This document shows positions 1 through 64,000 of a stretch of DNA of 64,000 nucleotides, in pieces (position 1 is the stretch's first letter; every line of letters begins with the position of its first letter). The DNA is taken from the NCBI GenBank assembly GCA_947304185.1, contig CAMZAM010000005.1, positions 1-64,000 on the forward strand. The letters run 5' to 3'. Source of the DNA: an uncultured Bacteroidales bacterium. Lineage in GTDB: Bacteria; Bacteroidota; Bacteroidia; Bacteroidales; F082. The translations under genes were made by a program, and so were the position numbers. The notes below the pieces were generated by a model. It saw only the letters and a list, made by a program, of their open reading frames with translations. It was not told the origin of the DNA and did no database searches.

Positions 1-473
<473 letters not shown>

Positions 474-507
474 TTAAAGTTTGTTAATAAGTCTTTAAAA
501 TTTTCTG

Positions 508-539
508 CAAAATTATAACTTTATTTTATAATTGACAAC
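508..539 (-). promoter_or_regulatory. Bacteroidota-type promoter for gdhA
   Basis: On the minus strand a -7 element TAATTTTG (508-515) is preceded, after 20 bases, by GTTG (536-539), a 3-of-4 match to the -33 element. The predicted start site leaves a leader of about 40 nt before gdhA. Confidence 0.5.
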
Positions 540-556
540 TATTTTCGAAAATATTT

Positions 557-1216
557 TTATTTCTCTTTTCCGACATACTCCCCTTCTCGCCAAAGCAAGA
601 TTTCACTGATACTTCCGTCCATATTGAATCGCGTCTCCTTGCCGTCCTTAAGGTTATTTTTGTAATGAATTTCGGCATTCTGATACATTCCACCCTCACT
701 ATAACCCTTCTGGACACCCGTCCCCATGTCATAAACTGCACTGCTGCCGATACTTCCATCGGGATAAAACATAATCCAACCACCATGCATCATACCATCG
801 AGATACTCTCCCTCGACAAACGGCTTTCCATTATCATAATATTGATAAAATGGACCGTTCAAAACGCCATTTTTATAAATCGATTTCTTAATTAAAGTGC
901 CAAAAACATTATACTCCTCCACCACTCCATCGTATTGATTATCAACATAATACGACTTCTCTTCAAGAATTCCGTTCTCGTACCAGCGCTTGGATTCGCC
1001 ATTCAGGACATTCATCCGATAAACTGCCTCCATCGACGGCTTGCCATTACTATAATACCATCTGCATTGGCCATCCAATTTACCGTCGGTATAACGCAAC
1101 TCAGATTTTAAAGTCCCATCAGGCCAAAATGATCTCACAGCATCGTCCTTTTCTTCGCAAGAAATAAGTAAAATGCTGATTATCAATAATATAGAAATAA
1201 AAAGCTTATTTCTCAT
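557..1216 (-). CDS. MORN/YwqK-type repeat lipoprotein
   Basis: A 219-residue predicted lipoprotein. The N-terminus is a hydrophobic signal ending in a lipobox with Cys20 (LLISC). The mature part is a tandem series of MORN-like repeats of the YwqK family, for example WPDGTLKSELRYTDGKLDG, WYENGILEEKSYYVDNQYDG and FYPDGSIGSSAVYDMG. These repeats form a beta-meander and are common in Bacteroidota surface or periplasmic proteins; 'antitoxin YwqK' is a frequent database label but no toxin is visible here. Its start overlaps the end of the upstream binding-protein gene by 11 bases, so it is translated from the guaA-yitT-binding protein transcript. The exact role is unknown. Confidence 0.8.
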   Translation of the reverse strand: MRNKLFISILLIISILLISCEEKDDAVRSFWPDGTLKSELRYTDGKLDGQCRWYYSNGKPSMEAVYRMNVLNGESKRWYENGILEEKSYYVDNQYDGVVEEYNVFGTLIKKSIYKNGVLNGPFYQYYDNGKPFVEGEYLDGMMHGGWIMFYPDGSIGSSAVYDMGTGVQKGYSEGGMYQNAEIHYKNNLKDGKETRFNMDGSISEILLWREGEYVGKEK

Positions 1217-2540
1217 AGCCCGTCTTCAAAACGACTTTATTATAACCTTTAAATTGATAAACGTTCCAGAAAGTATTTTCATATCCCGTAGTATCCGACT
1301 CTCTCTCGAAATGGAAACGCGTCTGCAGCAACGGAGTGTTGTAATATGGCAACTTTTCCATCATCTGGTCGCCGAAAATGTTAAGCGCATTGAGAAAATA
1401 CCAGCCTATATCGAATCCCTGATAAGCATAATCATTAGGCTCGGTCTCGTATCTGTTTCTGAACTTACAGATAAAACTTTCAGTCCTAATATTTTGATAA
1501 TCAATGAATTCGTCATCGAAATAGATGGCATGCATCTTCATCAGGTTATCGTTGAACAGACGGTCGAACTTACTCCATTCAGGAAGCATGATAACCGTAA
1601 TCGGGTAATGCTCAATGAGTTTCGTGACTTTGTTAACGATCTCATTTGCAAAGACCTTATCATTTCCGTAAACGATGAACAGGTTGTTTCGCATCGACGA
1701 GGCATAGTCCTTAACGAAATGCAGACTGTCGAGCTCGTAGTTGATATTCACCACCTGATTTTTGAATGCAGTACTGTCGTTGATATTTTGTTTTAAAATA
1801 TTGACATTCAACGAGATATTGTCAGTCAGGTAATCTGTTGCTTCAAACTCCACTTTGAGATATTTCCACCTCTTTTGATGAGTCTTGATAACCTTTACGA
1901 TATGCTTGTTGTCGACGTACGAACAACTGTCGATGTTGCGGTTTACTATTTCATTTATCTGTTCGATATATTCCGAATTACTGTCATCTTTTTCCCTGAT
2001 GATAAAGACGTTGTTAGCGTGATAATATCTCTTGATAAGGCTGTCGAGAGGTGCCATCTGGCTGTCCAACGAAGGCTTCACCTTTATCACATTCGGGTGA
2101 TTGTCAACAATTTCCGAGCGTTGCGTGATAGGATTCACTATTGGGATGCCGTTATCCGACGCAAACTGACGTACCACGTGGAACGGCTTGAGATAGAACG
2201 GTCCGATGATCATGTCGGCAGTGGCCAGCCAAGGATCGTTGATAGCCTCAACAGCCTTCTTCACATCGTTGTCGACATCGTAAACCTTCAGCTCCAGCTG
2301 CATATTGCGACTGTTGACCACTGAGTCGGCGGCAATCATGAAACCCTCATAAAAATGCAGAAATGAGAACGGTTTCGTGAGAAGTGTCTTATTCGATGGT
2401 TCAGCCGTCATAAACTGCCCGTCGACCTGCTCCAGATAGAGCGGCACCATGAGCGCGACACGGTATTCATCCTGCGCCTTGACCTCTGCAGAAGCCAGCA
2501 GACACAGGCAAATCAGAATATTGAATAGTTTTTTTAACAT
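1206..2540 (-). CDS. periplasmic type 1 ligand-binding protein (ABC substrate-binding / LysM-associated family)
   Basis: A 444-residue exported protein. Residues 1-22 form a signal peptide (cleavage near VKAQ-DEYRV). The body resembles type 1 periplasmic binding folds of the branched-chain amino acid receptor class: VALMVPLYLEQ opens the first lobe, GFMIAADSV and ADMIIGPFYLKPFHVVRQFASDNGIPIVNP follow, and YAYQGFDIGWYFLNAL sits in the C-terminal part. Many Bacteroidota relatives carry LysM repeats before this fold; none is visible here. No ABC permease or ATPase is adjacent, so transport is doubtful; a sensory or envelope role is equally possible. The start codon overlaps the yitT stop by one base (TAATG), showing translational coupling. 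Confidence 0.7.
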   Translation of the reverse strand: MLKKLFNILICLCLLASAEVKAQDEYRVALMVPLYLEQVDGQFMTAEPSNKTLLTKPFSFLHFYEGFMIAADSVVNSRNMQLELKVYDVDNDVKKAVEAINDPWLATADMIIGPFYLKPFHVVRQFASDNGIPIVNPITQRSEIVDNHPNVIKVKPSLDSQMAPLDSLIKRYYHANNVFIIREKDDSNSEYIEQINEIVNRNIDSCSYVDNKHIVKVIKTHQKRWKYLKVEFEATDYLTDNISLNVNILKQNINDSTAFKNQVVNINYELDSLHFVKDYASSMRNNLFIVYGNDKVFANEIVNKVTKLIEHYPITVIMLPEWSKFDRLFNDNLMKMHAIYFDDEFIDYQNIRTESFICKFRNRYETEPNDYAYQGFDIGWYFLNALNIFGDQMMEKLPYYNTPLLQTRFHFERESDTTGYENTFWNVYQFKGYNKVVLKTGYEK

Positions 2541-3496
2541 TACTTTTCATTATGCGGGAGCGGCACGAAGCCGTTGCCCATGACTTCAGCACTCTCAATC
2601 ACGTTGACGAATGCATTCGGGTCGAGGACACGCAGATTCATCTTCAGCTTCACCAAATCGGCGCGGTCAAGGTTGGTGTAAATCATCTTACGCTCCTGTC
2701 CTTTAAACAATCCAGTGCCCACAAAGCATGTTCCACCTCTCTCCAAGTCGTTGATAATGAATTCCCTGACCTCTTCCACCTTATCGGTGACGATAAATGC
2801 CGTCTTGTAGCTCTTGATACCGTCAACCACCATATCGATGATCTTGCTTTCTATCACAATCAGGAGGATTGAGTAGATTGGCAGACGGATCTGACCGAGC
2901 AGCAATGACGTCAATGTGATTATCGAGTCAACTATCATTACTAACGTTCCGAGGGAGATTTTAGTATATTTATGCAGAATCATCGAGATGATATCGCTGC
3001 CGCCCGATGTAGCGCCCGACTTGAACACGAAGCCGATGGCGAGACCGTAGATGCCGCCGGAGACGAGGGTGTTGAGGAAGTAGTCAGGCTTGAAATACAT
3101 GTCAGTGCCAAGGATTTCGAGCATCGACTTATCGATAGGCTGTCCTTCTTCGATGGTATGCATGAATTCAAATATCACAGGTTTATAGCCCCATGTCGAC
3201 TCAAGGACGAATGTGCATCCGAAGATGAGAATCGTTGAGAGGATGGTCTTGAAGCCGAACTTCGGTCCGAGGATCCATGTTCCGATGACGAGCAGCGGGA
3301 TATCCATGCAGATGGCGTACAATGACACCTTCCACGGGTACAACGCGTTGATGACGTTTGACAGACCGTAGGTGCCGCCAGGAGCGAGATGGTAAGGGTT
3401 AACGAACATCACGTCGCCCACAGCGAACAGTGCGCTTCCGAAGATCAGGAAGGCATAGGAGATTATCTCCTGTTTCCAGTTGATTTGTTTAGTCAT
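2540..3496 (-). CDS. YitT family membrane protein (DUF161 + DUF2179)
   Basis: A 318-residue inner-membrane protein of the YitT family. The first 200 residues hold about five to six hydrophobic segments with the characteristic NPYHLAPGGTYGLSNVIN motif near residue 31 and FKSGATSGGSDIISMILHKY near residue 160; the C-terminal domain from about residue 215 (KSYKTAFIVTDKVEEV) is DUF2179, a small ferredoxin-like fold that may sense a ligand. Function in the family is undefined; transport has been suggested. It lies 33 bases after guaA and is coupled to the next gene by a one-base stop/start overlap. Confidence 0.85.
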   Translation of the reverse strand: MTKQINWKQEIISYAFLIFGSALFAVGDVMFVNPYHLAPGGTYGLSNVINALYPWKVSLYAICMDIPLLVIGTWILGPKFGFKTILSTILIFGCTFVLESTWGYKPVIFEFMHTIEEGQPIDKSMLEILGTDMYFKPDYFLNTLVSGGIYGLAIGFVFKSGATSGGSDIISMILHKYTKISLGTLVMIVDSIITLTSLLLGQIRLPIYSILLIVIESKIIDMVVDGIKSYKTAFIVTDKVEEVREFIINDLERGGTCFVGTGLFKGQERKMIYTNLDRADLVKLKMNLRVLDPNAFVNVIESAEVMGNGFVPLPHNEK

Positions 3497-3529
3497 TTCT
3501 ATTATCTATTATCTTTTATCTATTATCTT

Positions 3530-5104
3530 TTATTCCCATTCGATTGTCGCTGGCGGTTTTGAGGAGATGTCGTAGCACACTCTGTTGACGCCTTTGACCT
3601 TATTTATTATGTCGTTCGACACTTTTGCCATGAATTCATACGGCAGATGCACCCAGTCGGCAGTCATTCCGTCGGTAGAGATGACGGCACGCAAGGCTAT
3701 TGTGTATTCGTAGCTACGCTCATCCCCCATCACGCCGACGCTCTTCACTGGAAGGAGCATCGTTCCGGCTTGCCAGATGCTGTCGTAGAGGTTGTCGGCC
3801 ATCTCGTTAGGATATGACGCGCTCGGCAGCTCACATTTCCATTCTCTGAGTCCGCGGATGAAGATGTCGTCGGCATCACGCAGGATGCGGAGTTTCTCTT
3901 CAGTCACCTCACCGAGGATGCGAATTCCGAGACTCGGTCCAGGGAACGGATGACGGCCCACGAGCTCACGTTTGATGCCGAGCGCGCGGCCTACACGACG
4001 AACCTCATCTTTAAACAGTGTGCGCAACGGCTCCACAATCTTGAGGTTCATCTTCTCGGGCAGCCCGCCCACGTTATGATGCGACTTTATCTTACAGCTC
4101 GGTCCGTTGACACTTACGCTCTCGATAACATCAGGATAGATGGTGCCTTGAGCGAGCCATTTCGCGCCGGCTATCTTCTTCGCCTCTGCCTCAAACACGT
4201 CGATAAACGTCGATCCGATCGCTTTACGTTTCGCCTCAGGATCTGTCACGCCGGCGAGTTTCTTCAGGAACAGATCGCCAGCATGAACGCCTATCACGTT
4301 GAGTCCTAAGTCTTTATATGAATCAAGGACGTCTTCAAACTCGTTTTTACGGAGAAGTCCGTTATCTACAAATATACAGGTCAGGTTTTTGCCTATTGCC
4401 TTGTTAAGCAACACTGCGGCCACTGTGCTGTCGACACCGCCTGAAAGTCCCAGAATCACCTTGTCGTCACCGAGTTTGGCGCGCATCGCCTCGACGGTAG
4501 TGTCGATGAATGAGTCGGGAGTCCAGTTGCCGTGGCAGCCGCAGATGTTCATCGCGAAGTTTTCGAGCATCTTCGGGCCTTCCTTGCTGTGGAAAACCTC
4601 AGGATGGAACTGCACCGCCCAGGTGTCCTCGCCTTCGATTTTGTAAGCGGCGTTCTCCACGTCGTCGGTCCTTGCGATAACATGAGCGTTTGTTGGCAGC
4701 TTCGCAATTGTGTCACCATGCGACATCCATACCTGAGAGGTCTTCGATACGCCACGGAAGAGGATGTTGTCTTCCTCCACAACTGTCAGCATCGCGCGAC
4801 CGTATTCCCTTGCTAATGAAGAGTTTACCTCTCCACCGTAATGATATGCCATAAACTGTGCACCGTAGCATATTCCGAGCAACGGCAGCTTGCCTTTGAT
4901 GTTCGACAAATCGGCAAAAGGAGCCTTCACATCGCGTACCGAAGCCGGACTTCCGCTGAGGATCACTCCTTTGACATCGCTTGTAATCTCCGGGATTTTG
5001 TTGTATGGATGAATCTCACAATAGACGTTGAGCTCGCGCAGACGGCGGCCTATCAACTGTGTCACTTGTGAACCGAAATCTAAGATTAGAATTGTTTCCT
5101 GCAT
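3530..5104 (-). CDS. guaA: GMP synthase (glutamine-hydrolysing)
   Basis: A full-length 524-residue enzyme converting XMP, glutamine and ATP to GMP, the last step of guanylate synthesis. The N-terminal class I glutaminase domain has the nucleophile Cys79 in LLGICYGAQ and the His167/Glu169 pair in QFHPEV. The ATP pyrophosphatase domain carries the PP-loop SGGVDST (221-227), and the C-terminus ends with the conserved dimerisation tail KPPATIEWE. Length and order match the family. It is the promoter-proximal gene of a leftward cluster; an ATTTTGTAATTTTGC-type -7 element lies about 20 bases upstream of its ATG. Confidence 0.98.
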
Positions 5105-5187
5105 GGTCGTTAAATTTTCGGTGCAAAATTACGAAATTTATGGCGATATTTTACGTTATTTTATAAAAAATTATTACCTTTGCAAAT

Positions 5188-5301
5188 CGTCATTTCGACT
5201 GAAGCGAAGCGGAATGGAGAAATCCTCAATAACATAAAGCTTTCGTTAATGGAGGATTTCTCGACTACACTTCTCTTCGTTACGTTTCGCTCGAAATGAC
5301 G
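5188..5301. repeat. dispersed palindromic repeat, copy 1 (about 114 bp)
   Basis: An imperfect inverted repeat. The left arm starts CGTCATTTCGACTGAAGCG and continues to GAGAAATCCTC; the right arm runs from GAGGATTTCTCGAC to CGCTCGAAATGACG. Related copies are at 40088-40190 (complete) and 53147-53185 (right half). It lies in the guaA / 5327 gene spacer, downstream of a TACCTTTG -7 element (5175-5182), so the transcript of the 5327 gene would begin in or just before it. Confidence 0.8.
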
Positions 5302-5326
5302 AGTCACGACATAAATATTTGATTAT

Positions 5327-5782
5327 ATGGCTAAAAAAATTAAGAAAAAAAGCGGTTCAAAGAAGAAAAGCGGCAATGTCTTCACAAAAATATTGGTCGT
5401 CATTCTAGTTTTGATACTGGCATTTTTTATCGTCTCGAGGTTTCTGACACCTTCCAAACCTGACGTAAACGCCAATGGAGCCTGGATGAATGGCAACGAC
5501 GAGTCGTTAATCATCAAAGACAACCGTTATGCCATCTATCTCAGCGGCATCGAGCGCGACCACCCTATCGTCGGCGAATGCAAGGTGAAAGGCGATGTCA
5601 TCACTTTCGTAAATAAAAAAGACCCTTGCGAAGGTGCAAAAGGTCTTTATGAGGTGAGTTTCAACGGCAACGACATCGTTTTCAAATGCAAAGACGACGG
5701 CTGCTCGAAACGTCAGGCCATACTGCTTAACGACTGGCAGTGGCTCGACGCTGATATGGACGATATCACTATCGACGAGTGA
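5327..5782 (+). CDS. small single-pass membrane protein, function unknown
   Basis: A 151-residue protein that I do not recognise as a named family. It opens with a very basic stretch (MAKKIKKKSGSKKKSG), followed by one strongly hydrophobic helix (about residues 21-42), and a roughly 105-residue soluble domain after it. The soluble domain looks like a small beta-rich module (NGAWMNGNDESLIIKDNRYAIYL) with four cysteines (GECKVKG, DPCEGAK, FKCKDDGCSKR) that could form disulfides, suggesting the domain is periplasmic. It is monocistronic and transcribed away from guaA; its stop abuts the stop of the convergent gene at 5783 with no spacer. Confidence 0.7.
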   Translation: MAKKIKKKSGSKKKSGNVFTKILVVILVLILAFFIVSRFLTPSKPDVNANGAWMNGNDESLIIKDNRYAIYLSGIERDHPIVGECKVKGDVITFVNKKDPCEGAKGLYEVSFNGNDIVFKCKDDGCSKRQAILLNDWQWLDADMDDITIDE

Positions 5783-6079
5783 TCACTCAAACCACTGCTT
5801 TTTCTTGAAAAACGTGGTGTAGACGAACATCAACACCGTGATGAGCACAAGCCCGATTCGCGAGGCTTTGTAGTCGCCAGCCAAGTCGTAGACAACGAAA
5901 TCGTAAACTACGAAGCACACAAGTCCAAGCGAGAACAGCAGATACACGACATTCAGCCTGTTGATGACTCTTATTCTGGTTTCCATGTCGTAGATCCTTT
6001 TCGCCACTGCAGGCAATCCAAAATAAAATGCCACAACGCCGATAATCAGGGTTAATTCAATAATTCTTTCGATATCCAT
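5783..6079 (-). CDS. small integral membrane protein, function unknown
   Basis: A 98-residue hydrophobic protein with three predicted membrane segments: residues about 8-25 (LTLIIGVVAFYFGLPAVA), 42-62 and 72-90, ending in a basic KKKQWFE tail. It is the last gene of the leftward SPFH unit and begins 2 bases after the Arc-type gene stops, so co-expression is expected. No catalytic motif is visible. I cannot assign a function beyond a probable accessory role with the SPFH protein. Confidence 0.65.
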   Translation of the reverse strand: MDIERIIELTLIIGVVAFYFGLPAVAKRIYDMETRIRVINRLNVVYLLFSLGLVCFVVYDFVVYDLAGDYKASRIGLVLITVLMFVYTTFFKKKQWFE

Positions 6080-6081
6080 AA

Positions 6082-6240
6082 TTACATCCTTTTATTTTTC
6101 TTAAGTGCTTCATTTATAATCCATTGGATCTGCCCGTTGATGGAACGGAACTCATCCGCCGCCCATTTCTCGACAGCATCCATCGTCTTCGCGTCGAGAC
6201 GCAAAACGAAATTCTTGGTATTTTCCTTATCTTTTGACAT
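6082..6240 (-). CDS. Arc-type ribbon-helix-helix DNA-binding protein
   Basis: A 52-residue protein of the Arc/MetJ ribbon-helix-helix class. The strand KNFVLRLDAKTMDAVEKWA is followed by helix 2 in a form typical of Arc (FRSINGQIQWIINEALKKN). Such proteins bind DNA as dimers, with the beta strand in the major groove. The ATG at 6240 was chosen because the longer reading frame (to 6309) would add a cysteine-rich stretch antisense-like in composition and overlap the upstream gene. It sits between the PH-domain gene (2 bases) and a membrane-protein gene (2 bases) in the SPFH operon and may regulate that operon (inference). Confidence 0.85.
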   Translation of the reverse strand: MSKDKENTKNFVLRLDAKTMDAVEKWAADEFRSINGQIQWIINEALKKNKRM

Positions 6241-6242
6241 TT

Positions 6243-6767
6243 TTAAATTATTGCGGGAAGCAGACCAATAACAATAGTTATCACAATAAAAACACCCACA
6301 ATCACCCAACTTCTATTTGTCGTAACAAATTTACAATCAACGAGTTCCGTCTCGTTTAACAGCTTGACATTTTTCGTCAATTCGTCGTAAAGCTGATTGG
6401 TTTGCTCCTTATTCTTGAAGTTGATGTAAATGCTTTCTCTGACGGTTTCTATCTTGACGAGAGGGCCTTTAAAGTGGTTCTCAACGTAGAAAAGAGCCCG
6501 TTTACCGCCTAAAATCCTGAATATTCCCTTCCATGTCCTCAATCCGCCGTAGCCATTGGAGCGCATCATGACTTTCGGCAGTTTTTCCACCATACTGATT
6601 GATTTTATAGCATAATTTGGAATATTTGCAGGATACGCAAAATCACGGATGATGATGAGATCGCTAAAAATCTCAAATCTCGTCTTTTGCCTGAAAAGGA
6701 CCAGCAAGACTATCGTCATGACGGAAATCAGTCCTATCATCATCCAGCTTATTGTCATATCGTTCAT
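6243..6767 (-). CDS. membrane protein with PH-like domain
   Basis: A 174-residue protein with a hydrophobic N-terminal segment (about residues 6-26), a soluble middle of about 120 residues (FEIFSDLIIIRDFAYPANIPNYAIKSI onward) resembling bacterial PH-domain membrane proteins, and a second membrane segment close to the C-terminus (SWVIVGVFIVITIVIGLLP). The start at 6767 (MNDMTISWMM) uses ATG; an in-frame TTG two codons upstream is less likely. It lies 18 bases downstream of the SPFH gene and 2 bases before the Arc gene. The likely setting is a membrane microdomain complex with the SPFH protein; that is inference from context. Confidence 0.65.
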   Translation of the reverse strand: MNDMTISWMMIGLISVMTIVLLVLFRQKTRFEIFSDLIIIRDFAYPANIPNYAIKSISMVEKLPKVMMRSNGYGGLRTWKGIFRILGGKRALFYVENHFKGPLVKIETVRESIYINFKNKEQTNQLYDELTKNVKLLNETELVDCKFVTTNRSWVIVGVFIVITIVIGLLPAII

Positions 6768-6785
6768 AATCAAAAAATTAGAAGA

Positions 6786-7739
6786 TTATTGATACAAAGT
6801 TCCGGTGTTTACTACAGGCTGGGCGGCATCGTCGGCGCAGAGCACCACCATTAGGTTGCTGACCATAGCGGCTTTCTTGTCGTCGTCGAGTTCGACCACT
6901 TTCTCATCTTTGAGTTTGTCGAGAGCCATTTTCACCATTGAGACGGCGCCTTCGACAATCTTTTCACGTGCTGCGATGATAGCTGCAGCCTGCTGACGAC
7001 GAAGCATAACCGCCGCAATCTCAGGAGAATAAGCCAAGTAGTTGATGCGAGCTTCTATGACCTCGAGACCCGACATCGCAAGACGGTCGTTGAGCTTGCC
7101 GAGAAGTATGTCGTTGATTTCCGAACCGCCGGCACGCAGTGTCAGATCGCCTTTCGTAATGTCGCCATTCTCATCGTATGCAAACATGCCAGCGACTTCA
7201 CGCAAAGCAGCGTCGCTCTGCACTCTCACGAAGCTCTCGAAGGCGCGCATACGGCTTGTGACCTGGACGCCGGTGCCCGATACACTACCGGCTGCAGCCA
7301 AAGTCTGAGAGTCGATTTCGAACATTGCCTTATAAGTGTCTTTCAGCTTCCAAACCAGAATCTGGCCGATCATAATTGGGTTACCTGTCTTGTCGTTCAC
7401 CTTAATCGGGTCGACATTGAGGTTACGTGCGCGAAGAGAGACTTTCTTTGACGAATAGAACGGATTTGCCCAGTGGAAGCCGACTTTTGTCAAAGTGCCC
7501 TGGTATTTCCCGAAGAACACCATCACCATTGCCTCGTTAGGCTCGATTTTGATGAAACCGATGCAGAGGATGAAGTCTATCAGAATAAGAGCTATCCCGC
7601 CTAATATCAGGCCAAGCGGCTCACCATCTTTACATGTTGTAAATCCGTAAATTGAAACCGCAACGATTGCGATGACCACAAACAGCATCAAGAATCCATT
7701 GACTCTCAATCCTTTAAATTCAAATTCCTTGTTTTCCAT
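6786..7739 (-). CDS. SPFH/Band 7 domain membrane protein
   Basis: A 317-residue stomatin/prohibitin-type protein. Two hydrophobic segments (about 14-34 and 41-64) anchor it in the membrane, then [19 protein letters not shown] opens the SPFH domain. The motif [17 protein letters not shown] and the segment [41 protein letters not shown] match bacterial SPFH proteins, in which the last part forms the coiled-coil oligomerisation helix. It is the first gene of a four-gene leftward unit with a PH-like protein, an Arc repressor and a small membrane protein. Family members scaffold membrane domains; the partner here is not known. Confidence 0.9.
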
Positions 7740-7803
7740 AGTTGTAATTTTAAGATGATTATTTAATTTTTTGTAATATCATTATGATATCATTTTCACA
7801 GCA

Positions 7804-7834
7804 CAAAAATACAACATATTTTTTAATATGCAAG
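7804..7834 (-). promoter_or_regulatory. promoter of the SPFH operon
   Basis: A minus-strand -7 element TATTTTTG (7804-7811) with CTTG (7831-7834) 19 bases upstream, a 3-of-4 match to the -33 box. The predicted leader is about 60 nt. Confidence 0.45.
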
Positions 7835-7859
7835 AAAAAAAATGAAAAATTTTAAAAAA

Positions 7860-8375
7860 CTAAATAATGTGATTTTCAGCAAGTTTCGCGAAAGCGATTT
7901 TAAACCAAGCGGTATAATTTTCAGGATTTTGGGCAATATCCTTTTTGATATTCTCGATGGTCTCGTATTTATACGACTCCACTTCTGCCCTATTAATAAT
8001 AGGTGTCGCGTCGGTGGTCCCGATGAAAACATGGTCGAACTCATGCTCGGTGAGACCTTGCATCACGTCGGCCTTGTAGATGAAGCTGAATGCCTCTTTG
8101 AGGTCGCACTCCATCCCCATCTCCTCCATCAGACGGCGTTTGGTGGCATTTTGCAACGACTCGCCGTCACGCGGATGGCTGCAGCAGGTGTTGGTCCACA
8201 ATCCCGGTGTGTGATATTTCGTGAGAGCACGCTGTTGAAGCAGCATCTCCCCTTTGCTGTTGAAGATGAAAATCGAGAAGGCACGGTGCAGCGTCGGGTT
8301 GACGTGAGCGGCCTGCTTCTCCATCAATCCGATTTTATTGTCTTGGGTATCAACGAGGACGACGTATTCAGGCAT
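7860..8375 (-). CDS. idi: isopentenyl-diphosphate delta-isomerase, type 1
   Basis: A 171-residue Nudix-fold enzyme that interconverts isopentenyl and dimethylallyl diphosphate, the two isoprenoid building blocks. Hallmarks are HRAFSIFIFNSKGEMLLQQR, the catalytic cysteine in NTCCSHPRDGE, the Nudix-like RRLMEEMGMECDL, and the second acidic catalytic site in TEHEFDHVFIG. Length agrees with bacterial type 1 IDI (about 170-180). It starts 3 bases after the stop of ychF, so it is likely the second gene of a ychF-idi unit. The type 1 enzyme implies that isomerisation does not depend on FMN. Confidence 0.95.
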   Translation of the reverse strand: MPEYVVLVDTQDNKIGLMEKQAAHVNPTLHRAFSIFIFNSKGEMLLQQRALTKYHTPGLWTNTCCSHPRDGESLQNATKRRLMEEMGMECDLKEAFSFIYKADVMQGLTEHEFDHVFIGTTDATPIINRAEVESYKYETIENIKKDIAQNPENYTAWFKIAFAKLAENHII

Positions 8376-8378
8376 AAG

Positions 8379-9446
8379 CTACACGTTGAATCTGATATTG
8401 ATGATATCACCATCCTTCACCACATAGTTCTTTCCTTCAACGGCGAATTTTCCGGCTTCTTTCACAGCCTGTTCCGAGCCATAGTGCAGGAAATCGTCGC
8501 AGCTCATCACCTCGGCGCGAATGAAGCCACGCTGGAGGTCGCTGTGGATTACGCCGGCAGCTTCAGGAGCTGTGTCGCCCACATGGATGGTCCAAGCACG
8601 AGTCTCGTCAGGACCTGTTGTGAAGAACGACTGCAACTTCAGTGTGCTGTAAGCGAGGCGAACAAGCTTGTTGACGCCAGGCTCGGTGAGACCTGCATCT
8701 TCCATAAACAGAGCACGGTCAGCCTCGTCGAGTTCGGCGATCTCCGACTCGAGTTTTCCGGCAAGTATAATCATGTCTTCGCCATGGAGAGCGGCTTTCA
8801 CAGCCTCAGTGTATTTGTTTCCGGTGAGTGCCGAAGCGTCGTCGACGTTGCAGACGTACATTATCGGCTTGACCGTAAGTAATTGAATATCTTGGATATA
8901 CTTTTTGTCTTCCTCAGGCACGTTGGCGGTGCGGGCGTTCTGCATATTCTCGAGGCATTCCTTGTAAATTGTCAGCACCTCGAAGGCACGTTTGTTGTCT
9001 TTATCGCCGTTTTTGAGCAGTTTCTCTACACGTTGCAGCTTACGTGTCACGAGGTCGAGGTCGCGCACCTGAAGCTCGAGGTCAACAAGTTCCATATCGC
9101 GCACAGGGTCGATGCTACCCTCGCTATGAGGGATATTCGGGTCGTCGAAGCAGCGCAACACATGGATGAGAGCGTCGACGGTCTGCACCTCGGCGAGGAG
9201 TTTGTTACCGACACCTTGGCCTCCCTTGCTCAAACCCGGGAGGTCGACGATTTCGACAGTGGCGGGCACGATACGCTTCGAATGCGAGATGTTGTCGATG
9301 AGTTTGAGGCGTTCGTCGCGCACCTCGCACATACCGATATTCGATTTCGTGGCGAATCCAATTTCCGCCTTAGTGTTTGATATACAATTAAATATGGTTG
9401 TTTTCCCAGTGTTGGAAAGTCCGATAATTCCGCAGTTTAGTGCCAT
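8379..9446 (-). CDS. ychF: redox-regulated ATPase YchF (Obg family)
   Basis: A 355-residue Obg-family P-loop protein that binds ATP in preference to GTP and associates with ribosomes and stress responses in characterised relatives. The P-loop is GLSNTGKTT, the variant typical of Bacteroidota rather than the GLPNVGKST of other phyla; G3 is DLPGLSKG; the C-terminal TGS-like domain includes FFTTGPDETRAWTIHVGDTAPEAAG and ends DGDIINIRFNV. The ATG at 9446 (MALNCGIIGL) is the conserved start; the six extra codons upstream are not. A TATTTTTG -7 element (9462-9469) lies just upstream without a clear -33 box. Confidence 0.96.
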   Translation of the reverse strand: MALNCGIIGLSNTGKTTIFNCISNTKAEIGFATKSNIGMCEVRDERLKLIDNISHSKRIVPATVEIVDLPGLSKGGQGVGNKLLAEVQTVDALIHVLRCFDDPNIPHSEGSIDPVRDMELVDLELQVRDLDLVTRKLQRVEKLLKNGDKDNKRAFEVLTIYKECLENMQNARTANVPEEDKKYIQDIQLLTVKPIMYVCNVDDASALTGNKYTEAVKAALHGEDMIILAGKLESEIAELDEADRALFMEDAGLTEPGVNKLVRLAYSTLKLQSFFTTGPDETRAWTIHVGDTAPEAAGVIHSDLQRGFIRAEVMSCDDFLHYGSEQAVKEAGKFAVEGKNYVVKDGDIINIRFNV

Positions 9447-9537
9447 AAAATTATTTTTTTGCAAAAATAATAAAAAGTTTGGAGTGTGGAGTGTGGAGTT
9501 TGAAGTTTTTTTGTTCTCGTATTATTCGGATAATTCG

Positions 9538-9637
9538 CGCCCCGAAGGGGCAACGAGCCGTTAGCCCGGGGCAACGCCCTGGGAAATTGGGATGAATAAT
9601 CTCGAGGGAGAACGATGCGCCCCGAAGGGGCAACAGC
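9538..9637. repeat. REP-like palindromes left of the REP-associated transposase
   Basis: Two copies of a GC-rich hairpin word, GCCCC-GAA-GGGGC: 9538-9551 followed by CAACGAGCCGTTAGCCCGGGGCAACGCCCTGGG, and a shorter copy at 9619-9637 followed by CAACAGC. They are inverted relative to the copies at 10156-10278, placing the transposase gene between opposed REP sequences. The flanking bases 9481-9506 are a stutter of the word GGAGTGT. Confidence 0.8.
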
Positions 9638-9646
9638 ATAACATCA

Positions 9647-10102
9647 TCAATCGGAGAAAACATATTTTTCGTCATATTCGATATTATGCAACCGTAAAAA
9701 CTCCAAATATTCCTCCTGGACACTCTGTTTTCTATGATGTTCCTTCTGATTTTCGATATATCTCATCACCTTGTCAACCTGCGACTGGCTGACCGAAAAT
9801 GCCCCATAACCGCCCTGCCATGCGAAATTTTCATATATTGGCGAAATTGTTTTTATCCATCGGCTGCTATTCCGTTTCATTTCCTCAACGACATGAGCGA
9901 CCGTCTCCGTTCTTGAAAACATCAACAAAACATGAACATGGTTTTCGACTCCGCCGACGCGCAAAACATGGCAACCTGTTGTATTAACGAGTCCGCCGAT
10001 ATAACTATGCACTCGCTCCCAATGCTTCTCCTCTATTGTCGGGCCCGTATTCCTCACATGAAACACTATGTGTAAATAAATTTTGGATAATGATTGTGAC
10101 AT
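9647..10102 (-). CDS. REP-associated tyrosine transposase (Y1/IS200-like, TnpA-REP)
   Basis: A 151-residue single-domain HUH endonuclease of the Y1 transposase family. The HUH motif is ENHVHVLL (about residues 53-60), the N-terminal IYLHIVFHVRN strand is typical, and the catalytic tyrosine is expected in the helix VDKVMRYIENQKEHH (about residue 114), followed by LEFLRLHNIEYDEKYVF, the usual C-terminal ending of these proteins in Bacteroidota. Unlike IS200 it is a solitary gene bounded by REP palindromes in opposite orientation. Family members nick and rejoin REP hairpins and may spread them. A TATCTTTG -7 element at 10357-10364 could drive it, giving a leader that contains the right-hand REPs. 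Confidence 0.92.
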   Translation of the reverse strand: MSQSLSKIYLHIVFHVRNTGPTIEEKHWERVHSYIGGLVNTTGCHVLRVGGVENHVHVLLMFSRTETVAHVVEEMKRNSSRWIKTISPIYENFAWQGGYGAFSVSQSQVDKVMRYIENQKEHHRKQSVQEEYLEFLRLHNIEYDEKYVFSD

Positions 10103-10155
10103 AATTTTGATTTTTAATTTGTTATAAAATGTTGTTTATTATTTGTGTTCCCATT

Positions 10156-10278
10156 ACGCCCCAGGCGATGCCGTGGGGCTAACGGCTGTTGCCCCTTCGG
10201 GGCGGCCATTCCATCCCAAATACCGTTTGTTCATTTGGGGCGTTGCCCCTAGCTAACAGCTTATAGCCTTTCAGGCCG
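10156..10278. repeat. REP-like palindromes right of the transposase
   Basis: First unit 10156-10204: its reverse complement reads GCCCCGAAGGGGCAACAGCC then GTTAGCCCCACGGCATCGCC, the same module as the left side with a compensating change in the second hairpin. Second unit 10236-10276: GGGGCGTTGCCCC, GCTAACAGC and the hairpin GCCTTTCAGGC. The 310-base gap between the transposase and the 10413 gene holds these repeats and one -7 motif, and no supported gene. Confidence 0.8.
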
Positions 10279-10412
10279 AGAAATTGTCTCGGTTATCAAA
10301 AGGCTTCGTGTTTTGATTGTTAGTTCATTTGTCACAAAATATGTTTTAAATTTTGGCAAAGATACAAAAAAAAATGAAAAGCGAAAGGTTTATAATGAAG
10401 ATATGGTTACAT

Positions 10413-11114
10413 TCAATGACGGAATATATGAATTGTAGTATCATTAACCACCCTATCGACCAACTCTTCGTGTCCGATTTCCACACTTTTATAGGGTTGA
10501 CCTTCTTTGAAATAATACGTCGTTGAAGTATAACAACACGCTCCACCACTTGTAACCAGCGCCAATACCTTGTTTTTTATATCAAAATAATAATACATTC
10601 GACAGGTTTCCGTGGATAATCTATAAAACGGCACATTATTAATTTGAACAAAGCCCTCGGGAAAATCCTTGTAAAATGTAAAATTCTCACAATCAAGCCA
10701 ACGCTCAGCAACGTCTCCTTTCCAAGGTTTGGGGCTATCACAAATTACGAGTTCATCCTCTCCATCAAAATTATAATCTCCGAACCCGACAAAAGTGCGC
10801 CAATCCAAATAAGGTTGCATGGATTTATCATAATATTGATTCAAAACAATAGTATCATTACTATTCAACATTTCTTCACCAAACCAGCTGTCCAAATCAA
10901 CCAATTGTGTTAAAACTTTTGTTTTTTCGCCTTTTGTAAAATAAAAACATGCTGTTCCCCAATAACCTTGTGCTTTATCACCAAGCCAATGGATTTTGAC
11001 ATAATAGCCGTTGATAGGTTTGTTGTAAACGAAGCATTTTTCAATACTTTGTGTAAAGCCCGCAAATGTCAGTATCGTAAATAATATGACGAACAAACAT
11101 TTATTCATCTTCAT
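10413..11114 (-). CDS. secreted protein of unknown function, XAC2610-like
   Basis: A 233-residue protein with a signal peptide (MKMNKCLFVILFTILTFAGF, cleavage near FTQS). The middle carries GFGDYNFDGEDELVICDSP, an acidic calcium-binding-like loop also found in XAC2610-related proteins, followed by WLDCENFTFYKDFPEGFVQI and GGACCYTSTTYYF near the C-terminus. I am not certain of the family. The start was put at 11114; ATGs at 11108 and 11129 are alternatives. It overlaps the preceding gene by 14 bases, so the three orphan genes 12055-10413 form one transcription unit. AT-rich composition and rare neighbours fit an accessory origin. Confidence 0.6.
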   Translation of the reverse strand: MKMNKCLFVILFTILTFAGFTQSIEKCFVYNKPINGYYVKIHWLGDKAQGYWGTACFYFTKGEKTKVLTQLVDLDSWFGEEMLNSNDTIVLNQYYDKSMQPYLDWRTFVGFGDYNFDGEDELVICDSPKPWKGDVAERWLDCENFTFYKDFPEGFVQINNVPFYRLSTETCRMYYYFDIKNKVLALVTSGGACCYTSTTYYFKEGQPYKSVEIGHEELVDRVVNDTTIHIFRH

Positions 11115-11505
11115 CCAGCAACAATTCATTTATAGTATCTCTAATATCTTCGAGTTCTGCGTCATAATAGTTCGAAGGTGCTACTGAATCCACATTTTTT
11201 ATTATTCCTGTTATTACCTGAATAAGGTTATTCATTGACGGGAAAAGATTTGCTGTGCTACTATTGACGAATCCATCAAACCAAATACCAGCAGAATCGT
11301 CAACTTCAGGGTCATCATCCTTGTGCTTTTCATACATATCATAATTCTCGATTAGCCAGTAATGGAGAAAATCGAGACTTTTTTCCATCTCCTTTTTAGC
11401 TTGAAGAAAAGCATCTTGAAATAATCCTTGATTAAGCAGGGTATTTATTTCATGTGTTGGTTCACTTGGAATCGATTCATTTTTTTGTTCTTTGTCAGTT
11501 TGCAT
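11101..11505 (-). CDS. small acidic hypothetical protein
   Basis: A 134-residue soluble protein without signal peptide or membrane segment. I do not recognise it. It is acidic and mostly helical in appearance: EINTLLNQGLFQDAFLQAKKEMEKSLDFLHYWLIENY, a DDDPEVDDSAG loop, and an acidic tail ELLLDEDE. The size and composition resemble immunity proteins found downstream of polymorphic toxins, but no toxin is present, so that remains speculation. It lies between a WG-repeat gene (22 bases) and a secreted-protein gene (overlapping). Confidence 0.6.
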   Translation of the reverse strand: MQTDKEQKNESIPSEPTHEINTLLNQGLFQDAFLQAKKEMEKSLDFLHYWLIENYDMYEKHKDDDPEVDDSAGIWFDGFVNSSTANLFPSMNNLIQVITGIIKNVDSVAPSNYYDAELEDIRDTINELLLDEDE

Positions 11506-11527
11506 ATAATTCTATATTTTATTGATG

Positions 11528-12055
11528 TTAAAACCCCATAAAACTATAATCACCATCGAATCCTTCTGGCATATCACCATATTGACCATCTGTTAAAGCG
11601 TCCCACGTATCATTTTCATAATCACACGACTCACAATTATTCTGCAAATAATACTTTCGACTTCCTCTTCTTGCAGGCAACGACGGATTTAAATCACAAA
11701 AATACACATCTCGTTCAACACCATTTTTCACAACTTTTGTTGAAAAACGATTTTTACCATAAAATTTCCAAATATTGTCATATTCAACAGGCAGGACTTC
11801 TTCACCTCTCTCATTGATAATTCCCCATTTTCGCAAATCATTTATTCTGCCATCCAAGGCGAAAGCTGCAACAACATTTGGAGAATAACCAATCCGAACC
11901 CGTGCCAATCCATGATCAAATCCATCAATCCATGCATATTTTCCAAATGGAACAATCACATTATCATTTATATCAACCACGCCATACTTACCATCATTTC
12001 TTTCCACAACTTTAATATTGTGAAATGGCTTTTCTTGTATATAATTGGTATTCAT
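11528..12055 (-). CDS. WG-repeat protein
   Basis: A 175-residue cytosolic protein with at least two WG (KWG-type) repeats: VVERNDGKYGVVDINDNVIVPFG near the N-terminus and RKWGIINERGEEVLPVEYDNIW at about residue 100. These repeats form beta-hairpin solenoids and occur widely in Bacteroidota, often beside toxin-immunity or signalling genes. The C-terminal third has a CESC pair (NNCESCDYEND) and no known fold. The ATG at 12055 is preferred to a TTG six codons upstream. It is the first gene after a promoter at 12342-12372 and a strongly folded leader element. Confidence 0.75.
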   Translation of the reverse strand: MNTNYIQEKPFHNIKVVERNDGKYGVVDINDNVIVPFGKYAWIDGFDHGLARVRIGYSPNVVAAFALDGRINDLRKWGIINERGEEVLPVEYDNIWKFYGKNRFSTKVVKNGVERDVYFCDLNPSLPARRGSRKYYLQNNCESCDYENDTWDALTDGQYGDMPEGFDGDYSFMGF

Positions 12056-12100
12056 ATCAACATTATTTAACAATTATTTTCTTTGGTTCGAATTATAAAA

Positions 12101-12264
12101 AGCGTGGAACTTACTCCTTGCTTGAACATCGGGTTACCACGCCCACTCCTCTAACAAGTTATTCCACGCCGTATCAAATACGGCATTTGTTAACTTATCC
12201 TTGAGGAGTTGTCCAATATGGACTATGTGGTAATTGATGTTCAAGGATAGCTACAAACGCTATC
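12101..12264 (-). other. large inverted-duplicate structured element in the WG gene leader
   Basis: The outer stem pairs CTTGAACATC (12121-12130) with GATGTTCAAG (12236-12245), then TTACCAC (12134-12140) with GTGGTAA (12227-12233) after a 3x2 internal loop. Inside, ACTCCTC (12145-12151) pairs with GAGGAGT (12203-12209) and AAGTTA (12156-12161) with TAACTT (12191-12196). The apex is GCCGTAT-CAA-ATACGGC (12168-12184). Side hairpins are GTCCA-ATA-TGGAC (12211-12223) and GATAGC-N7-GCTATC (12246-12264). The two halves also align as diverged copies from AGCG through AAGTTA. It lies between a minus-strand promoter and the WG gene, so it should be transcribed. It may be a regulatory RNA or a miniature inverted-repeat element. 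Confidence 0.7.
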
Positions 12265-12341
12265 TAATATGTAAGTTCTATCTGCTTTTTCTATTATTAC
12301 TTATACTTACTTTATTTTAATTAAACGATATTTTAACGATG

Positions 12342-12372
12342 CAAAGATAGCAAAATATAATTATGTTTCAAA
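12342..12372 (-). promoter_or_regulatory. promoter of the orphan three-gene unit
   Basis: On the minus strand TTTG (12369-12372) and TATCTTTG (12342-12349) are separated by 19 bases, a full match to the Bacteroidota vegetative consensus. The transcript would start near 12336 and run about 280 nt before the WG-repeat gene, passing through the folded element. Confidence 0.7.
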
Positions 12373-12444
12373 TCGTTTGTTTGAAAATTTATCAACATTT
12401 TTCAACTCGTGAAATAACGTCTCGATTTCAGTTAATTTCAGCCT

Positions 12445-12566
12445 GTTACATAATGTAACCATCTCAAAACACTAATTTTCAGTTGGTAACGAGTTGTCAC
12501 CAACTCAGCTAATCCATTGTAAATCAATGTATTTAATCTTAATTATCATTTTGCTGACGTCAGCAA
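12445..12566. repeat. three unrelated short palindromes in a gene-free spacer
   Basis: GTTACAT-A-ATGTAAC (12445-12459), AGTTGGT-N11-ACCAACT (12481-12505) and the perfect 16-mer TTGCTGACGTCAGCAA (12551-12566). They lie just downstream of the DUF1016 gene stop in an AT-rich stretch (12373-12590) that shows no supported gene. They could be operator-like sites or the worn remains of a mobile segment. Confidence 0.5.
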
Positions 12567-12590
12567 GATGATCGTTATATCGGGACATAA

Positions 12591-13292
12591 TCAATCAATT
12601 TCTTTATCCATTTTCTTTTCCTGATAGTTTTCCTTGGCAATTGCAATCGCTTTTTTAAATTTTTCAGCCAAAAGTTTCTTGTCGGGCAACTGGGTGTAAT
12701 ACTGTGCCACTTTTATCGGGCTGTTTTTGTCAAGCATAAGATACTCAATATGTTCGGTGTTTCCTTCCGAACACAAAATCAATCCAATTGGTGACTCCTC
12801 CCACTCTTTCCGCTCATTTTTATTAAGATACCTTAAATATAAAAGCATCTGCCCTTCGTATTCTGGTTTGAACTTACCAAGTTTCAAATCGATGGCAACT
12901 AATCGGCGAAGTTCACGATGGAAAAACAACAAATCTAGTTTATAATCAATAGAATCGACAGTTATACGTTTTTGCCGCGCCACAAAAGTAAAATCAGAAC
13001 CGAGAGTCCATGTTAATTGGGTACGCGCTGCGTACCGAATTTCATCTTCTGAAAAAGTCTCCGCGCTGCGGAGACAATGTCTCAACTTTTTCTCGCTCCA
13101 CCCTTGCCCATACTTTTCTTGCAACTTAATCGCAAGATTTTTAACGATTCGCTTGCCGATATACCAATTGGTCATGCAAACTTCGGCATTCATGTAGGTC
13201 GCAACACGGCGACGAACACCTTCAATTATTCCACATACATCTTTGTAAAGAGCCTCTTCTTGAGGCGCATTTTTTTGAACTATATTATCCAT
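12591..13292 (-). CDS. DUF1016 (YhcG-type) PDDEXK nuclease, internally deleted
   Basis: A 233-residue protein formed from both ends of the DUF1016 family. Residues about 1-95 match the N-terminal helical domain (MTNWYIGKRIVKN, GQGWSEKKLRHCLR, ARTQLTWT). The sequence then jumps directly to the nuclease core LGSDFTFVARQKRI, KLDLLFFHRELRRLVAIDLKLG and GQMLLYLRYLNKNERKEW, with the acidic and lysine residues of the PDDEXK site still present. Full-length relatives are about 330-370 residues, so roughly 100 residues between LTWT and LGSDF are missing without a frameshift. Relatives include Holliday-junction-like and mobile-element-associated nucleases. Whether the short form is active is unknown. 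Confidence 0.85.
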   Translation of the reverse strand: MDNIVQKNAPQEEALYKDVCGIIEGVRRRVATYMNAEVCMTNWYIGKRIVKNLAIKLQEKYGQGWSEKKLRHCLRSAETFSEDEIRYAARTQLTWTLGSDFTFVARQKRITVDSIDYKLDLLFFHRELRRLVAIDLKLGKFKPEYEGQMLLYLRYLNKNERKEWEESPIGLILCSEGNTEHIEYLMLDKNSPIKVAQYYTQLPDKKLLAEKFKKAIAIAKENYQEKKMDKEID

Positions 13293-13398
13293 AATTTTAA
13301 AAGTTTCAAATCCGCTTTAGTTTTTAATTCTTAGTTGCAAAGTTAAGAAAAATAATATTATCAGCATACATCAAATCAAAAAAAATTTTTTCGCGAGG

Positions 13399-13431
13399 CT
13401 TGCCGCTGTATCAAAATTTTTTGTATCTTTG
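13399..13431 (+). promoter_or_regulatory. promoter of rpsA
   Basis: CTTG (13399-13402), 21 bases, then TATCTTTG (13424-13431). The predicted start near 13437 gives a 5' leader of about 134 nt, unusually long for this window. Confidence 0.55.
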
Positions 13432-13443
13432 CAGTCCATTTTC

Positions 13444-13570
13444 GAGCCTTATTCCGAAATTGGTTTTTGTAATTGAAAATCAATGACTTGAGATGGAAAA
13501 TAAAAGTTTAACAATCCTCGATTGCCCAATTCGGAAGAGCCATCGGGTACAATTTTAAATAAAAATTATA
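13444..13570 (+). promoter_or_regulatory. structured 5' leader of rpsA
   Basis: A long-range stem closes the leader: TTCCGA (13452-13457) with TCGGAA (13531-13536), and ATTGG (13459-13463) with CCAAT (13526-13530), with a single bulged A. The word GAGCC occurs at both edges (13444, 13537). A folded leader before S1 fits autogenous control known for ribosomal protein genes, but I cannot match it to a named RNA family by eye. Confidence 0.45.
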
Positions 13571-15448
13571 ATGAGCGAATTAGAAAACACCGTCAACGAA
13601 GAAATCCAGAACGTTGAACAGCCACAGGCAGAGGTGAAGAAAGAAACCAAGAAGACGAAACCAGTTCCAACAGATGATTTCGATTGGAGCAGCGACGCAA
13701 AGAAACACGACAGCTACAAAGCTGAAGACCGCGCACGCATGGAAGAAATGTACGAGAAGACCATGAGTCAGATCGGCGACCACGAAGTTATCGAAGGAAC
13801 AGTTGTCGCAAAGACTTCACGCGAAGTCGTCGTCAACATCGGATTCAAGTCAGATGGTGTTATTCCGATTTCAGAATTCCGTCACAACCCAGACCTTAAG
13901 GTGGGTGACAAGATTGAAGTTTACGTGGAGAATCAGGAAGGCATCAACGGCCAGCTCGTCCTTTCACACAAGAAGGCTCGCCTTCTCAAGTCATGGGACC
14001 GCGTCAACGAGGCATACGACAGCCAGGAGATCGTCCGCGGCTTCGTCAAGAGCCGTACCAAAGGCGGCTTGATCGTCGACGTGTTCGGCATCGAGGCATT
14101 CTTGCCAGGTTCACAGATCGATGTCAAACCTATCCGCGATTACGACGTATTCGTCAACAGCACAATGGAATTCAAGGTTGTGAAGATCAACCAGGAGTAC
14201 AAAAACGTTGTCGTGTCACACAAGGCACTTATCGAGGACGAAATCGAGCAGCAGAAGAGCGAAATCATCAGCAAGCTTGAAAAAGGTCAGGTTCTCGAAG
14301 GCGTTGTCAAGAACATCACCAACTACGGCGTGTTCATCGACCTCGGCGGTGTTGACGGTCTTATCCACATCACTGACCTCTCATGGGGCCGCATCAACGA
14401 TCCTAAGGAAATCGTCCAACTCGACCAGCAGATCAAGGTCGTTATCCTCGACTTCGACGACAGCAAGAAACGCATCGCCCTCGGTCTCAAGCAGCTCACC
14501 CCACATCCATGGGATGCTCTCGACCCGAACCTCAAAGTTGGTGACGTCGTTAAGGGTAAAGTCGTTGTCTTGGCCGACTACGGCGCGTTCATCGAGATTG
14601 CTCCAGGCGTTGAAGGTCTTATCCATGTGTCAGAAATGTCATGGTCACAGCACCTCCGCACAGCTCAGGACTTCCTGAAGATTGGCGACGAAGTGGAAGC
14701 TAAGGTCCTCACTCTTGACCGCGAAGAGCGCAAGATGAGCCTCGGTATGAAGCAGCTCGTCCCGGATCCATGGGAGAACATCCAGGAGCGTTATCCAAAG
14801 GGTTCAAGACACACCGCCACAGTGCGCAACTTCACTAACTTCGGCATCTTCGTCGAACTTGAAGAAGGCGTTGACGGTATGATTCACATTTCAGACCTCA
14901 GCTGGTCGAAGAAGATCAAACATCCGGCAGAGTTCACCAAGATCGGTGACAAGATCGATGTCGTGGTCCTCGACGTTGACCAGGAGATCCGCCGCTTGAG
15001 CCTCGGCCACAAGCAGCTTGAAGAGAACCCATGGGATGTCTTCGAAAGCATCTTCACAGTCGGTTCAATCCAGCAGGGAACAATCATCAGCACAAGCGAC
15101 AAGGGCGTCATCGTCTCATTGCCATACGGTGTTGAAGGTTTCTGCCCGAACCGCCACCTGAAGAAAGAAGACGGCACAACCGCTAAGGTTGACGAAACTT
15201 TGGATTTCAAGGTTATCGAGTTCTCGAAGGAAAACAAGAAGATCATCCTCTCACACTCACGCATCTGGGAAGACAAGCAGAACGCTGCAGCAGAAGCTGA
15301 GACCGTTGAGAAGGAGAAAGCTGCAAAGAACACCAAGCGCGCTGTGAAGCAGATCAACGACAACGTTGAGCGCACAACTCTCGGCGACCTCGATGTTCTC
15401 GCAACATTGAAAGAAAACCTCGAGAAAGAGGAAAAAGGCGGAAAATAA
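13571..15448 (+). CDS. rpsA: 30S ribosomal protein bS1
   Basis: A 625-residue protein with six tandem S1 (OB-fold) RNA-binding domains, beginning near residue 57 (EGTVVAKTSREVVVNIGFKSDG) and repeated at intervals of about 75-85 residues, for example VVKNITNYGVFIDLGGVDGL and VRNFTNFGIFVELEEGVDGM. The acidic and lysine-rich N-terminal extension (about residues 1-45) and the charged C-terminal tail are characteristic of the Bacteroidota form. S1 feeds mRNA to the 30S subunit. Because Bacteroidota 16S rRNA anti-SD use is weak, S1 may carry much of initiation (known for the phylum). The gene is monocistronic between a folded leader and a strong terminator. Confidence 0.97.
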   Translation: MSELENTVNEEIQNVEQPQAEVKKETKKTKPVPTDDFDWSSDAKKHDSYKAEDRARMEEMYEKTMSQIGDHEVIEGTVVAKTSREVVVNIGFKSDGVIPISEFRHNPDLKVGDKIEVYVENQEGINGQLVLSHKKARLLKSWDRVNEAYDSQEIVRGFVKSRTKGGLIVDVFGIEAFLPGSQIDVKPIRDYDVFVNSTMEFKVVKINQEYKNVVVSHKALIEDEIEQQKSEIISKLEKGQVLEGVVKNITNYGVFIDLGGVDGLIHITDLSWGRINDPKEIVQLDQQIKVVILDFDDSKKRIALGLKQLTPHPWDALDPNLKVGDVVKGKVVVLADYGAFIEIAPGVEGLIHVSEMSWSQHLRTAQDFLKIGDEVEAKVLTLDREERKMSLGMKQLVPDPWENIQERYPKGSRHTATVRNFTNFGIFVELEEGVDGMIHISDLSWSKKIKHPAEFTKIGDKIDVVVLDVDQEIRRLSLGHKQLEENPWDVFESIFTVGSIQQGTIISTSDKGVIVSLPYGVEGFCPNRHLKKEDGTTAKVDETLDFKVIEFSKENKKIILSHSRIWEDKQNAAAEAETVEKEKAAKNTKRAVKQINDNVERTTLGDLDVLATLKENLEKEEKGGK

Positions 15449-15480
15449 TCGAAATCGATAAATCGATTAAACGCAAAATT

Positions 15481-15517
15481 GTAGAGACGTCATATTATGG
15501 CGTCTCTACGTTTTTTT
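15481..15517 (+). terminator. rho-independent terminator after rpsA
   Basis: A 9-bp stem GTAGAGACG / CGTCTCTAC (15481-15489, 15501-15509) followed by GTTTTTTT. The GTAGAGACG hairpin word belongs to a type seen repeatedly in Bacteroidota intergenic DNA. Confidence 0.85.
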
Positions 15518-15536
15518 ACAATAAAACCAAAAGATT

Positions 15537-16046
15537 TTACTTCAGCGCTGAAGCCTGATGATACTGGCGGGCGCCTAATTCCTTATCGAACATATACAGT
15601 CCGAGGGCGTTGTCGCCGATAGCCTTCAATGCCTCGAGGTTCTTGCCGGCCTCTTCCTCTTCTTCAACCTGCTCGTCGACAAACCACACCATGCGGTTCT
15701 GTGTTGCATAGTCCTTAGCCTCGATAGCGAGTTTGTTGATGTTGTGAATCATCTCGGTCACTTTCTTCTCGTGAGCGAGTGTGTCTTCAAATGCCTCGAC
15801 TGGCGATTTCCAATCGGTCTGCACCTTCGCGATAGGCTTCAAAACCACGCGGGCGCCGCGGCTCTGCATGTATTTGTAGAAAATCATGGCGTGGTCCTGT
15901 TCTTCCTTGAACTGAACCTCAAACCAGTTGGCGATGCCGTCTAAACCCTTCGCGCGGAAGTTGGTTCCCATTGATAAGTAAAGGTATGCCGACCATAATT
16001 CAGCATTAATCTGCGCGTTGATAGCGTCTTCAATCTTCTTGTTCAT
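15537..16046 (-). CDS. ftnA: ferritin
   Basis: A 169-residue bacterial non-haem ferritin that oxidises and stores iron in a 24-subunit shell. The ferroxidase ligands are visible in AELWSAYLYLSMG (helix A), QFKEEQDHAMIFYKYMQSRG (helix B, E-x-x-H) and WFVDEQVEEEEEAGKNLEAL (helix C/D). Length and order match FtnA. It has its own promoter with a consensus -33/-7 pair and is divergent from the DUF4301 gene. Confidence 0.96.
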   Translation of the reverse strand: MNKKIEDAINAQINAELWSAYLYLSMGTNFRAKGLDGIANWFEVQFKEEQDHAMIFYKYMQSRGARVVLKPIAKVQTDWKSPVEAFEDTLAHEKKVTEMIHNINKLAIEAKDYATQNRMVWFVDEQVEEEEEAGKNLEALKAIGDNALGLYMFDKELGARQYHQASALK

Positions 16047-16085
16047 ATCATTAATTTTTAAAGTTTTTAATCAAATTTTGTATCG

Positions 16086-16117
16086 CAAAGATACACATAA
16101 TTTTTGATTTTGTCAAA
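16086..16117 (-). promoter_or_regulatory. promoter of ferritin gene
   Basis: Minus strand TTTG (16114-16117), 20 bases, TATCTTTG (16086-16093): a complete consensus match. Confidence 0.7.
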
Positions 16118-16131
16118 TTTTCCAAAAATAT

Positions 16132-16162
16132 TTTCTTTTTATAAAAAAATGCTATAACTTTG
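16132..16162 (+). promoter_or_regulatory. promoter of DUF4301 gene
   Basis: TTTC (16132-16135), 19 bases, TAACTTTG (16155-16162), giving a short leader of about 15-20 nt before the ATG at 16184. Confidence 0.5.
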
Positions 16163-16183
16163 TAAGGATAAAAATTTCGTATT

Positions 16184-17683
16184 ATGACAACACTCTCTTC
16201 TGCCGACAAACAGCAACTCGAATCTTTGGGAATTTCAGCGCAACAAGTTGAAAATCAGATAGTTCAGTTTAAAAACGGATTTGCTTTCAGCGACCTCATC
16301 GCACCTGCGACAATCGGGAAAGGCATCGTCCGTTTCAACGAAAATGAGATAAAAGAGCTTGTCAGGCAGTTCGATGAGGACAAACAATACTACGATATAA
16401 TCAAGTTTGTGCCTGCTTCGGGCGCAGCAAGCCGAATGTTCAAGGATCTCTATGCGATGAAGCCCGATGCTGTCGAGACATTCATCAAAGGAATCCATGA
16501 TTTCGCTTTTTTCAATGACCTAAAATGCCAGCTTAAAGCAAAGGGCAAGGACATTGAAGAAATGTTGAAAAACAAAGAGTATCAAGAGATTATCGACACT
16601 CTGCTCAACGCCGACGGCATGAACTACGGCAACCTTCCGAAGGCATTGTTGAAGTTCCACAAATACGGCGATTCAGCTCGTCTCGCAATGGAGGAACATC
16701 TCGTGGAAGCCGCTGAATACAGCAACAACGGCGAGGTGGCAAAGCTGCATTTCACAGTGTCGCAGGAGCATCTCGACATCTTCAAGAAGATTGTGAATTA
16801 TGTCGTGCCGAAATACGAGAAACAGTTCGGCATCAAATACGAAATCAGCTTCTCTGTGCAAAAGCCATCGACCGACACCATAGCCGTCGACATGAACAAC
16901 GAGCCGTTCCGCGACAAGAACGGCAAGCTGGTGTTCCGTCCGGGCGGTCACGGCGCTTTGATACAGAACCTCAACGACTTACACAAAGAAATCATTTTCA
17001 TCAAGAACATCGACAACGTGGTTCCCGACCGTTTCAAGGCGACCACCTATGAATATAAAAAGGTACTCGGCGGCTACCTCTTCCGCCTGCAGCAGCAACA
17101 GTTTGAGTACCTGCAGCTGCTCGACGACGGCGACGTCACCAACGAGGAGCTCGACGAAATCACCGCCTTCGCGAAAGACCAGCTCATGATCGACATCCCT
17201 GATTTCTTCAGCACCTACAACGAAATCGAGAAGGTCGACTTCCTCTACGGCAAGCTCAACCGCCCGATGCGTGTGTGCGGCATGGTAAAAAACGAAGGCG
17301 AGCCTGGCGGAGGTCCTTATTTCACTCGCAACAGCAGCGATGAGATCTCGCTTCAGATTGTGGAGTCGTCGCAAATCGACCACAAAAACGAGAAGCAGGA
17401 GGCGATGTTCCGCTCCTCCACCCACTTCAACCCTGTCGATTTGGTGTGCGCCACCCAGGATTTCAAAGGCAACTCGTTCAACCTCCCGGATTACGTCGAC
17501 CCTGAAACAGGCTTCATCTCGTTGAAGTCGAAAGACGGCAAAGACCTGAAAGCCATGGAACTTCCCGGACTCTGGAACGGTGCCATGGCCGACTGGATCA
17601 CCATCTTCGTCGAAGTCCCGATTCTGACGTTCAACCCGGTGAAAACGGTCAATGACTTATTGAGAGAGACGCATCAAGGATAA
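16184..17683 (+). CDS. DUF4301 family protein
   Basis: A 499-residue cytosolic protein of the Bacteroidota-specific DUF4301 family. Typical segments are KFVPASGAASRMFKDLY (about residues 75-91), NLPKALLKFHKYGD, FRPGGHGALIQNLNDL and MRVCGMVKNEGEPGGGPYF. The phosphate-binding-like PASGAASRMF and RPGGHGAL motifs suggest a nucleotide- or sugar-phosphate-dependent enzyme, but no reaction is established as far as I know. It is monocistronic and shares a bidirectional terminator with the convergent rplT. Confidence 0.88.
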   Translation: MTTLSSADKQQLESLGISAQQVENQIVQFKNGFAFSDLIAPATIGKGIVRFNENEIKELVRQFDEDKQYYDIIKFVPASGAASRMFKDLYAMKPDAVETFIKGIHDFAFFNDLKCQLKAKGKDIEEMLKNKEYQEIIDTLLNADGMNYGNLPKALLKFHKYGDSARLAMEEHLVEAAEYSNNGEVAKLHFTVSQEHLDIFKKIVNYVVPKYEKQFGIKYEISFSVQKPSTDTIAVDMNNEPFRDKNGKLVFRPGGHGALIQNLNDLHKEIIFIKNIDNVVPDRFKATTYEYKKVLGGYLFRLQQQQFEYLQLLDDGDVTNEELDEITAFAKDQLMIDIPDFFSTYNEIEKVDFLYGKLNRPMRVCGMVKNEGEPGGGPYFTRNSSDEISLQIVESSQIDHKNEKQEAMFRSSTHFNPVDLVCATQDFKGNSFNLPDYVDPETGFISLKSKDGKDLKAMELPGLWNGAMADWITIFVEVPILTFNPVKTVNDLLRETHQG

Positions 17684-17684
17684 A

Positions 17685-17716
17685 CAAAAAAGCCCGCCTC
17701 ACGGCGGGCTTTTTTT
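17685..17716. terminator. bidirectional terminator between DUF4301 gene and rplT
   Basis: Perfect 8-bp stem AGCCCGCC-TCAC-GGCGGGCT with an A-run on the left and a T-run on the right, so it can end both convergent transcripts. Confidence 0.92.
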
Positions 17717-17737
17717 ACCACTCATTCTTTGAAAACA

Positions 17738-18082
17738 TTATTTTATTTTTTCAACAATAGCTTTGAAAGCTTCTGGGTTGTTCAAAGCCAGGTCGGCTAA
17801 AACCTTACGGTTAAGGTCGATGTTGGCAGCATGAATCTTACCCATGAATGTACTGTATGTCATACCGTACTCGTGTGCGGCAGCGTTGATACGTACAATC
17901 CAAAGGCTTCTGAAATCACGTTTCTTGGCCTTTCTGTCACGATAGGCGTAGGTCAAACCCTTTTCCCAAGAGTTCTTGGCCACTGTCCAGACGTTCTTAC
18001 GTGCGCTGAACTGTCCCTTCGTCTGTTTTAATACTTTTTTGCGTCTTGCTCTTGAAGCGACTGCATTTACTGATCTTGGCAT
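17738..18082 (-). CDS. rplT: 50S ribosomal protein bL20
   Basis: A 114-residue L20, needed for early 50S assembly. [20 protein letters not shown] at the N-terminus is the extended rRNA-binding tail and [20 protein letters not shown] the conserved core. It is the last gene of thrS-infC-rpmI-rplT. The 86-base gap before it holds a stable hairpin that may mediate L20 autoregulation. Confidence 0.97.
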
Positions 18083-18103
18083 AATTTTCTAATTTTTATC
18101 CGC

Positions 18104-18144
18104 TAGAGCGCCCCGCATCTGTCCGGGAACTTTCTTCCGCTCTA
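18104..18144 (-). promoter_or_regulatory. hairpin leader between rpmI and rplT
   Basis: On the minus strand a 7-bp stem TAGAGCG / CGCTCTA encloses a second stem CCCG / CGGG. Position just upstream of rplT suggests an L20-responsive or processing element; it lacks a T-run, so it is not a simple terminator. Confidence 0.4.
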
Positions 18145-18168
18145 ACAAGAGTTAAACAATTTTGTTGA

Positions 18169-18363
18169 TTACATGAGAAGCATTTCTCTTACAGCTGCCA
18201 TGTTGGCCTGCTCCACAATTGTCTGATGACCTAAAGCGCGTTTACGTTTGTTGGTCTTCTTTGTCAAAATGTGGCTGTGATAAGCGTGCTTTCTCTTGAC
18301 TAAACCGGTGCCAGTGATTCTGAAACGTTTCTTGGCAGCGGATTTTGTTTTCATTTTAGGCAT
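18169..18363 (-). CDS. rpmI: 50S ribosomal protein bL35
   Basis: A 64-residue, very basic L35 with the conserved start [20 protein letters not shown] and the internal [20 protein letters not shown]. It lies 38 bases after infC in the conserved translation cluster. Size and sequence are typical. Confidence 0.97.
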
Positions 18364-18401
18364 TTTAAAACTATTTTTAAATTTGTGAATGAGTGTCTTT
18401 C

Positions 18402-18965
18402 TTACTTCTTAGGAGCTATTATCATCAACATGCGCTTTCCTTCGAGCTTTGGCAATGACTCAACCTTGCCTACATCCTCCAAAGCCTGAGCGAACTTGAG
18501 CAACACCAGCTCTCCCTGCTCCTTGTAGGCGATGGAACGTCCGTGGAAGAACACATCGACTTTCACCTTAGCACCGTCCTCGAGGAACTTCTTGGCGTGG
18601 TTCAACTTAAACTCGAAGTCGCTGTCGCCAATCTGTGCACCAAGACGTAACTCCTTGATAACCACTTTGGTAGCCTTAGCTTTGATTTCTTTCTGTTTCT
18701 TCTTCTGGTCGAAGAGGAACTTCTTGTAATCCATGATCTTACAGACCGGTGGATTTGCGCTTGGTGAAATCTCCACTAAATCGAGACCTGCCTCGTCAGC
18801 CATTCTGATGGCCTCGCGAATCGAGTGTATCTCGTTGTCACCGGCCTCGCCGACGACTCTCACCATTGGTGCCGTGATCCTGTTATTTATTCTGTGCGGA
18901 TCATCGTTCTGCTTGCTTTTTGGAGGTCTGTTCTGGTTTCCTCCGTTGTTTACTGGAAGTGCTAT
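18402..18965 (-). CDS. infC: translation initiation factor IF-3 with ATA start codon
   Basis: IF-3 binds the 30S subunit and rejects non-canonical starts. The C-terminal domain is clear ([40 protein letters not shown]). The first in-frame ATG (18866) would cut off the family's conserved start RINNRITAP. Reading upstream gives 33 more codons, [17 protein letters not shown] through [19 protein letters not shown], back to ATA at 18963-18965, with AGGAG nine bases upstream and an in-frame TAG just beyond. This gives 187 residues, normal for IF-3. Rare AUU/AUA/AUC starts are the known basis of infC autoregulation. It lies 33 bases after thrS. Confidence 0.9.
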
Positions 18966-18979
18966 GGTATGTATCTCCT
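18963..18979 (-). promoter_or_regulatory. Shine-Dalgarno and ATA start region of infC
   Basis: AGGAG (18975-18979) stands nine bases before ATA (18963-18965). Strong Shine-Dalgarno sequences are rare in Bacteroidota, so its presence here supports the non-canonical start, which needs extra ribosome recruitment. Confidence 0.75.
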
Positions 18980-18998
18980 ATATTAATTAAACAATATG

Positions 18999-20942
18999 TT
19001 AATATTCAACTTTCTGTTCGTCAGCCACCTGATTTTCAACCATCTTGGCGAAATCAGCAACCGGCATAGAACCGAGGTCGCCTGTACCGCGCTTACGCAC
19101 CGATACCAAGCCCTCGCCTTCTTCCTTCTCGCCCACGATGAGCATGTAAGGAATCTTCTTCAATTCGGCGTCACGGATCTTACGGCCGATCTTCTCACTT
19201 CTGTCGTCGAGCAACACTCTGACTTCAGAATTCTTCAATGTCTCGTATACCTTCTCTGCGTATTCCTGATATTTCTCGCTGATAGGCAGGATGATAGCCT
19301 GGTCAGGAGCGAGCCACAACGGGAAGTCGCCGGCGCAGTGCTCGAGCAACACAGCCACGAAACGTTCCATTGAGCCGAATGGTGCTCTGTGAATCATCAC
19401 AGGACGGTGTTTCTCGTTATCTTTGCCGATATATGTGAGATCGAAACGCTCTGGCAAGTTGTAGTCAACCTGAATGGTACCGAGCTGCCAACGACGGCCG
19501 AGTGCATCTTTCACCATGAAGTCCAACTTCGGACCGTAGAATGCAGCCTCGCCTGTCTCTTCTCTTGCTGGAAGACCTTTCTCAGCGCAAGCTTCCTTGA
19601 TGGCCTGTTCTGCTCTCTCCCAATTTTCGTCTGTACCGACGTATTTGGTAGTATTGTTAGGGTCACGGAGTGAAATCTGTGCCTCGAAGTTTTCGAATTT
19701 CAATGCCTTGAAGATGATCTCGATGATGTTCATCACGCGGAGGAACTCGTCTTTCACCTGGTCAGGACGGCAGAAAATGTGAGCGTCGTCTTGTGTGAAC
19801 GAACGAACACGTGTCAAGCCGTGCAACTCACCGCTCTGCTCGTAACGGTACACTGTTCCGAACTCTGCCAAACGCAGTGGGAGGTCCTTGTAAGAACGTG
19901 GCTGCCATTTGTAAATCATGCAGTGATGAGGGCAGTTCATTGGCTTCAGCAAATAAACCTCGCCTTCCTCAGGTGTGGTGATTGGCTGGAAGCTGTCCTT
20001 ACCGTAGTGATCCCAGTGTCCTGATGTCACGTAAAGATTCTTATTTCCGATATGAGGGGTGATAACCTGCTCATAGCCATAATGTTTCTGAATCTTTGTG
20101 AGATATTCCTGAAGGCGGTTACGCAGAGCTGTACCTCTTGGAAGCCACATCGGGAGACCTTTGCCAACCATGTCGGTGAACATGAAAAGCTCAAGCTCAC
20201 GACCGAGTTTACGGTGGTCGCGTTTCTTAGCTTCCTCAAGAAGAACGAGGTATTCTTCGAGTTCTTTCTGCTTCGGGAATGTAATACCGTAGATACGCGT
20301 GAGCTGCTTGCGAGTCTCGTCGCCACGCCAGTAAGCGCCAGCGATAGATGTCAGCTTCACAGCCTTGATGCATGATGTATCCGGGATATGCGGTCCACGG
20401 CACAAATCAGTGAAAGTTCCTGATTTATAATATGTTATGGTACCGTCTTCAAGCTCGTTGATAAGCTCTACTTTGTACTCATCACCTTTCTCTGTAAAAT
20501 ATTTCAAAGCGTCAGCCTTGCACACGTCAACACGCTCAAATGCCTGTTTTTCCTTGGCGAGCTCGAGCATCTTTTTCTCAATCTTCACGAGGTCATCCTC
20601 TGTCAATGTCATGTCACCAGTGTCGATGTCATAGTAGAAACCGTTCTCGATGGCGGGACCGATGCCGAACTTCACGCCTTTGTACAGCTGCTCGATAGCC
20701 TCTGCCATGAGGTGTGCCGATGAGTGCCAAACTGTAGCTTTTCCTTCTGGATCGTTCCATGTAAACAATTGAATATTAGCGTCTTCGTTAATTGGACGAA
20801 GAGCATCCCACATCTTGTCGTTCACCTTTGCCGACAACACGTTACGAGCCAAGCCTTCGCTAATGCTTTTAGCAATGTCCATTGGCGTTACGCCCGCTTC
20901 AAACTGTCTGACACCACCGTCAGGAAATGTAATATTTATCAT
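18999..20942 (-). CDS. thrS: threonyl-tRNA synthetase
   Basis: A 647-residue class II synthetase. Order: TGS domain ([17 protein letters not shown]), editing domain with [15 protein letters not shown] and the zinc-like motif near [11 protein letters not shown], the class II core with [12 protein letters not shown] and [17 protein letters not shown], motif 2 [25 protein letters not shown], motif 3 [18 protein letters not shown], and the C-terminal anticodon-binding domain. The start was placed at [10 protein letters not shown]; the upstream in-frame extension is AT-rich promoter DNA. A TAATTTTG -7 element lies at 20972-20979. First gene of the thrS-infC-rpmI-rplT unit. Confidence 0.97.
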
Positions 20943-21021
20943 ATCAAAATAATTTTCGCAAAAAAGCGCTGCAAAATTACAAAATTTTTTAACACGAAAT
21001 TCACTGATTATCAATTTTTTT

Positions 21022-22629
21022 TCAATCGATCTTAACCGTCTTCAAATTCAGTAAATTCACGGGGTTCCCGTCAAATCCACTCACCCGTTTGTTGACGAAT
21101 CTCAGCACCTCGTCGTAAAACAGTATCACAACCGGTGCCTCGGTCATCATCAATGAGTCCATTTCGTGATATATTTCGGCTCTGATTTTCAAGTCGTTAG
21201 TGGCAATCGCTTTCGCGTAAAGCTCGTCAAATCTCGGATTTGAATAATGTGTGTAGTTCGGACCTTTCGGAGCGAAGTTTTCGGTCGTGAACAACGAGAG
21301 GTAATTCTCCGCATCAGGATAGTCGGCCACCCACGACGAGCGGAAGAACGGCAGACTGCATTGGGCGCGTTTCTCACGCAAAGCCGCCGGCATCATCTCC
21401 TCCACCTTGCACACCAAACCGACATCGGTCACCGATGACTGCACAAACTTCGCCAAATCGATGTAATCCTTTGTGGTATAAAGCTTTATCTCACTTCCTT
21501 GCAGATGATATTTCTCGATGATCTCGAACGATTTCTGTTGATTGAAGGCGTATCCGATTGTGCCCAAACTGTCATATCCTGGCAATCCCGCTGGGATGAT
21601 TCCGCCATTTCCAGGTGTCCCGATGCCGTTTCTCAAATAACGCAGCATCTTCTCCCTGTCAATGGAATAATTCACCGCCTGACGCAATGCCACAGCACGT
21701 TCTTTATCGTCTCTTTCCTCTTGAGTATCAATGTAAAACGACAAATATTCGGTATTCAGATAAGGCTCGCGAATGAGATAAAATCTGTCCTCATATTTGC
21801 TTCTCAAAAAGCCGTCGCGAGTTAGAAGCTCATCTTTGTAACGCGCATCGACACCCGACATGAAATCGGTCTTTCCTTTCACAAACTCCATGAAAGCGAC
21901 TTGCTTGTCGATGAGAAAACTCACCGAAACAGCATCAAGATATGGCAATCTTTCGCCGCTTTCAAACTCGAAATATTCAAGATTTTTACGCATCACGAGG
22001 CGCACGCCTTCTTTCCAATATTGGAATTTAAACGGTCCGGTTCCCACTGGATGACGACCGAAATTCTCACCGTAATATTCAACCGCTTCATGAGGCACCA
22101 CCGAGGCGTAAGTCATTGATAATATTCCTAAAAACGCAGGGAATGGTTCCTTCAACTCCACTTGAAAAACCGAGTCGTTCAACGCCTTGAAAGCGTATAC
22201 GTTCTCATCCTGTTTCACCTGAGCGAAAATCCACGAGCCAGGCGAGCTTAACTTTCTGTCAGTCAATCGGTTGAATGAATATTCAAAATCTTGAGCCACA
22301 ACTCTCCTATTCTGTCCGTTAAAACAGCTGTCGTTGTGGAAAAACACGTCGTCACGAAGCAAAAAAGTATAGGTTTTGCCGTCTTCGGAGATGTCCCAAC
22401 TCTTCGCCACTGCCGGCACCACGTTCATCTCGTTATCGAAAGCTACAAGACTGTTATACAATTGGTTACAAGCCCAGATATGCGGCTGGTCTTTGGCATA
22501 AATCGGGTCTAAAGTCAAGATTCCCGCTGCCTCGTTGTACTTAAAAATCTTGAGGTTTTCATCGGTCACTTTCTTTCCGCACGACGCGAAAACCAATATC
22601 GTTAATATAAAAATTGCCAGTTTTTTCAT
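21022..22629 (-). CDS. peptide-binding lipoprotein (OppA/SBP_bac_5 family)
   Basis: A 535-residue lipoprotein: the signal [17 protein letters not shown] ends in a lipobox at Cys17. The body is a class C solute-binding protein with [49 protein letters not shown] and [21 protein letters not shown], all typical of oligopeptide or dipeptide receptors. No permease or ATPase genes are adjacent; Bacteroidota often have these proteins as solitary genes. The ATG at 22629 (or 22632) sits directly next to the -7 element of its promoter, so the message may be nearly leaderless. Probable role: peptide capture at the inner membrane. Confidence 0.88.
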
Positions 22630-22630
22630 C

Positions 22631-22667
22631 ATTGCAAAAATATCAAAAAATTCTGTATTTTTGCAAA
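22631..22667. promoter_or_regulatory. interleaved divergent promoter pair
   Basis: Plus strand: ATTG (22631-22634), 21 bases, TATTTTTG (22656-22663). Minus strand: TTTG (22664-22667), 21 bases, TATTTTTG (22635-22642). Each -33 box directly adjoins the opposite -7 box, so the segment is an imperfect palindrome and the two promoters must compete for polymerase. Confidence 0.65.
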
Positions 22668-22680
22668 AATTTTTCAAGAA

Positions 22681-23229
22681 ATGCGCATTAAAGCTATACA
22701 TGTTGACCGCGGCGTCCTCGTCATCACCGATTTCGGTGACCGCACGATGATTATCCCACTGAACAACCGCGACAAACTGCTGAGTTTCATGCGCTCCAAC
22801 GCCAATAACACGCCATTATTCCCGATGGAAGTGATCGACAGTCTCGCAAGAGCTGCATCGCATAAGGTGCAAATCAAGATGGAGGCAAAGAAAATCCTTC
22901 CCGAGTGGCCTTATTTCGTATTAGACGTAAACTTCAGGTATTCAAAGAGTTACGACATCTCTTTTGAGGAGCCGTTTTTCAAGCTCTCCCACCCTCTCGA
23001 CGACGGCACCGACTTCTTCCGTCTCGAATATGAAGAGATCGAGAGCGACTTTACGCCCAACGGCAAATATCGTGGCGCTCACGCCCGCCGCTACCACCTC
23101 GACGAGATAATGGAAAGTCTGGAATATCTTGCAAAAGACACCCCAGACCTTCAAATGATAGCGGTGATTCAAACCACCGCCGGTGAGATTTATACTTCGG
23201 ATGTTTTAAATCCAGTAATTTTCTTGTGA
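22681..23229 (+). CDS. conserved hypothetical protein, cytosolic
   Basis: A 182-residue protein without signal or membrane segments; I do not recognise a named family. It opens MRIKAIHVDRGVLVITDFGD, contains a short basic segment AASHKVQIKMEAKKI and an acidic central part (SHPLDDGTDFFRLEYEEIESDF), and ends with QMIAVIQTTAGEIYTSDVLNP, resembling a small alpha/beta domain. It is divergent from the peptide-binding lipoprotein and convergent with lon, whose 3' end it overlaps by 40 bases (23190-23229). Confidence 0.65.
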   Translation: MRIKAIHVDRGVLVITDFGDRTMIIPLNNRDKLLSFMRSNANNTPLFPMEVIDSLARAASHKVQIKMEAKKILPEWPYFVLDVNFRYSKSYDISFEEPFFKLSHPLDDGTDFFRLEYEEIESDFTPNGKYRGAHARRYHLDEIMESLEYLAKDTPDLQMIAVIQTTAGEIYTSDVLNPVIFL

Positions 23230-25694
23230 GAATCCACCAGGAATTTATTGTAATCCAGTGAGTTAACCTCCTGTTCCTTTTCCAAGGCGAGGTCCAAAAC
23301 CTCGAGCATGTTGTCAACGAAATGGAACTGCAGGCCTTCGACGTATTCCTTCTTGATGTCCATGAAATCGCGTTCGTTGTCACGTGACAAAATGACATCT
23401 GTCACGTTGTTTCTCTTGGCAGCGAGCATCTTCTCCTGGATGCCTCCGACCGGCAACACCCTGCCACGAAGCGTGATTTCGCCTGTCATCGCAAGTTTGT
23501 CCTTCACACGACGCTGCGTCAACGCCGACGTCAACGCTGTCAACATGGTGATACCTGCCGACGGTCCGTCTTTAGGCGTTGCACCCTCTGGTACATGGAT
23601 GTGAACATTCCATTCCTCAAACACTATCGGATTGATTTTCAATTCGTTAGCATGTGCCTTGATAAACTCATAGGCTATCGTAGCCGACTCCTTCATCACG
23701 TCGCCGAGGTTACCTGTCATGTTCAGCGCACCCCTGCCCCTGCTCAAGCTGACTTCTATCGACAGAATCTCGCCGCCGACCGGTGTCCAAGCCAATCCGA
23801 TGGCGACGCCAGGCATAGCATGTTTCACCTCTTCCTCGTCGTGATGCATAGGCACACCAAGGGCTTTCTTCAAGTCATCTTCAGTGACTTTTTTCTCGTA
23901 GTTTCCACCGATGACAATAGACTTTGCCTTTTTACGAATCACATCAGCGATTTTGCGTTCGAGCGAACGGACACCTGCCTCACGGGTGTAGTCGTCAATA
24001 ATTTTATAGATTATCGATTCTGAGAATGTCACATCTTTCGACTTCAAGCCGTGTTCTTTCAGCTGTTTCGGGATGAGATGGCGTTTTGCGATCTCGTATT
24101 TCTCCTCACGCAGATAGCCATTCAGGTCGATGATCTCCATTCTGTCGCGCAATGCCGGATGAATGGTCTGAAGGTTATTCGCCGTTGCGATAAACATCAC
24201 CTTCGAGAGGTCGTAATCCAACTCGATGAAGTTATCGTTGAAGGTGTTATTCTGTTCAGGGTCAAGGATTTCGAGCAAGGCAGCCTGCGGGTCACCGTTG
24301 ATGTTGTTGCCGCTCACCTTGTCAATTTCGTCGAGCACAAAGACTGGATTCGACGACTTCGCCTTTTTCAGATTCTGGATGATTCTGCCAGGCATTGCGC
24401 CGATGTATGTCTTACGGTGTCCACGAAGCTCCGACTCGTCACGAACGCCGCCCAACGACATGCGTATGTATTTGCGTCCCAATGCTTTAGCTATCGACTT
24501 GCCAAGAGATGTCTTACCGACACCAGGAGGTCCGACGAGGCACAAAATCGGGGATTTCATGTCGTTTTTCAGCTTCAAAACAGCCAGATGCTCCACGATT
24601 CTATCCTTGATTTTCTCAAGTCCGAAGTGGTCTTTATCCAGAACTTTCTGGGCGTGTTCGAGGTCGAAATTATCCTTTGTATATTCGTTCCAAGGAAGCT
24701 CAACGAGATATTCCAGATAGTTATGCTGAACGCCGTAATCGGCAGCCTGCGGATTCATTCTCTGAAGCTTCTGGAGCTCTTTTTCAAACACCTCTGCCAC
24801 CTCTTTGCTCCATTTCTTCTTCGCCGCCTTAGCCTTCAGATCCTTGACATCCTGCTCATTAGGCGTGCCGCCGAGCTCTTCCTGAATGGTTCTAAGTTGT
24901 TGATTCAGAAGATATTCGCGCTGCTGTTTGTCGAGGTCGGTTTTCACTTTACTCTGAATCTGCTGTTTCAGGTCGACCATCTGCATCTCTTTGTTAAGAA
25001 GCTTCAGCAACTCATTGGCAAACTTCGTTATCTCGTTGATTTCCAATAACTTCTGACGGTCTTCCATCTTCGCAACTAGGTTACTCGCGATGAAGTTGAC
25101 CATAAACCATGGGCTCTCGATGTTACGGATAGCGAAGGTAGCCTCAAACGGCACCGCTCCTGACTTCTGCACGATCTGCATCGCCATGTCTTTGATGCTC
25201 TGTATCAGAGCCTTGAACTGACGGTCACGTGGCACTGCCGAGCTGTCGCCGTACGGAGTGATTCTGCCTCTCAGATAAGGCTCCGCGGCTGTTATCTCTT
25301 CCAGGCGGAAACGGCGTTTGCCCTGGATGATGACTGTTGTGTTACCATCTGGCATCTCCAGTGTTTTCATTACCTGAGCGATGGTACCTATCTCAAAAAG
25401 GTCGGCCTGCTGCGGATCTTCCACCTTGGCGTCGCGTTGCGTGATGACGCCGATGTCCATACCTTTTTTATATGCGTCCTTCACGAGACGTATTGTCTTG
25501 TTACGGCCCACGGTGATAGGTATGACAACGCCAGGAAACAGCACAGCGTTACGTAATGCCATTATTGGCAGTTCCTCAGGCAGCTGCGCGGCAATCATGC
25601 GTTTCTCGTCTTCAGGCGAAAACAGCGGAATATATTCTGTGTCAGCTTCAATGATGTCGCTGACAATTATTTCGTGGTTGATTTTATTACCCAT
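23190..25694 (-). CDS. lon: ATP-dependent protease Lon (LonA)
   Basis: An 834-residue LonA. The N-terminal substrate-recognition domain begins near ELPIMALRNAVLFPGVVIPI (41-60); the AAA+ module has Walker A GPPGVGKTS (388-396) and Walker B FVLDEIDKVS; the C-terminal serine protease domain has the catalytic serine in PKDGPSAGIT and the catalytic lysine in LPVGGIQEKMLAAKR. It degrades damaged and regulatory proteins in the cytosol. Length fits the phylum (about 800-840). The last 40 bases overlap the convergent 22681 gene. No CIRCE or other heat-shock operator was recognised upstream. Confidence 0.97.
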   Translation of the reverse strand: MGNKINHEIIVSDIIEADTEYIPLFSPEDEKRMIAAQLPEELPIMALRNAVLFPGVVIPITVGRNKTIRLVKDAYKKGMDIGVITQRDAKVEDPQQADLFEIGTIAQVMKTLEMPDGNTTVIIQGKRRFRLEEITAAEPYLRGRITPYGDSSAVPRDRQFKALIQSIKDMAMQIVQKSGAVPFEATFAIRNIESPWFMVNFIASNLVAKMEDRQKLLEINEITKFANELLKLLNKEMQMVDLKQQIQSKVKTDLDKQQREYLLNQQLRTIQEELGGTPNEQDVKDLKAKAAKKKWSKEVAEVFEKELQKLQRMNPQAADYGVQHNYLEYLVELPWNEYTKDNFDLEHAQKVLDKDHFGLEKIKDRIVEHLAVLKLKNDMKSPILCLVGPPGVGKTSLGKSIAKALGRKYIRMSLGGVRDESELRGHRKTYIGAMPGRIIQNLKKAKSSNPVFVLDEIDKVSGNNINGDPQAALLEILDPEQNNTFNDNFIELDYDLSKVMFIATANNLQTIHPALRDRMEIIDLNGYLREEKYEIAKRHLIPKQLKEHGLKSKDVTFSESIIYKIIDDYTREAGVRSLERKIADVIRKKAKSIVIGGNYEKKVTEDDLKKALGVPMHHDEEEVKHAMPGVAIGLAWTPVGGEILSIEVSLSRGRGALNMTGNLGDVMKESATIAYEFIKAHANELKINPIVFEEWNVHIHVPEGATPKDGPSAGITMLTALTSALTQRRVKDKLAMTGEITLRGRVLPVGGIQEKMLAAKRNNVTDVILSRDNERDFMDIKKEYVEGLQFHFVDNMLEVLDLALEKEQEVNSLDYNKFLVDSHKKITGFKTSEV

Positions 25695-25750
25695 AAAAAC
25701 GTTTTTTCAAATACCTTCCATCAAAAATCGTGCCAAGACATTTTGTCATG

Positions 25751-25783
25751 AAAAAGCCCTTGTCATTACTGGCAAGGGCAAAA
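25751..25783 (-). terminator. terminator downstream of rpmE2
   Basis: Stem GCCCTTG / CAAGGGC (25756-25762, 25773-25779); on the minus strand it is followed by CTTTTTC. It separates rpmE2 from lon. Confidence 0.75.
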
Positions 25784-25819
25784 CTTCATTATGAAAAATT
25801 TAACAAACCTATTCTGGGA

Positions 25820-26086
<267 letters not shown>

Positions 26087-26189
26087 TGCTGTATAATTTT
26101 CTCTCAATTCGGGCTGCAAAAATACAACATTTTTTAATACGAAAAATATTTTTTTGAAAATTTTTTGAAAAAATTTATTTTCATCGATT

Positions 26190-26223
26190 TTTGTACACCA
26201 TATTAATTTTATTACTAACTTTG
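26190..26223 (+). promoter_or_regulatory. promoter of the serC-serA-DUF1015 unit
   Basis: TTTG (26190-26193), 22 bases, TAACTTTG (26216-26223), then a leader of about 45 nt to serC. Confidence 0.55.
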
Positions 26224-26273
26224 CATCGCTGAAAAAAGTAGAAAATTCTAATATCAACTTAAAATATAACGTA

Positions 26274-27371
26274 ATGAAACACAATTTCAATGCGGGACCA
26301 TGCGTCCTTCCAAAAGAAGCCGTTGAATCAACAATCAACGCAATTCGTAACTTTGACAACACAGGTATCGGTTTGATGGAAATCTCACACCGTACTCCAG
26401 GTTGGGAGCGTATCATGGAGGAAACACGTCAGTTGTGGCGCGACATCCTCAATATTCCTGCAGAATATGAAGTCCTCTTCCTCGGTGGCGGCGCAAGCAC
26501 ACAGTTCTTCACAGTGCCGGCTAACCTTCTGAAGACAAAGGCAGCTTACCTCCAGACAGGTGTTTGGGCAAAGAAAGCAGCTAAAGAAGCTAAACTTTTC
26601 GGTAAAGTCGAGATCGTCGCTTCATCAGAAGACAAGAACTACACTTACATTCCGAAGGGCTACACCATCCCTACCGATGCTGACTACTTCCACATCACAA
26701 CAAACAACACCATCTACGGTACAGAGATCCGCACCGATATGGACTGCCCGGTGACACTCGTCGCTGATATGTCATCAGATATCATGAGCCGTCCAGTCGA
26801 CGTGAAGAAATACGGTCTTATCTATGGTGGTGCACAGAAGAACGTCGGTCCTGCCGGCGTGACATTCGTCATCGTCCGTAAAGACCTCCTTGGCAACATC
26901 GGCGACCGCGCTTATATGAACCCACTTCCAACAATGGTTGACTATAAGACACACGCCGCTGAAGAAGCTAAGAACATCTCTATGTTCAACACACCTCCAG
27001 TACTTCCAATCTTTGTCATGCACGAGACATTGACATGGTTGAAGAACACCATCGGCGGTGTCGAGGCTATGAACAAGCTCGCAGTTAAGAAGTCAAATAT
27101 GCTTTATGAAGAAATAGACCGTAACAGCATGTTCGTCGGAACAGCAGAGAAAGACTCACGTTCTATCATGAACCACTGCTGGGTGATGGCTCCAGGTCGT
27201 GAAGACCTCCAGGACGCTTTCATGGCATTCGCAAAAGAACGCGGCATGGTCGGTATCAAGGGTCACCGTTCAGTCGGCGGTTTCCGCGCTTCATTATACA
27301 ACGCATGCCCAATCGAGTCAGTTGAGGCTCTCGTACAGTGCATGCAAGACTTTGAAAAAGCGAATAAGTAG
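26274..27371 (+). CDS. serC: phosphoserine aminotransferase
   Basis: A 365-residue PLP enzyme making O-phosphoserine from 3-phosphohydroxypyruvate and glutamate. Typical segments are [16 protein letters not shown] at the N-terminus, [32 protein letters not shown], and the PLP-lysine segment [18 protein letters not shown] (near residue 190), with [17 protein letters not shown] at the C-terminus. It is the first gene of serC-serA-DUF1015, the usual Bacteroidota order, and uses glutamate as amino donor. It ends 58 bases before serA. Confidence 0.97.
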
Positions 27372-27404
27372 TTAAAAGTTAAAAGAGTAAAGTTAAAAGA
27401 GAGG

Positions 27405-27419
27405 AACCGCATCGCGGTT
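27405..27419 (+). promoter_or_regulatory. small hairpin before serA
   Basis: Perfect AACCGC-ATC-GCGGTT hairpin ending 11 bases before the serA ATG. It follows a stutter of the word AGTTAAAAG (27370-27400). It may stabilise or partly mask the serA start; it has no T-run and so is not a classic terminator. Confidence 0.35.
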
Positions 27420-27429
27420 ACATATCAAT

Positions 27430-28347
27430 ATGAAGGTATTAGTAGCAACAGAAAAGCCATTCTCAGCAGCAGCTGTCAATGGAATCCAGAAAATAGTCGA
27501 AGAAGCTGGTTACAGCTTCGCAAAACTCGAGAAATACACCGACGTGCAGCAGTTCTACGATGCAGTCGCTGACGCTGACGCTCTCATCGTGCGTTCAGAC
27601 AAGGTGACTAAGGAAGTCATCGACCACGCCAAGAACCTCAAGATTGTGGTTCGCGCCGGCGCAGGTTTCGACAACCTCGACCTCGCAGCTTGCACAGCAA
27701 GAGGCATCGTGGCAATGAACACACCAGGTCAGAACTCAAACGCAGTTGCTGAGTTGGCAATCGGTATGATGATCTACATGGCCCGTAACACATTCAAACC
27801 TGGCACAGGCTGCGAATTGAAGGGCAAGAGAGTCGGCATCCAGGCTTACGGCAACGTCGGCCGCCTCGTGGCAGAAAAAGCCAAAGCTCTTGGCATGGAA
27901 GTCTGGGCATTCGACCCATTCGTACCAACAGAGAAGATGGAAGCTGAAGGCGTTCACGTCCCTGCAACACTCGAGGAACTCTATGCACACTGCGACTACA
28001 TCTCATTGCACATCCCGGCAAACGACCAGACAAAGAACAGCATCAACTACGCTCTTCTTTCGAAGATGCCTAAGGGTGGCTGCTTAGTCAACACAGCTCG
28101 TAAGGAAGTCATCAACGAGGCTGACATGGAGAAGATGCTCGCTGAAAGAACAGATTTCAAGTATGTGACAGACATCGCTCCAGCAAATGCAGAGGCATTG
28201 GCACAGTTCGCTCCACGTTTCTTCGCAACACCTAAGAAACAGGGTGCTGAGACAGCTGAAGCTAACATGAACGCAGGTCTTGCAGCAGCTCGCCAGATCG
28301 TGGGCTTCTTCAAAGACGGTTGCACAAAATTCCAAGTTAACAAATAA
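27430..28347 (+). CDS. serA: D-3-phosphoglycerate dehydrogenase, short Bacteroidota form
   Basis: A 305-residue D-isomer-specific 2-hydroxyacid dehydrogenase without a regulatory ACT domain. The substrate loop VVRAGAGFDNLDLAA, MNTPGQNSNAVAELAIGMM and the arginine in LVNTARKEVINE (R224) are present. Two canonical features differ: the Rossmann motif reads A-Y-G-N-V-G (139-144) instead of G-x-G-x-x-G, and the usual TPHxG catalytic histidine position reads TPKKQGAETAEAN (K269). Operon position after serC supports the serine pathway role, forming 3-phosphohydroxypyruvate from 3-phosphoglycerate. The altered residues are probably a lineage trait but should be checked. Confidence 0.88.
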   Translation: MKVLVATEKPFSAAAVNGIQKIVEEAGYSFAKLEKYTDVQQFYDAVADADALIVRSDKVTKEVIDHAKNLKIVVRAGAGFDNLDLAACTARGIVAMNTPGQNSNAVAELAIGMMIYMARNTFKPGTGCELKGKRVGIQAYGNVGRLVAEKAKALGMEVWAFDPFVPTEKMEAEGVHVPATLEELYAHCDYISLHIPANDQTKNSINYALLSKMPKGGCLVNTARKEVINEADMEKMLAERTDFKYVTDIAPANAEALAQFAPRFFATPKKQGAETAEANMNAGLAAARQIVGFFKDGCTKFQVNK

Positions 28348-28359
28348 AAACGAAACAAC

Positions 28360-29685
28360 ATGTCAGTTATAAGACCTTTCAAAGGATATCGTCCACCGGT
28401 TGATATCGTTGAGAAATTAGCTTCAAGACCATATGACGTTTTGAACACAGAGGAAGCACGCGAGGAATGTGCAGGCAACCCTTACAGCCTTCTCCACGTG
28501 ACCAAAGCTGAAATCGACCTTCCAGCCGGCCACAAAGACAGCGACCTTGAGACTTACATCAAAGTTGTCGAGAACTTCAACATGTTCAAAGACTACGGAT
28601 GGCTCGTCCAAGACAACGAAGAGAAGCTGTATATCTACGCTCAGAGCATGAACCCGAAAGATGCCAACGCCCACTGGCAGTATGGTATCGTGGCATGCGC
28701 TTGGAGCGAGGACTACATCAACAAAGTGATCAAGAAGCACGAGTTGACACGTAAGGACAAGGAAGAGGACCGTATGAAACACGTCCGCATCACTAACGCC
28801 AACGTGGAGCCAGTGTTCTTCGCATATCCGGCAGTGAACGAGATTGACGCTATCGTCAACAACATCGTTCGCCACGAGAAGCCAATCTACGACTTCATCG
28901 CTAAGGAAGACGGCTTCGGTCATCGTTTCTGGGTCATCGACGACAAGGCCACCATCGCCAAGTTAGTTGAACTCTTCGACAAGAAAGTCCCTGCAATGTA
29001 CATCGCCGACGGTCACCACCGCAGCGCTGCAGCAGCATTGGTCGGACAGGAAAAGAAAGAGCATAACCCACACCACACTGGCAAAGAGGAATACAACTTC
29101 TTCATGACTGTTATCTTCCCTGACAACCAGCTGAACGTCATCGACTACAACCGCGTTGTTAAGGATTTGAACGGCTTGAGCACAAAAGATTTCTTCAAAG
29201 CTCTTCAGGAGAGCTTCGACATCGAGTGCAAGTGCGACTGCACCAAGGACGGCGGCAAGTGCGACTGCGAGTTCCCATGCCACTGCGAGTGCTCAACAGA
29301 ATACAAGCCTAACAAGCTTCACAACTTCTCAATGTACATTGAAGGTGTGTGGTATTCGTTGACAGCAAAGCCTGGTACATTCAACGACAACGATCCTATC
29401 GGCGTTTTGGACGTCACAATCCTCAGCAACCTTGTCTTAGATAAGATTCTGGGCATCAAAGACTTACGTACCGATAAGCGTATCGACTTCGTTGGCGGCA
29501 TCCGCGGTCTCGGTGAGTTGAAACGTCGTGTCGACAGCGGCGAGATGAAGGTTGCTTTCGCTCTCTATCCAGTGAGCATGAAGCAGATCATCGACATAGC
29601 TGACACCGGCAACATCATGCCACCTAAGACAACATGGTTTGAGCCTAAACTCAGATCAGGATTGGTGATCCACACACTCGAATAA
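28360..29685 (+). CDS. DUF1015 protein with cysteine-rich insertion
   Basis: A 441-residue protein of the DUF1015 family (proposed SerB-like or kinase-linked, usually beside serC and serA in this phylum). Family segments are IRPFKGYRPPVDIVEKLASR at the start, YIADGHHRSAAAALVG (histidine pair near residue 216), FMTVIFPDNQL and the C-terminal FALYPVSMKQIIDIADTGNIMPPKTTWFEPK. Between QESFDIE and EYKPNKLHNFS there is a dense cluster of eight cysteines and one histidine within residues 290-311 (CKCDC...KCDC...CHCEC). The cluster lies where relatives have a short loop and could bind a metal. It starts 12 bases after serA. Confidence 0.85.
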   Translation: MSVIRPFKGYRPPVDIVEKLASRPYDVLNTEEAREECAGNPYSLLHVTKAEIDLPAGHKDSDLETYIKVVENFNMFKDYGWLVQDNEEKLYIYAQSMNPKDANAHWQYGIVACAWSEDYINKVIKKHELTRKDKEEDRMKHVRITNANVEPVFFAYPAVNEIDAIVNNIVRHEKPIYDFIAKEDGFGHRFWVIDDKATIAKLVELFDKKVPAMYIADGHHRSAAAALVGQEKKEHNPHHTGKEEYNFFMTVIFPDNQLNVIDYNRVVKDLNGLSTKDFFKALQESFDIECKCDCTKDGGKCDCEFPCHCECSTEYKPNKLHNFSMYIEGVWYSLTAKPGTFNDNDPIGVLDVTILSNLVLDKILGIKDLRTDKRIDFVGGIRGLGELKRRVDSGEMKVAFALYPVSMKQIIDIADTGNIMPPKTTWFEPKLRSGLVIHTLE

Positions 29686-29716
29686 GCTGTTGGCTTTTGG
29701 CCATTGGCTATTGGTT

Positions 29717-29747
29717 AAAAAAAATCCCGCTGCGGCGGGATTTTTTT
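29717..29747 (+). terminator. terminator of the serC operon
   Basis: ATCCCGC-TGCG-GCGGGAT stem flanked by A- and T-runs. The T-run merges directly into the -7 element of the next gene (TATCTTTG, 29749-29756), so terminator and promoter are fused. The preceding bases (29688-29716) repeat the words TTGGC and ATTGG. Confidence 0.9.
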
Positions 29748-29774
29748 GTATCTTTGCAAAAATTTTTGATCATT

Positions 29775-30800
29775 ATGGAGAAATCTTTTGATCCCAATGC
29801 AGCGGCAGCCCTCGGCTCAGGTATTTACGGATTGCCTTGCACAGCTGAAGATGCCGAGATTATCATCATCCCTGTGGAATGGGAGTTGACGACGAGTTAC
29901 AACCGGGGCACCGTCGACGGTCCGAGCGCAGTGTTCGACGGCTCGATGCAGGTCGACCTCTGTCATCACGACTACCCCGACCTGTGGCAGCGTGGCATCT
30001 GGATGGATGAATTTCCTAAGGAATTAAGGAAGTTACACGACAAACTGGCACCTGTCAGCGAGGAGATAATAGAGGCCATCGAAAATGGTGACGCCGACGA
30101 GTTCCCATGGAAATATGAGGCTAAATACAAAGCCATCGAAGAGGGTTTCGAGACAATGTTCGCCTGGCTGCGCGAGCGCATTGAGTTTTGGAAGAAACAA
30201 GGAAAAAAGGTGGGACTATTAGGCGGCGATCACAGCACACCTCTGCCCTATCATCAATACCTTAATAATATAATAGGTGTAAAATACGGAATACTGCACA
30301 TCGATGCACACAGCGACCTGCGCGAGCGCTTCGAAGGGTTCGAATATTCGCATGCATCAATCTTTTATAACGTTTTGAAGCTTGAAAAAGTGGAGAAATT
30401 AGTGCAGGTGGCAATCCGCGACTACTGTCATCAGGAGAAACAGTTGATACAGGATTCCAATGGCCGCGTGAAGGTGTTTTATGACCGTGACAACCGTCGT
30501 AGAATGTACGAAGGTGCCACATGGAAGCAGCTTTGCGATGAAATCATTAATGCATTGCCTGAAAAAGTATATATTTCAGTAGATATCGACGGTTTGGACC
30601 CAAAATTGTGTCCTAACACCGGCACTCCAGTACCAGGTGGTATGGAATATGAGGAAATGATGTATCTGCTTAACAGAATCAAGGAATCAGGAAAAGAAAT
30701 CATCGGCTTCGACCTCTGCGAGGTCTCGCCTGGCGAAGGCACCGAATGGGATGGCAACGTCGGGGCGAGAGTGCTTTACCACCTCTGCGGAATCATTTGA
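29775..30800 (+). CDS. agmatinase/arginase family ureohydrolase
   Basis: A 341-residue ureohydrolase. The dimanganese ligands are in place: GGDHS (H153), HIDAHSDLR (D177, H179, D181) and SVDIDGLDP (D269, D271). The segment NRGTVDGPSAVFDGS is the usual N-terminal signature. Compared with about 300-residue agmatinases it has an extra region (residues about 70-145, DEFPKELRKLHDK to EFWKKQGKK), a feature of the Bacteroidota subgroup. Substrate could be agmatine, arginine or another guanidino compound; the sequence does not decide. The ATG at 29775 was chosen over an earlier in-frame start lying inside the terminator. Confidence 0.88.
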   Translation: MEKSFDPNAAAALGSGIYGLPCTAEDAEIIIIPVEWELTTSYNRGTVDGPSAVFDGSMQVDLCHHDYPDLWQRGIWMDEFPKELRKLHDKLAPVSEEIIEAIENGDADEFPWKYEAKYKAIEEGFETMFAWLRERIEFWKKQGKKVGLLGGDHSTPLPYHQYLNNIIGVKYGILHIDAHSDLRERFEGFEYSHASIFYNVLKLEKVEKLVQVAIRDYCHQEKQLIQDSNGRVKVFYDRDNRRRMYEGATWKQLCDEIINALPEKVYISVDIDGLDPKLCPNTGTPVPGGMEYEEMMYLLNRIKESGKEIIGFDLCEVSPGEGTEWDGNVGARVLYHLCGII

Positions 30801-30824
30801 TCGATTGATAATTTTGAAAACAAA

Positions 30825-30860
30825 AAGAGGGAAACAGCATGCTGTATTCCCTCTTAATTT
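30825..30860. terminator. bidirectional hairpin between ureohydrolase gene and yebC
   Basis: Nine base pairs AAGAGGGAA / TTCCCTCTT enclosing a CAGC/GCTG inner stem, placed between two convergent genes. The flanks are moderately A/T-rich. A stutter of the word GTAAAC follows at 30862-30890. Confidence 0.7.
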
Positions 30861-30885
30861 TAAACTGTAAACAGTAAACCGTAAA

Positions 30886-31596
30886 CTATTCCATGTTAGT
30901 ATAAACGGCCTGTACGTCCTCGTCGTCTTCAACTTTATCGAGGAAGTTCATGATGCTTTCCATCTGTTCGTCGTTGAAAGCGACAGGGTTGTTGGCGAAG
31001 CGCTGGAGGTTAGCCTTCACGATATTGACTTTCATACCTTCCAAAGCCTCGTGCATTGTGCCGTATGATGTCCAATCGCTGTAAGCGAAGGTGCCGTCTT
31101 CAGTCTCTTCAATCTCTTCGAGACCAGCGTCAATGAGTTCGAGCTCGAGGTCATCCTTGCTCATTCCGGCAGGGATTTCGATCTGGAACACAGCCTTACG
31201 TGTAAACATATATTCAAGCTGACCAGTCTTCAGAAGTTCGCCGCCAGCCTTGTTGAAATATGAACGGACGTTAGCAACCGTACGTGTTGTATTGTCTGTA
31301 GCGCATTCCACAACACAGAGGACACCGTGAGGACCCTTGCCTTCGTAGACGATTTCAACCATATCGGCTGTGCTCTTATCGGTAGCACGCTTGATAGCTG
31401 CATCGATGTTGTCCTTTGGCATGTTTTCCGCCTTAGCGTTTAAGATTGCCTGACGGAGTTTAGGGTTCATATCTGGATCCGGACCGCCTTCTTTTGCTGC
31501 GATTGTGATAATTTTTCCGAGTTTCGGGAACACTCTTGACATGTGGCCCCATCTTTTCATCTTAGCCGCCTTGCGGTATTCAAATGCTCTTCCCAT
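30886..31596 (-). CDS. yebC: YebC/PmpR family protein
   Basis: A 236-residue member of the YebC/TACO1 family, which acts as a DNA-binding regulator or, by more recent work, relieves ribosome stalling. Conserved parts: MGRAFEYRKAAKMKRWGHMS (short version of the usual MAGHSKWxNIxHRK start), GGPDPDMNPKLRQAILNAKAENMPKDNIDAAIKRA, and ELIDAGLEEIEE. The N-terminus departs from the common MAGHSKWANI, consistent with the second Bacteroidota YebC type. A TAATTTTG -7 box lies at 31624-31631, next to the hairpin array. Confidence 0.92.
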   Translation of the reverse strand: MGRAFEYRKAAKMKRWGHMSRVFPKLGKIITIAAKEGGPDPDMNPKLRQAILNAKAENMPKDNIDAAIKRATDKSTADMVEIVYEGKGPHGVLCVVECATDNTTRTVANVRSYFNKAGGELLKTGQLEYMFTRKAVFQIEIPAGMSKDDLELELIDAGLEEIEETEDGTFAYSDWTSYGTMHEALEGMKVNIVKANLQRFANNPVAFNDEQMESIMNFLDKVEDDEDVQAVYTNME

Positions 31597-31657
31597 TTTA
31601 TTACAATTTTATTTTTTCGGCCGCAAAATTAAGAAAAATTTTTCTTACATTATAAAT

Positions 31658-31819
31658 AATGTGCAAAATTTTTAATGTGCCGCTAACGCGGAATGTGCTG
31701 CTTCGCAGAATGTGATGCGCTTCGCGCAATTTGGACGAAGTCCACACATTGCCGTCAGGCACACATTGACCGCAGGTCACACATTGCACGTAGTGCATCA
31801 CATTGCGAACGTAGTGAGC
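31658..31819. repeat. array of eight variable hairpins spaced by a hexamer that flips orientation
   Basis: The hexamer AATGTG starts at 31658, 31674, 31692 and 31709; its reverse complement CACATT starts at 31745, 31762, 31780 and 31799, so the period is 16-19 bases on both sides of a centre near 31731. Between hexamers lie hairpins that differ in sequence but keep their fold: CCGC-TAAC-GCGG, CTGC-TTC-GCAG, TGCGC-TTC-GCGCA, TGGAC-GAA-GTCCA, GCC-GTCA-GGC, GACC-GCA-GGTC, GCAC-GTA-GTGC and a decayed last one. The hexamers on the two sides can pair with each other. The array fills the space between yebC and the stop of the next gene. Confidence 0.85.
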
Positions 31820-31820
31820 A

Positions 31821-33095
31821 TCAGGTTTTCTGCTTTTTTTTCTTTGCAGCCGGAAACAACACATTATTCAATATCAGACGATAACCCGGTGAATTCGGGT
31901 GCATATCGAGCTCGGTCGGCGGATCGCCCACAAGATGCTGGTAATCCTCAGGGTCATGACCGCCGAGGAAAGTCCAGAAACCATTGCCGTAGTCGCCATG
32001 GATATAACGATCCTCCCCTAACGCTGCGTTATCGCCAAGAACGACCACCGTAGGCTTAACATATCTCTTGTCAAAGGCCGTTGTCTGTCCCATGAAAGCC
32101 TTGATCATTTTCTCATGATCTTGTGTGAGCATGGTCGGAACAGGATCCCATTTTGCCGAGAAATCAAACAACAAGAAGAAGTCGTTGCCTTCTCTAACCG
32201 ATTTCGGACGCGTCTGTGTAACATCGATGTTCGACACCTCGTATTCCTGCGGGTTTGTCGAGACAGTGAAGTCGGTGAACGCGAAGCAGTTATCGTAGTT
32301 CAAACGCTGCGGGTCGCCAAGTCGGATGGCGTCACCGTCGAACATCACGTCGCAGATGTCGAGACCTTCGGCCGCCAGAGCGATATCGAAGCTGTCGGGA
32401 GCCGAACACATTGCGAAGAGATAGCCGCCGCCAGCCACAAAGTCACGGATTTTTTTAGCGACTGCGAGCTTCAGCTGTGAGACCTTCGCAAAACCATACC
32501 GTTTCGCCGTCTCCTCCTGTTTTTTCACGTCTTCCTGATACCACGGATAGTTGCGGTAACGCGCCCAAAATTTACCATATTGACCAGTAAAATCCTCGTG
32601 ATGCATATGCAGCCAGTCGTATGTTGGCAGAACGCCGTCCAAGACCTCGTCGTCATAGATTATATCGTAAGGAATCTCAGCGTACGTCAGCACCAGCGTC
32701 ACCGCGTCATCCCAAGGGAGTATGTTTTTCGGAGCATAGACAGCCAAGCGTGGCACTTTCTGCAGCTTCATCTCATCCATATTGACGCCAGGATCAGCGA
32801 TTTCAGCCAATATCGATTCTGCCTGAACGTCAGCAATCACTTGATAAGACACATTACGAAGCTTGCATTCGCGTTCAAACATGTCGTGATAAGGTATCAG
32901 ATAACTTCCGCCTTTATAATTCAGCAGCCAGCTTATCTCCACCTCGCGTTGCAGCACCCAATAAGCCACTCCGTACGCTTTCAGATGGTTGGTCTGTGTT
33001 TCATCCATTGGAATCAAAATGTAGGCCGCGAATATATTCGGCAACGCTAACATCATGATTATCAATAGGATGATATATTTTTTAAACTTTTTCAT
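31821..33095 (-). CDS. secreted protein of the Bacteroidota 'asparagine synthetase B' family
   Basis: A 424-residue exported protein. The signal peptide is MKKFKKYIILLIIMMLALPNIFA, and the mature protein starts with the family signature AYILIPMDETQTNHLKAYGVAYW. Further conserved parts are WLLNYKGGSYLIP, DWLHMHHEDFTGQYGKFW and GGGYLFAMCSAPDSFDIALAAEG, which looks like a glutamine-amidotransferase-like Rossmann segment. Databases call close relatives 'asparagine synthetase B', but no glutaminase or synthetase motif of AsnB is visible and the protein is secreted, so the label is probably wrong. The ATG at 33095 gives a clean signal peptide. It has a divergent promoter with gcvT. Confidence 0.75.
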   Translation of the reverse strand: MKKFKKYIILLIIMMLALPNIFAAYILIPMDETQTNHLKAYGVAYWVLQREVEISWLLNYKGGSYLIPYHDMFERECKLRNVSYQVIADVQAESILAEIADPGVNMDEMKLQKVPRLAVYAPKNILPWDDAVTLVLTYAEIPYDIIYDDEVLDGVLPTYDWLHMHHEDFTGQYGKFWARYRNYPWYQEDVKKQEETAKRYGFAKVSQLKLAVAKKIRDFVAGGGYLFAMCSAPDSFDIALAAEGLDICDVMFDGDAIRLGDPQRLNYDNCFAFTDFTVSTNPQEYEVSNIDVTQTRPKSVREGNDFFLLFDFSAKWDPVPTMLTQDHEKMIKAFMGQTTAFDKRYVKPTVVVLGDNAALGEDRYIHGDYGNGFWTFLGGHDPEDYQHLVGDPPTELDMHPNSPGYRLILNNVLFPAAKKKKQKT

Positions 33096-33114
33096 CTTTA
33101 TCAAAATAATAATG

Positions 33115-33144
33115 CAAAGATAACAAAAAATTTTACTATTTTTG
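33115..33144. promoter_or_regulatory. closely spaced divergent -7 elements (31821 gene and gcvT)
   Basis: Minus strand TATCTTTG (33115-33122) and plus strand TATTTTTG (33137-33144) are 14 bases apart. Neither has a clear -33 TTTG. The arrangement implies mutual interference between the two promoters. Confidence 0.5.
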
Positions 33145-33185
33145 CAGATTGAATTATTGGAAATTTAATTTTTATACGTAATAAT

Positions 33186-34304
33186 ATGGAAAACACAACA
33201 TTGAAAAAGACTGCATTGAATGCAATGCACTATGAAATGGGTGCCAAGATGGTTCCATTTGCAGGTTTCGACATGCCGGTTCAGTTTGAAGGCGTGAACG
33301 TTGAACACGAGACAGTCCGCAAGGGCGTTGGTGTTTTCGACGTCTCTCACATGGGCGAGTTCCGTGCAAAAGGTCCTAAGGCTTTCGCATTGGTACAGCG
33401 CTGCACTTCAAACGACGTGGCAGCATTGGTTGACGGCAAGGTTCAGTACACCTGCCTCCCGAACGGCAAAGGCGGCATCGTCGACGACATGCTCGTTTAT
33501 CGCGTGTCAGCTGACGAATATTTCATGGTTCCTAATGCAGCCAATATCGATAAAGACTGGGCTTGGATGTCGAAAGTCGCTGAAGAGATGGGCATGAAGC
33601 TCGGTGTCGACTTCATCAACGAGAGCAACCAGTGGTCACAGCTCGCGGTGCAGGGCCCTCTCGCACTCAAAGCTATGCAGAAGCTCACCAAGGCATCTGT
33701 CGAAGATATGGAATACTACACCTTCAAGATCATTGAATTTGCAGGCGTGAAAGACATCATCTTCTCAACAACAGGTTACACCGGCGCAGGCGGATGCGAG
33801 ATCTACATCCCGAATGCTGAAGCAGTGAATGTTTACAAGAAGGTTCTCGAAGCAGGTAAAGAGTTCGGTATAAAACCTATCGGTCTCGGCGCTCGTGACA
33901 CCCTCCGTCTCGAGATGGGATTCTGCCTCTACGGCAACGACATCTGCGACACCACATCTCCTATCGAGGCTGGTCTCGGCTGGATCACCAAGTTCGTCGA
34001 CGGCAACGACTTCATCGACCGCGCTTACAACGAGAAACAGAAAGCTGAAGGCGTAACACGTAAGCTCGTCGCTTTTGAGGTCACAGGCAAAGGCATCGCA
34101 CGTCACGAATATGAGATCTGCGACGCTGAAGGCAACCACATCGGTGAAGTGACTTCAGGCACCATGGCACCGTCAGTGAAGAAAGCTATCGGTATGGGCT
34201 ATGTGAAGAAAGACTTCTCAAAGGTTGGAAGCGAGATCTTCATCAAGGTGAGAGACAAACTCATCTCTGCAGTCGTAGTGAAATTACCTTTCTACAAAGG
34301 TTAA
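33186..34304 (+). CDS. gcvT: glycine cleavage system T protein (aminomethyltransferase)
   Basis: A 372-residue tetrahydrofolate-dependent aminomethyltransferase that releases ammonia from the H-protein-bound aminomethyl group and forms 5,10-methylene-THF. Typical segments are MVPFAGFDMPVQFEGVNVEH, DVSHMGEFRAKGP, QCTxND-type region RCTSNDVAAL, TGYTGAGGCEIYI, GLGARDTLRLEMGFCLYGND and the C-terminal EVTSGTMAPSVKKAIGMGYV. It is monocistronic here; gcvH and gcvP are not in the window. It links glycine breakdown to the one-carbon pool also fed by ftcD. Confidence 0.96.
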   Translation: MENTTLKKTALNAMHYEMGAKMVPFAGFDMPVQFEGVNVEHETVRKGVGVFDVSHMGEFRAKGPKAFALVQRCTSNDVAALVDGKVQYTCLPNGKGGIVDDMLVYRVSADEYFMVPNAANIDKDWAWMSKVAEEMGMKLGVDFINESNQWSQLAVQGPLALKAMQKLTKASVEDMEYYTFKIIEFAGVKDIIFSTTGYTGAGGCEIYIPNAEAVNVYKKVLEAGKEFGIKPIGLGARDTLRLEMGFCLYGNDICDTTSPIEAGLGWITKFVDGNDFIDRAYNEKQKAEGVTRKLVAFEVTGKGIARHEYEICDAEGNHIGEVTSGTMAPSVKKAIGMGYVKKDFSKVGSEIFIKVRDKLISAVVVKLPFYKG

Positions 34305-34306
34305 AC

Positions 34307-34338
34307 AAAAAAGGCGGTCAATCGACCGCCTTTTTTTA
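34307..34338. terminator. bidirectional terminator between gcvT and DUF5723 gene
   Basis: AAGGCGGTC-AATC-GACCGCCTT with A- and T-runs on the outer sides; it directly abuts the stop of the convergent gene. Confidence 0.92.
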
Positions 34339-35730
34339 TTGATTATATTTTCCTATCGTCCACACGATACCCGCTCGGATGTTCGCCGTACGGTAAGCCG
34401 ACGACACCTCCAAGATATTGGATCCGAACTTCGACACGCACAAGATATTATCGGTGACAGCGTAGATATTAAACGGTCCGGCATGCAAGCCAAAGCCAAC
34501 ACCCACTGCTGTTCCGGTGTATTTCGACATTGTGCAGTTAAGCATCAGGTTGATATGGTTAAGGAAAACGCCGCTGTAAGCCAGTGTCACTGCAGGATAC
34601 ACTTTGTTTTTCACAAAATACAACTGACCGACAGCCGTTGCGCGCAGCATCGGACAGAGTTCGAAATAGCCCTGAAGCATGAGTCTCGTCTTGAGATAAG
34701 TATTGTAATCCTTAGTCTTCTCCATGAAGACTTCTCCCCACACCTCTTTAGCTATATCTTCAACCATAGCCTGGTAGTCGAGTTCCATGGTCTTAATCCC
34801 ATCAAGATCATCGAACAAGCCATCATTGAGTGTTACATTGGTTTTCTCGATAGTCTTGCTCTTAGCCTCAGTCCATCTGATAAAACCGAGGTCGTAGATA
34901 CCTGCGGCCAAACCGAAATGATTATTAAAGCTGTACGACGCTCCAAGGTCGATGCCATAGCCTATATTCTCACTCAGGTCGAACAGGCGGTTTACAGCCA
35001 CTGAGTCAAACGATTTGAAGAAATCGTCAAGATTATCGCCTTCAACCTGAAGCACTGTGGCAGCCTTTACTGTCAAGTCAACATCGGCCGTCATGTTGTA
35101 GGTGTTAGGATCGGTATAAATCTTGGTCTTTCCATTGTCGATAGTCACGTTAGCCAAGCCAAATAACAGTTTCGGACGCGCACCGATGGTGAGTCTGTCG
35201 GTAAGTCTCCATTGCACACCAAGAGCTAACTCCGAAAACAGGGTGACATCCATGCCGAGCTTAAAATCACAAGGATTATCCTGACCCATATAGTAACCGT
35301 TACCGAAGACGAAGAATCCTAAGAAATCCCTTGAATAGTTGAGATTGGTATTCATCCTCATTCTCCAGTCGATGTTGATGAAGAATCTGTTTACTCTGAA
35401 GCCTGCATTAGCAAAGTCTAATGTTAGACTTGTATTGAAGACATTATCATATTCATTGAGATTATTCACAAGGTTCACAGCATCGATCACCGTCTTATCA
35501 TCACCGAACATATTCTTGTATTTGATGCTCGAGTTGTACGCAGCAACGTTGACATTCGAAAACGCCACGCCAACGATGCCTCTGTATGGAACGGCGATAC
35601 CAGGGTTGTAGTAGTTGGAATAAGGCATCTGCGGCAGCAAGGTGAATCCGATACCGTCGTTTTGAGCCTTTGTTACAAGCGATGAGCAGATTAAAACTGC
35701 GATGATTAAAAATCTATATATTTTTTTCAT
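34336..35730 (-). CDS. DUF5723 outer-membrane beta-barrel protein
   Basis: A 464-residue exported protein with a signal peptide (cleavage near VTKA-QNDGIGF). Family signature GFTLLPQMPYSNYYNPGIAVPYRGIVGVAFSNVN follows at once, then alternating amphipathic strands such as RFFINIDWRMRMNTNLNYSRDF and GVQWRLTDRLTIGARPKLLFGLANV, and a C-terminal barrel strand YRTANIRAGIVWTIGKYNQ. Relatives are predicted outer-membrane barrels of unknown cargo, sometimes grouped with PorV/FadL-like proteins. It follows a lipoprotein gene by 18 bases; the pair is probably a single functional unit. Confidence 0.8.
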   Translation of the reverse strand: MKKIYRFLIIAVLICSSLVTKAQNDGIGFTLLPQMPYSNYYNPGIAVPYRGIVGVAFSNVNVAAYNSSIKYKNMFGDDKTVIDAVNLVNNLNEYDNVFNTSLTLDFANAGFRVNRFFINIDWRMRMNTNLNYSRDFLGFFVFGNGYYMGQDNPCDFKLGMDVTLFSELALGVQWRLTDRLTIGARPKLLFGLANVTIDNGKTKIYTDPNTYNMTADVDLTVKAATVLQVEGDNLDDFFKSFDSVAVNRLFDLSENIGYGIDLGASYSFNNHFGLAAGIYDLGFIRWTEAKSKTIEKTNVTLNDGLFDDLDGIKTMELDYQAMVEDIAKEVWGEVFMEKTKDYNTYLKTRLMLQGYFELCPMLRATAVGQLYFVKNKVYPAVTLAYSGVFLNHINLMLNCTMSKYTGTAVGVGFGLHAGPFNIYAVTDNILCVSKFGSNILEVSSAYRTANIRAGIVWTIGKYNQ

Positions 35731-35748
35731 AACATGCCCTCCTTATTA

Positions 35749-37305
35749 TTAATCATCGTGATGATGGTTACCACCTATTACAATTTCCGAAGTCTTAGTC
35801 AGCATTCGCAGCCGTAGCGCTATAGTATTCGATTCTCTGATAAGAACCGGGTCATCCTGGAAATCGGTATTGACACCGAGTCGCAGTATCATCTGGTCGG
35901 ATTTCATCACATGTCTAAGCTTTCTGTCGTTGACGACGGTCGTCACTGTCGCCGGCTCATTATATAATATTGTGCCTCCATTGTCAAACAATGAGTCGAC
36001 AACGTGGCCATCTCTCATGAACAGACCTTGCATCTGCACTTCAAGCGGAATCTTGTTATCGTAATCGACGAAGAACTTGATCTCATCGAAGTAATTTTCA
36101 ATATTCACATCTTCACCAAAGTTGATGTTGACAGTATCCGTATAGCGTAAATCCGTGATTTTGAATGAGAAAGGCATCTCGATGTCGGCTATGACATCCA
36201 CCGATGATGTATCGGATACCGAGATATGGTCGCCAGGCATCGCCATCACCACACTACCGTCGAAGTCGAGACGAGTGTAGCCCGCCAATGCGTCGATCTG
36301 GTCGGTAAATCCCGTCATCGTGAAGTGGCGGTAAAGGCCGTTTGTCGGGTAGATATCAACGTCGACATGATCGGCGGCTAGGAGATCGGTTATGAGACCT
36401 GTCCTTGAATTATAGAAGTCAAGCTTTGTGATGTCACCATCGGCCATCATTCCGAAGGTGTTTCGGTAGGTTACGTGAATTCTAGGTACCGGAAGGAAGG
36501 CGCTGCCGCTTAATCCATTGATACCGAAGTCGATAGCTGTCTGGTCACTGAAGATTGAATCGAGAGGTTTTGTCACCAGAGCATATACGGTCTTAAATCC
36601 CACGTTGGTCAGTCCGCCTGTCAGTGCGCATTCATAATCGCCGCCGGGATAAACGCCACTGTCGACGTGCAGCGTGATACGTGCGCCGAAAGACACTGTA
36701 TCTTCCTCAGGAATAACACGATAATCGGCAAGATTCAGACTATATCTGCCTTTATTGTAATCGATAGAAATCAAAAGAGGCTCGCCGTCAGGTGAAATCA
36801 GCTGGTTGGAAAAAATCTCAATCCTTCTCATCTGCTCTATAGGCGGCTGCACCTCGAAGTCGAAGCTCATCATGCCTTTGCGGAGTAACACTGAATCGAT
36901 GTTGAAGCCGTCGAAGTTAAACGGCATCGCCATAAACTTGTCCACTCCGATCACCGTATCATGGTTGTTAGTAGGATCAAATTCCGGCATGGTAAACTCT
37001 GTGTTAGTCGTAAAATCGAGGTCTTCGATTCTCGAGTCAAGCAAGTCGCTGGCCCTAAGCACCCCGTTAACCGAGTCGGCATAATAGGCGAAGATAGAGT
37101 CGTTTCTGACTCGTAGCCATGAGTTGCAGGTGCGGTCCAATTGATTGAGAAGATACCTTACAGAGATTGTGTCGTTGTACAACGCGATTGCAAAGTGATT
37201 ATCGATATCTATCTTTTTCACTTCCTGTTTTTTGCAGGACGCCGTCACCGACGCTATTAGCGCAACGATAGCCATCATGATTGTAATCCTAAATAATCGT
37301 CTCAT
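35749..37305 (-). CDS. large hypothetical lipoprotein
   Basis: A 518-residue predicted lipoprotein: signal MRRLFRITIMMAIVALIAS with lipobox Cys24 (VTASCKK). The mature part looks all-beta with no recognised domain; aspartate- and threonine-rich strands such as VSDTSSVDVIADIEMPFSFKI and TVNINFGEDVNIENYFDEIKF suggest a stack of immunoglobulin-like or beta-sandwich modules. The C-terminus ends in a histidine/aspartate tail (GGNHHHDD) that could bind metal. It is 18 bases upstream of the DUF5723 barrel and probably cooperates with it at the outer membrane. Confidence 0.7.
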   Translation of the reverse strand: MRRLFRITIMMAIVALIASVTASCKKQEVKKIDIDNHFAIALYNDTISVRYLLNQLDRTCNSWLRVRNDSIFAYYADSVNGVLRASDLLDSRIEDLDFTTNTEFTMPEFDPTNNHDTVIGVDKFMAMPFNFDGFNIDSVLLRKGMMSFDFEVQPPIEQMRRIEIFSNQLISPDGEPLLISIDYNKGRYSLNLADYRVIPEEDTVSFGARITLHVDSGVYPGGDYECALTGGLTNVGFKTVYALVTKPLDSIFSDQTAIDFGINGLSGSAFLPVPRIHVTYRNTFGMMADGDITKLDFYNSRTGLITDLLAADHVDVDIYPTNGLYRHFTMTGFTDQIDALAGYTRLDFDGSVVMAMPGDHISVSDTSSVDVIADIEMPFSFKITDLRYTDTVNINFGEDVNIENYFDEIKFFVDYDNKIPLEVQMQGLFMRDGHVVDSLFDNGGTILYNEPATVTTVVNDRKLRHVMKSDQMILRLGVNTDFQDDPVLIRESNTIALRLRMLTKTSEIVIGGNHHHDD

Positions 37306-37412
37306 TTTATTAAGAATTAAGTTAAACTTCTGTTAAAATTACAAAATTAAACATTATTTCAATACCAGTGTGTAAAAATGTCAATATTCACATTAAATTT
37401 TTTTTGAAAATT

Positions 37413-37446
37413 TTTGTTACGCGTATATAAAAATGTTGTATTTTTG
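37413..37446 (+). promoter_or_regulatory. promoter of rpsO
   Basis: TTTG (37413-37416), 22 bases, TATTTTTG (37439-37446); leader about 25 nt. Confidence 0.6.
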
Positions 37447-37478
37447 CAGTCCGAAAAATTTAGAGAAAAAGAATAGAT

Positions 37479-37748
37479 ATGTATTTAACTGCAGAAAAGA
37501 AAGAAGAGATTTTCGCAAAGTACGGTAAGAATGCACAGGATACCGGCTCAGCAGAAGGACAGATTGCATTGTTCACATTCAGAATCAAGAATTTGACAGA
37601 GCACATGAAGACCAGCAAGAAAGACATCGCAACAAAGCGTTCACTGGTCGCTCTCGTAGGTAAGAGAAGAAAGCTCCTCGCCTACCTCAAGAAGAATGAT
37701 ATCGAGAGATATCGTACTATCATCAAGGAATTAGGTATCAGAAAATAA
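37479..37748 (+). CDS. rpsO: 30S ribosomal protein uS15
   Basis: An 89-residue S15, the primary 16S central-domain binder. MYLTAEKKEEIFAKYGKNAQDTGSAEGQIALFTFRIKNLTEH covers helices 1 and 2, and KKDIATKRSLVALVGKRRKLLAYLKK the conserved RNA-binding part. It precedes pnp as in many bacteria but is separated from it by a strong terminator. Confidence 0.97.
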   Translation: MYLTAEKKEEIFAKYGKNAQDTGSAEGQIALFTFRIKNLTEHMKTSKKDIATKRSLVALVGKRRKLLAYLKKNDIERYRTIIKELGIRK

Positions 37749-37770
37749 AAGCATTGTTTATCAATGCCCT

Positions 37771-37806
37771 TGCGAAAAAAGGCAATTTTTGTTGCCTTTT
37801 TTCGCA
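37771..37806 (+). terminator. terminator after rpsO
   Basis: A perfect 15-bp stem from TGCGAAAAAAGGCAA to TTGCCTTTTTTCGCA around a 6-base loop. It also lies in the leader of pnp, where RNase processing of rpsO-pnp transcripts is known in other bacteria. Confidence 0.85.
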
Positions 37807-37863
37807 TTGTTGTATGCCTAATCAAAAGCGGTTTATTATTTAATTTATTAAAAAGTATTTATT

Positions 37864-40077
37864 ATGGGTCCAGAAGGTATTAAACAGACCATACAAACTG
37901 GTAAGGACATTATTACCATCGAGACAGGACGTCTGGCCAAGCAGGCCGACGGTGCAGCGGTAGTGACATGCGGTAAGACAGTGTTGCTCGCAACAGTGGT
38001 TGCAGCAAAGGAAGCAAAAGACGATGTCGATTTCCTGCCTCTTTCAGTCGATTATAAAGAAAAATACGCCGCCACAGGTAAGTTCCCTGGCGGTTTCTTC
38101 AAACGCGAAGGCAAGCCATCAGACTATGAGATCTTGATCTCACGTCTCGTTGACCGTGCCATCCGTCCATTATTCCCTGACGATTTCCACGCAGAAATCC
38201 AGGTTCAGATCACACTGCTCTCAGGTGAGCAGAACGTGCTCCCTGATGCCTACGCAGCATTGGCAGCATCAGCAGCTATCGCAGTTTCCGACATCCCGTT
38301 CCACGGTCCTATCTCGGAAGTCCGCGTCGCTATGATCAACGGCGAATACGTCATCAACCCACGTGCTGACGAACTCGAAAACGCCGACCTCGAACTCATG
38401 GTGGGTGCCACAATGAAAGACATCTGCATGGTTGAAGGCGAGTCGAAAGAGATCTCAGAAGCACAGATGATCGGTGCTTTGAAAGCCGCCCATGAGGCCA
38501 TCAAAGGTCAGGTACAGGCACAGCTCGACCTCGCTTCAAGAGTCGAAAAGGCTAATCCGAAACGCGAGTACTGCCATGAAGTCAACGACGAAGACCTTCG
38601 CGCTGACATGATGGCATGCTGCTACAAGCCATGCTACGACTTCGCACTCACCGGCAACGCCAACAAACATGAGCGCGAAGACGCTTTCGCAGCAATTCTT
38701 GAAAACTATCTTACAAAATACACCGAAGAGGAACTCGAAGAGAAGACTCCGATGGCAAAACGTTACTTCCACGACATCGAGCGTAAGGCAGTGCGTGACG
38801 CCATCTTGATCGAGCGCAAACGTCTCGACGGCCGTAAACTCGACCAGATCCGTCCAATCTGGACAGAAGTAGACGTGCTTCCTTCATGCCACGGCTCAGC
38901 CATCTTCACACGTGGTGAGACTCAGGCATTGGTGACAGTGACACTCGGCACCAAGCTCGACGAACAGACCATCGACGGCGCTGTCGTTGAAGGCACAAGC
39001 AACTTCATGCTGCACTACAACTTCCCGAGCTTCGCCACAGGCGAATGCAAGGCAAGCCGCGGTGTCAGCCGTCGTGAGATCGGTCACGGCAACCTCGCTG
39101 AGAGAGCTCTCAAGAACATGATTCCTAACGGTGAGGAGAATCCTTACACCATCCGCGTGGTGTCGGACATCCTCGAGTCAAACGGCTCATCATCAATGGC
39201 TTCGGTGTGCGGTGGCACATTAGCATTGATGGACGCCGGCGTGAAGATGAGAAAACCTGTTGCAGGTATCGCAATGGGTCTTATCACCGACAACGAGAAA
39301 TACGCTGTCTTGTCAGATATCCTTGGCGATGAGGACCACCTCGGCGACATGGACTTCAAGGTCACAGGTACTGTCGATGGCATCACAGCATGCCAGATGG
39401 ATATCAAGGTCGACGGACTTTCATACGAAGTGTTGAGTGAGGCTCTCGAGCAGGCTAAGGCCGGCAGAATGCACATCCTCGGCGAGATGGCTAAGACCAT
39501 CACTGAGCCACGTGCCGACTACAAAGAGTCAGTGCCACGTATCGAAAAGATCATCATTCCTAAGGACTTCATCGGCGCTGTCATAGGTCCTGGTGGAAAG
39601 GTCGTCCAAGAGATTCAGAAGACCACTAACACCGTCATCGTCATCACTGAAGACGAGAAATGCGGCATGGTGGAGATCGCTTCTACAAACAAGGAAGACC
39701 TCGAGGCAGCTAAGGCCAAGGTGCGCGCTATCGTTGCAGTTCCTGAGGTTGGCGAGGTTTACGACGGCACAGTGAAGTCAATCATGCCGTTCGGTGCTTT
39801 CGTCGAGATCCTTCCTGGTAAAGACGGTCTGCTCCACATCTCCGAGATTGATTACAAACGTCTCGAGACCATGGACGGCGTCTTGAAAGAAGGCGACAAG
39901 ATTCAGGTGAAGCTCATCGACATCGACCCTAAGACTGGCAAGCTCCGTCTCTCGAGAAAGGCATTATTACCGAAACCTGAGGGTTACGTTGAGAAGCCTG
40001 AGAGACCGCGTGGCGAGCGCAAAGGCGGTGATCATAAAGGTGGCGAACACAGAGGCCCAAGACGCGAAAAGAAATAA
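37864..40077 (+). CDS. pnp: polyribonucleotide nucleotidyltransferase
   Basis: A 737-residue PNPase, the phosphorolytic 3'-5' exoribonuclease. Two RNase PH domains are seen, the first with [27 protein letters not shown] and the second with [15 protein letters not shown] and [19 protein letters not shown] domain follows ([20 protein letters not shown]), then an S1 domain ([28 protein letters not shown]). The C-terminal tail is rich in arginine, glycine and lysine (about residues 700-737), as in other Bacteroidota. It is followed by a dispersed palindromic repeat rather than a standard terminator. Confidence 0.97.
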
Positions 40078-40087
40078 ATCTTCAAAA

Positions 40088-40190
40088 CGTCATTTCGACC
40101 GACCGGAGGGAGTGGAGAAATCTCCTTCAAAAAAGTATTACAAACATGCAGGAGATTTCTCGATTCCGCTTCGCTTCACTCGAAATGACG
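40088..40190. repeat. dispersed palindromic repeat, copy 2 (about 103 bp)
   Basis: The left arm begins CGTCATTTCGACCGACCGG and reaches GAGAAATCTCCT (40126); the right arm runs AGGAGATTTCTCGATTCCGC to CACTCGAAATGACG. The arms can form a long hairpin and may act as the pnp terminator. It shares its arms with the elements at 5188 and 53147 while the central loop differs. Confidence 0.85.
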
Positions 40191-40225
40191 GATTAAAGCA
40201 AAGGAATAATCTTAATAAATAAAAT

Positions 40226-41089
40226 ATGAGGCAGTTAAAGATTACCAAACAAGTTACCAACAGGGAAACAGCTTCTTTGGATAAGTATCTCCAGGAGATT
40301 GGTAAAGTTGAATTGATAACGGCTGACGAGGAAGTCGAGCTTGCGCAGCGCATCCGTCAGGGCGACATGGCCGCTTTGGAGAAGCTCACGAAAGCCAACT
40401 TGAGATTCGTAGTCTCCGTGTCAAAACAGTACCAAAATCAGGGATTAAGCCTCCCCGACCTCATCAATGAGGGCAACCTCGGTCTTATCAAGGCGGCACG
40501 CCGTTTTGACGAGACGAGAGGTTTCAAGTTCATCTCTTACGCTGTGTGGTGGATCCGTCAGTCCATCCTCCAGGCTCTTGCAGAACAATCTCGTATAGTC
40601 CGACTTCCATTGAACAAAATCGGCTCGATTAACAAAATTAACAAGACATATGCAAAGCTGGAGCAGGAATTCGAACGTGAGCCTAACGCTGAAGAGATAG
40701 CTGAAGTCCTCGACCTCACCGAAGCCGAAGTCAAGGAATCGATGAAGAACGCAGGCCGTCATGTCTCAATGGACGCTCCTCTCGTGCAAGACGAAGACAA
40801 CAACATGTACGACGTCTTGAAGAGCGACGAGGTGGTGACACCGGAGACAGAGTTGCTCAACGAGTCACTCAGAAAGGAAATTGACCGTGCTATCTCGACT
40901 TTGACACAGAGAGAGGCCGACGTCGTCCGTCTTTATTTCGGATTGAACGGCGGTCATCCAATGACTTTAGAGGAGATTGGTGAGAAGTTTGACCTCACAC
41001 GCGAGCGCGTGCGTCAGATCAAGGAGAAGGCGATCCGCCGCTTGAAGCACACAAGCAGAAGCAAGATTCTCAAGAGTTATCTTGGTTGA
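40226..41089 (+). CDS. rpoD: primary sigma factor RpoD/SigA, short Bacteroidota form
   Basis: A 287-residue sigma-70 lacking region 1.1 and the non-conserved insert, as expected for the Bacteroidota housekeeping sigma. Region 1.2 starts at [20 protein letters not shown]; region 2 contains [42 protein letters not shown]; region 3 follows [13 protein letters not shown]; region 4 has [30 protein letters not shown]-type helix-turn-helix. This factor recognises the TTTG/TAnnTTTG promoters seen throughout the window. It has its own terminator. Confidence 0.95.
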
Positions 41090-41117
41090 TCTTACATTAT
41101 TTGAATTATTAGGGATT

Positions 41118-41149
41118 AACAGGGCCGGCGACGGTCCTGTTATTTTTTT
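41118..41149 (+). terminator. terminator of the sigma factor gene
   Basis: AACAGG-G-CCG-GCGA-CGG-T-CCTGTT followed by ATTTTTTT. Confidence 0.88.
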
Positions 41150-41155
41150 GTACTT

Positions 41156-41187
41156 TTTGGTTTTTTCTAAAATATTTTGTATCTTTG
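41156..41187 (+). promoter_or_regulatory. promoter of rpe-pepD
   Basis: TTTG (41156-41159), 20 bases, TATCTTTG (41180-41187): an exact consensus match with optimal spacing. Confidence 0.75.
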
Positions 41188-41212
41188 CAGTTTGTATTAA
41201 ACATTTTTGATC

Positions 41213-41860
41213 ATGCAAAAACTTATCGCTCCATCGTTGCTTTCAGCTGACTTCCTACATCTGTCGAAGGATATCGACATGGTGAACCGCAGTCAGGCCG
41301 ACTGGTTCCATTGCGATATCATGGACGGGGTGTTCGTGCCGAATATCTCCTACGGCATCCCGCTGGTGCAAGCCATTAAGAAAGAAGCACTTAAACCTCT
41401 CGACGTGCATCTCATGATTGTCGAACCCGACCGCTATTTCGAGAAGTTCCGCGACGCGGGAGCCGACATCATCACCTTCCACTACGAGGCAAGCACCCAC
41501 ATCCATCGCAGCGTGCAGATGCTGAAATCGCTTGGCGTGAAAGCCGGCGTGGTGCTTAACCCGCACACCTCAGTGACACTGTTGGAAGACATCCTCGGAG
41601 ACCTGGACCTCGTTTTATTAATGTCAGTGAATCCGGGATTCGGCGGACAGAAATTCATCGAACGGACATATTCAAAAGTTAGAAAATTACGCGAAATGAT
41701 TGACAGCCAGGGACTTAAGACTATGATTGAAGTCGATGGCGGAGTAAATGTCGAGAATGCTCCAAAATTATTCGCAGCAGGAGCCGATGTTTTGGTCGCA
41801 GGAAATGCAGTTTTCAAATCGGAAGACCCAATTAAGACAATAGAATTATTAAAACATTAA
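41213..41860 (+). CDS. rpe: ribulose-phosphate 3-epimerase
   Basis: A 215-residue TIM-barrel epimerase interconverting ribulose-5-phosphate and xylulose-5-phosphate. Motifs: IAPSLLSADFLHL (N-terminal), FHCDIMDGVFVPNISYG with metal-binding His and Asp, LDVHLMIVEP, LMSVNPGFGGQKFIE, IEVDGGVN and FAAGADVLVAGNAVF. The ATG at 41213 was taken rather than a TTG two codons earlier. It precedes pepD by 4 bases, so they form a bicistronic unit. Confidence 0.96.
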   Translation: MQKLIAPSLLSADFLHLSKDIDMVNRSQADWFHCDIMDGVFVPNISYGIPLVQAIKKEALKPLDVHLMIVEPDRYFEKFRDAGADIITFHYEASTHIHRSVQMLKSLGVKAGVVLNPHTSVTLLEDILGDLDLVLLMSVNPGFGGQKFIERTYSKVRKLREMIDSQGLKTMIEVDGGVNVENAPKLFAAGADVLVAGNAVFKSEDPIKTIELLKH

Positions 41861-41864
41861 TATC

Positions 41865-43328
41865 ATGAACGAAGTAGTATTAAAATTAAAACCAGAAAAT
41901 GTCTGGAAGGAATTTCAAGGCATCATGGGCGTGCCGCGTCCTTCAAAGAGAGAAGAAAAAATGGTCGCTTACCTTGAAAAATGGGCAAAAGACCATAAAG
42001 TGGAATACAAAAAAGAGAAATGCGGCAACATCATCATGACAGTGCCGGCAACCAAGGGCATGGAGAACCGCCAGACCATCATCTTGCAGGCTCACATGGA
42101 CATGGTTTGCGAGAAGAACGGCGACAAGAAACACGATTTCGACAAAGACCCTATCGAGGCTGTGTTGAAAGGCGAATGGCTGCATGCTAACGGCACCACA
42201 CTTGGTGCTGACGACGGCATCGGAGTGGCTGCGGCATTGGCAGTAATCACTGATAAAAACGTGAAACACGGTCCGCTCGAGTGCATCTTCACAGTCGACG
42301 AAGAGACAGGTCTCACCGGCGCCGAGAAACTCGACCCGAAAGACTTCACAGGCCGTATCCTCCTCAACCTCGACTCAGAAGATGAAGGCGAGATATTTAT
42401 TGGATGCGCAGGCGGCATGGACACCATCGTCAAGATTTTCTACCAACTTGAGAATGCTCCTGAAGGCTATATCCCTTACGACATCAAGGTCAGCGGACTG
42501 AAAGGCGGTCACTCAGGCGACGATATCAACAAGAACCTCGCCAACGCTAACAAGCTGTTAGCCAGAATTTTATGGCAGGCAACCAACGATTTCGACCTCC
42601 GTATCTACGACATCCAGGGCGGAAATCTGAGAAACGCCATCGCACGTGAGGCAACAGCAGTGGTGTTCATCCCATTCGACCTCACCAAGAAATTCGAGGC
42701 AATGGTTAAGAAATTTGAAAAGAACTTCAAACACGAATATCAGGTTGCAGACCCAGGAATCACTGTGAAAGCAAAGAAATCAGAGCTCACACCTGATGTC
42801 GTCATTGACGAGATGACACAGTTCGACCTCCTGAACGGCCTCCTTACCTGCCCTCACGGCGTCATCGAGTGGTCGCAGACCATCCCGAACTTCGTGGAGA
42901 CATCGACGAACCTCGCTTCTGTGAAGAAAAAAGAAGGATATTTCTTCATCCAGACTTCACAGCGCAGCTCCATCGAGTCGGCAAAGGAATACGCAGCGGC
43001 TATGGTCGAGGCTTGCTTCAACCTCGCCAACGCAGAGGTGCAGCATACCGACGGCTACCCGGGCTGGACACCAAACCCGAATTCGAAAATCTGCGCCATC
43101 GCTGAGAAAGTCTACAAGAAACGCTTCGGCAAAGACCCGAAAGTTAAGGCAATCCACGCAGGTCTGGAATGCGGACTCATCGGCGACAAGATCGCTGGTA
43201 TGGACATGATTTCATTCGGTCCGACACTCCGCGGCGTGCACTCTCCTGACGAGAGAATCGAGATCAAGACAGTCCAGATGTTCTGGGATCTGCTGTGCGA
43301 TATCTTGCTCGAAGCACCTAAGAAATAA
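41865..43328 (+). CDS. pepD: aminoacyl-histidine dipeptidase (M20C, PepD-like)
   Basis: A 487-residue zinc dipeptidase of the PepD family that cleaves X-His and other dipeptides. Metal-site motifs are ILQAHMDMVCEKNGDKKHDF, NGTTLGADDGIGVAAALA, FTVDEETGLTGAEKLDP and the C-terminal GLECGLIGDKIAGMDMISFGPTLRGVHSPDERIEI. The lid domain insertion spans about residues 205-390. No signal peptide, so it acts on imported peptides. Its place fits peptide use and can supply histidine to the hutI/ftcD pathway (inference). Confidence 0.95.
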   Translation: MNEVVLKLKPENVWKEFQGIMGVPRPSKREEKMVAYLEKWAKDHKVEYKKEKCGNIIMTVPATKGMENRQTIILQAHMDMVCEKNGDKKHDFDKDPIEAVLKGEWLHANGTTLGADDGIGVAAALAVITDKNVKHGPLECIFTVDEETGLTGAEKLDPKDFTGRILLNLDSEDEGEIFIGCAGGMDTIVKIFYQLENAPEGYIPYDIKVSGLKGGHSGDDINKNLANANKLLARILWQATNDFDLRIYDIQGGNLRNAIAREATAVVFIPFDLTKKFEAMVKKFEKNFKHEYQVADPGITVKAKKSELTPDVVIDEMTQFDLLNGLLTCPHGVIEWSQTIPNFVETSTNLASVKKKEGYFFIQTSQRSSIESAKEYAAAMVEACFNLANAEVQHTDGYPGWTPNPNSKICAIAEKVYKKRFGKDPKVKAIHAGLECGLIGDKIAGMDMISFGPTLRGVHSPDERIEIKTVQMFWDLLCDILLEAPKK

Positions 43329-43356
43329 TGTAGGGTTTAGAGTGTAGAGTTTATAG

Positions 43357-43387
43357 AAGGGACACACGTAATAGTGTCCCTTTTTTG
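43357..43387 (+). terminator. terminator of rpe-pepD
   Basis: AAGGGACAC-N8-GTGTCCCTTTTTT. It follows a stutter of the word TAGAGT (43331-43356). Confidence 0.9.
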
Positions 43388-43404
43388 TTTTCTTTAAAAA
43401 AATA

Positions 43405-43435
43405 GTTGCCATTTCAAAAATATTTTGTATCTTTG
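43405..43435 (+). promoter_or_regulatory. promoter of the secreted-protein pair
   Basis: GTTG (43405-43408), 19 bases, TATCTTTG (43428-43435); leader about 25-30 nt. Confidence 0.55.
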
Positions 43436-43465
43436 TAGCTTGTACACGATTAAAACTAATAAAAA

Positions 43466-43933
43466 ATGAAAAGATTTTTGATTACGGCGTTGTTGGCGAT
43501 AGGTCTCGCAGGCTCTGTCTTCGCACAGGACATGCTGTTCAACGTCGTGAAAAACGACGGCACTACGGACAGCTATCCTATGAATGAGAATACCAGGATT
43601 TACTGCTCTGAGACCGAACTTTATGTTAACAGTTTAGATTTCGGATCTTACACTTACGCTTTTTCAACTATCCGCAAGGCCTATTTTTCAGCTACTCAAA
43701 GCATAGATGAAATTGACAATCAACAGCTTGCGATATTTCCTAATCCTGCAAAAGATGTTTTAAGAATAGCAAATATCGCTGACAATCAAGAGGTTACGAT
43801 TTATTCGATAAACGGAGCGGTAATTAAAAGAGTTATCGTTTCGGAAGACGATGAAGTCAATATCAGTGAGTTACGCCCTGGCATGTATATAGTGAGCGCA
43901 GGCAATATGTTTTCCAAATTTATAAAAATGTAA
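43466..43933 (+). CDS. small secreted protein with type IX sorting domain
   Basis: A 155-residue exported protein. Signal peptide MKRFLITALLAIGLAGSVFA, then a short domain of about 55 residues (LFNVVKNDGTTDSYPMNENT, YAFSTIRKAYFS) that resembles the N-terminal module of many Bacteroidales surface proteins, and finally a type IX secretion C-terminal domain from about residue 88: LAIFPNPAKDVLRI, VTIYSINGAVIKRV, LRPGMYIVSAG and terminal KFIKM. The type IX machinery would move it across the outer membrane and could anchor it there. It is followed by the beta-helix gene after 4 bases. Confidence 0.88.
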   Translation: MKRFLITALLAIGLAGSVFAQDMLFNVVKNDGTTDSYPMNENTRIYCSETELYVNSLDFGSYTYAFSTIRKAYFSATQSIDEIDNQQLAIFPNPAKDVLRIANIADNQEVTIYSINGAVIKRVIVSEDDEVNISELRPGMYIVSAGNMFSKFIKM

Positions 43934-43937
43934 TGCC

Positions 43938-46226
43938 ATGAAGAAATATTTGCTCATCATATCATTGATTCTCATAGGATTATCTGTTAAAGCACAAGAC
44001 GGAGAATTCCATGTACGCATCCACGGTCAGGAAAACAAAGGCGTCATTCTCGACACCCCTGTCTCGTCAATCGACAGCATGTATATGAATCCGGATGCAG
44101 TAAACCCGTTTAAAGTCAGAACTCCAAATGGCTTGTATTCGTTTGGCTTCACTGAAATCGACAGTCTGACCTTCCCGTTTGTCCCGGTAAGCACAGGCAA
44201 CACCATTTACGTCAACTACAACGGCACGACAGCGGAAGTCACCAGTCCCTACCCTGCCACGCAGGTCATTGTGACGGTCAGCGAGGCAAAAGTCAGCATC
44301 ACTTCGTTGGTTTCAGACAACATCACTTATATTCTGTCAGGCACTGCAAATCCTGGACGTTTCGAGGTTGTGAGCGAAGTCTCACCTATCGTAAAGCTCA
44401 ACGGCGTCAACCTCACCAATCCTACAGGAAAAGCTATCGATTTGAGCTGTGATGCAGGAATAATCATGGAGTTGGCCGACGGCACTCAGAATTATATCAG
44501 CGACGGCGAAAACAGCGACAAAAAAGCTGCTTTCATGAGCAACGACGACCTCCTTATGCAAGGCAACGGCACTCTCACGGTAACCGGATTGAAAGAGCAC
44601 GCCATGAAAGTGAAAGGACAGTTCAATATGAACTCCGGAAACATTGTAATCACTGGCTCTGTCAAGGACGGCATCCATACTGAAGGACTTCTCGTTCAAG
44701 GCGGAAACATCGATGTTCAGTCGTGCGGTGACGACGGCTTGACCAGCGAACTCGACGGCTACATCAATGGCGGATTCATCACCATCACAAGTCCGACCGA
44801 CAGCATCAACGGCATCTCAGCCGACAGCACCTTAGTCATCAACGGAGGAAATATCAATATCACAATGTCGGGCGTATCAGCCAACTGCATAAAAGCTGAT
44901 AAAGAATTGACTATCAATGGCGGAACATTCGTTTTGAACAACTCAGGCAATGTGTCAAAAGGCATCAAGTCGAACAGCACCATCACCATCACCGATGGCG
45001 ACATCAACATTACATCGAGCGGCGTCACTGTTATAACCAACTACGATCCGACATATTGCACTGGTATCAAAGGCGACACCGATATCATCATCAGCGGAGG
45101 CAACATCGACATCAACCTCCCATCATCCAACAATGGCGGCAAGGGCATCTCGTGCGAAGGCAACATGACAATCAGCGGTGATAACACAATCCATATTGAA
45201 ACTCACGGCGACGGTTCCACTTACACAGCATCATCAGGTACCGACACCTATTCGAGCTCATGTCTCCGTGCTGAAGGCAACATGCAGATTCTTGAAGGAA
45301 ATATAACGCTCAACAGCACAGGTAAAGCTGGTAAAGGCATCAAAGTCGGCAAGAAGAACGGCAATACATATACCGGGACTTACACTCAGGGTAACGCTGA
45401 CGGAAGCGGTCCTACCCTCACCATCACCACATCAGGAGCACAAATCGGCTCTGGTGGCGGCGGCGGTCCATGGGGCGGTGGTTCATCAACAAAAGCCTCG
45501 GCTAAAGCCATCAAGGTGGGCGGCGTGGCTACCATTTACGGCGGCACCACGACCGTCAACACATCTACAAGCGGCGCCGAGGGACTGGAATCGAAGACTC
45601 AGATCAACATCGAAGGCGGCCAGCACTACTTCAAGTGCTACGATGACTGCATCAACTCGTCGGGTAAGATCTTCTTCAATGGCGGTGTGACGGTGTGTTT
45701 CAGCAACGGCAACGATGCTGTCGACTCGAATGCAGGACAGGCAGGTGCCATCACCATCGGCAACGGCGTAGCTTTTGCCTACACCACCAAAGGCAGCCCT
45801 GAGGAAGGTTTCGACTGCGATAACAACAATTACATAAGAATTACAGGTACTGGCATCGGCATCAGCGCCGGTGGTTCGCAAGGCGGTGGCGGTCCATGGG
45901 GCGGCGGAGGCAGCGGAGGTACCGTTACCAACCCGGCGCAGGGCTACAAGTTCTACACCAGCAGCTATACCTTCCAAACAGGGAAATACTACACCCTGTC
46001 GAATACCAGCGGCACAGGTGGCACCAATATGGTGACGTTCAGCTTCGAGTCTAACTGCAGCAGCAGCCTCGCCCTCATCACAGCGACGGGCATGGTAAGC
46101 GGTAGTACATACTATGTGAAATATGGAACGGAGGCTCCGACTAACCCGACAACGGCATTCCACGGGATTTACCTCGGTGGAACCTCGTCGGCATCAACTC
46201 AGGCGTTCAGCTTTACAGCACAGTAA
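43938..46226 (+). CDS. secreted carbohydrate-binding beta-helix protein (Cthe_2159-like)
   Basis: A 762-residue exported protein with signal peptide (cleavage near SVKA-QDGEF). Residues about 30-75 repeat the short module of the preceding gene (LYSFGFTEIDSLTF). The main part is a right-handed beta-helix of the Cthe_2159 calcium/polysaccharide-binding type with many turns of the form INGGNINITMSG, IISGGNIDINLPS and IKVGGVATIYGG. Two flexible glycine loops, both centred on GGGGPWGGG (about residues 508 and 650), break the helix. It lacks a type IX tail, unlike its partner. Its 3' end overlaps the convergent rimO by 14 bases. Likely binds pectin-like glycans or ions at the cell surface. Confidence 0.82.
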   Translation: MKKYLLIISLILIGLSVKAQDGEFHVRIHGQENKGVILDTPVSSIDSMYMNPDAVNPFKVRTPNGLYSFGFTEIDSLTFPFVPVSTGNTIYVNYNGTTAEVTSPYPATQVIVTVSEAKVSITSLVSDNITYILSGTANPGRFEVVSEVSPIVKLNGVNLTNPTGKAIDLSCDAGIIMELADGTQNYISDGENSDKKAAFMSNDDLLMQGNGTLTVTGLKEHAMKVKGQFNMNSGNIVITGSVKDGIHTEGLLVQGGNIDVQSCGDDGLTSELDGYINGGFITITSPTDSINGISADSTLVINGGNINITMSGVSANCIKADKELTINGGTFVLNNSGNVSKGIKSNSTITITDGDINITSSGVTVITNYDPTYCTGIKGDTDIIISGGNIDINLPSSNNGGKGISCEGNMTISGDNTIHIETHGDGSTYTASSGTDTYSSSCLRAEGNMQILEGNITLNSTGKAGKGIKVGKKNGNTYTGTYTQGNADGSGPTLTITTSGAQIGSGGGGGPWGGGSSTKASAKAIKVGGVATIYGGTTTVNTSTSGAEGLESKTQINIEGGQHYFKCYDDCINSSGKIFFNGGVTVCFSNGNDAVDSNAGQAGAITIGNGVAFAYTTKGSPEEGFDCDNNNYIRITGTGIGISAGGSQGGGGPWGGGGSGGTVTNPAQGYKFYTSSYTFQTGKYYTLSNTSGTGGTNMVTFSFESNCSSSLALITATGMVSGSTYYVKYGTEAPTNPTTAFHGIYLGGTSSASTQAFSFTAQ

Positions 46227-47514
46227 TCACTTCTCCGTAACAGTCAAAATAATCGGCTTGGATGATTTTGACGTTGACGAAAGAGCCGATTTCTAATATA
46301 TTGTCTTTCATCGAGATAAGCACCTCGTCATCGACTTCAGGTGAGTCGTATTGGGTGCGACCGACATAATAGCCACCTTCGGTGCGGTCGATGAGTACTT
46401 TTTCAGTCCTTCCAAGACGTTTAGAATTGATTTCCAATGAGATATCCTGCTGGACATCCATGAATTTATCAACGCGCGCCTTCTTCACCTCTTCCGGAAC
46501 GTCGTCCTCAAGCTCATAGGCCGGTGTCCCCTCTTCAGCCGAATATGCGAACACGCCGGCGCGCTCGAACCGCATCTCCTTGATGAAATCAATCAATTCA
46601 TTGAACTGTTCCTCCGTCTCGCCAGGGAATCCCACGATAAACGTGCTTCTGAAAGCGATGTCAGGAACGTATGAACGCACTTTCTTGACAAATTCGATGG
46701 TTTGCTCACGTGTTACTCCACGGCGCATGGCCTTCAAAATCGGCGTGCTGATATGTTGCAAAGGCAAATCTATGTAATGACAGATCTTTGGGTTGTCGCG
46801 CATCAGCTCGAGAAGCTCGACAGGGAATCCCAGCGGATAGCCGTAATGCAGGCGAATCCACTCGATGCCGTCGATTTCGGTAAGCTTTTGCACCAGCTCA
46901 ACGATATGCGACTTCCCATCAAGGTCATAACCATAATATGTAAGGTCTTGTGCTATGAGTATCAGCTCTTTAACGCCTTTCTTTGCCAGATTTTCAGCCT
47001 CTTTTACAAGGTTTTCCATCGGCACCGACTTATGATCGCCACGAATTAATGGGATAGCACAGAAAGCGCAATGGCGGTTGCAACCTTCAGAAATCTTCAG
47101 ATATGCGTAATGCGATGGCGTAGAAAGCACACGCTCGCAACAATATTCAGCATGATAATCCGACTTTAAAATATCGGCAGCCACATGTTGCACAGGCTCC
47201 ACACCAAAGAAAGCGTCGACCTCATGAATCTCGTTGCGCAATTCTTTTCTATAACGCTCCGAGAGACAGCCCATCACATATAACTTCTTGATTTTATTGG
47301 CTTTACGCAGCTCAGCATATTCCAAAATAGTATCAATCGACTCCTCTTTAGCATCGCCAATGAAGCCGCAAGTGTTGATGATCACCACATCGGATTTCTC
47401 ATCCGAATCGTGGACAATATTATAAGTATTGTTCAATAACGCCGCCAGATGCTCTGAATCGACTTTGTTTTTCGAGCAACCGAGGGTGACAATATTTAAA
47501 ACGGGTTTTCTCAT
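46213..47514 (-). CDS. rimO: ribosomal protein uS12 methylthiotransferase
   Basis: A 433-residue radical SAM enzyme that methylthiolates Asp88 of ribosomal protein S12. The N-terminal MTTase domain has cysteines in VTLGCSKNKVDSE, INTCGFIGDAK and VMGCLSERY; the radical SAM cluster is ISEGCNRHCAFCAIPLIRG; the C-terminal TRAM domain starts near LGRTEKVLIDRTEGGYYVGRTQ. Length and signature match RimO rather than MiaB. Its start overlaps the ftsY stop in ATGA, so the two are translationally coupled. Confidence 0.96.
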   Translation of the reverse strand: MRKPVLNIVTLGCSKNKVDSEHLAALLNNTYNIVHDSDEKSDVVIINTCGFIGDAKEESIDTILEYAELRKANKIKKLYVMGCLSERYRKELRNEIHEVDAFFGVEPVQHVAADILKSDYHAEYCCERVLSTPSHYAYLKISEGCNRHCAFCAIPLIRGDHKSVPMENLVKEAENLAKKGVKELILIAQDLTYYGYDLDGKSHIVELVQKLTEIDGIEWIRLHYGYPLGFPVELLELMRDNPKICHYIDLPLQHISTPILKAMRRGVTREQTIEFVKKVRSYVPDIAFRSTFIVGFPGETEEQFNELIDFIKEMRFERAGVFAYSAEEGTPAYELEDDVPEEVKKARVDKFMDVQQDISLEINSKRLGRTEKVLIDRTEGGYYVGRTQYDSPEVDDEVLISMKDNILEIGSFVNVKIIQADYFDCYGEVITVL

Positions 47515-48467
47515 TTGAATAATGAATCAACAAATTCATTTCTGTCGAAGATCTGTAGGTTTTCCATCTTCTCTCCCACTCCGATATATTTTACCGGAAT
47601 CTTGAACTGGTCGGAGATGCCAATCACCACGCCGCCTTTCGCAGTACCATCTAACTTAGTGAGCGCCAACGCGTTAACCTCAGTAGCAGCAATAAACTGA
47701 CGTGCCTGTTCGATAGCATTCTGTCCGGTTGATGCGTCCAAAACGAGCAACACCTCATGTGGTGCGTCCGGAATGACTTTCTGGCACACTTTCTTTATCT
47801 TCGAGAGCTCGTTCATCAATCCAACTTTGTTATGCAGACGACCTGCTGTGTCGATCAAAACGACGTCAGCGTCTTGTGCGACAGCCGATTTCACTGTGTC
47901 GAAAGCAACAGAAGCCGGGTCAGCGCCCATGCCTTGAGAGACAATCGGGACGCCCACTTTGTCGGCCCAGATCTTGAGCTGGTCGACGGCAGCAGCGCGG
48001 AAGGTGTCGGAAGCTCCGAGAACGACTTTCTTGCCTGCCATCTTGAAGTTATACGCAAGCTTGCCGATGGTGGTAGTCTTACCCACACCGTTGACGCCCA
48101 CAACCATGATGACGTAAGGTTTCTTATCCTCAGGGAGGTCAAAGCTGCTGCCGTCGCCAGAGTTATTCTCCTGCAACAATGCGGCAATCTCTTCCTTCAG
48201 GATCATATTCAACTCGCTGGTACCCAGATACTTATCGCGTGCCACACGTTTTTCGATGCGGTCGATAATCTTCAAGGTGGTGTCGACACCGACGTCCGAT
48301 GTCACCAAAATCTCCTCAAGGTTATCAAGCACCTCATCGTCGACCGTCGACTTGCCCACTATGGCTTTCGAGATACGGTCAAACACGCTGGTACGGGTCT
48401 TCTCCAGACCTTTATTCAGATCTTCCTTAGCGTCTTTATCTTTCTTAAAAAATGAAAAGAGTCCCAT
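47511..48467 (-). CDS. ftsY: signal recognition particle receptor FtsY
   Basis: A 318-residue SRP GTPase with a short N-terminal part (MGLFSFFKKDKDAKED) instead of the long acidic domain of proteobacteria. NG domain motifs: GVNGVGKTTTIGKLAYNF (G1), DTFRAAAVDQLKIWAD, VDTAGRLH-type segment VLIDTAGRLHNK (G3), ALTKLDGTAKGGVVIGI (G4) and KYIGVGEKMENLQIFDRNEFVDSLF at the end. It receives ribosome-nascent chains at the membrane. Start placed at MGLFSFF; the upstream codons are AT-rich leader. A TATATTTG -7 box lies at 48482-48489. Confidence 0.96.
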   Translation of the reverse strand: MGLFSFFKKDKDAKEDLNKGLEKTRTSVFDRISKAIVGKSTVDDEVLDNLEEILVTSDVGVDTTLKIIDRIEKRVARDKYLGTSELNMILKEEIAALLQENNSGDGSSFDLPEDKKPYVIMVVGVNGVGKTTTIGKLAYNFKMAGKKVVLGASDTFRAAAVDQLKIWADKVGVPIVSQGMGADPASVAFDTVKSAVAQDADVVLIDTAGRLHNKVGLMNELSKIKKVCQKVIPDAPHEVLLVLDASTGQNAIEQARQFIAATEVNALALTKLDGTAKGGVVIGISDQFKIPVKYIGVGEKMENLQIFDRNEFVDSLFK

Positions 48468-48567
48468 TTCAATATTTTTTGCAAATATAATGATTATTTT
48501 GATATGCACGAAAAGCTTTCTCGTCGAAACGGGAAAGCTATTCTAAATCAGTTCAAAAAACTATATA

Positions 48568-48720
48568 TTAGTTCTTTGCGATGAATTCTTGAGCCTGGTC
48601 AATCGGGACGATGGTCTCTTCAAAATAGTAAGCACCAGTCTTCTCTGATTTCTTCATCTTGATGACCTTCGTGAATTCCTTACCAGCTGTGTGCAATGAT
48701 GCAACTACCTTCTTTGCCAT
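48568..48720 (-). CDS. DUF4295 family small protein
   Basis: A 50-residue basic protein, MAKKVVASLHTAGKEFTKVI, then KMKKSEKTGAYYFEETIVPI and DQAQEFIAKN. This is the DUF4295 family, specific to Bacteroidota and almost always between rpmG and ftsY. Its size, charge and constant placement beside ribosomal protein L33 suggest a ribosome-associated protein, but its function is not established. It begins 10 bases after rpmG. Confidence 0.92.
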   Translation of the reverse strand: MAKKVVASLHTAGKEFTKVIKMKKSEKTGAYYFEETIVPIDQAQEFIAKN

Positions 48721-48730
48721 ATCCTAAATC

Positions 48731-48919
48731 TTATTTAATTTCTTTGTGAAGAGTCATTTTCTTGAGGATTGGGTTGTACTTCATGAGTTCCAATCTCTCT
48801 GGGGTGTTCTTCTTGTTTTTCGTTGTAACGTAACGAGAAGTTCCCGGGATGCCTGTTGCCTTTTGCTCTGTGCACTCCAAAATCACTTGTACGCGTGCGT
48901 CTTTAACTTTCTTTGACAT
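48731..48919 (-). CDS. rpmG: 50S ribosomal protein bL33
   Basis: A 62-residue L33: [51 protein letters not shown], the cysteine-poor (zinc-independent) type. In most Bacteroidota rpmB (L28) precedes it; here the upstream neighbour is ftcD and rpmB is not in the window. It heads a leftward unit rpmG-DUF4295, followed by ftsY-rimO. Confidence 0.96.
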
Positions 48920-48946
48920 ATCTTTATCCTTTCAAATTTCGGACTG

Positions 48947-48978
48947 CAAAAATACACATTTTTTTAATACACTCCAAT
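48947..48978 (-). promoter_or_regulatory. promoter of rpmG
   Basis: Minus strand ATTG (48975-48978), 20 bases, TATTTTTG (48947-48954). Confidence 0.55.
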
Positions 48979-49044
48979 ATTTTTCAGTCAAAAATTTTAT
49001 CAAATTTTAAAATCTCTTATCTTTCTGATTATCAATTGATTAAA

Positions 49045-50745
49045 TTACTCTTTGTTGATAATCTTATTAACGACTTCGAGTATTTCAGCCTCTTTCTTGA
49101 TGGCAGCGGCCTCAATCTTTGCGCCATCGGCGACGATTTTATCGGCAAATGCCCTGTCCTTCAATCCAGCAGCGTTGATTTTCACGTTGAGATATGCGCC
49201 CATCACAGCACTTCTGCAGCACAAAGCACCTACTCCAGCGTCTGACACTGATGCAGGATTGCCTGTTCTTGCCATCGCCTCGACCACTTCGAATGCCTCA
49301 AATGCCACATTCATAGTCTTGAAAGGCACCTTTGTTGCATACTGTGATGCGAGCTCGAGAGCCTCCATACGAGCGGCTTTGTCGGCGTCGGTCTTCTTAG
49401 GCATCTGCAATGCGGCCATGATCTTATTGAATGCGTTGGTATCTTCATCGACTAAGTCAAGTAATTGATCCTTAAGGACTTGACCCTTCTCAGCGACCTT
49501 TGAGAACTCTTCCCAACGCTCATCCCAACCTGGCTTGTGTGATGACAGGTTAGCCACCATCGTTGCCAATGCTGCGCCGAGAGCACCCATGTAAGCTGAG
49601 ATTGAACCGCCACCTGGAGCCGGACTCTCGCTGGCTGTCTCGTTAGCAAAGCCTGTACAGGTCATATTGACGAGCTTCTTCTGCGTCATGTCTTCAATCA
49701 AGAACTCGATGACTTTTTCCTTCGGGTTGAACGGTTTCAAATCATCGAGACCCATCGACTTGATGGCGATCTTCATGATCTCATCCTCGCTCACGCCCAG
49801 TGAACGCTGCTGTTTTGCAAGATAATACTTACCAGCGTCGATAAGCACCTTCTTAGGAATCAAACCGACTATTTCGCAGCCAGTCACGCGCACGCCACGA
49901 GCCGCTGCCTTAGCGCAGACCTCGTCGAAGCAGACGTGAACCGGAGAGACGTTGATGTTTGTGATGTTCATTGAAACCTGAGCGATGCCGTATTCCTCGA
50001 TGAACCAGCCGATAGCCTTGGTGCTCTTCAGAGTGCCAGGAATCATGATGGTGTTGCCGTTTTCATCTTTCATCGGCTTGTCTGTGACCTTCGGTCCCAC
50101 TCTCTTCGGACGGCCTTTCTCGCGAACGTCGAAAGCGATGGCGTTGGCGCGGCGTGTCGAAGTGGTGTTGAGGTTATAGTTGATAGCGATGAGGAAGTCA
50201 CGGGCTCCGACCTGTGTTGCGCCAGTCTGTGCCACATGCTCGTTCCACTCGTTCGGACCGAAATCAGGTTTCCATTCTTCTGTTCCGAGACGGCTCGACA
50301 ATGACTCATATTCGCCAGTGCGGCAATAAGCCAAGTTCTTACGTTTTGGCTGGAAAGCAGCCTCTTCGTAGCAGTAAATCGGGATATTGAGCTCTTCGCC
50401 GAAACGTTTTGCAAGGTTACGGGCGTAGACCACTACCTCATCCATTGTGATGTTTGAAATCGGGATGAGAGGGCAAACGTCTGTCGCACCTTGACGTGGG
50501 TGGTCACCGTGATGGTTGCGCATGTCGATGAGCTCGGCAGCCTTCTTCACTACGCGGAATGCGGCTTCGCACACATTTTCCGGCTCGCCCACAAAGGTGA
50601 TGACGGTACGGTTTGTCGTCGCACCCGGGTCAACGTCCAACAATTTCACGCCTTCAACCTTCTCGATCTCGGCTGTCACCTGATTGATGATGTTCATATC
50701 GCGACCTTCGCTGATATTCGGAACACATTCGATTAATTGTTTCAT
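49045..50745 (-). CDS. ftcD: bifunctional formiminotransferase-cyclodeaminase
   Basis: A 566-residue fusion. Residues about 1-300 are glutamate formiminotransferase (LIECVPNISEGRDMNIINQ, NHHGDHPRQGATDVCPLIPI, VHVCFDEVCAKAAARGVRVTGCEIVGLIP); residues about 355-566 are formimino-THF cyclodeaminase (NETASESPAPGGGSISAYMGALGAALATMVANLS). The enzyme moves the formimino group from formiminoglutamate to THF, giving glutamate, then makes 5,10-methenyl-THF and ammonia. It ends the histidine-degradation unit and lies 6 bases after hutI. Confidence 0.95.
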   Translation of the reverse strand: MKQLIECVPNISEGRDMNIINQVTAEIEKVEGVKLLDVDPGATTNRTVITFVGEPENVCEAAFRVVKKAAELIDMRNHHGDHPRQGATDVCPLIPISNITMDEVVVYARNLAKRFGEELNIPIYCYEEAAFQPKRKNLAYCRTGEYESLSSRLGTEEWKPDFGPNEWNEHVAQTGATQVGARDFLIAINYNLNTTSTRRANAIAFDVREKGRPKRVGPKVTDKPMKDENGNTIMIPGTLKSTKAIGWFIEEYGIAQVSMNITNINVSPVHVCFDEVCAKAAARGVRVTGCEIVGLIPKKVLIDAGKYYLAKQQRSLGVSEDEIMKIAIKSMGLDDLKPFNPKEKVIEFLIEDMTQKKLVNMTCTGFANETASESPAPGGGSISAYMGALGAALATMVANLSSHKPGWDERWEEFSKVAEKGQVLKDQLLDLVDEDTNAFNKIMAALQMPKKTDADKAARMEALELASQYATKVPFKTMNVAFEAFEVVEAMARTGNPASVSDAGVGALCCRSAVMGAYLNVKINAAGLKDRAFADKIVADGAKIEAAAIKKEAEILEVVNKIINKE

Positions 50746-50751
50746 ATTTGT

Positions 50752-51996
50752 CTATTTTATTACTTTTCCTTTTAAAATCATTGTCTGAACTTTGTTCGCA
50801 CCATAATAATACGGCATAAACTCCAGCTGCGTCATAGGCTTGGTGATCATCACGTTGGCAATTTTGCCCTTGGTGATGGAACCGAGCTCGTGACTCACAT
50901 CCATAGCGTATGCTGTGTTTAATGTGGTGGCGTTCAGGGCCTCCTCCGGCGTCAATTTATAACGGATGCACGCGCATGAAAGCACAAACTGCATGTTGCC
51001 AGAGGGCGACGTTCCCGGGTTAAAGTCAGATGCCATTGCTACAGGTAATCCTGCGTTAATCATATCACGGACTGGTGACAACGGCAAGTTCAAGAAGAAC
51101 GCACAGCCTGGAAGCACCGTCGGCATGGTGTCGGAGCCTTTCAACGCCTCTATTTCCTCTTTCCCCATCTGCTCGAGATGGTCAACAGAGATAGCGCCGT
51201 ATTTCACGCCAACCTGCACGCCGCCTGAAACAGCCATCTCGTTGGCGTGGATCTTCGGACGCATGCCGTATTTGATGCCAGCCATCAGGATTCGCTCGGT
51301 GTCTTCAACGGTGAAGAAGCCTTTGTCGCAGAAAACGTCAATGAAATCTGCCAAATCCTCAGCTGCCACAAGTGGAATCATCTCGTTGATGACTAGGTCA
51401 ACATAGTCTTCCTGATGTCCGCGGTATTCCATCGGGATGCCGTGAGCACCAAGGAAATTCGATTTTATCGTCATCGGCGAATTCTCCTTCAGGCGACGTA
51501 TCACGCGCAGGAGCTTCAGCTCGCTCTCAGTGGTGAGGCCGTAGCCGCTCTTAATCTCGACGGCGCCTGTTCCCATACGCATGATCTCATCCAAACGCTG
51601 CATGGCCGACTCGTAAAGCTCGTCTTCGCTAGCAGCTGCAGTGGCTTTCGCCGAGTTAAGGATTCCTCCTCCTCTTTTTGCGATCTCCTCGTAGCTTAAG
51701 CCACGGATCTTATCGCAAAACTCCATCTCACGCGAGTTGGCATACACCAAGTGCGTGTGCGAGTCGCAAAACGCCGGCAAGACCAAACCGCCTTTGGCAT
51801 CGACGACTTTCTTCTCATTCGCCAGATATTCCTGGTATTTAGGAGAGCTCATCTTGCCATAGTCGGCAATCTTGCTGCCTTTTATATAAAGGTACGCGTT
51901 CTTGATACGCTTAACATCCGACATCGCGGAGCCGGCCTTCCATAGACTGCCATCCTCCACGATGCCACAAAGTTCTTTAATATTTGTTATTAGCAT
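50752..51996 (-). CDS. hutI: imidazolonepropionase
   Basis: A 414-residue amidohydrolase that opens imidazolonepropionate to formiminoglutamate, the third step of histidine breakdown. Metal and substrate motifs: PAFCDSHTHLVYANSREMEF (His pair), EIKSGYGLTTESELKLLRVI, KSNFLGAHGIPMEYRG, and MASDFNPGTSPSGNMQFVLSCACI near the C-terminus. Its start codon overlaps the stop of the deoxyhypusine-synthase-like gene (TAATG). hutH and hutU are not in the window. Confidence 0.95.
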   Translation of the reverse strand: MLITNIKELCGIVEDGSLWKAGSAMSDVKRIKNAYLYIKGSKIADYGKMSSPKYQEYLANEKKVVDAKGGLVLPAFCDSHTHLVYANSREMEFCDKIRGLSYEEIAKRGGGILNSAKATAAASEDELYESAMQRLDEIMRMGTGAVEIKSGYGLTTESELKLLRVIRRLKENSPMTIKSNFLGAHGIPMEYRGHQEDYVDLVINEMIPLVAAEDLADFIDVFCDKGFFTVEDTERILMAGIKYGMRPKIHANEMAVSGGVQVGVKYGAISVDHLEQMGKEEIEALKGSDTMPTVLPGCAFFLNLPLSPVRDMINAGLPVAMASDFNPGTSPSGNMQFVLSCACIRYKLTPEEALNATTLNTAYAMDVSHELGSITKGKIANVMITKPMTQLEFMPYYYGANKVQTMILKGKVIK

Positions 51997-53048
51997 TATT
52001 TGTTTTTATAAATGCTTTGCCAATTCTTGTATTCACGTTTCTTCCAAGGACCGTTATGGTAAACGTAAGATGCAATCATCGGGATGACGGTTGTACCTTC
52101 GGCGTAGACCATCTGCTGGAGCTTCTCGCTGACCTTACCCCATGAACCTGCCTCGAGCAATGTTGATGATGAGCAAGCACCATCGCGGACGTCAGCAACG
52201 GTGATCTGGATAGCATATTTGTGCATCGGCACCTCATGTCCGAGGATCTCAGCGCAGACCACTGTGTCCTGTGCAAAGTTCTTAGGAGTACCGCCACCGA
52301 CCATGAACAAGCCTGTCTGTGGAGCAGCCATCTTGATTTCTGTCAGCTCGAGGAAGTCGGCAACAGAGTCGATGCTCACGTAAGGTTTCTTGGCGTGTTT
52401 GCGTTCCCACTGGTGCAGACCGATACCGAAACCAGCCGAAGAGTCAGAGAATGCTGGGCAGAACATCGGGACACCACACTCGTAGCATGTCTGGATGAGG
52501 CTGTCTTTCTTCACGCCGTGACCTTCATGCAGCCATTTACCGAGGTTCCACAAGAACTCACGTGATGAATACGGACGTGGCTCGAGGATGTTGGCGAGCT
52601 CGTAAGTGGCGTGGTCGCACACCTGCAGCTGCTCCTCGTCGATATATGTGTCGTAGATACGGTCGATGTAAAGCTCGCGGAGCTTTGTATCCGGCACCAC
52701 GTTCTCTTTTTCACCGATATAATGTTTGAAACCGAGAGCCTCGAAGAGGTCCATGTCGATGACTGAAGCGCCTGTTGAGACGACCACATCGATCATTTTG
52801 TTGCGGACCATGTCAACGTAAACCTGCATACAGCCTGCTGCTGAGGTCGAACCTGCAAGAGTAAGGATGTTGGTGCATGATTTTTCTTTCACCATCATCA
52901 TCAAAATGTCAGCGGCGCGTGCAGTGTCGCGTGATGTGAACGACATCTCACGCATTGCGTCGATGATTTCTGTTGAGTCATACTTCTTGATGTCGATGTG
53001 CTTCACGACATTCTTCAATAAGTCTTTCTTTTCAAGTTTTCTTGCCAT
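51996..53048 (-). CDS. deoxyhypusine synthase family protein
   Basis: A 350-residue NAD-dependent enzyme of the deoxyhypusine synthase superfamily. Fold motifs are TLAGSTSAAGCMQVYVDMV, DVVVSTGASVIDMDLFEALG, PMFCPAFSDSSAGFGIGLHQWE and the active-site loop VGGGTPKNFAQ, whose K256 matches the imine-forming lysine of eukaryotic DHS. Bacteria lack eIF5A, so the substrate is not the classic one; some bacterial relatives are thought to act in homospermidine or other polyamine chemistry. Here it is the first gene of a unit with hutI and ftcD, with one-base overlap, which is curious for a polyamine enzyme. Confidence 0.88.
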   Translation of the reverse strand: MARKLEKKDLLKNVVKHIDIKKYDSTEIIDAMREMSFTSRDTARAADILMMMVKEKSCTNILTLAGSTSAAGCMQVYVDMVRNKMIDVVVSTGASVIDMDLFEALGFKHYIGEKENVVPDTKLRELYIDRIYDTYIDEEQLQVCDHATYELANILEPRPYSSREFLWNLGKWLHEGHGVKKDSLIQTCYECGVPMFCPAFSDSSAGFGIGLHQWERKHAKKPYVSIDSVADFLELTEIKMAAPQTGLFMVGGGTPKNFAQDTVVCAEILGHEVPMHKYAIQITVADVRDGACSSSTLLEAGSWGKVSEKLQQMVYAEGTTVIPMIASYVYHNGPWKKREYKNWQSIYKNK

Positions 53049-53091
53049 TTTATTTAGTTTTTATGATGAATTTTCTGATATTTTTAATCTG

Positions 53092-53122
53092 CAAATATAC
53101 AAAAATTATTAAAAAGATGAAA
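53092..53122 (-). promoter_or_regulatory. promoter of the DHS-like/hutI/ftcD unit
   Basis: Minus strand TTTC (53119-53122), 19 bases, TATATTTG (53092-53099); leader about 35-40 nt. Confidence 0.5.
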
Positions 53123-53145
53123 AAAACCAAAAAAGTCTTTACTCA

Positions 53146-53781
53146 TTAAGGATTTCTCGACTCCCTTTGGTCGCTCGAAATGACGCGGAGATAGTTGCTC
53201 GCTTCCGGTCCTTCGTTGAAAATCAGATCGATGACCGACAAATCCGAAACAAACGGCTGTCTATCTTCAAAAACCTGGTAATACTTAGGAAAATCAGTTG
53301 ATTCCGACGACCATTTCGACAGTTTTATACGATAATCTTCTGAATCAGAAATCGGCTCAAAATCTTTGGTATAAACTATCTCCTTATTGATTTTCAACAC
53401 TTTAAGGATAAATCTAAGGCAAAACTCATTCAATTCGATTAATGTCTCAAATCGCGTCGAAAAAGCTGGTTCGAGATACGGGAAATAGTAGTCGAAATAA
53501 GGAGTTTTGCGATATGCCCCCTCCAGACAACGTTGATGAATCTGCTGCCAAGGCTCTTTATAGCTTATCGCGATATCTTTCGTCAAAGTATGATTGCCGT
53601 TAGTTTTGACAATTGGTACCACCAGAATTTGTAAGCCATTGGCTGTCATCACATTACAGCGGGTGCGACACGACTGTTTCTGGTACGTCTCGTATAATTC
53701 AATACGTGGCGCCTCGTTTTTTAAAAACAGTGCAATATATTGAATGTCAGGTAGATAAGATGTCGGGAAGATATTATTCAC
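53146..53781 (-). CDS. WbqC family protein
   Basis: A 211-residue WbqC-like protein (PF08889 type), associated with surface polysaccharide or aminosugar biosynthesis. Family marks are TSYLPDIQYIALFLK near the start, KPYxKxTYRNRxxIxxANG-like segment QKQSCRTRCNVMTANGLQILVVPI, and TPYFDYYFPYLEPAF plus LSVIDLIFNEGPEASNYL at the end. The start is GTG, lying within the end of the thioredoxin gene (8-base overlap, AGTGAATAA). The natural protein probably ended soon after NYL; the final residues VISSDQRESRNP come from the palindromic repeat. Confidence 0.85.
   Translation of the reverse strand: MNNIFPTSYLPDIQYIALFLKNEAPRIELYETYQKQSCRTRCNVMTANGLQILVVPIVKTNGNHTLTKDIAISYKEPWQQIHQRCLEGAYRKTPYFDYYFPYLEPAFSTRFETLIELNEFCLRFILKVLKINKEIVYTKDFEPISDSEDYRIKLSKWSSESTDFPKYYQVFEDRQPFVSDLSVIDLIFNEGPEASNYLRVISSDQRESRNP
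53147..53185. repeat. dispersed palindromic repeat, right half only, in the 3' end of the WbqC gene
   Basis: AAGGATTTCTCGACTCCC through GGTCGCTCGAAATGACG corresponds to the right arm of the 5188 and 40088 elements. It forms the last 12 codons of the WbqC-family reading frame and part of its spacer. Confidence 0.8.
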
Positions 53782-54274
53782 TGAGCATCTTGTCTATAAT
53801 TTTACGATAATGGTCCTCATCGTAAGCACCTATAGTCTTTTCCGGCTGCATCCCAGCCTTCATGAAGAAAATCGTCGGTATGTTCTTGATTTGCAGCACC
53901 ATGGCCAGTTTCGGTTCCTGATCGGTGTCGACCTTATAGAAATCGACCTTCCCGTCATATTCCTTAGCCAGTTTTTCCATTATCGGAGCCACTTTCTTAC
54001 ATGGGCCGCACCATGTGGCGTAGAAATCAATAACGCATGGCTTGCCGCCTTTGAATGTGAAAGTTTTAGGATCAAGTTCAAAATCCCATATCTTTTTCAC
54101 GAATTCGTTATATGTCAGCGTTTTAACGTAAGACTTCTCATTATTCGTTGATTCCGAATTAGTTACCTCCGTCTTGACTTCTTTCTTATCGTCAGTTTTC
54201 TCCTCTTTATGCGAACATTTGCATGAGGTCAAAAATGTAGCTCCAATGATTAAAGCAAATAATAATCTTTTCAT
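53774..54274 (-). CDS. thioredoxin-fold lipoprotein
   Basis: A 166-residue lipoprotein: signal MKRLLFALIIGATFLTSC with lipobox Cys18, a charged linker rich in Lys/Glu/Ser (about 21-50), then a thioredoxin domain with FYATWCGPCKKVAPIM (W88-C92) and the cis-proline loop IKNIPTIFFMKAG. It is placed to reduce or isomerise disulfides in the periplasm, facing the envelope. Its stop is overlapped by the GTG start of the WbqC gene. Confidence 0.9.
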   Translation of the reverse strand: MKRLLFALIIGATFLTSCKCSHKEEKTDDKKEVKTEVTNSESTNNEKSYVKTLTYNEFVKKIWDFELDPKTFTFKGGKPCVIDFYATWCGPCKKVAPIMEKLAKEYDGKVDFYKVDTDQEPKLAMVLQIKNIPTIFFMKAGMQPEKTIGAYDEDHYRKIIDKMLSE

Positions 54275-54304
54275 AATATCGATATTTTCAATAAGTTACA
54301 AATT

Positions 54305-56368
54305 CTAATCCGGGTAAGCCACTCTTACGTGATAGATGTTCATCAGTTTCTTTTTGAGCACCTTCTTCGTCACATTGATATCGTGGAAAGTGATGTTGGT
54401 GTTGTCAAACTGGTTAGCCTTCATCTGTCCGTCGATGATATTGTCGACAAGCTTGTTTATTGACTCTTCAGTCTTGTCGTTCAAACTTCTCGATGCTGCT
54501 TCCACGGCGTCGCACATCATCAGCACTGCAGTCTCCTTCGAAAACGGCACCGGACCGTGGTAGCAGAATTCGCTTTCATCAACACCTTCAGGGTTTTCGC
54601 GCAGTTCCATCTGGTAGAAATACTCGGTGCGTCGAGTGCCGTGGTGAGTCCTCACGAAGTCGATAATCTGTTCCGGAATATGATATTGGCGACATATTTC
54701 GATGCCGTCAATCACGTGACCGATGATGATCTGAGCACTCTCGACATTCGAAACATCGTCATGTGGATTATATTTACCATTCTGATTTTCAATGAAATAG
54801 TAAGGATTACGAGTCTTTCCGATATCGTGGTACATAGCGCCGGTGCGGACGAGCAGCGCATTGCCACCTATATTATATATCACCTCTTCGCAGAGGTCGG
54901 CCACCTGCATCACATGCTGGAAGGTGCCTGGCGCTTCTGACGCCAGCTTACGCAGCAGCGGACTGTTGGTGTTGCTGAGCTCGAGCAGCGAAAGGTCGGT
55001 GACGAAGCCGAACACACGCTCGAAAAGGAACGCCAGAGGCAGCGCGAGCATGGTGAAGAAGGCGTTGCCCGCGTAGATTATTATGTATTTCCAGCTAAAC
55101 GAGTCGAAACCGCCGTCGTAGATGAGCATCATGCCAAGGTAAACGATAACGTAGGTCATGAAGACCATCAGCGATGTCCCAAAGTAACTTGCGCGGCGTG
55201 TGCGCTTGGTCATACTGAATATCGCGACAAACGACACCAGCAACTGCACAAAGAAATACTGAAACGGGTTTGGCACTGCTAAGCTAATGATTATCAACGT
55301 CATAACCTGCACTATGATGGAGATGCGCGCATCGAAGAACGTCATCAGAAGCATTGCCATGATGGCCACCGGCATCAGGTAGATGAAGGTCGGGGCGAAC
55401 TTCAGGATGAGGAACGACGGCACTATCGTCAAAAGCATCAGGAGCAGGATGAGGTTGATATAACGAAGCTGCTCGAAGATATCGGCACGTAACATCCTGA
55501 GTGTGAAATACAAAGCGATGAAGACAATGCTCACCAGAAGCAACTGCCCATACAGCATGAAGTTCTTACTGAACATGTTATTCGCAGTGATATCGGCGTA
55601 TTCACGCTGTAACGAACTGATTATCTGATATTTCTCTTCGGTCACAATCTCCCCTTCCATGATAATGAGCTCGTCTTTCTGCACCATTCCAAAGGTCAGC
55701 ATGATGTTGTCAACAGCCATCTTCTCGGCTTGTTTCGTCATGCTCTCCGAATATATCACGTTTTGACGCAATGAGCTATGTAACAGATTGTTAATCAATT
55801 GCATAGTGTTATAATCGTCGATATCTCTAAGCTGACTTTGGATGTAAGCTGAGGCCGTCGCCATAGTATGCAGGTCGTCGTATGCGCATTTGGTCTGCAC
55901 CTTATTGCGAACCACAACCACAGTCTCGTCACCCTTAAAATTATTGGTACGGTCATTCTTTGCGACAATACCGTTATTTTCAATATAGTCGTAGATATTC
56001 AGGATGAGACTTTCGTAATAATCTTTATCGCCGACAGTATCAACCCATTGATTGTCAAAGTCTTTAAGCAGCTTTTCGCGACCGTCTTCAGTGCCGAGAG
56101 CGTCATAAACGAAGATAGGTTCGACATTGCTCAGAGCCTCTTCACGTTCCTGTCTCACTGCCTCGTCGGACTTATAGATCGGGAAGTTAAACGGGGCATA
56201 CAGGCTTTCGTGCGGCCACGGACGCATTTTCTGATATTCGTATTTGAATTTGACGTTACGCGGCATCAACGAGACGACGATGACGAGCGTCAAAACGAAT
56301 GCAAGAACCTTCATTATACCATAATATGAATGGCGGACTTTTTCTACTATATCTTTTATCTTACTCAT
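54305..56368 (-). CDS. 7TM-HD family membrane phosphohydrolase (PgpH-like)
   Basis: A 687-residue integral membrane protein. One N-terminal membrane helix (about 16-38) is followed by a periplasmic domain of roughly 230 residues, seven membrane helices (from about LYGQLLLVSIVFIALYF to AFFTMLALPLAFLFE), and a cytosolic HD domain with GTFQHVMQVADLCEEV, GAMYHDIGKTRNPYYF (HD pair) and THHGTRRTEYFYQMELRENP. This is the 7TMR-HD architecture of PgpH, a c-di-AMP phosphodiesterase. The start at 56368 (MSKIKD) is preferred to a TTG upstream. A cyclic dinucleotide role is inferred from architecture only. Confidence 0.9.
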   Translation of the reverse strand: MSKIKDIVEKVRHSYYGIMKVLAFVLTLVIVVSLMPRNVKFKYEYQKMRPWPHESLYAPFNFPIYKSDEAVRQEREEALSNVEPIFVYDALGTEDGREKLLKDFDNQWVDTVGDKDYYESLILNIYDYIENNGIVAKNDRTNNFKGDETVVVVRNKVQTKCAYDDLHTMATASAYIQSQLRDIDDYNTMQLINNLLHSSLRQNVIYSESMTKQAEKMAVDNIMLTFGMVQKDELIIMEGEIVTEEKYQIISSLQREYADITANNMFSKNFMLYGQLLLVSIVFIALYFTLRMLRADIFEQLRYINLILLLMLLTIVPSFLILKFAPTFIYLMPVAIMAMLLMTFFDARISIIVQVMTLIIISLAVPNPFQYFFVQLLVSFVAIFSMTKRTRRASYFGTSLMVFMTYVIVYLGMMLIYDGGFDSFSWKYIIIYAGNAFFTMLALPLAFLFERVFGFVTDLSLLELSNTNSPLLRKLASEAPGTFQHVMQVADLCEEVIYNIGGNALLVRTGAMYHDIGKTRNPYYFIENQNGKYNPHDDVSNVESAQIIIGHVIDGIEICRQYHIPEQIIDFVRTHHGTRRTEYFYQMELRENPEGVDESEFCYHGPVPFSKETAVLMMCDAVEAASRSLNDKTEESINKLVDNIIDGQMKANQFDNTNITFHDINVTKKVLKKKLMNIYHVRVAYPD

Positions 56369-56420
56369 AATCAATGAATTACAGATTAGATATGTTATTT
56401 TTCAAAACAAATTAAATTAA

Positions 56421-56453
56421 CTTGTAAAATTACGAAAATTTCTTGTAACTTTG
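56421..56453 (+). promoter_or_regulatory. promoter of the NlpC/P60 gene
   Basis: CTTG (56421-56424), 21 bases, TAACTTTG (56446-56453); the ATG follows 17 bases later. Confidence 0.55.
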
Positions 56454-56470
56454 CAAAAAAAGTTTCAATT

Positions 56471-57169
56471 ATGTTTGGAATATGCACTTTATCAGCCATT
56501 CCTGTGAGAAAAGAGCCGCATCATGAGAGCGAATTGGTTACAGAATTGTTGTTCAACGATCTTTATGAAGTGTTGGAACAGAACGGCGACTGGATTTATA
56601 TCAAGATGGAATATGACGGCTACGAAGGTTGGATTCGCAGTCTGCAACACTTTGATATTCAAGAAGATGCATATAAGACTCTGGCAAGACAGGATTCGTA
56701 TGTCGTCAACAAGCCGATAGAACTATATGATTCGAAGATTCTGAGTTTTGGAACGACGATTTATACTAAAGACAAATGCTGCATAGAGGCTAACAGCTTT
56801 ATTAACAATGCGTTATCACTGCTTGACGTGCCTTATCGCTGGGGAGGTAGGACTATTTTCGGCATCGACTGCTCGGCTTTCGTGCAGCTTTGCGCAAAGA
56901 CTATCGGGATAAAGTTGCCTAGAGATGCCTCTCAGCAGGTTGAATGCGGTGAAGACGTGTATTTCCTGACAGAAGCGCAGCCCGGCGACCTCGCATTTTT
57001 CGAAAATGAAGAGCAAAAAATCGTTCATGTAGGCATCATTTTAGACGGTGAGAAGATCATCCATGCCTCCGGAAAGGTCAGAATCGACTCACTCGACCAA
57101 ACCGGCATATTTAATAAGGAGTTAGGGAAGCATACCCATTTTTTAGGAACGATTAAGAGAATTATTTAA
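56471..57169 (+). CDS. C40 (NlpC/P60) peptidase with SH3-like domains
   Basis: A 232-residue cysteine peptidase. Two SH3-like modules occupy residues about 1-105 (AIPVRKEPHHESELVTELLF, YEGWIRSLQHFD). The NlpC/P60 domain has RWGGRTIFGIDCSAFVQLCAKTIG with nucleophile Cys134, DLAFFENEEQKIVHVGIILDG with His186, and IIHASGKVRIDSL with His198. Such enzymes cut muropeptides (D-Glu to diamino acid). No signal peptide is visible, so it probably acts on recycled or imported cell-wall peptides in the cytosol. It is monocistronic. Confidence 0.9.
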   Translation: MFGICTLSAIPVRKEPHHESELVTELLFNDLYEVLEQNGDWIYIKMEYDGYEGWIRSLQHFDIQEDAYKTLARQDSYVVNKPIELYDSKILSFGTTIYTKDKCCIEANSFINNALSLLDVPYRWGGRTIFGIDCSAFVQLCAKTIGIKLPRDASQQVECGEDVYFLTEAQPGDLAFFENEEQKIVHVGIILDGEKIIHASGKVRIDSLDQTGIFNKELGKHTHFLGTIKRII

Positions 57170-57179
57170 TGGTTATTGG

Positions 57180-58880
57180 TTATAGGTTATTGGTTATTGA
57201 GAAGATGCTATAGATTAAATCGTCAATATCATTAACCGCTTCTTTATTACCTTTCAGGATCTCATCAACAAGTTCAGTCAGCTTTTTATCAATTTCGGGT
57301 GAAATCTCCGGGAATGGCAGTTCCAGAAGGTTTCCTTTGAGAATTTTAATCTCGCCGAATAGCGATTTATAAAGGTATTTAAACAGTTCGCTGTTGAGGA
57401 AGGCAAGCACAGTCTTTATTGACATTCCCGGAATTTTCGGGATCAGAATGTTGGCACTGTTGAGGAACAGACTTTTACTGTCGTCGTAAGCAAAAACAAG
57501 GTTTTTCGAGATGAATTTATAAACCAGTTTCTCATCGGCACGATAGATCTCATCTTTTGCAACCTGTTGAAAATCAGCACGTTCGTATTTAATATATTTA
57601 CTCGGTTTCTTTAAAGTATAAGCCTCGATTTCCTTTCCTGTATAAATCGGTTCCATTCCCCTGCCCCGCTTGATTTTCACCTTGTTTTTATTGTCGCCGG
57701 TGATGACCCCTAAAGCCCAGATACTGTCTTTCAAGGTATATTTCTTTTTTGCAAGAATCTTCTGAACTTTTTCAAGGTCGGAATCGGATAACAGATTGAA
57801 ATTCAGGTTGTTAGTGAGGTGGAAAGATTGTAATGATACGTCGTTGATTATAGACGAACCGAAATCAAATGTAGGGACGTGGCGCGCCGCATCCCTACTA
57901 TTGCGACGACCACATTCTATGTCAATATACCTTGTTTGCACTCCTGCAAATGTCCCTGGATATCTTGTAATCGACTGAATATCTGTGCTTTCAAGTAAAA
58001 ACTTACGGAAACTGCGATGAGTCTTCACATTCAAAATAGATTCAGGCAACAGGAATCGTATCGTACCGCCATCCTCAAGCTGACTGAAGGCCTTTTCGAA
58101 GAAAAACGAGAAGCTTTCCTTGGTCGGAATCGGGTTGTTTTTATCATCAAAAACCACTGCACCCCACGGAGGATTGCTGATTATATAAGAAAATTTATTC
58201 TTAAAGTAATACTTTAAATAATTGCATTCAATTATTTGTGGTTTAAATACTTCCGATTTGTATTTTAACAACAAATTTATCTTTGCAATCATCACCGCGA
58301 CAGGGTCATTGTCGCAGCCAAAGACTTGAGATGGTGACGCACCTTCAAGAGCCAAGATGAATGCTCCAGAGCCACAACAAGGATCGAAGAAAGTCTGGTT
58401 TTTTGAAAAATCGAGACCTTTTGTCATGTTGTGCGCCACCTCGAGAGGGGTGTAATACGAGCCTTTACGGTTTTTCTCACCTTCCTCCAGAAAACATTGG
58501 TAAAGTAGACCGAGGATGTCGAATTCATCGGAAGGCAGTGGAATTTGTGACAATTCGAGAGTTTTCAAAGCTTTTAGAGAACTCAAGGTTGACACCACAT
58601 GTTCATTCTCAAAGATTCCTGCCTTTTTCAGCAGATTCACTCCCACTGTATAAATCACATCTGCGACAGCGTAATTCTTCTCTTTGCAATAATTCACAAA
58701 GCGTTGAATATCAGCAATATTCTCTTTATTTGAAAAATATTCCAAAGGTAAGATCGTCTTGGTGGAGAGCTGTTTGTTGGCGCGCGACATCAGTCTTCCG
58801 CTGCTATTGGAATGCAGACGTTCCCAGTTACGGCTCGTAGCCTCGGAAATCGTAGTTTTGCTGATGTCTTTGCCCTTCAT
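57180..58880 (-). CDS. orphan N6-adenine DNA methyltransferase
   Basis: A 566-residue class gamma-like adenine methyltransferase. The SAM motif I is FFDPCCGSGAF (about 165-173), motif IV is SNPPWGAV (NPPW 236-239), and the C-terminal 200 residues look like a target-recognition domain of the TaqI/Type IIG type (WALGVITGDNKNKVKI, MEPIYTGKEIEAY, FLNSELFKYLYKSLFGEIKIL). No nuclease domain or neighbouring restriction gene is seen, so it is solitary or an incomplete Type IIG system. Residues about 327-337 are encoded by a palindromic repeat. The last codons (TNNL) run into the GGTTATT stutter. Confidence 0.88.
   Translation of the reverse strand: MKGKDISKTTISEATSRNWERLHSNSSGRLMSRANKQLSTKTILPLEYFSNKENIADIQRFVNYCKEKNYAVADVIYTVGVNLLKKAGIFENEHVVSTLSSLKALKTLELSQIPLPSDEFDILGLLYQCFLEEGEKNRKGSYYTPLEVAHNMTKGLDFSKNQTFFDPCCGSGAFILALEGASPSQVFGCDNDPVAVMIAKINLLLKYKSEVFKPQIIECNYLKYYFKNKFSYIISNPPWGAVVFDDKNNPIPTKESFSFFFEKAFSQLEDGGTIRFLLPESILNVKTHRSFRKFLLESTDIQSITRYPGTFAGVQTRYIDIECGRRNSRDAARHVPTFDFGSSIINDVSLQSFHLTNNLNFNLLSDSDLEKVQKILAKKKYTLKDSIWALGVITGDNKNKVKIKRGRGMEPIYTGKEIEAYTLKKPSKYIKYERADFQQVAKDEIYRADEKLVYKFISKNLVFAYDDSKSLFLNSANILIPKIPGMSIKTVLAFLNSELFKYLYKSLFGEIKILKGNLLELPFPEISPEIDKKLTELVDEILKGNKEAVNDIDDLIYSIFSITNNL
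57871..57898. repeat. 28-bp palindromic element inside the methyltransferase gene
   Basis: Arms GTAGGGA / TCCCTAC around the core GGCGCGCC with minor mismatches. GTAGGGACG...CGTCCCTAC hairpins are a common intergenic repeat type in Bacteroidota. Here it is in frame and codes for about SRDAARHVPT (residues 328-337). Confidence 0.75.
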
Positions 58881-58893
58881 GAGATATTTTTTG

Positions 58894-58927
58894 CAAAAAT
58901 ATTAATTATTCGGTATCATTTTTCAAA
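58894..58927 (-). promoter_or_regulatory. promoter of the methyltransferase gene
   Basis: Minus strand TTTG (58924-58927), 22 bases, TATTTTTG (58894-58901). A divergent -7 element for pruA (TAAATTTG, 58936-58943) lies just beyond. Confidence 0.6.
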
Positions 58928-58987
58928 AAAATTTCTAAATTTGCAATTCAAAATATTGAAAAATTCTAACCAACAAAAAATTATAAC

Positions 58988-60616
58988 ATGAATAACGCAT
59001 TATTTCAATTTGCACATCCTGCTAACGAGCCTGTAAAAGAATACAGACCGGGCAGCCCTGAGCGCCTCGCTTTGGAGAAAGAACTCAAGAAACAGTCGAA
59101 GGAAGTCGTGGAAATCCCGATCATCATTGGTGGTAAGGAAATCCGCACCGGCGATATGGGCGAAGTGGTTATGCCACACAACCACAAGCATGTGATTGCA
59201 AAATACCATAAAGTTGGCGAAAAAGAGGTCAATATGGCTATCGAAGCCGCTCTGAAGGCCAAAAAAGACTGGGAAAACACACCATGGGTGGAGAGAGCTT
59301 CCATCATGGCACGCATCGGTCAGATGCTGGCAACAAAATATCGTGCACGCATCAACGCAGCATGTATGTTAGGCCAGTCGAAGAACTGCTTCCAAGCTGA
59401 AATCGACTCAGCTTGCGAGACCATCGACTTCTACCGTTTCAACAACTACTATGCAGGTAATCTCTACTCAGAGCAGCCTTCATCAAGTCCAGATCAGCTC
59501 AACCGCGTGGAATATCGTCCACTCGAAGGCTTCATCATGGCTGTGACACCGTTCAACTTCACCTCTATCGCTTCGAATTTGAACATGACACCAGCTTTGA
59601 TGGGTAACACCACAATCTGGAAACCATCAACGACATCACTGCTTTCGAACTATCATATCATGCAGATCGCGATGGAAGCAGGTCTTCCGGCTGGCGTCGT
59701 GAACTTCCTGCCAGGCAAGGGCTCGTTGATTGGCGGTGTCGCTTTGAACAACCCGAACCTCGCCGGTATCCACTTCACCGGTTCGACAGCCACATTCCAG
59801 GGCCTCTGGAAGGGCGTAGGCGCAAATATAGCCAATTACAAGTCATATCCACGTCTCGTAGGTGAGACAGGTGGTAAAGACTTCATCTTCGCTCACAGCT
59901 CAGCAAATCCACGCGAGGTGGCATGCGCCATCGTCCGCGGCGCTTTCGAATATCAAGGTCAGAAATGCTCGGCAGCATCACGCGCATATATCCCGAAGTC
60001 GATGTGGAAAGAGGTAAAACAGATTGTCGGCGACATGCTCAGCACCATCAAGATGGGCGACGTCACAGACTTCACCAACTACGTCAACGCTGTCATCGAT
60101 GAAGCTTCATTCGACAACTGCAAAGGCTACATCGACAGAGCAAAAGCCAGCAAGGACGCTGAGATCGTGTTTGGTGGCAAGTGCGACAAGAGCGTCGGTT
60201 ACTTCGTCGAGCCTACAGTCATCCTCGCCAAGGTGCCGAACTACGAGTCAATGGCTCAGGAGATCTTCGGACCTATCATCACCATCTATGTCTACGATGA
60301 CAAGAAATACGAGGAAACACTGGAACTCTGCGACACGACATCACCTTACGCATTGACAGGAGCAATCTTCGTCAACGACCTCAAGGCACGTCAGCTCGCC
60401 GACCAGAAGCTTAAATATGCTGCAGGTAACTTCTACATCAACGACAAGCCTACGGGCGCCGTCGTGGGATGCCAGCCATTCGGCGGCTCACGCGCATCAG
60501 GCACCAACGACAAGGCTGGCGGTCTGTGGAACCTCATCCGCTGGACGAACCCACGCGCCATCAAGGAGACATTCGTGCCGGCTACTGAGTACGGTTATCC
60601 TTTCTTGGCAAAGTAA
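58988..60616 (+). CDS. pruA: L-glutamate gamma-semialdehyde dehydrogenase (P5C dehydrogenase)
   Basis: A 542-residue aldehyde dehydrogenase that oxidises glutamate semialdehyde (from proline or ornithine) to glutamate with NAD. Key parts: EGFIMAVTPFNFTSIASNLN, GNTTIWKPSTTSLLSNY, IHFTGSTATF, the general base glutamate in LVGETGGKDFIFAH, and the nucleophile in EYQGQKCSAASRAYIP. Length matches the monofunctional Bacteroidota enzyme. No proline dehydrogenase gene is adjacent. The product joins the glutamate pool served by gdhA and ftcD. Confidence 0.96.
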   Translation: MNNALFQFAHPANEPVKEYRPGSPERLALEKELKKQSKEVVEIPIIIGGKEIRTGDMGEVVMPHNHKHVIAKYHKVGEKEVNMAIEAALKAKKDWENTPWVERASIMARIGQMLATKYRARINAACMLGQSKNCFQAEIDSACETIDFYRFNNYYAGNLYSEQPSSSPDQLNRVEYRPLEGFIMAVTPFNFTSIASNLNMTPALMGNTTIWKPSTTSLLSNYHIMQIAMEAGLPAGVVNFLPGKGSLIGGVALNNPNLAGIHFTGSTATFQGLWKGVGANIANYKSYPRLVGETGGKDFIFAHSSANPREVACAIVRGAFEYQGQKCSAASRAYIPKSMWKEVKQIVGDMLSTIKMGDVTDFTNYVNAVIDEASFDNCKGYIDRAKASKDAEIVFGGKCDKSVGYFVEPTVILAKVPNYESMAQEIFGPIITIYVYDDKKYEETLELCDTTSPYALTGAIFVNDLKARQLADQKLKYAAGNFYINDKPTGAVVGCQPFGGSRASGTNDKAGGLWNLIRWTNPRAIKETFVPATEYGYPFLAK

Positions 60617-60637
60617 AAAACTTTGGCTATTAGCTAT

Positions 60638-60681
60638 TAGCCATTGGCTGTTATTTTAACGACCAATGGCTATTTTTTTTT
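60638..60681 (+). terminator. terminator of pruA
   Basis: TAGCCATTGG / CCAATGGCTA with a T-run of nine. It is built from the GGCTATTAGC / GCCAATAGC words that fill the whole spacer 60620-60712; the mirror half can fold for the opposite strand. Confidence 0.8.
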
Positions 60682-60709
60682 GCCAAAAGCCAATAGCTAA
60701 CAGCCAATG

Positions 60710-61477
60710 TTATTTGATTACACGATAGATTAGTTCCTCTCCCGGTCGCGCCAACCTCATCCGTTGACGTTGTTCATCCGTCAATTCATAATACAGGCGG
60801 TCAGCATCGACGGTAAAACCAGCTTTTTCAAGCACTTGAGCATAGTCACGACCAAATTGGCGGACGTGGTCATACTGACCGAAATTACGCTTTCTCTCTT
60901 CCGGATCGGTAATTGTAGGATCTTCCCATGTGTCAACATTAGGATTTATCGGCACTAACAATATAGCCCAACCACCAGGTTTGAGGATTCGTTTTATCTC
61001 TGAAAAGGCTTTATTTACATCATTAACATGCTCCAAAACGTGATTGCAAATCACCACATCATATTGATTATCAGGGAGTTCGATATTTGTCACATCAAGA
61101 TGCAGGTCGGCAATAGGCGAATCGATGTCGGCGGTGGTATAATCGAGGTTTGTCAAGGCACGAAAACGCTTGATGAACGGCTGCTCGGGAGCGAAGTGCA
61201 ACACCTTCAGATTGTCAGTAAAAAAGCCTGTCTTCTCCTTTAAATACAGCCAAAGCAGACGATGACGCTCGAGTGATAGACACTTCGGGCACATACGGTT
61301 TTCCATGGCTTTGCCATAGCCGTAAGGCAAAAACTTACGGAAATGCTTGCCGCAAACAGGACATTCGACCTTGTTCCCAATATAAAACGGACGTATCAGA
61401 AAACTGAACAGCCCACTGAAACGAATCAGTGTCTGTCGTGGGAAAATCCTTGTAAATAAAGCGATTAACTTCTTCAT
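60710..61477 (-). CDS. SAM-dependent methyltransferase with zinc-ribbon N-terminus
   Basis: A 255-residue class I methyltransferase. A four-cysteine zinc-ribbon (ECPVCG, C39/C42; MCPKCLSLERHRLLW, C63/C66) precedes the Rossmann domain, where VLHFAPEQPFIKRF is motif I region, DLHLDVTNIELPDNQYDVVICNHVLEHV carries motifs II-IV, and IKRILKPGGWAILLVP the post-motif. It overlaps the upstream glycosyltransferase by ATGA, suggesting action on the same glycan or lipid-linked product. The exact substrate is unknown. Confidence 0.88.
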   Translation of the reverse strand: MKKLIALFTRIFPRQTLIRFSGLFSFLIRPFYIGNKVECPVCGKHFRKFLPYGYGKAMENRMCPKCLSLERHRLLWLYLKEKTGFFTDNLKVLHFAPEQPFIKRFRALTNLDYTTADIDSPIADLHLDVTNIELPDNQYDVVICNHVLEHVNDVNKAFSEIKRILKPGGWAILLVPINPNVDTWEDPTITDPEERKRNFGQYDHVRQFGRDYAQVLEKAGFTVDADRLYYELTDEQRQRMRLARPGEELIYRVIK

Positions 61478-62598
61478 AACAGGTTCTTAATAGCTTCGGT
61501 CATGGTTGACCATTGATACTTCTTCTTCTCCTCCTTCACACCTTCAACAAGCTTGTCATATCTGTCGTTCTCACAGAAGTCTACGAGTGCATCGGCGATG
61601 GCAGAGGCCTTCGGTTCAACGACGTAACCAACCTTTCCGTCAGGAATCATCTCGCCAAGACCGCCAACATTAGTGACAAGCATAGGCTTCTCGAAGTGGT
61701 ATGCTATCTGTGTGACACCACTCTGGGTTGCCGATTTATAGGGCTGAACCACCATCTCGGCAGAGTTAAAGTAATACTTTACATCAACATCGTTAATATA
61801 TTGATTTTCAATTATTACAAAATCTTGTAAACCAAGTTTTTCAACCTGTTTAAGATAAGGTTTCGGGTCGTCGTAAAACTCACCGGCGATAATCAACTTG
61901 ACGGGATATTTTCGGAGTCGCTGATCGGCAAAAGCATCAATCAGGAGGTCGAGACCTTTGTAGGCGCGGACGAGTCCGAAGAACAGGAAATAACGATAGT
62001 TTTCAGCCAAGCCGAGCTGTTTTATCGCCGATTTCTTATCCTCAATATCTCCAAAATGGTCATACAACGGATGATGCACCATGCATCTAGGCTTGTTTTG
62101 CCTGTCAAGTGTGGCGATATCATCCATAACCGACTGTGATAGAGCCACAAAGCCGTCCATAGCTTTCACAAAACCTGGTGCAAACCATCTGTCGAGAACA
62201 GATTTTTCATGCGGTATCATATTGTGTATCAATCCGATACACTTTGTATAACCATTACGTTTCACTACTTTTGCAATCTTACTGAAACAAGGAGCGAAAA
62301 ACGACATCCAATAGGTGAAAACCACGATATCAGGGTTCTTTGCTCGTATCTCCTTCCCCACTTTCTTCCAGTTCAACGGATTGATACTGTTGACCTTACG
62401 TTCAATTGGGAAGCTTTCCGGAGCCTTTGCATCAGAATATTGTGTCTTGCCCGGAAATAGGAACGACGGATATTGAAGTTTGAATGTAACCACTTCAATA
62501 TCAACACCTTCCTTAACAAACTCAGTTGCGAGTCTGTCGGTGAAGGCAGCGATGCCTCCACGATAAGGATAAGCCGTTCCGACGATTATGATTTTCAT
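61474..62598 (-). CDS. GT4-type glycosyltransferase
   Basis: A 374-residue GT-B glycosyltransferase. The N-terminal lobe starts IIIVGTAYPYRGGIAAFTDRLATEF; the C-terminal lobe has YFLFFGLVRAYKGLDLLIDAFAD, VIIENQYINDVDVKYYFNSAEMVVQPYKSATQSGVTQIAYHFEKPMLVTNVGGLGEMI, with the E-x7-E-type region typical of family 4 (GGLGEMIPDGKVG). It uses a nucleotide sugar to extend a surface glycan (family knowledge; donor unknown). Its start overlaps the stop of the heavy-metal-associated gene by one base. Confidence 0.9.
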   Translation of the reverse strand: MKIIIVGTAYPYRGGIAAFTDRLATEFVKEGVDIEVVTFKLQYPSFLFPGKTQYSDAKAPESFPIERKVNSINPLNWKKVGKEIRAKNPDIVVFTYWMSFFAPCFSKIAKVVKRNGYTKCIGLIHNMIPHEKSVLDRWFAPGFVKAMDGFVALSQSVMDDIATLDRQNKPRCMVHHPLYDHFGDIEDKKSAIKQLGLAENYRYFLFFGLVRAYKGLDLLIDAFADQRLRKYPVKLIIAGEFYDDPKPYLKQVEKLGLQDFVIIENQYINDVDVKYYFNSAEMVVQPYKSATQSGVTQIAYHFEKPMLVTNVGGLGEMIPDGKVGYVVEPKASAIADALVDFCENDRYDKLVEGVKEEKKKYQWSTMTEAIKNLL

Positions 62599-62930
62599 TA
62601 TTTACTCTCGTCGTTGACAGGTTCAGCCTGTTCTTTTTTTACACCTTTAGGTTCAACAACCGTCGCCTTGTAATTGATTTTGGCAAATGCCTTAACCAGT
62701 TTTTCTGTATTGGTTTTTTCGCTATCGTATTGAATAGTAACGAGGTTCGTCTTTAAATCAGCATCGATTGACTTCACTCCTTTTTCAAAACGGATATTGT
62801 CTTTTATACGTTTAACACAGTTATTGCATTCAATCTCAGGTTCTGTCGTAAAGACAACTTCTTTCATCGTCTGAGCCTGGACCAAGACTGTCAAAAACAA
62901 TGCGAATGCTAATAAAATTAGTTTCTTCAT
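62598..62930 (-). CDS. periplasmic heavy-metal-associated (HMA) domain protein
   Basis: A 110-residue exported protein: signal MKKLILLAFALFLTVLVQA, then one HMA ferredoxin-like domain with the metal site IECNNCVKRIKDNI (C35 and C38), ending in a charged tail. Such proteins bind Cu(I) or similar ions in the periplasm. It lies 7 bases after a TonB-dependent receptor gene, a frequent Bacteroidota pairing for metal uptake or handling, and overlaps the glycosyltransferase start. Confidence 0.9.
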   Translation of the reverse strand: MKKLILLAFALFLTVLVQAQTMKEVVFTTEPEIECNNCVKRIKDNIRFEKGVKSIDADLKTNLVTIQYDSEKTNTEKLVKAFAKINYKATVVEPKGVKKEQAEPVNDESK

Positions 62931-62937
62931 AGTTTTA

Positions 62938-64000
62938 TTATTTTGTTAATTTCCATTTAATTCCACCGTAAAACATAATGCCGTCAATCGGACCATAAAT
63001 CATCGTAGCATCGAAGTTTTCGCTCCACGGGTCATGGCAGCCTATTATCGGGTTTTTCTGTTTATAATTAGTCAAATTCTCGCCTCCGATATATATATTC
63101 CCCCAACGGAACCATTTGAGTATCTGTGCGTTAAGTATTGGATATGCATCAAAAGTACCAAATCCGTCAGGCATACGGCCGTCACCATTGATTTGCAAAG
63201 TGAGATCAAACTGCCATATCTCGAGTGGAGTTTTATACGTTGCAGTCACCAAACCTTTATAACGACTGGTCAGAGGTTTCTCACGTAAAACACTGTTGAT
63301 GGTAGTCTTTACGTCGTTATATCTGAAAGCTCCCAATAGCGAGAAACCATCGAAAAACGGGTATGTCGCGTCGATTTGGAAGGTATGGGAATACGATAGT
63401 CCGTCGAGGTTGTAGAAATGCACCTTATGAACATCGCTGTCGAGGTCGGTCACCACCTGATTCTCAAAGTTGGTATAATAGTATTCAAGATTGATTATCA
63501 AGCACTTTTCAAAGATATCGATGTCGAGTGTCGCGGTGGTGCCGAAATTCCAAGCCTCTTCCTGTTTAAGATTGTCATCGATAATGATTTCGCGGCTGCT
63601 TGCCAAAAGTGTATGATTATCAAGCATCGGGCGTGGCGTGCGGTAGCCTTTACCTGCCGAAAAACGCAGTTTCAACGGCTCAGCGACGACCCATTTTATA
63701 TGAGTGCGCGGAGTGAAAAACAGACCGTATAAATCACTGTAATCGCCTCTAAAACCTGCCATAAACACAAACTTCTCATCATAATTGAAGGTATATTGGG
63801 CATATGCTCCACCGATATTCTCCTCGGGAGCCTTTACGAGGTCAGGAACAAAATTCCATCGCTCATCGAAACAGTCATGATTAAACGACAAACCTGTTGA
63901 AACACTGTGACTTGGAGTGAATTCGGTCTCGAAAAGCAATTGTGCGTAAGCGTTATTATTGTTCACATCGTATGACCTCAACCCATATAAAGAATTCATT
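62938..64000 (-). CDS. TonB-dependent outer-membrane receptor, C-terminal part (cut by window edge)
   Basis: At least the last 354 codons of a TonB-dependent receptor barrel; the plug and N-terminus lie beyond the window. Barrel strands are clear: NNNAYAQLLFETEFTPSHSVSTGLSF, EENIGGAYAQYTFNYDEKFVFMAGFRGDYSDLYG, the conserved LRFSAGKGYRTPRPMLDNHTLLAS, QEEAWNFGTTATLDIDIFEKCLIINLEYYYTNFENQVV and a terminal strand GIMFYGGIKWKLTK. The adjacent HMA gene suggests a metal or metallophore substrate. Confidence 0.9.
   Translation of the reverse strand, partial: MNSLYGLRSYDVNNNNAYAQLLFETEFTPSHSVSTGLSFNHDCFDERWNFVPDLVKAPEENIGGAYAQYTFNYDEKFVFMAGFRGDYSDLYGLFFTPRTHIKWVVAEPLKLRFSAGKGYRTPRPMLDNHTLLASSREIIIDDNLKQEEAWNFGTTATLDIDIFEKCLIINLEYYYTNFENQVVTDLDSDVHKVHFYNLDGLSYSHTFQIDATYPFFDGFSLLGAFRYNDVKTTINSVLREKPLTSRYKGLVTATYKTPLEIWQFDLTLQINGDGRMPDGFGTFDAYPILNAQILKWFRWGNIYIGGENLTNYKQKNPIIGCHDPWSENFDATMIYGPIDGIMFYGGIKWKLTK

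Follow-up and report, generated by a model that had tools for sequence, protein, structure and literature searches.

The element described here lies on the minus strand of the window, by which the whole 64-kb stretch of DNA under analysis is meant, between a promoter match and a unit of three genes that opens with a WG-repeat protein gene (Table 1). The promoter, which an earlier note on this DNA had called a consensus promoter, is real as a consensus match. It fits the consensus reported for Bacteroides (PMC7366714), and the pattern TTTG-N19..21-TAnnTTTG has three matches on the minus strand of the window, 12372-12342 among them. Transcription would begin near 12336, and the leader would start with an A-rich part. 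An ATG is present where the WG-repeat gene had been proposed to start, approximately 40 nt past the U-run that ends the leader, and two genes without a Pfam match closely trail the WG-repeat gene. Upstream of the leader, and on its strand, is a gene for a YhcG/DUF1016-type PDDEXK nuclease (12591-13292); YhcG/DUF1016-related genes also precede three further copies of the leader (L041, L045 and L050). Elsewhere in the window a Y1 (IS200-like) transposase gene (9647-10102) has GC-rich palindromes as neighbours (near 9540-9630 and 10150-10290; cgccccgaaggggc), an arrangement that resembles a REP-associated transposase together with its REPs.

Folding of 12095-12270 gives -67.1 kcal/mol on the minus strand; for dinucleotide shuffles the value is -37.2 +/- 3.4 kcal/mol, and none of 200 was as stable (z -8.7). 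The opposite strand has a fold z of -9.1, and the stretch predicted to be transcribed, from near 12336 down to the U-run, has one of -8.2. The folded element of the earlier note is therefore real and well outside what chance would give, with z about -9 on both strands and stems at the positions given there. Its outer stem of 10 + 7 bp corresponds to helices B1 and B2, and the apical hairpin and the two side hairpins (P0 and H4) are reproduced in the minus-strand fold. The inner stem, described as 7 + 6 bp, needs partial correction: the 7 bp (B3) are confirmed and the second part consists of 9 bp, not 6. The proposal that the two halves are diverged inverted copies does not stand, since "inverted duplicate" describes the paired arms only and nothing shows duplication. 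In the window a further stem (AAAAAGC/GCTTTTT, GAACTTAC/GTAAGTTC) closes the structure from outside; it shows no covariation across copies and is thus not part of the conserved RNA. Absent from the earlier note is a competing fold that ends in an intrinsic terminator, with its U-run at 12101-12093.

Table 1. Promoter, leader parts and genes of the window locus, in the order of transcription.
Feature	Position	Strand	Basis or remark
Promoter, TTTG-N19-TATCTTTG	12342..12372	minus	match to Bacteroidetes housekeeping consensus
A-rich 5′ part of leader, mostly unstructured, after predicted transcription start	12266..12336	minus	
Hairpin P0 (GATAGC/GCTATC), side hairpin, state B	12246..12264	minus	fold
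Helix A1, 5′ arm (AGCTATCCTTGA), state A	12241..12252	minus	covaries with 12193-12204
Helix B1, 5′ arm (CTTGAACATC), state B, overlaps A1	12236..12245	minus	fold and covariation; pairs with 12121-12130
Helix B2, 5′ arm (TTACCAC), state B	12227..12233	minus	pairs with 12134-12140
Side hairpin H4 (GTCC/GGAC), varies among copies	12211..12223	minus	fold
Helix B3, 5′ arm (ACTCCTC), state B, inner 7 bp	12203..12209	minus	pairs with 12145-12151
Helix A1, 3′ arm (TCAAGGATAAGT), state A	12193..12204	minus	covariation
Inner 9-bp stem	12199-12191 with 12161-12153	minus	fold
Apical hairpin (ATGCCGTAT/ATACGGCGT)	12166..12186	minus	fold
Terminator hairpin, 5′ arm (GCGTGGAATAACTTGTT), state A; in state B its 3′ part serves as the H6 arm	12153..12169	minus	
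Helix B3, 3′ arm (GAGGAGT), state B	12145..12151	minus	pairs with 12203-12209
Helix B2, 3′ arm (GTGGTAA), state B	12134..12140	minus	pairs with 12227-12233
Helix B1, 3′ arm (GATGTTCAAG), state B, overlaps terminator	12121..12130	minus	fold and covariation
Terminator hairpin, 3′ arm (AAGCAAGGAGTAAGTTCCACGC), state A	12102..12123	minus	
U-run of intrinsic terminator (TTTTTATAA)	12093..12101	minus	T-run conserved, all copies
WG-repeat protein gene, 175 aa, ATG 12055, first behind leader	11528..12055	minus	Pfam WG_beta_rep
Second gene of the unit, 134 aa	11101..11505	minus	no Pfam match
Third gene of the unit, 238 aa	10413..11129	minus	no Pfam match

A leader family of gut Bacteroidales

The window element is one copy of a conserved structured mRNA leader family of approximately 170 nt that is common in gut Bacteroidales. 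The earlier note had named a lack of copies elsewhere as evidence against its proposal; many copies were found. The window's own genome has one. In a DNA search of 60 relatives, about 28 congeneric genomes and one from another family proved to have strong copies, with up to 13 per genome. From the relatives 65 copies were collected in three sets of loci, nearly all full length, and 60 of these were aligned. A covariance model of the family, R1, was used for genome scans. Within the window's genus it matched 75 of 99 genomes (38 of 46 among those of good quality), and across the order 43 of 295 Bacteroidales genomes. Across the phylum (296 genomes) the own genome and only one other were matched; the family is almost absent outside the Bacteroidales. 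Matches in other families keep the same layout with strongly changed sequence. Named records with copies are mostly rumen and gut Bacteroidales assemblies, such as "bacterium F082". Rfam 15 gave no credible match on the element, either at the gathering threshold in the window or at a permissive threshold in the relatives. Although it has well over a hundred copies in a single gut genus and members across the Bacteroidales, this structured RNA family seems not to have been described before.

Strongly folded stretches with this layout also precede several HTH genes that are more distant, and R1 therefore probably covers a single branch of a larger group. At seven loci (L296, L303, L304, L305, L307, L311 and L312) folded leaders about 215 nt before an HTH gene share the layout and differ in sequence, with terminator arms such as GCGTGAAC/GTTCACGC, and these point to further subfamilies. 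Rfam matches are encountered behind two copies: an Rfam DUF805 RNA above threshold (L113:1393-1461, minus strand) is situated 40-108 nt behind one leader, and a borderline DUF805b match (L108:2703-2737, plus strand) about 1 kb behind another.

Two mutually exclusive folds

Two folds can be recognized in the aligned copies: state A, which consists of helix A1 and the terminator, and state B, a long rod. RNAalifold, when applied to the alignment, proposes helix A1 and the terminator, not the rod. In state B two-sided changes are seen at 22 of 47 pairs (238 cells, compared with 80 in shuffles) and the covariation score is 0.299 against 0.166 in shuffles; the corresponding values for state A are 13 of 36 pairs, 86 cells against 27, and 0.188 against 0.115. 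Neither score is reached by any of 500 shuffles. Sliding of the pairing partners abolishes the signal for both states, and swapping of arms between copies, which does not depend on the alignment, weakens the pairing of B1 (z -20.7), B3 (-16.0), B2 (-9.7) and A1 (-8.4). The sequence CUUGA is common to A1 and B1, and a 3′ CAAG is common to B1 and the terminator; hence the two folds exclude each other. The excess of G-U pairs over A-C mismatches (216:27 in state A, 298:98 in state B) indicates that the RNA is that of the gene strand.

The columns of the terminator stem are 99% paired and are followed by a conserved U-run. As the stem hardly varies within the genus, its covariation rests on the diverged copies, in which compensatory changes are found (for example GCGUGGG/CCCACGC and GCGUGGGUC/GGACUCACGC) and with which z reaches -4.5 for the far copies and -6.6 overall. 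The terminator of this leader was left unflagged by a simple terminator scan because its loop is large and internally structured. State B is computed to be about 11 kcal/mol more stable than state A, in 58 of 60 copies, so that no terminator would form at equilibrium and termination would need cotranscriptional trapping or a factor. Conservation reaches 90% or more in 72 columns, of which 64 are located in helices of state A or B, four make up the U-run and four are unpaired elsewhere; nearly all conserved bases being helical, no ligand pocket is evident.

Genes on either side of the leader

In each of the 64 analysed copies for which sequence downstream was available, the U-run is closely followed by an ORF on the same strand, these ORFs having been called mechanically and one of the 64 (L040) being a deletion remnant. 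In that remnant, some 43-150 nt behind the leader, the first codons of a zinc-ribbon gene are joined in frame to the last (MKALKCEM-WRKPLDKLV..). The distance from leader to ORF ranges from none to approximately 140 nt, and in one group the ATG stands directly at the U-run. On the other side, the Bacteroidetes -7 box occurs 0.47 times per copy at -100..-50, compared with about 0.05 elsewhere; a promoter box is found close upstream of 49 of 91 copies, the others being read from an upstream operon.

The genes behind the leader are diverse and encode small Cro/C1-type HTH proteins, zinc ribbons, TPR, BspA-type LRR and WG-repeat proteins, as well as proteins with a type IX secretion tail. Linkage of the leader to its genes is conserved, as it is kept before close homologues of the zinc-ribbon (10 of 10), P-loop (4 of 4) and HTH genes (12 of 12). 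One WG homologue (53% identity) is preceded by a much diverged leader at the corresponding position, and the other WG homologues have no detectable leader. The structured 5′ leader that the earlier note had offered as one of two readings is thus strongly supported by copies directly before same-strand genes, a promoter box at a fixed distance, covarying helices and retention before homologous genes, the diverged WG homologue included. Its view that the leader regulates three orphan genes is too narrow given the diversity downstream. A small Cro/C1-type HTH protein is encoded behind about 29 of the 64 copies and was considered as a universal partner; the window's own genome has nothing that truly matches the query HTH (E 0.375), and such a protein therefore cannot be required.

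Genes before the leader are often parts of toxin-antitoxin modules. Among 42 scanned there are 14 HEPN, four DUF2442 and three DUF1016/YhcG genes, along with PIN, Fic, RelE and HicA, and diverged copies have genes for PIN-like proteins (named from sequence) 32-36 nt upstream. Conversely, ten genomes contain 34 HEPN genes, and for 14 of these a leader follows directly after the gene's end. The leader family may mark out a regulon in which accessory, secreted and small DNA-binding proteins stand next to toxin-antitoxin modules; little is known of RNA-based regulation in these bacteria. In blocks composed of MNT, HEPN and leader the edges remain constant while the gene behind changes. At one locus in two species (L058 and L061), which spans the leader and about 1.3-1.5 kb behind it, the flanks match on both sides and the cargo differs, a zinc ribbon against a secreted protein; such exchanges could have come about by recombination between leader copies. 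A palindromic repeat of approximately 82 nt (TGTAGGGCTGTCAC..GTACGACAGCCCTACA) is found about 1.3-1.7 kb behind the leader, after several cargo genes (L058, L061, L063, L033, L037, L057, L066 and L029). It was considered as a cassette end and is rather a REP-like palindrome. It is conceivable, though unlikely, that toxin-antitoxin operon, attenuator and variable cargo gene are read together as one exchangeable module gated by the leader, the cargo being turned on only when the RNA is flipped by the state of the cell, such as active toxin or stalled transcription.

Probable transcription attenuation and its alternatives

The element is likely an attenuator of transcription that acts in cis from the 5′ leader of the WG-repeat gene unit, a reading drawn from comparison of sequences. 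It is positioned in a leader, has an intrinsic terminator stem and U-run before the coding region, and possesses a covarying antiterminator that excludes the terminator, as an attenuator should. Helix A1 (CCUUGA with UCAAGG) could form first in the emerging RNA. Should A1 persist, the 3′ end would adopt the intrinsic terminator hairpin (GCGUGGAAU..GUUCCACGC) followed by the U-run, so that transcription would end ahead of the gene. Were A1 broken or never formed, the same CUUGA would pair with GAUGUUCAAG (B1, together with B2, B3 and H6), and the B1-B3 rod would remove the strands of the terminator so that the gene is read. Which fold is taken would depend on a signal; this would probably be a protein or the transcriptional state, not a small molecule in a conserved pocket. 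Both competing folds can be read from the sequence alone, which makes the family directly testable.

A metabolite riboswitch with an undiscovered ligand would use the same two folds, and the terminator/antiterminator layout and the many copies, a possible regulon, would suit it; such a switch is nevertheless unlikely, as the four unpaired columns outside the U-run reveal no conserved pocket and the downstream genes have no common pathway. The competing folds also resemble classical attenuators of amino-acid operons, but attenuation by a leader peptide can be practically dismissed, for 13 of 63 leaders contain an ATG frame of at least 5 codons where shuffles give 48 +/- 3.5, which means that ATG is avoided. 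The promoter box, the U-run end and the very stable rod of state B, the more stable fold, would also fit a free-standing small RNA of about 230 nt with its own promoter and terminator, acting in trans, with the gene behind as a bystander. That reading is quite unlikely in view of the constant same-strand gene close behind the U-run, the group with its ATG at the U-run, the linkage kept to particular gene families and the presence of up to 13 copies in one genome, each with different genes.

The other reading of the earlier note, a miniature inverted-repeat element, or other mobile DNA scattering between genes, has in its favour the many copies per genome beside differing genes, the sharp homology blocks with unrelated flanks and the cargo swappable at one locus. 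It is largely refuted and most improbable: target duplications are absent (shared word 5.43 against 5.35 shuffled), no terminal repeat covaries (z -0.7 to -1.6), the orientation before genes is fixed, and plasmid, phage and viral-contig collections hold no match to the family. The edges of the homology blocks, moreover, coincide with promoter and terminator, and competing covarying folds with a G-U bias are expected of RNA.

As a probable transcription attenuator the leader can be compared with several known systems. Attenuators and riboswitch platforms with intrinsic terminators are likewise found in 5′ leaders before a same-strand gene, with an antiterminator competing for the terminator strands; this leader differs in having no Rfam 15 match, no leader peptide and almost no conserved unpaired bases, and in its many copies (up to 13) per genome with unrelated genes behind them. 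Orphan RNA motifs of Bacteroidetes, listed by Weinberg 2010 (PMC2864571) and by Fremin and Bhatt 2021 (PMC8040213; 3161 uncharacterised candidates), are also structured and terminator-like, and some are near TPR genes, such as the palindromic 132-bp HMP2_4205 (PMC8040213). The leader family is apparently undescribed and may overlap with one of the 3161 candidates of Fremin and Bhatt (PMC8040213). Those orphan motifs that are curated in Rfam do not match it. NusG paralogues of the UpxY/RfaH/LoaP type act on leaders. By analogy, a trans-acting elongation factor as in that group (PMC12691694, PMC7593976) could likewise choose between stop and read-through. The targets of these paralogues are long capsule operons, whereas this leader precedes dispersed small genes. 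Integron cassette arrays carry folded attC sites between exchangeable genes. Here too a folded repeat is placed between exchangeable genes and toxin-antitoxin genes are common nearby; unlike attC, however, this leader has a conserved U-run terminator, a promoter at a fixed distance, a one-strand G-U bias and two competing folds.

Follow-up and report, generated by a model that had tools for sequence, protein, structure and literature searches.

The array of short hairpins at positions 31658–31819 of the DNA analysed here (64,000 nucleotides of contig CAMZAM010000005.1 from an uncultured Bacteroidales bacterium, hereafter the window) is best explained, with a probability of about 0.55, as a copy without a gene from a family of small mobile elements, the long form of which encodes an intervening-sequence protein (IVP, PF05635) that would act on the hairpins. 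The parts of this reading differ in strength. A family of small dispersed elements very probably exists, and it is apparently mobile among gut Bacteroidales; a role of the IVP in copying or placing the elements is a conjecture to which we give somewhat less than even odds.

Architecture of the array

The left half-array (31658–31714, with CACATT on the minus strand) has AATGTG at 31658, 31674, 31692 and 31709, in steps of 16, 18 and 17 bases, and the right half-array (31745–31804, plus strand) has CACATT at 31745, 31762, 31780 and 31799, in steps of 17, 18 and 19 bases. The first-pass annotation, made from the sequence of the window, had given the same positions, order and spacing, which were recovered exactly. 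Eight AATGTG/CACATT hexamers lie within 147 bp, the orientation flipping mid-array, whereas in 200 runs of a first-order Markov (Markov-1) model of the window no 160 bp contained more than four such hexamers; for any hexamer the simulated maximum was six per 160 bp (20 runs), and the runner-up hexamer in the real window reaches five.

The spacers had been described as hairpins, and this holds for seven of them. The first three are CCGC(taac)GCGG, CTGC(ttc)GCAG and TGCGC(ttc)GCGCA, the third lying at 31716–31728 with a loop that reads GAA on the minus strand; the left half-array units are CCGCTAACGCGG (31680–31691) and CTGCTTCGCAG (31698–31708). The array centre is marked by AATTTG (31728–31733, minus strand), a degenerate fifth left hexamer that occurs in related arrays too, and by the central hairpin TGGAC(gaa)GTCCA (31732–31744, plus strand), the first of right-hand polarity. 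The right half-array combines its four CACATT copies with the hairpins TGCC(gtca)GGCA, TGACC(gca)GGTCA and TGCAC(gta)GTGCA, and is followed by a terminal long hairpin, GCGAACGTAGTGAGC (31805–31819, plus strand; GC-GA-AC-GTA-GT-GA-GC), with two tandem G.A mismatches. The outermost left spacer, CAAAATTTTT (31664–31673), is no hairpin unit. We assign it to the ancestral flank because it is also present in the sister species G015, which carries AAAAATTTTGCACATT at the orthologous site without a CACATT array.

The terminal hairpin abuts the stop codon (31821–31823, minus strand) of a gene for an uncharacterised protein of 427 amino acids (31821–33104, minus strand; no NCBIfam match), and the array fills the gap from this stop codon to the promoter region of a YebC/PmpR family gene (30886–31596, minus strand; NF009044, TIGR01033), which served to locate the orthologous sites in relatives. 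There is no PF05635 gene inside the window copy. Downstream of yebC, at 30861–30891, lie the heptads TAAACTGTAAACAGTAAACCGTAAACTA, which G015 retains; G011 instead has two other repeats in inverted orientation.

Hairpin shape is kept while sequence changes

Stretches from five array-rich genomes yielded 238 units, all tagged with CACATT, which reduce to 125 distinct sequences. A Watson–Crick hairpin of at least 4 bp is formed by 70% of the distinct units, compared with 3% after shuffling. Read on the CACATT strand, the triloops are GNA in 53 of 67 cases and TNC in two, the tetraloops are GNNA in 13 of 19 and TNNC in none, and a C-G pair closes the loop in 84 of 87 cases; all except one of the 13 GNNA loops (12/13) fall outside the GNRA class. 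In 15 units the stem is broken by tandem A.G/G.A on the CACATT strand, which is T.C/C.T on the opposite strand. The script that counted mismatches allowed G.A/A.G only, and the exclusivity of G.A rests on the hand-parsed set from the host genome, in which 25 non-paired cells include two exceptions (A.A and G.G). Stem positions 1, 2, 5 and 6 are 100% Watson–Crick in the 45 distinct units of the host genome.

The claim that pairing is preserved while the bases change is borne out by covariation. When the C22 array was aligned with its orthologues and copies, seven related arrays altogether, both sides had changed in 11 of 34 pairs, against a shuffled mean of 2.1, with none of 500 shuffles reaching 11 and slid controls giving at most two. 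Folding gave a divided answer: the whole window array has a global fold, with a z of about −3.4 as DNA and −3.8 as RNA, but the half-arrays fold no better than shuffles, and the single star-shaped cruciform or RNA proposed for the entire region is a conjecture.

ViennaRNA energies do not separate the strands as DNA and favour the non-CACATT strand as RNA, and G.T versus A.C substitutions (9 versus 6) favour neither strand. The triloop cGNAg and the tetraloop cGNNAg are exceptionally stable in DNA, whereas RNA prefers GNRA and UUCG. Since the observed loops fit the former rather than the latter, the folded form points to single-stranded DNA, a reading on which the energies are undecisive. We take the CACATT strand to be the one that is folded and read, because the polarity, the loop type and the G.A pairs are invariant on it.

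A dispersed family in the genus

A search for spaced CACATT pairs in the host genome (G000) located eight array loci on as many contigs, C1, C2, C4, C5 (the window copy), C6, C10, C21 and C22, several of which show the central reversal. When 99 genomes of the genus were searched, four others proved rich in arrays of this design: G063 (RUG079), G087 (RGIG2740), G095 (RGIG7852) and G111. Triple-unit matches number 55 in G087, 76 in G095, 12 in G063, 7 in G111 and 11 in the host, and a reversed-pattern control gave 0–1. An exact degenerate pattern with CACACATT spacing found no match, because unit lengths vary. Rfam returned no match in the window. Other CACATT triple matches in the genus (for example CACATTCTTTCACATT in G025; CACATTTCTCCGTCAGCTCTA in G031 and G105) are simple minisatellites and were set aside.

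The reversal noted at the centre of the window array is systematic. In the stretches read from the five array-rich genomes, 56 arrays have at least four hexamers; 38 of these run from AATGTG to CACATT and none the other way round, while 17 keep a single direction and one is mixed. Arrays hold up to 14 hexamers. We note that the 14-hexamer array at C13 of G095 (L295 922–1161) is one-directional with two hairpin units alternating, apparently a recent two-unit amplification.

A PF05635 gene between mirrored repeats

At the C4 locus of the host genome, a gene of the 23S rRNA intervening-sequence protein family (PF05635, E 4e-24; TIGR02436; nearest solved relative 2rld) stands between the two half-arrays; we take its product to be an IVP with a four-helix bundle. 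G063, G087, G095 and G111 have the same gene at this locus, again with AATGTG hairpin arrays on one side and CACATT hairpin arrays on the other, so that every one of the five array-rich genomes carries it, whereas G015, G011, G017 and G005 have nothing there. Most arrays are without the gene. The IVP may alternatively be a passenger with a habit of landing in the middle of arrays, much as it sits in 23S rRNA helices.

PF05635 genes occur in 66 of 80 genomes of the order. Inverted short (6-mer) repeats flank 25 of 29 such genes and 58 of 660 random placements (9%), and in an independent set of named genomes 37 of 70 genes and 7 of 350 controls (2%; p about 1e-26), both sets having been chosen by score rather than at random. 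In Thermophagus and in L265, plain AATGTG/CACATT heptads flank the PF05635 gene; L265 has GCGAAGC hairpins among its heptads and is an intermediate form between heptads and hairpins. PF05635 genes also lie between inverted heptads (AATGTTG; AGAGTTA) in Campylobacteraceae and in Deltaproteobacteria MAGs (L262, L269).

We tentatively extend the main reading to a wider one, which we regard as possible rather than probable: PF05635 proteins would belong to a widespread minimal class of mobile elements bounded by inverted arrays of short repeats, in which structure rather than sequence is copied, so that a locus may exchange one repeat type for another and yet keep its mirrored layout; the CACATT hairpin arrays, used as single-stranded DNA, would be its most elaborate form. 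The literature covered, incompletely and hence as weak evidence of novelty, holds no description that we found of a hairpin array of the CACATT design, or of inverted heptads on either side of PF05635 genes.

Insertion, loss and turnover of units

In the sister species G015 the array is absent from the orthologous sites at tgt, LOG, the tnaA-like gene, blaI and ftsE. At the yebC site, which holds the window array, relatives carry other repeats (TTGGC heptads in G015, TTAGTC heptads in G011 and CGCAGAT repeats in G017), each set flipping at its centre, whereas G095 has the same type of hairpin array with five left and one right units against three and four in the host. One array sits in frame inside malQ, within the GH77 enzyme reading frame. 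Unit number there differs between species, as the first-pass annotation had suggested should be looked for: none in G011, G017 and G005, one in G015, three in G063 and four in G000. A MITE has defined terminal inverted repeats and a target-site duplication; here the ends are arrays, and a non-systematic comparison of filled with empty sites showed no clear duplication. The tnaA-like gap holds a CACATT array in G000, GAAGTTT heptads in G017, and a different palindromic element, GTAGAGACG...CGTCTCTAC, in G005 and G011 (L159, L161).

Such observations bear on a local origin of the arrays through slippage of replication and template switching, in which no dedicated protein takes part and hairpins remain perfect because one arm serves as template for the other. 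The number of units differs at fixed loci; G095_par1 differs from G087_par1 by the exact loss of one unit; the hairpin beside the malQ array has changed in a compensatory manner (CGAATC/GATTCG, AGAATC/GATTCT, CGAGTC/GACTCG); and the same slot is filled by different repeat families in different species. Slippage of this kind may well explain the turnover of units within an array. As an account of the whole it is unlikely, because the same hexamer, hairpins and entire arrays are met again at loci that are not linked, and in other species, which requires transfer between sites, and because it leaves the PF05635 association unexplained. Whole-array copies at unlinked loci are 82–89% identical, and the malQ unit, as an identical 25-mer, is found at a second locus in G015. 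Over 165 bp, the C22 arrays of G000, G063 and G111 (L064 786–950; L302; L307) show no difference, where the adjoining flanks are mostly 80–90% identical between G000 and G063/G111. A tree of blaI and ftsE places G000 with G015 and G063/G111 with G011, so the genomes with the array do not form a single clade. C22 is most simply read as a case of recent array transfer, and strong constraint on that single copy may be an alternative.

Movement in trans of REP/BIME-like elements, by an IS200-type Y1 (RAYT) transposase that recognises single-strand hairpins, is distinctly unlikely. It would share the design of a short tag plus hairpin in opposed pairs, intergenic and sometimes intragenic; Y1 enzymes act on single-strand hairpins (PMC6006769); and the genome has two PF01797 genes, one of them within the window (9647–10102, minus strand). 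However, the GTAG/CGTC tag that is the hallmark of tagged REPs (PMC3733652) is absent, the tag here being CACATT, and the stems are not conserved as they are in REP families, as the diversity of the extracted units attests. Beside both Y1 genes stand other hairpins (GCCCCGAAGGGGC; GCGTGCCGAAGGTACGC) rather than CACATT arrays, and it is a PF05635 gene, not a Y1 gene, that lies inside a CACATT array. The Y1 locus of the window, with GC-rich hairpins (GCCCCGAAGGGGCAAC and relatives) on either side, is an ordinary REP/RAYT locus; a heptad array, AGTTTGGAGTGTGGAGTGTGGAGTTTGAAGTTT, lies next to it at 9474–9509.

An element kept by the host for a function in cis, for example as a 3′-end stabiliser, terminator or RNase III site, is very improbable. 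Most array copies do lie between codirectional genes, often touching a stop codon, and the C22 array is more conserved than its neighbours. Against this, C21 lies between divergent genes and another array is inside malQ; in sister species the orthologous sites have either no array or repeats of an unrelated kind; and between cysS and tsf an ordinary hairpin terminator occupies, in the host, the place of the PF05635 element of its relatives. A simple terminator is ruled out by the copy between divergent genes and the one within coding sequence.

Proposed mechanism

The scheme that we propose for the mobile family starts from what the arrays show. The unit is a hexamer, CACATT on the folding strand, plus a hairpin of 4–6 bp, usually with a GNA or GNNA loop, and units are set in two opposed half-arrays with their CACATT strands facing outwards. 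Full-length members carry the PF05635 gene between the half-arrays, and the window copy lacks it. Whole arrays have come to lie as copies in gene ends, in further intergenic gaps and even, in frame, in malQ, and single units have come and gone. The CACATT strand, folded as single-stranded DNA, would be recognised by the IVP; such an action is suggested because the IVP is homologous to Avd, a retroelement accessory protein (PMC10053308). The IVP would then help to copy or place the element, gene-less copies such as that of the window relying on IVP supplied in trans, and slippage with arm-templated repair would probably make and perfect new hairpins within arrays.

IVP/S23 proteins have been known from rRNA intervening sequences since the 1990s. 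The placement of the IVP between mirrored repeat arrays, in Bacteroidota and beyond, offers a testable nucleic-acid partner for it. The arrays are also a natural data set of more than 100 hairpins in which structure is kept, sequence changes and the strands are polar, in genomes near enough to each other for array gain and loss to be followed; movement of the element and the role of PF05635 outside rRNA thereby become testable.

Comparison with known systems

No named element of the CACATT hairpin-array design was found. A CRISPR array has identical repeats of 20–50 bp, unrelated spacers and one orientation, and is excluded here, as the first-pass annotation had concluded, by the 6-base repeat, the self-complementary spacers and the reversed orientation. 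Intergenic heptamer repeats (TAACTGA in Beggiatoaceae; cyanobacterial heptads) are likewise short, tandem, intergenic and patchy in distribution, and related heptads flank PF05635 genes here; unlike the present arrays, the TAACTGA sets consist almost wholly of direct repeats (PMC4679880), and we found S23, intervening sequences and four-helix proteins mentioned nowhere in that paper. REP/BIME/REPIN elements with RAYT have a similar tag and hairpin in opposed orientation and are mostly intergenic with some intragenic copies (PMC3733652), whereas the present arrays, of up to 14 hexamers, are linked to PF05635 rather than to Y1.

The accessory protein Avd of diversity-generating retroelements (DGRs) is, like PF05635, a four-helix bundle, but works with a reverse transcriptase and template and variable repeats, none of which was seen beside the arrays in a non-systematic look. 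Intervening sequences of 23S rRNA are seen as selfish or mobile elements of unknown mechanism, and their removal from the transcript by RNase III is described for Coxiella (PMC4990558). Unlike those intervening sequences, the elements here lie outside the 23S rRNA gene, in intergenic gaps or in malQ, are bounded by arrays built of short degenerate repeats or of hairpin units, and in most copies, that of the window included, are gene-less. Those with an S23/IVP gene (Coxiella, Leptospira) nevertheless share with the present family a PF05635 reading frame between complementary ends, an arrangement found here at C4 and its orthologues.
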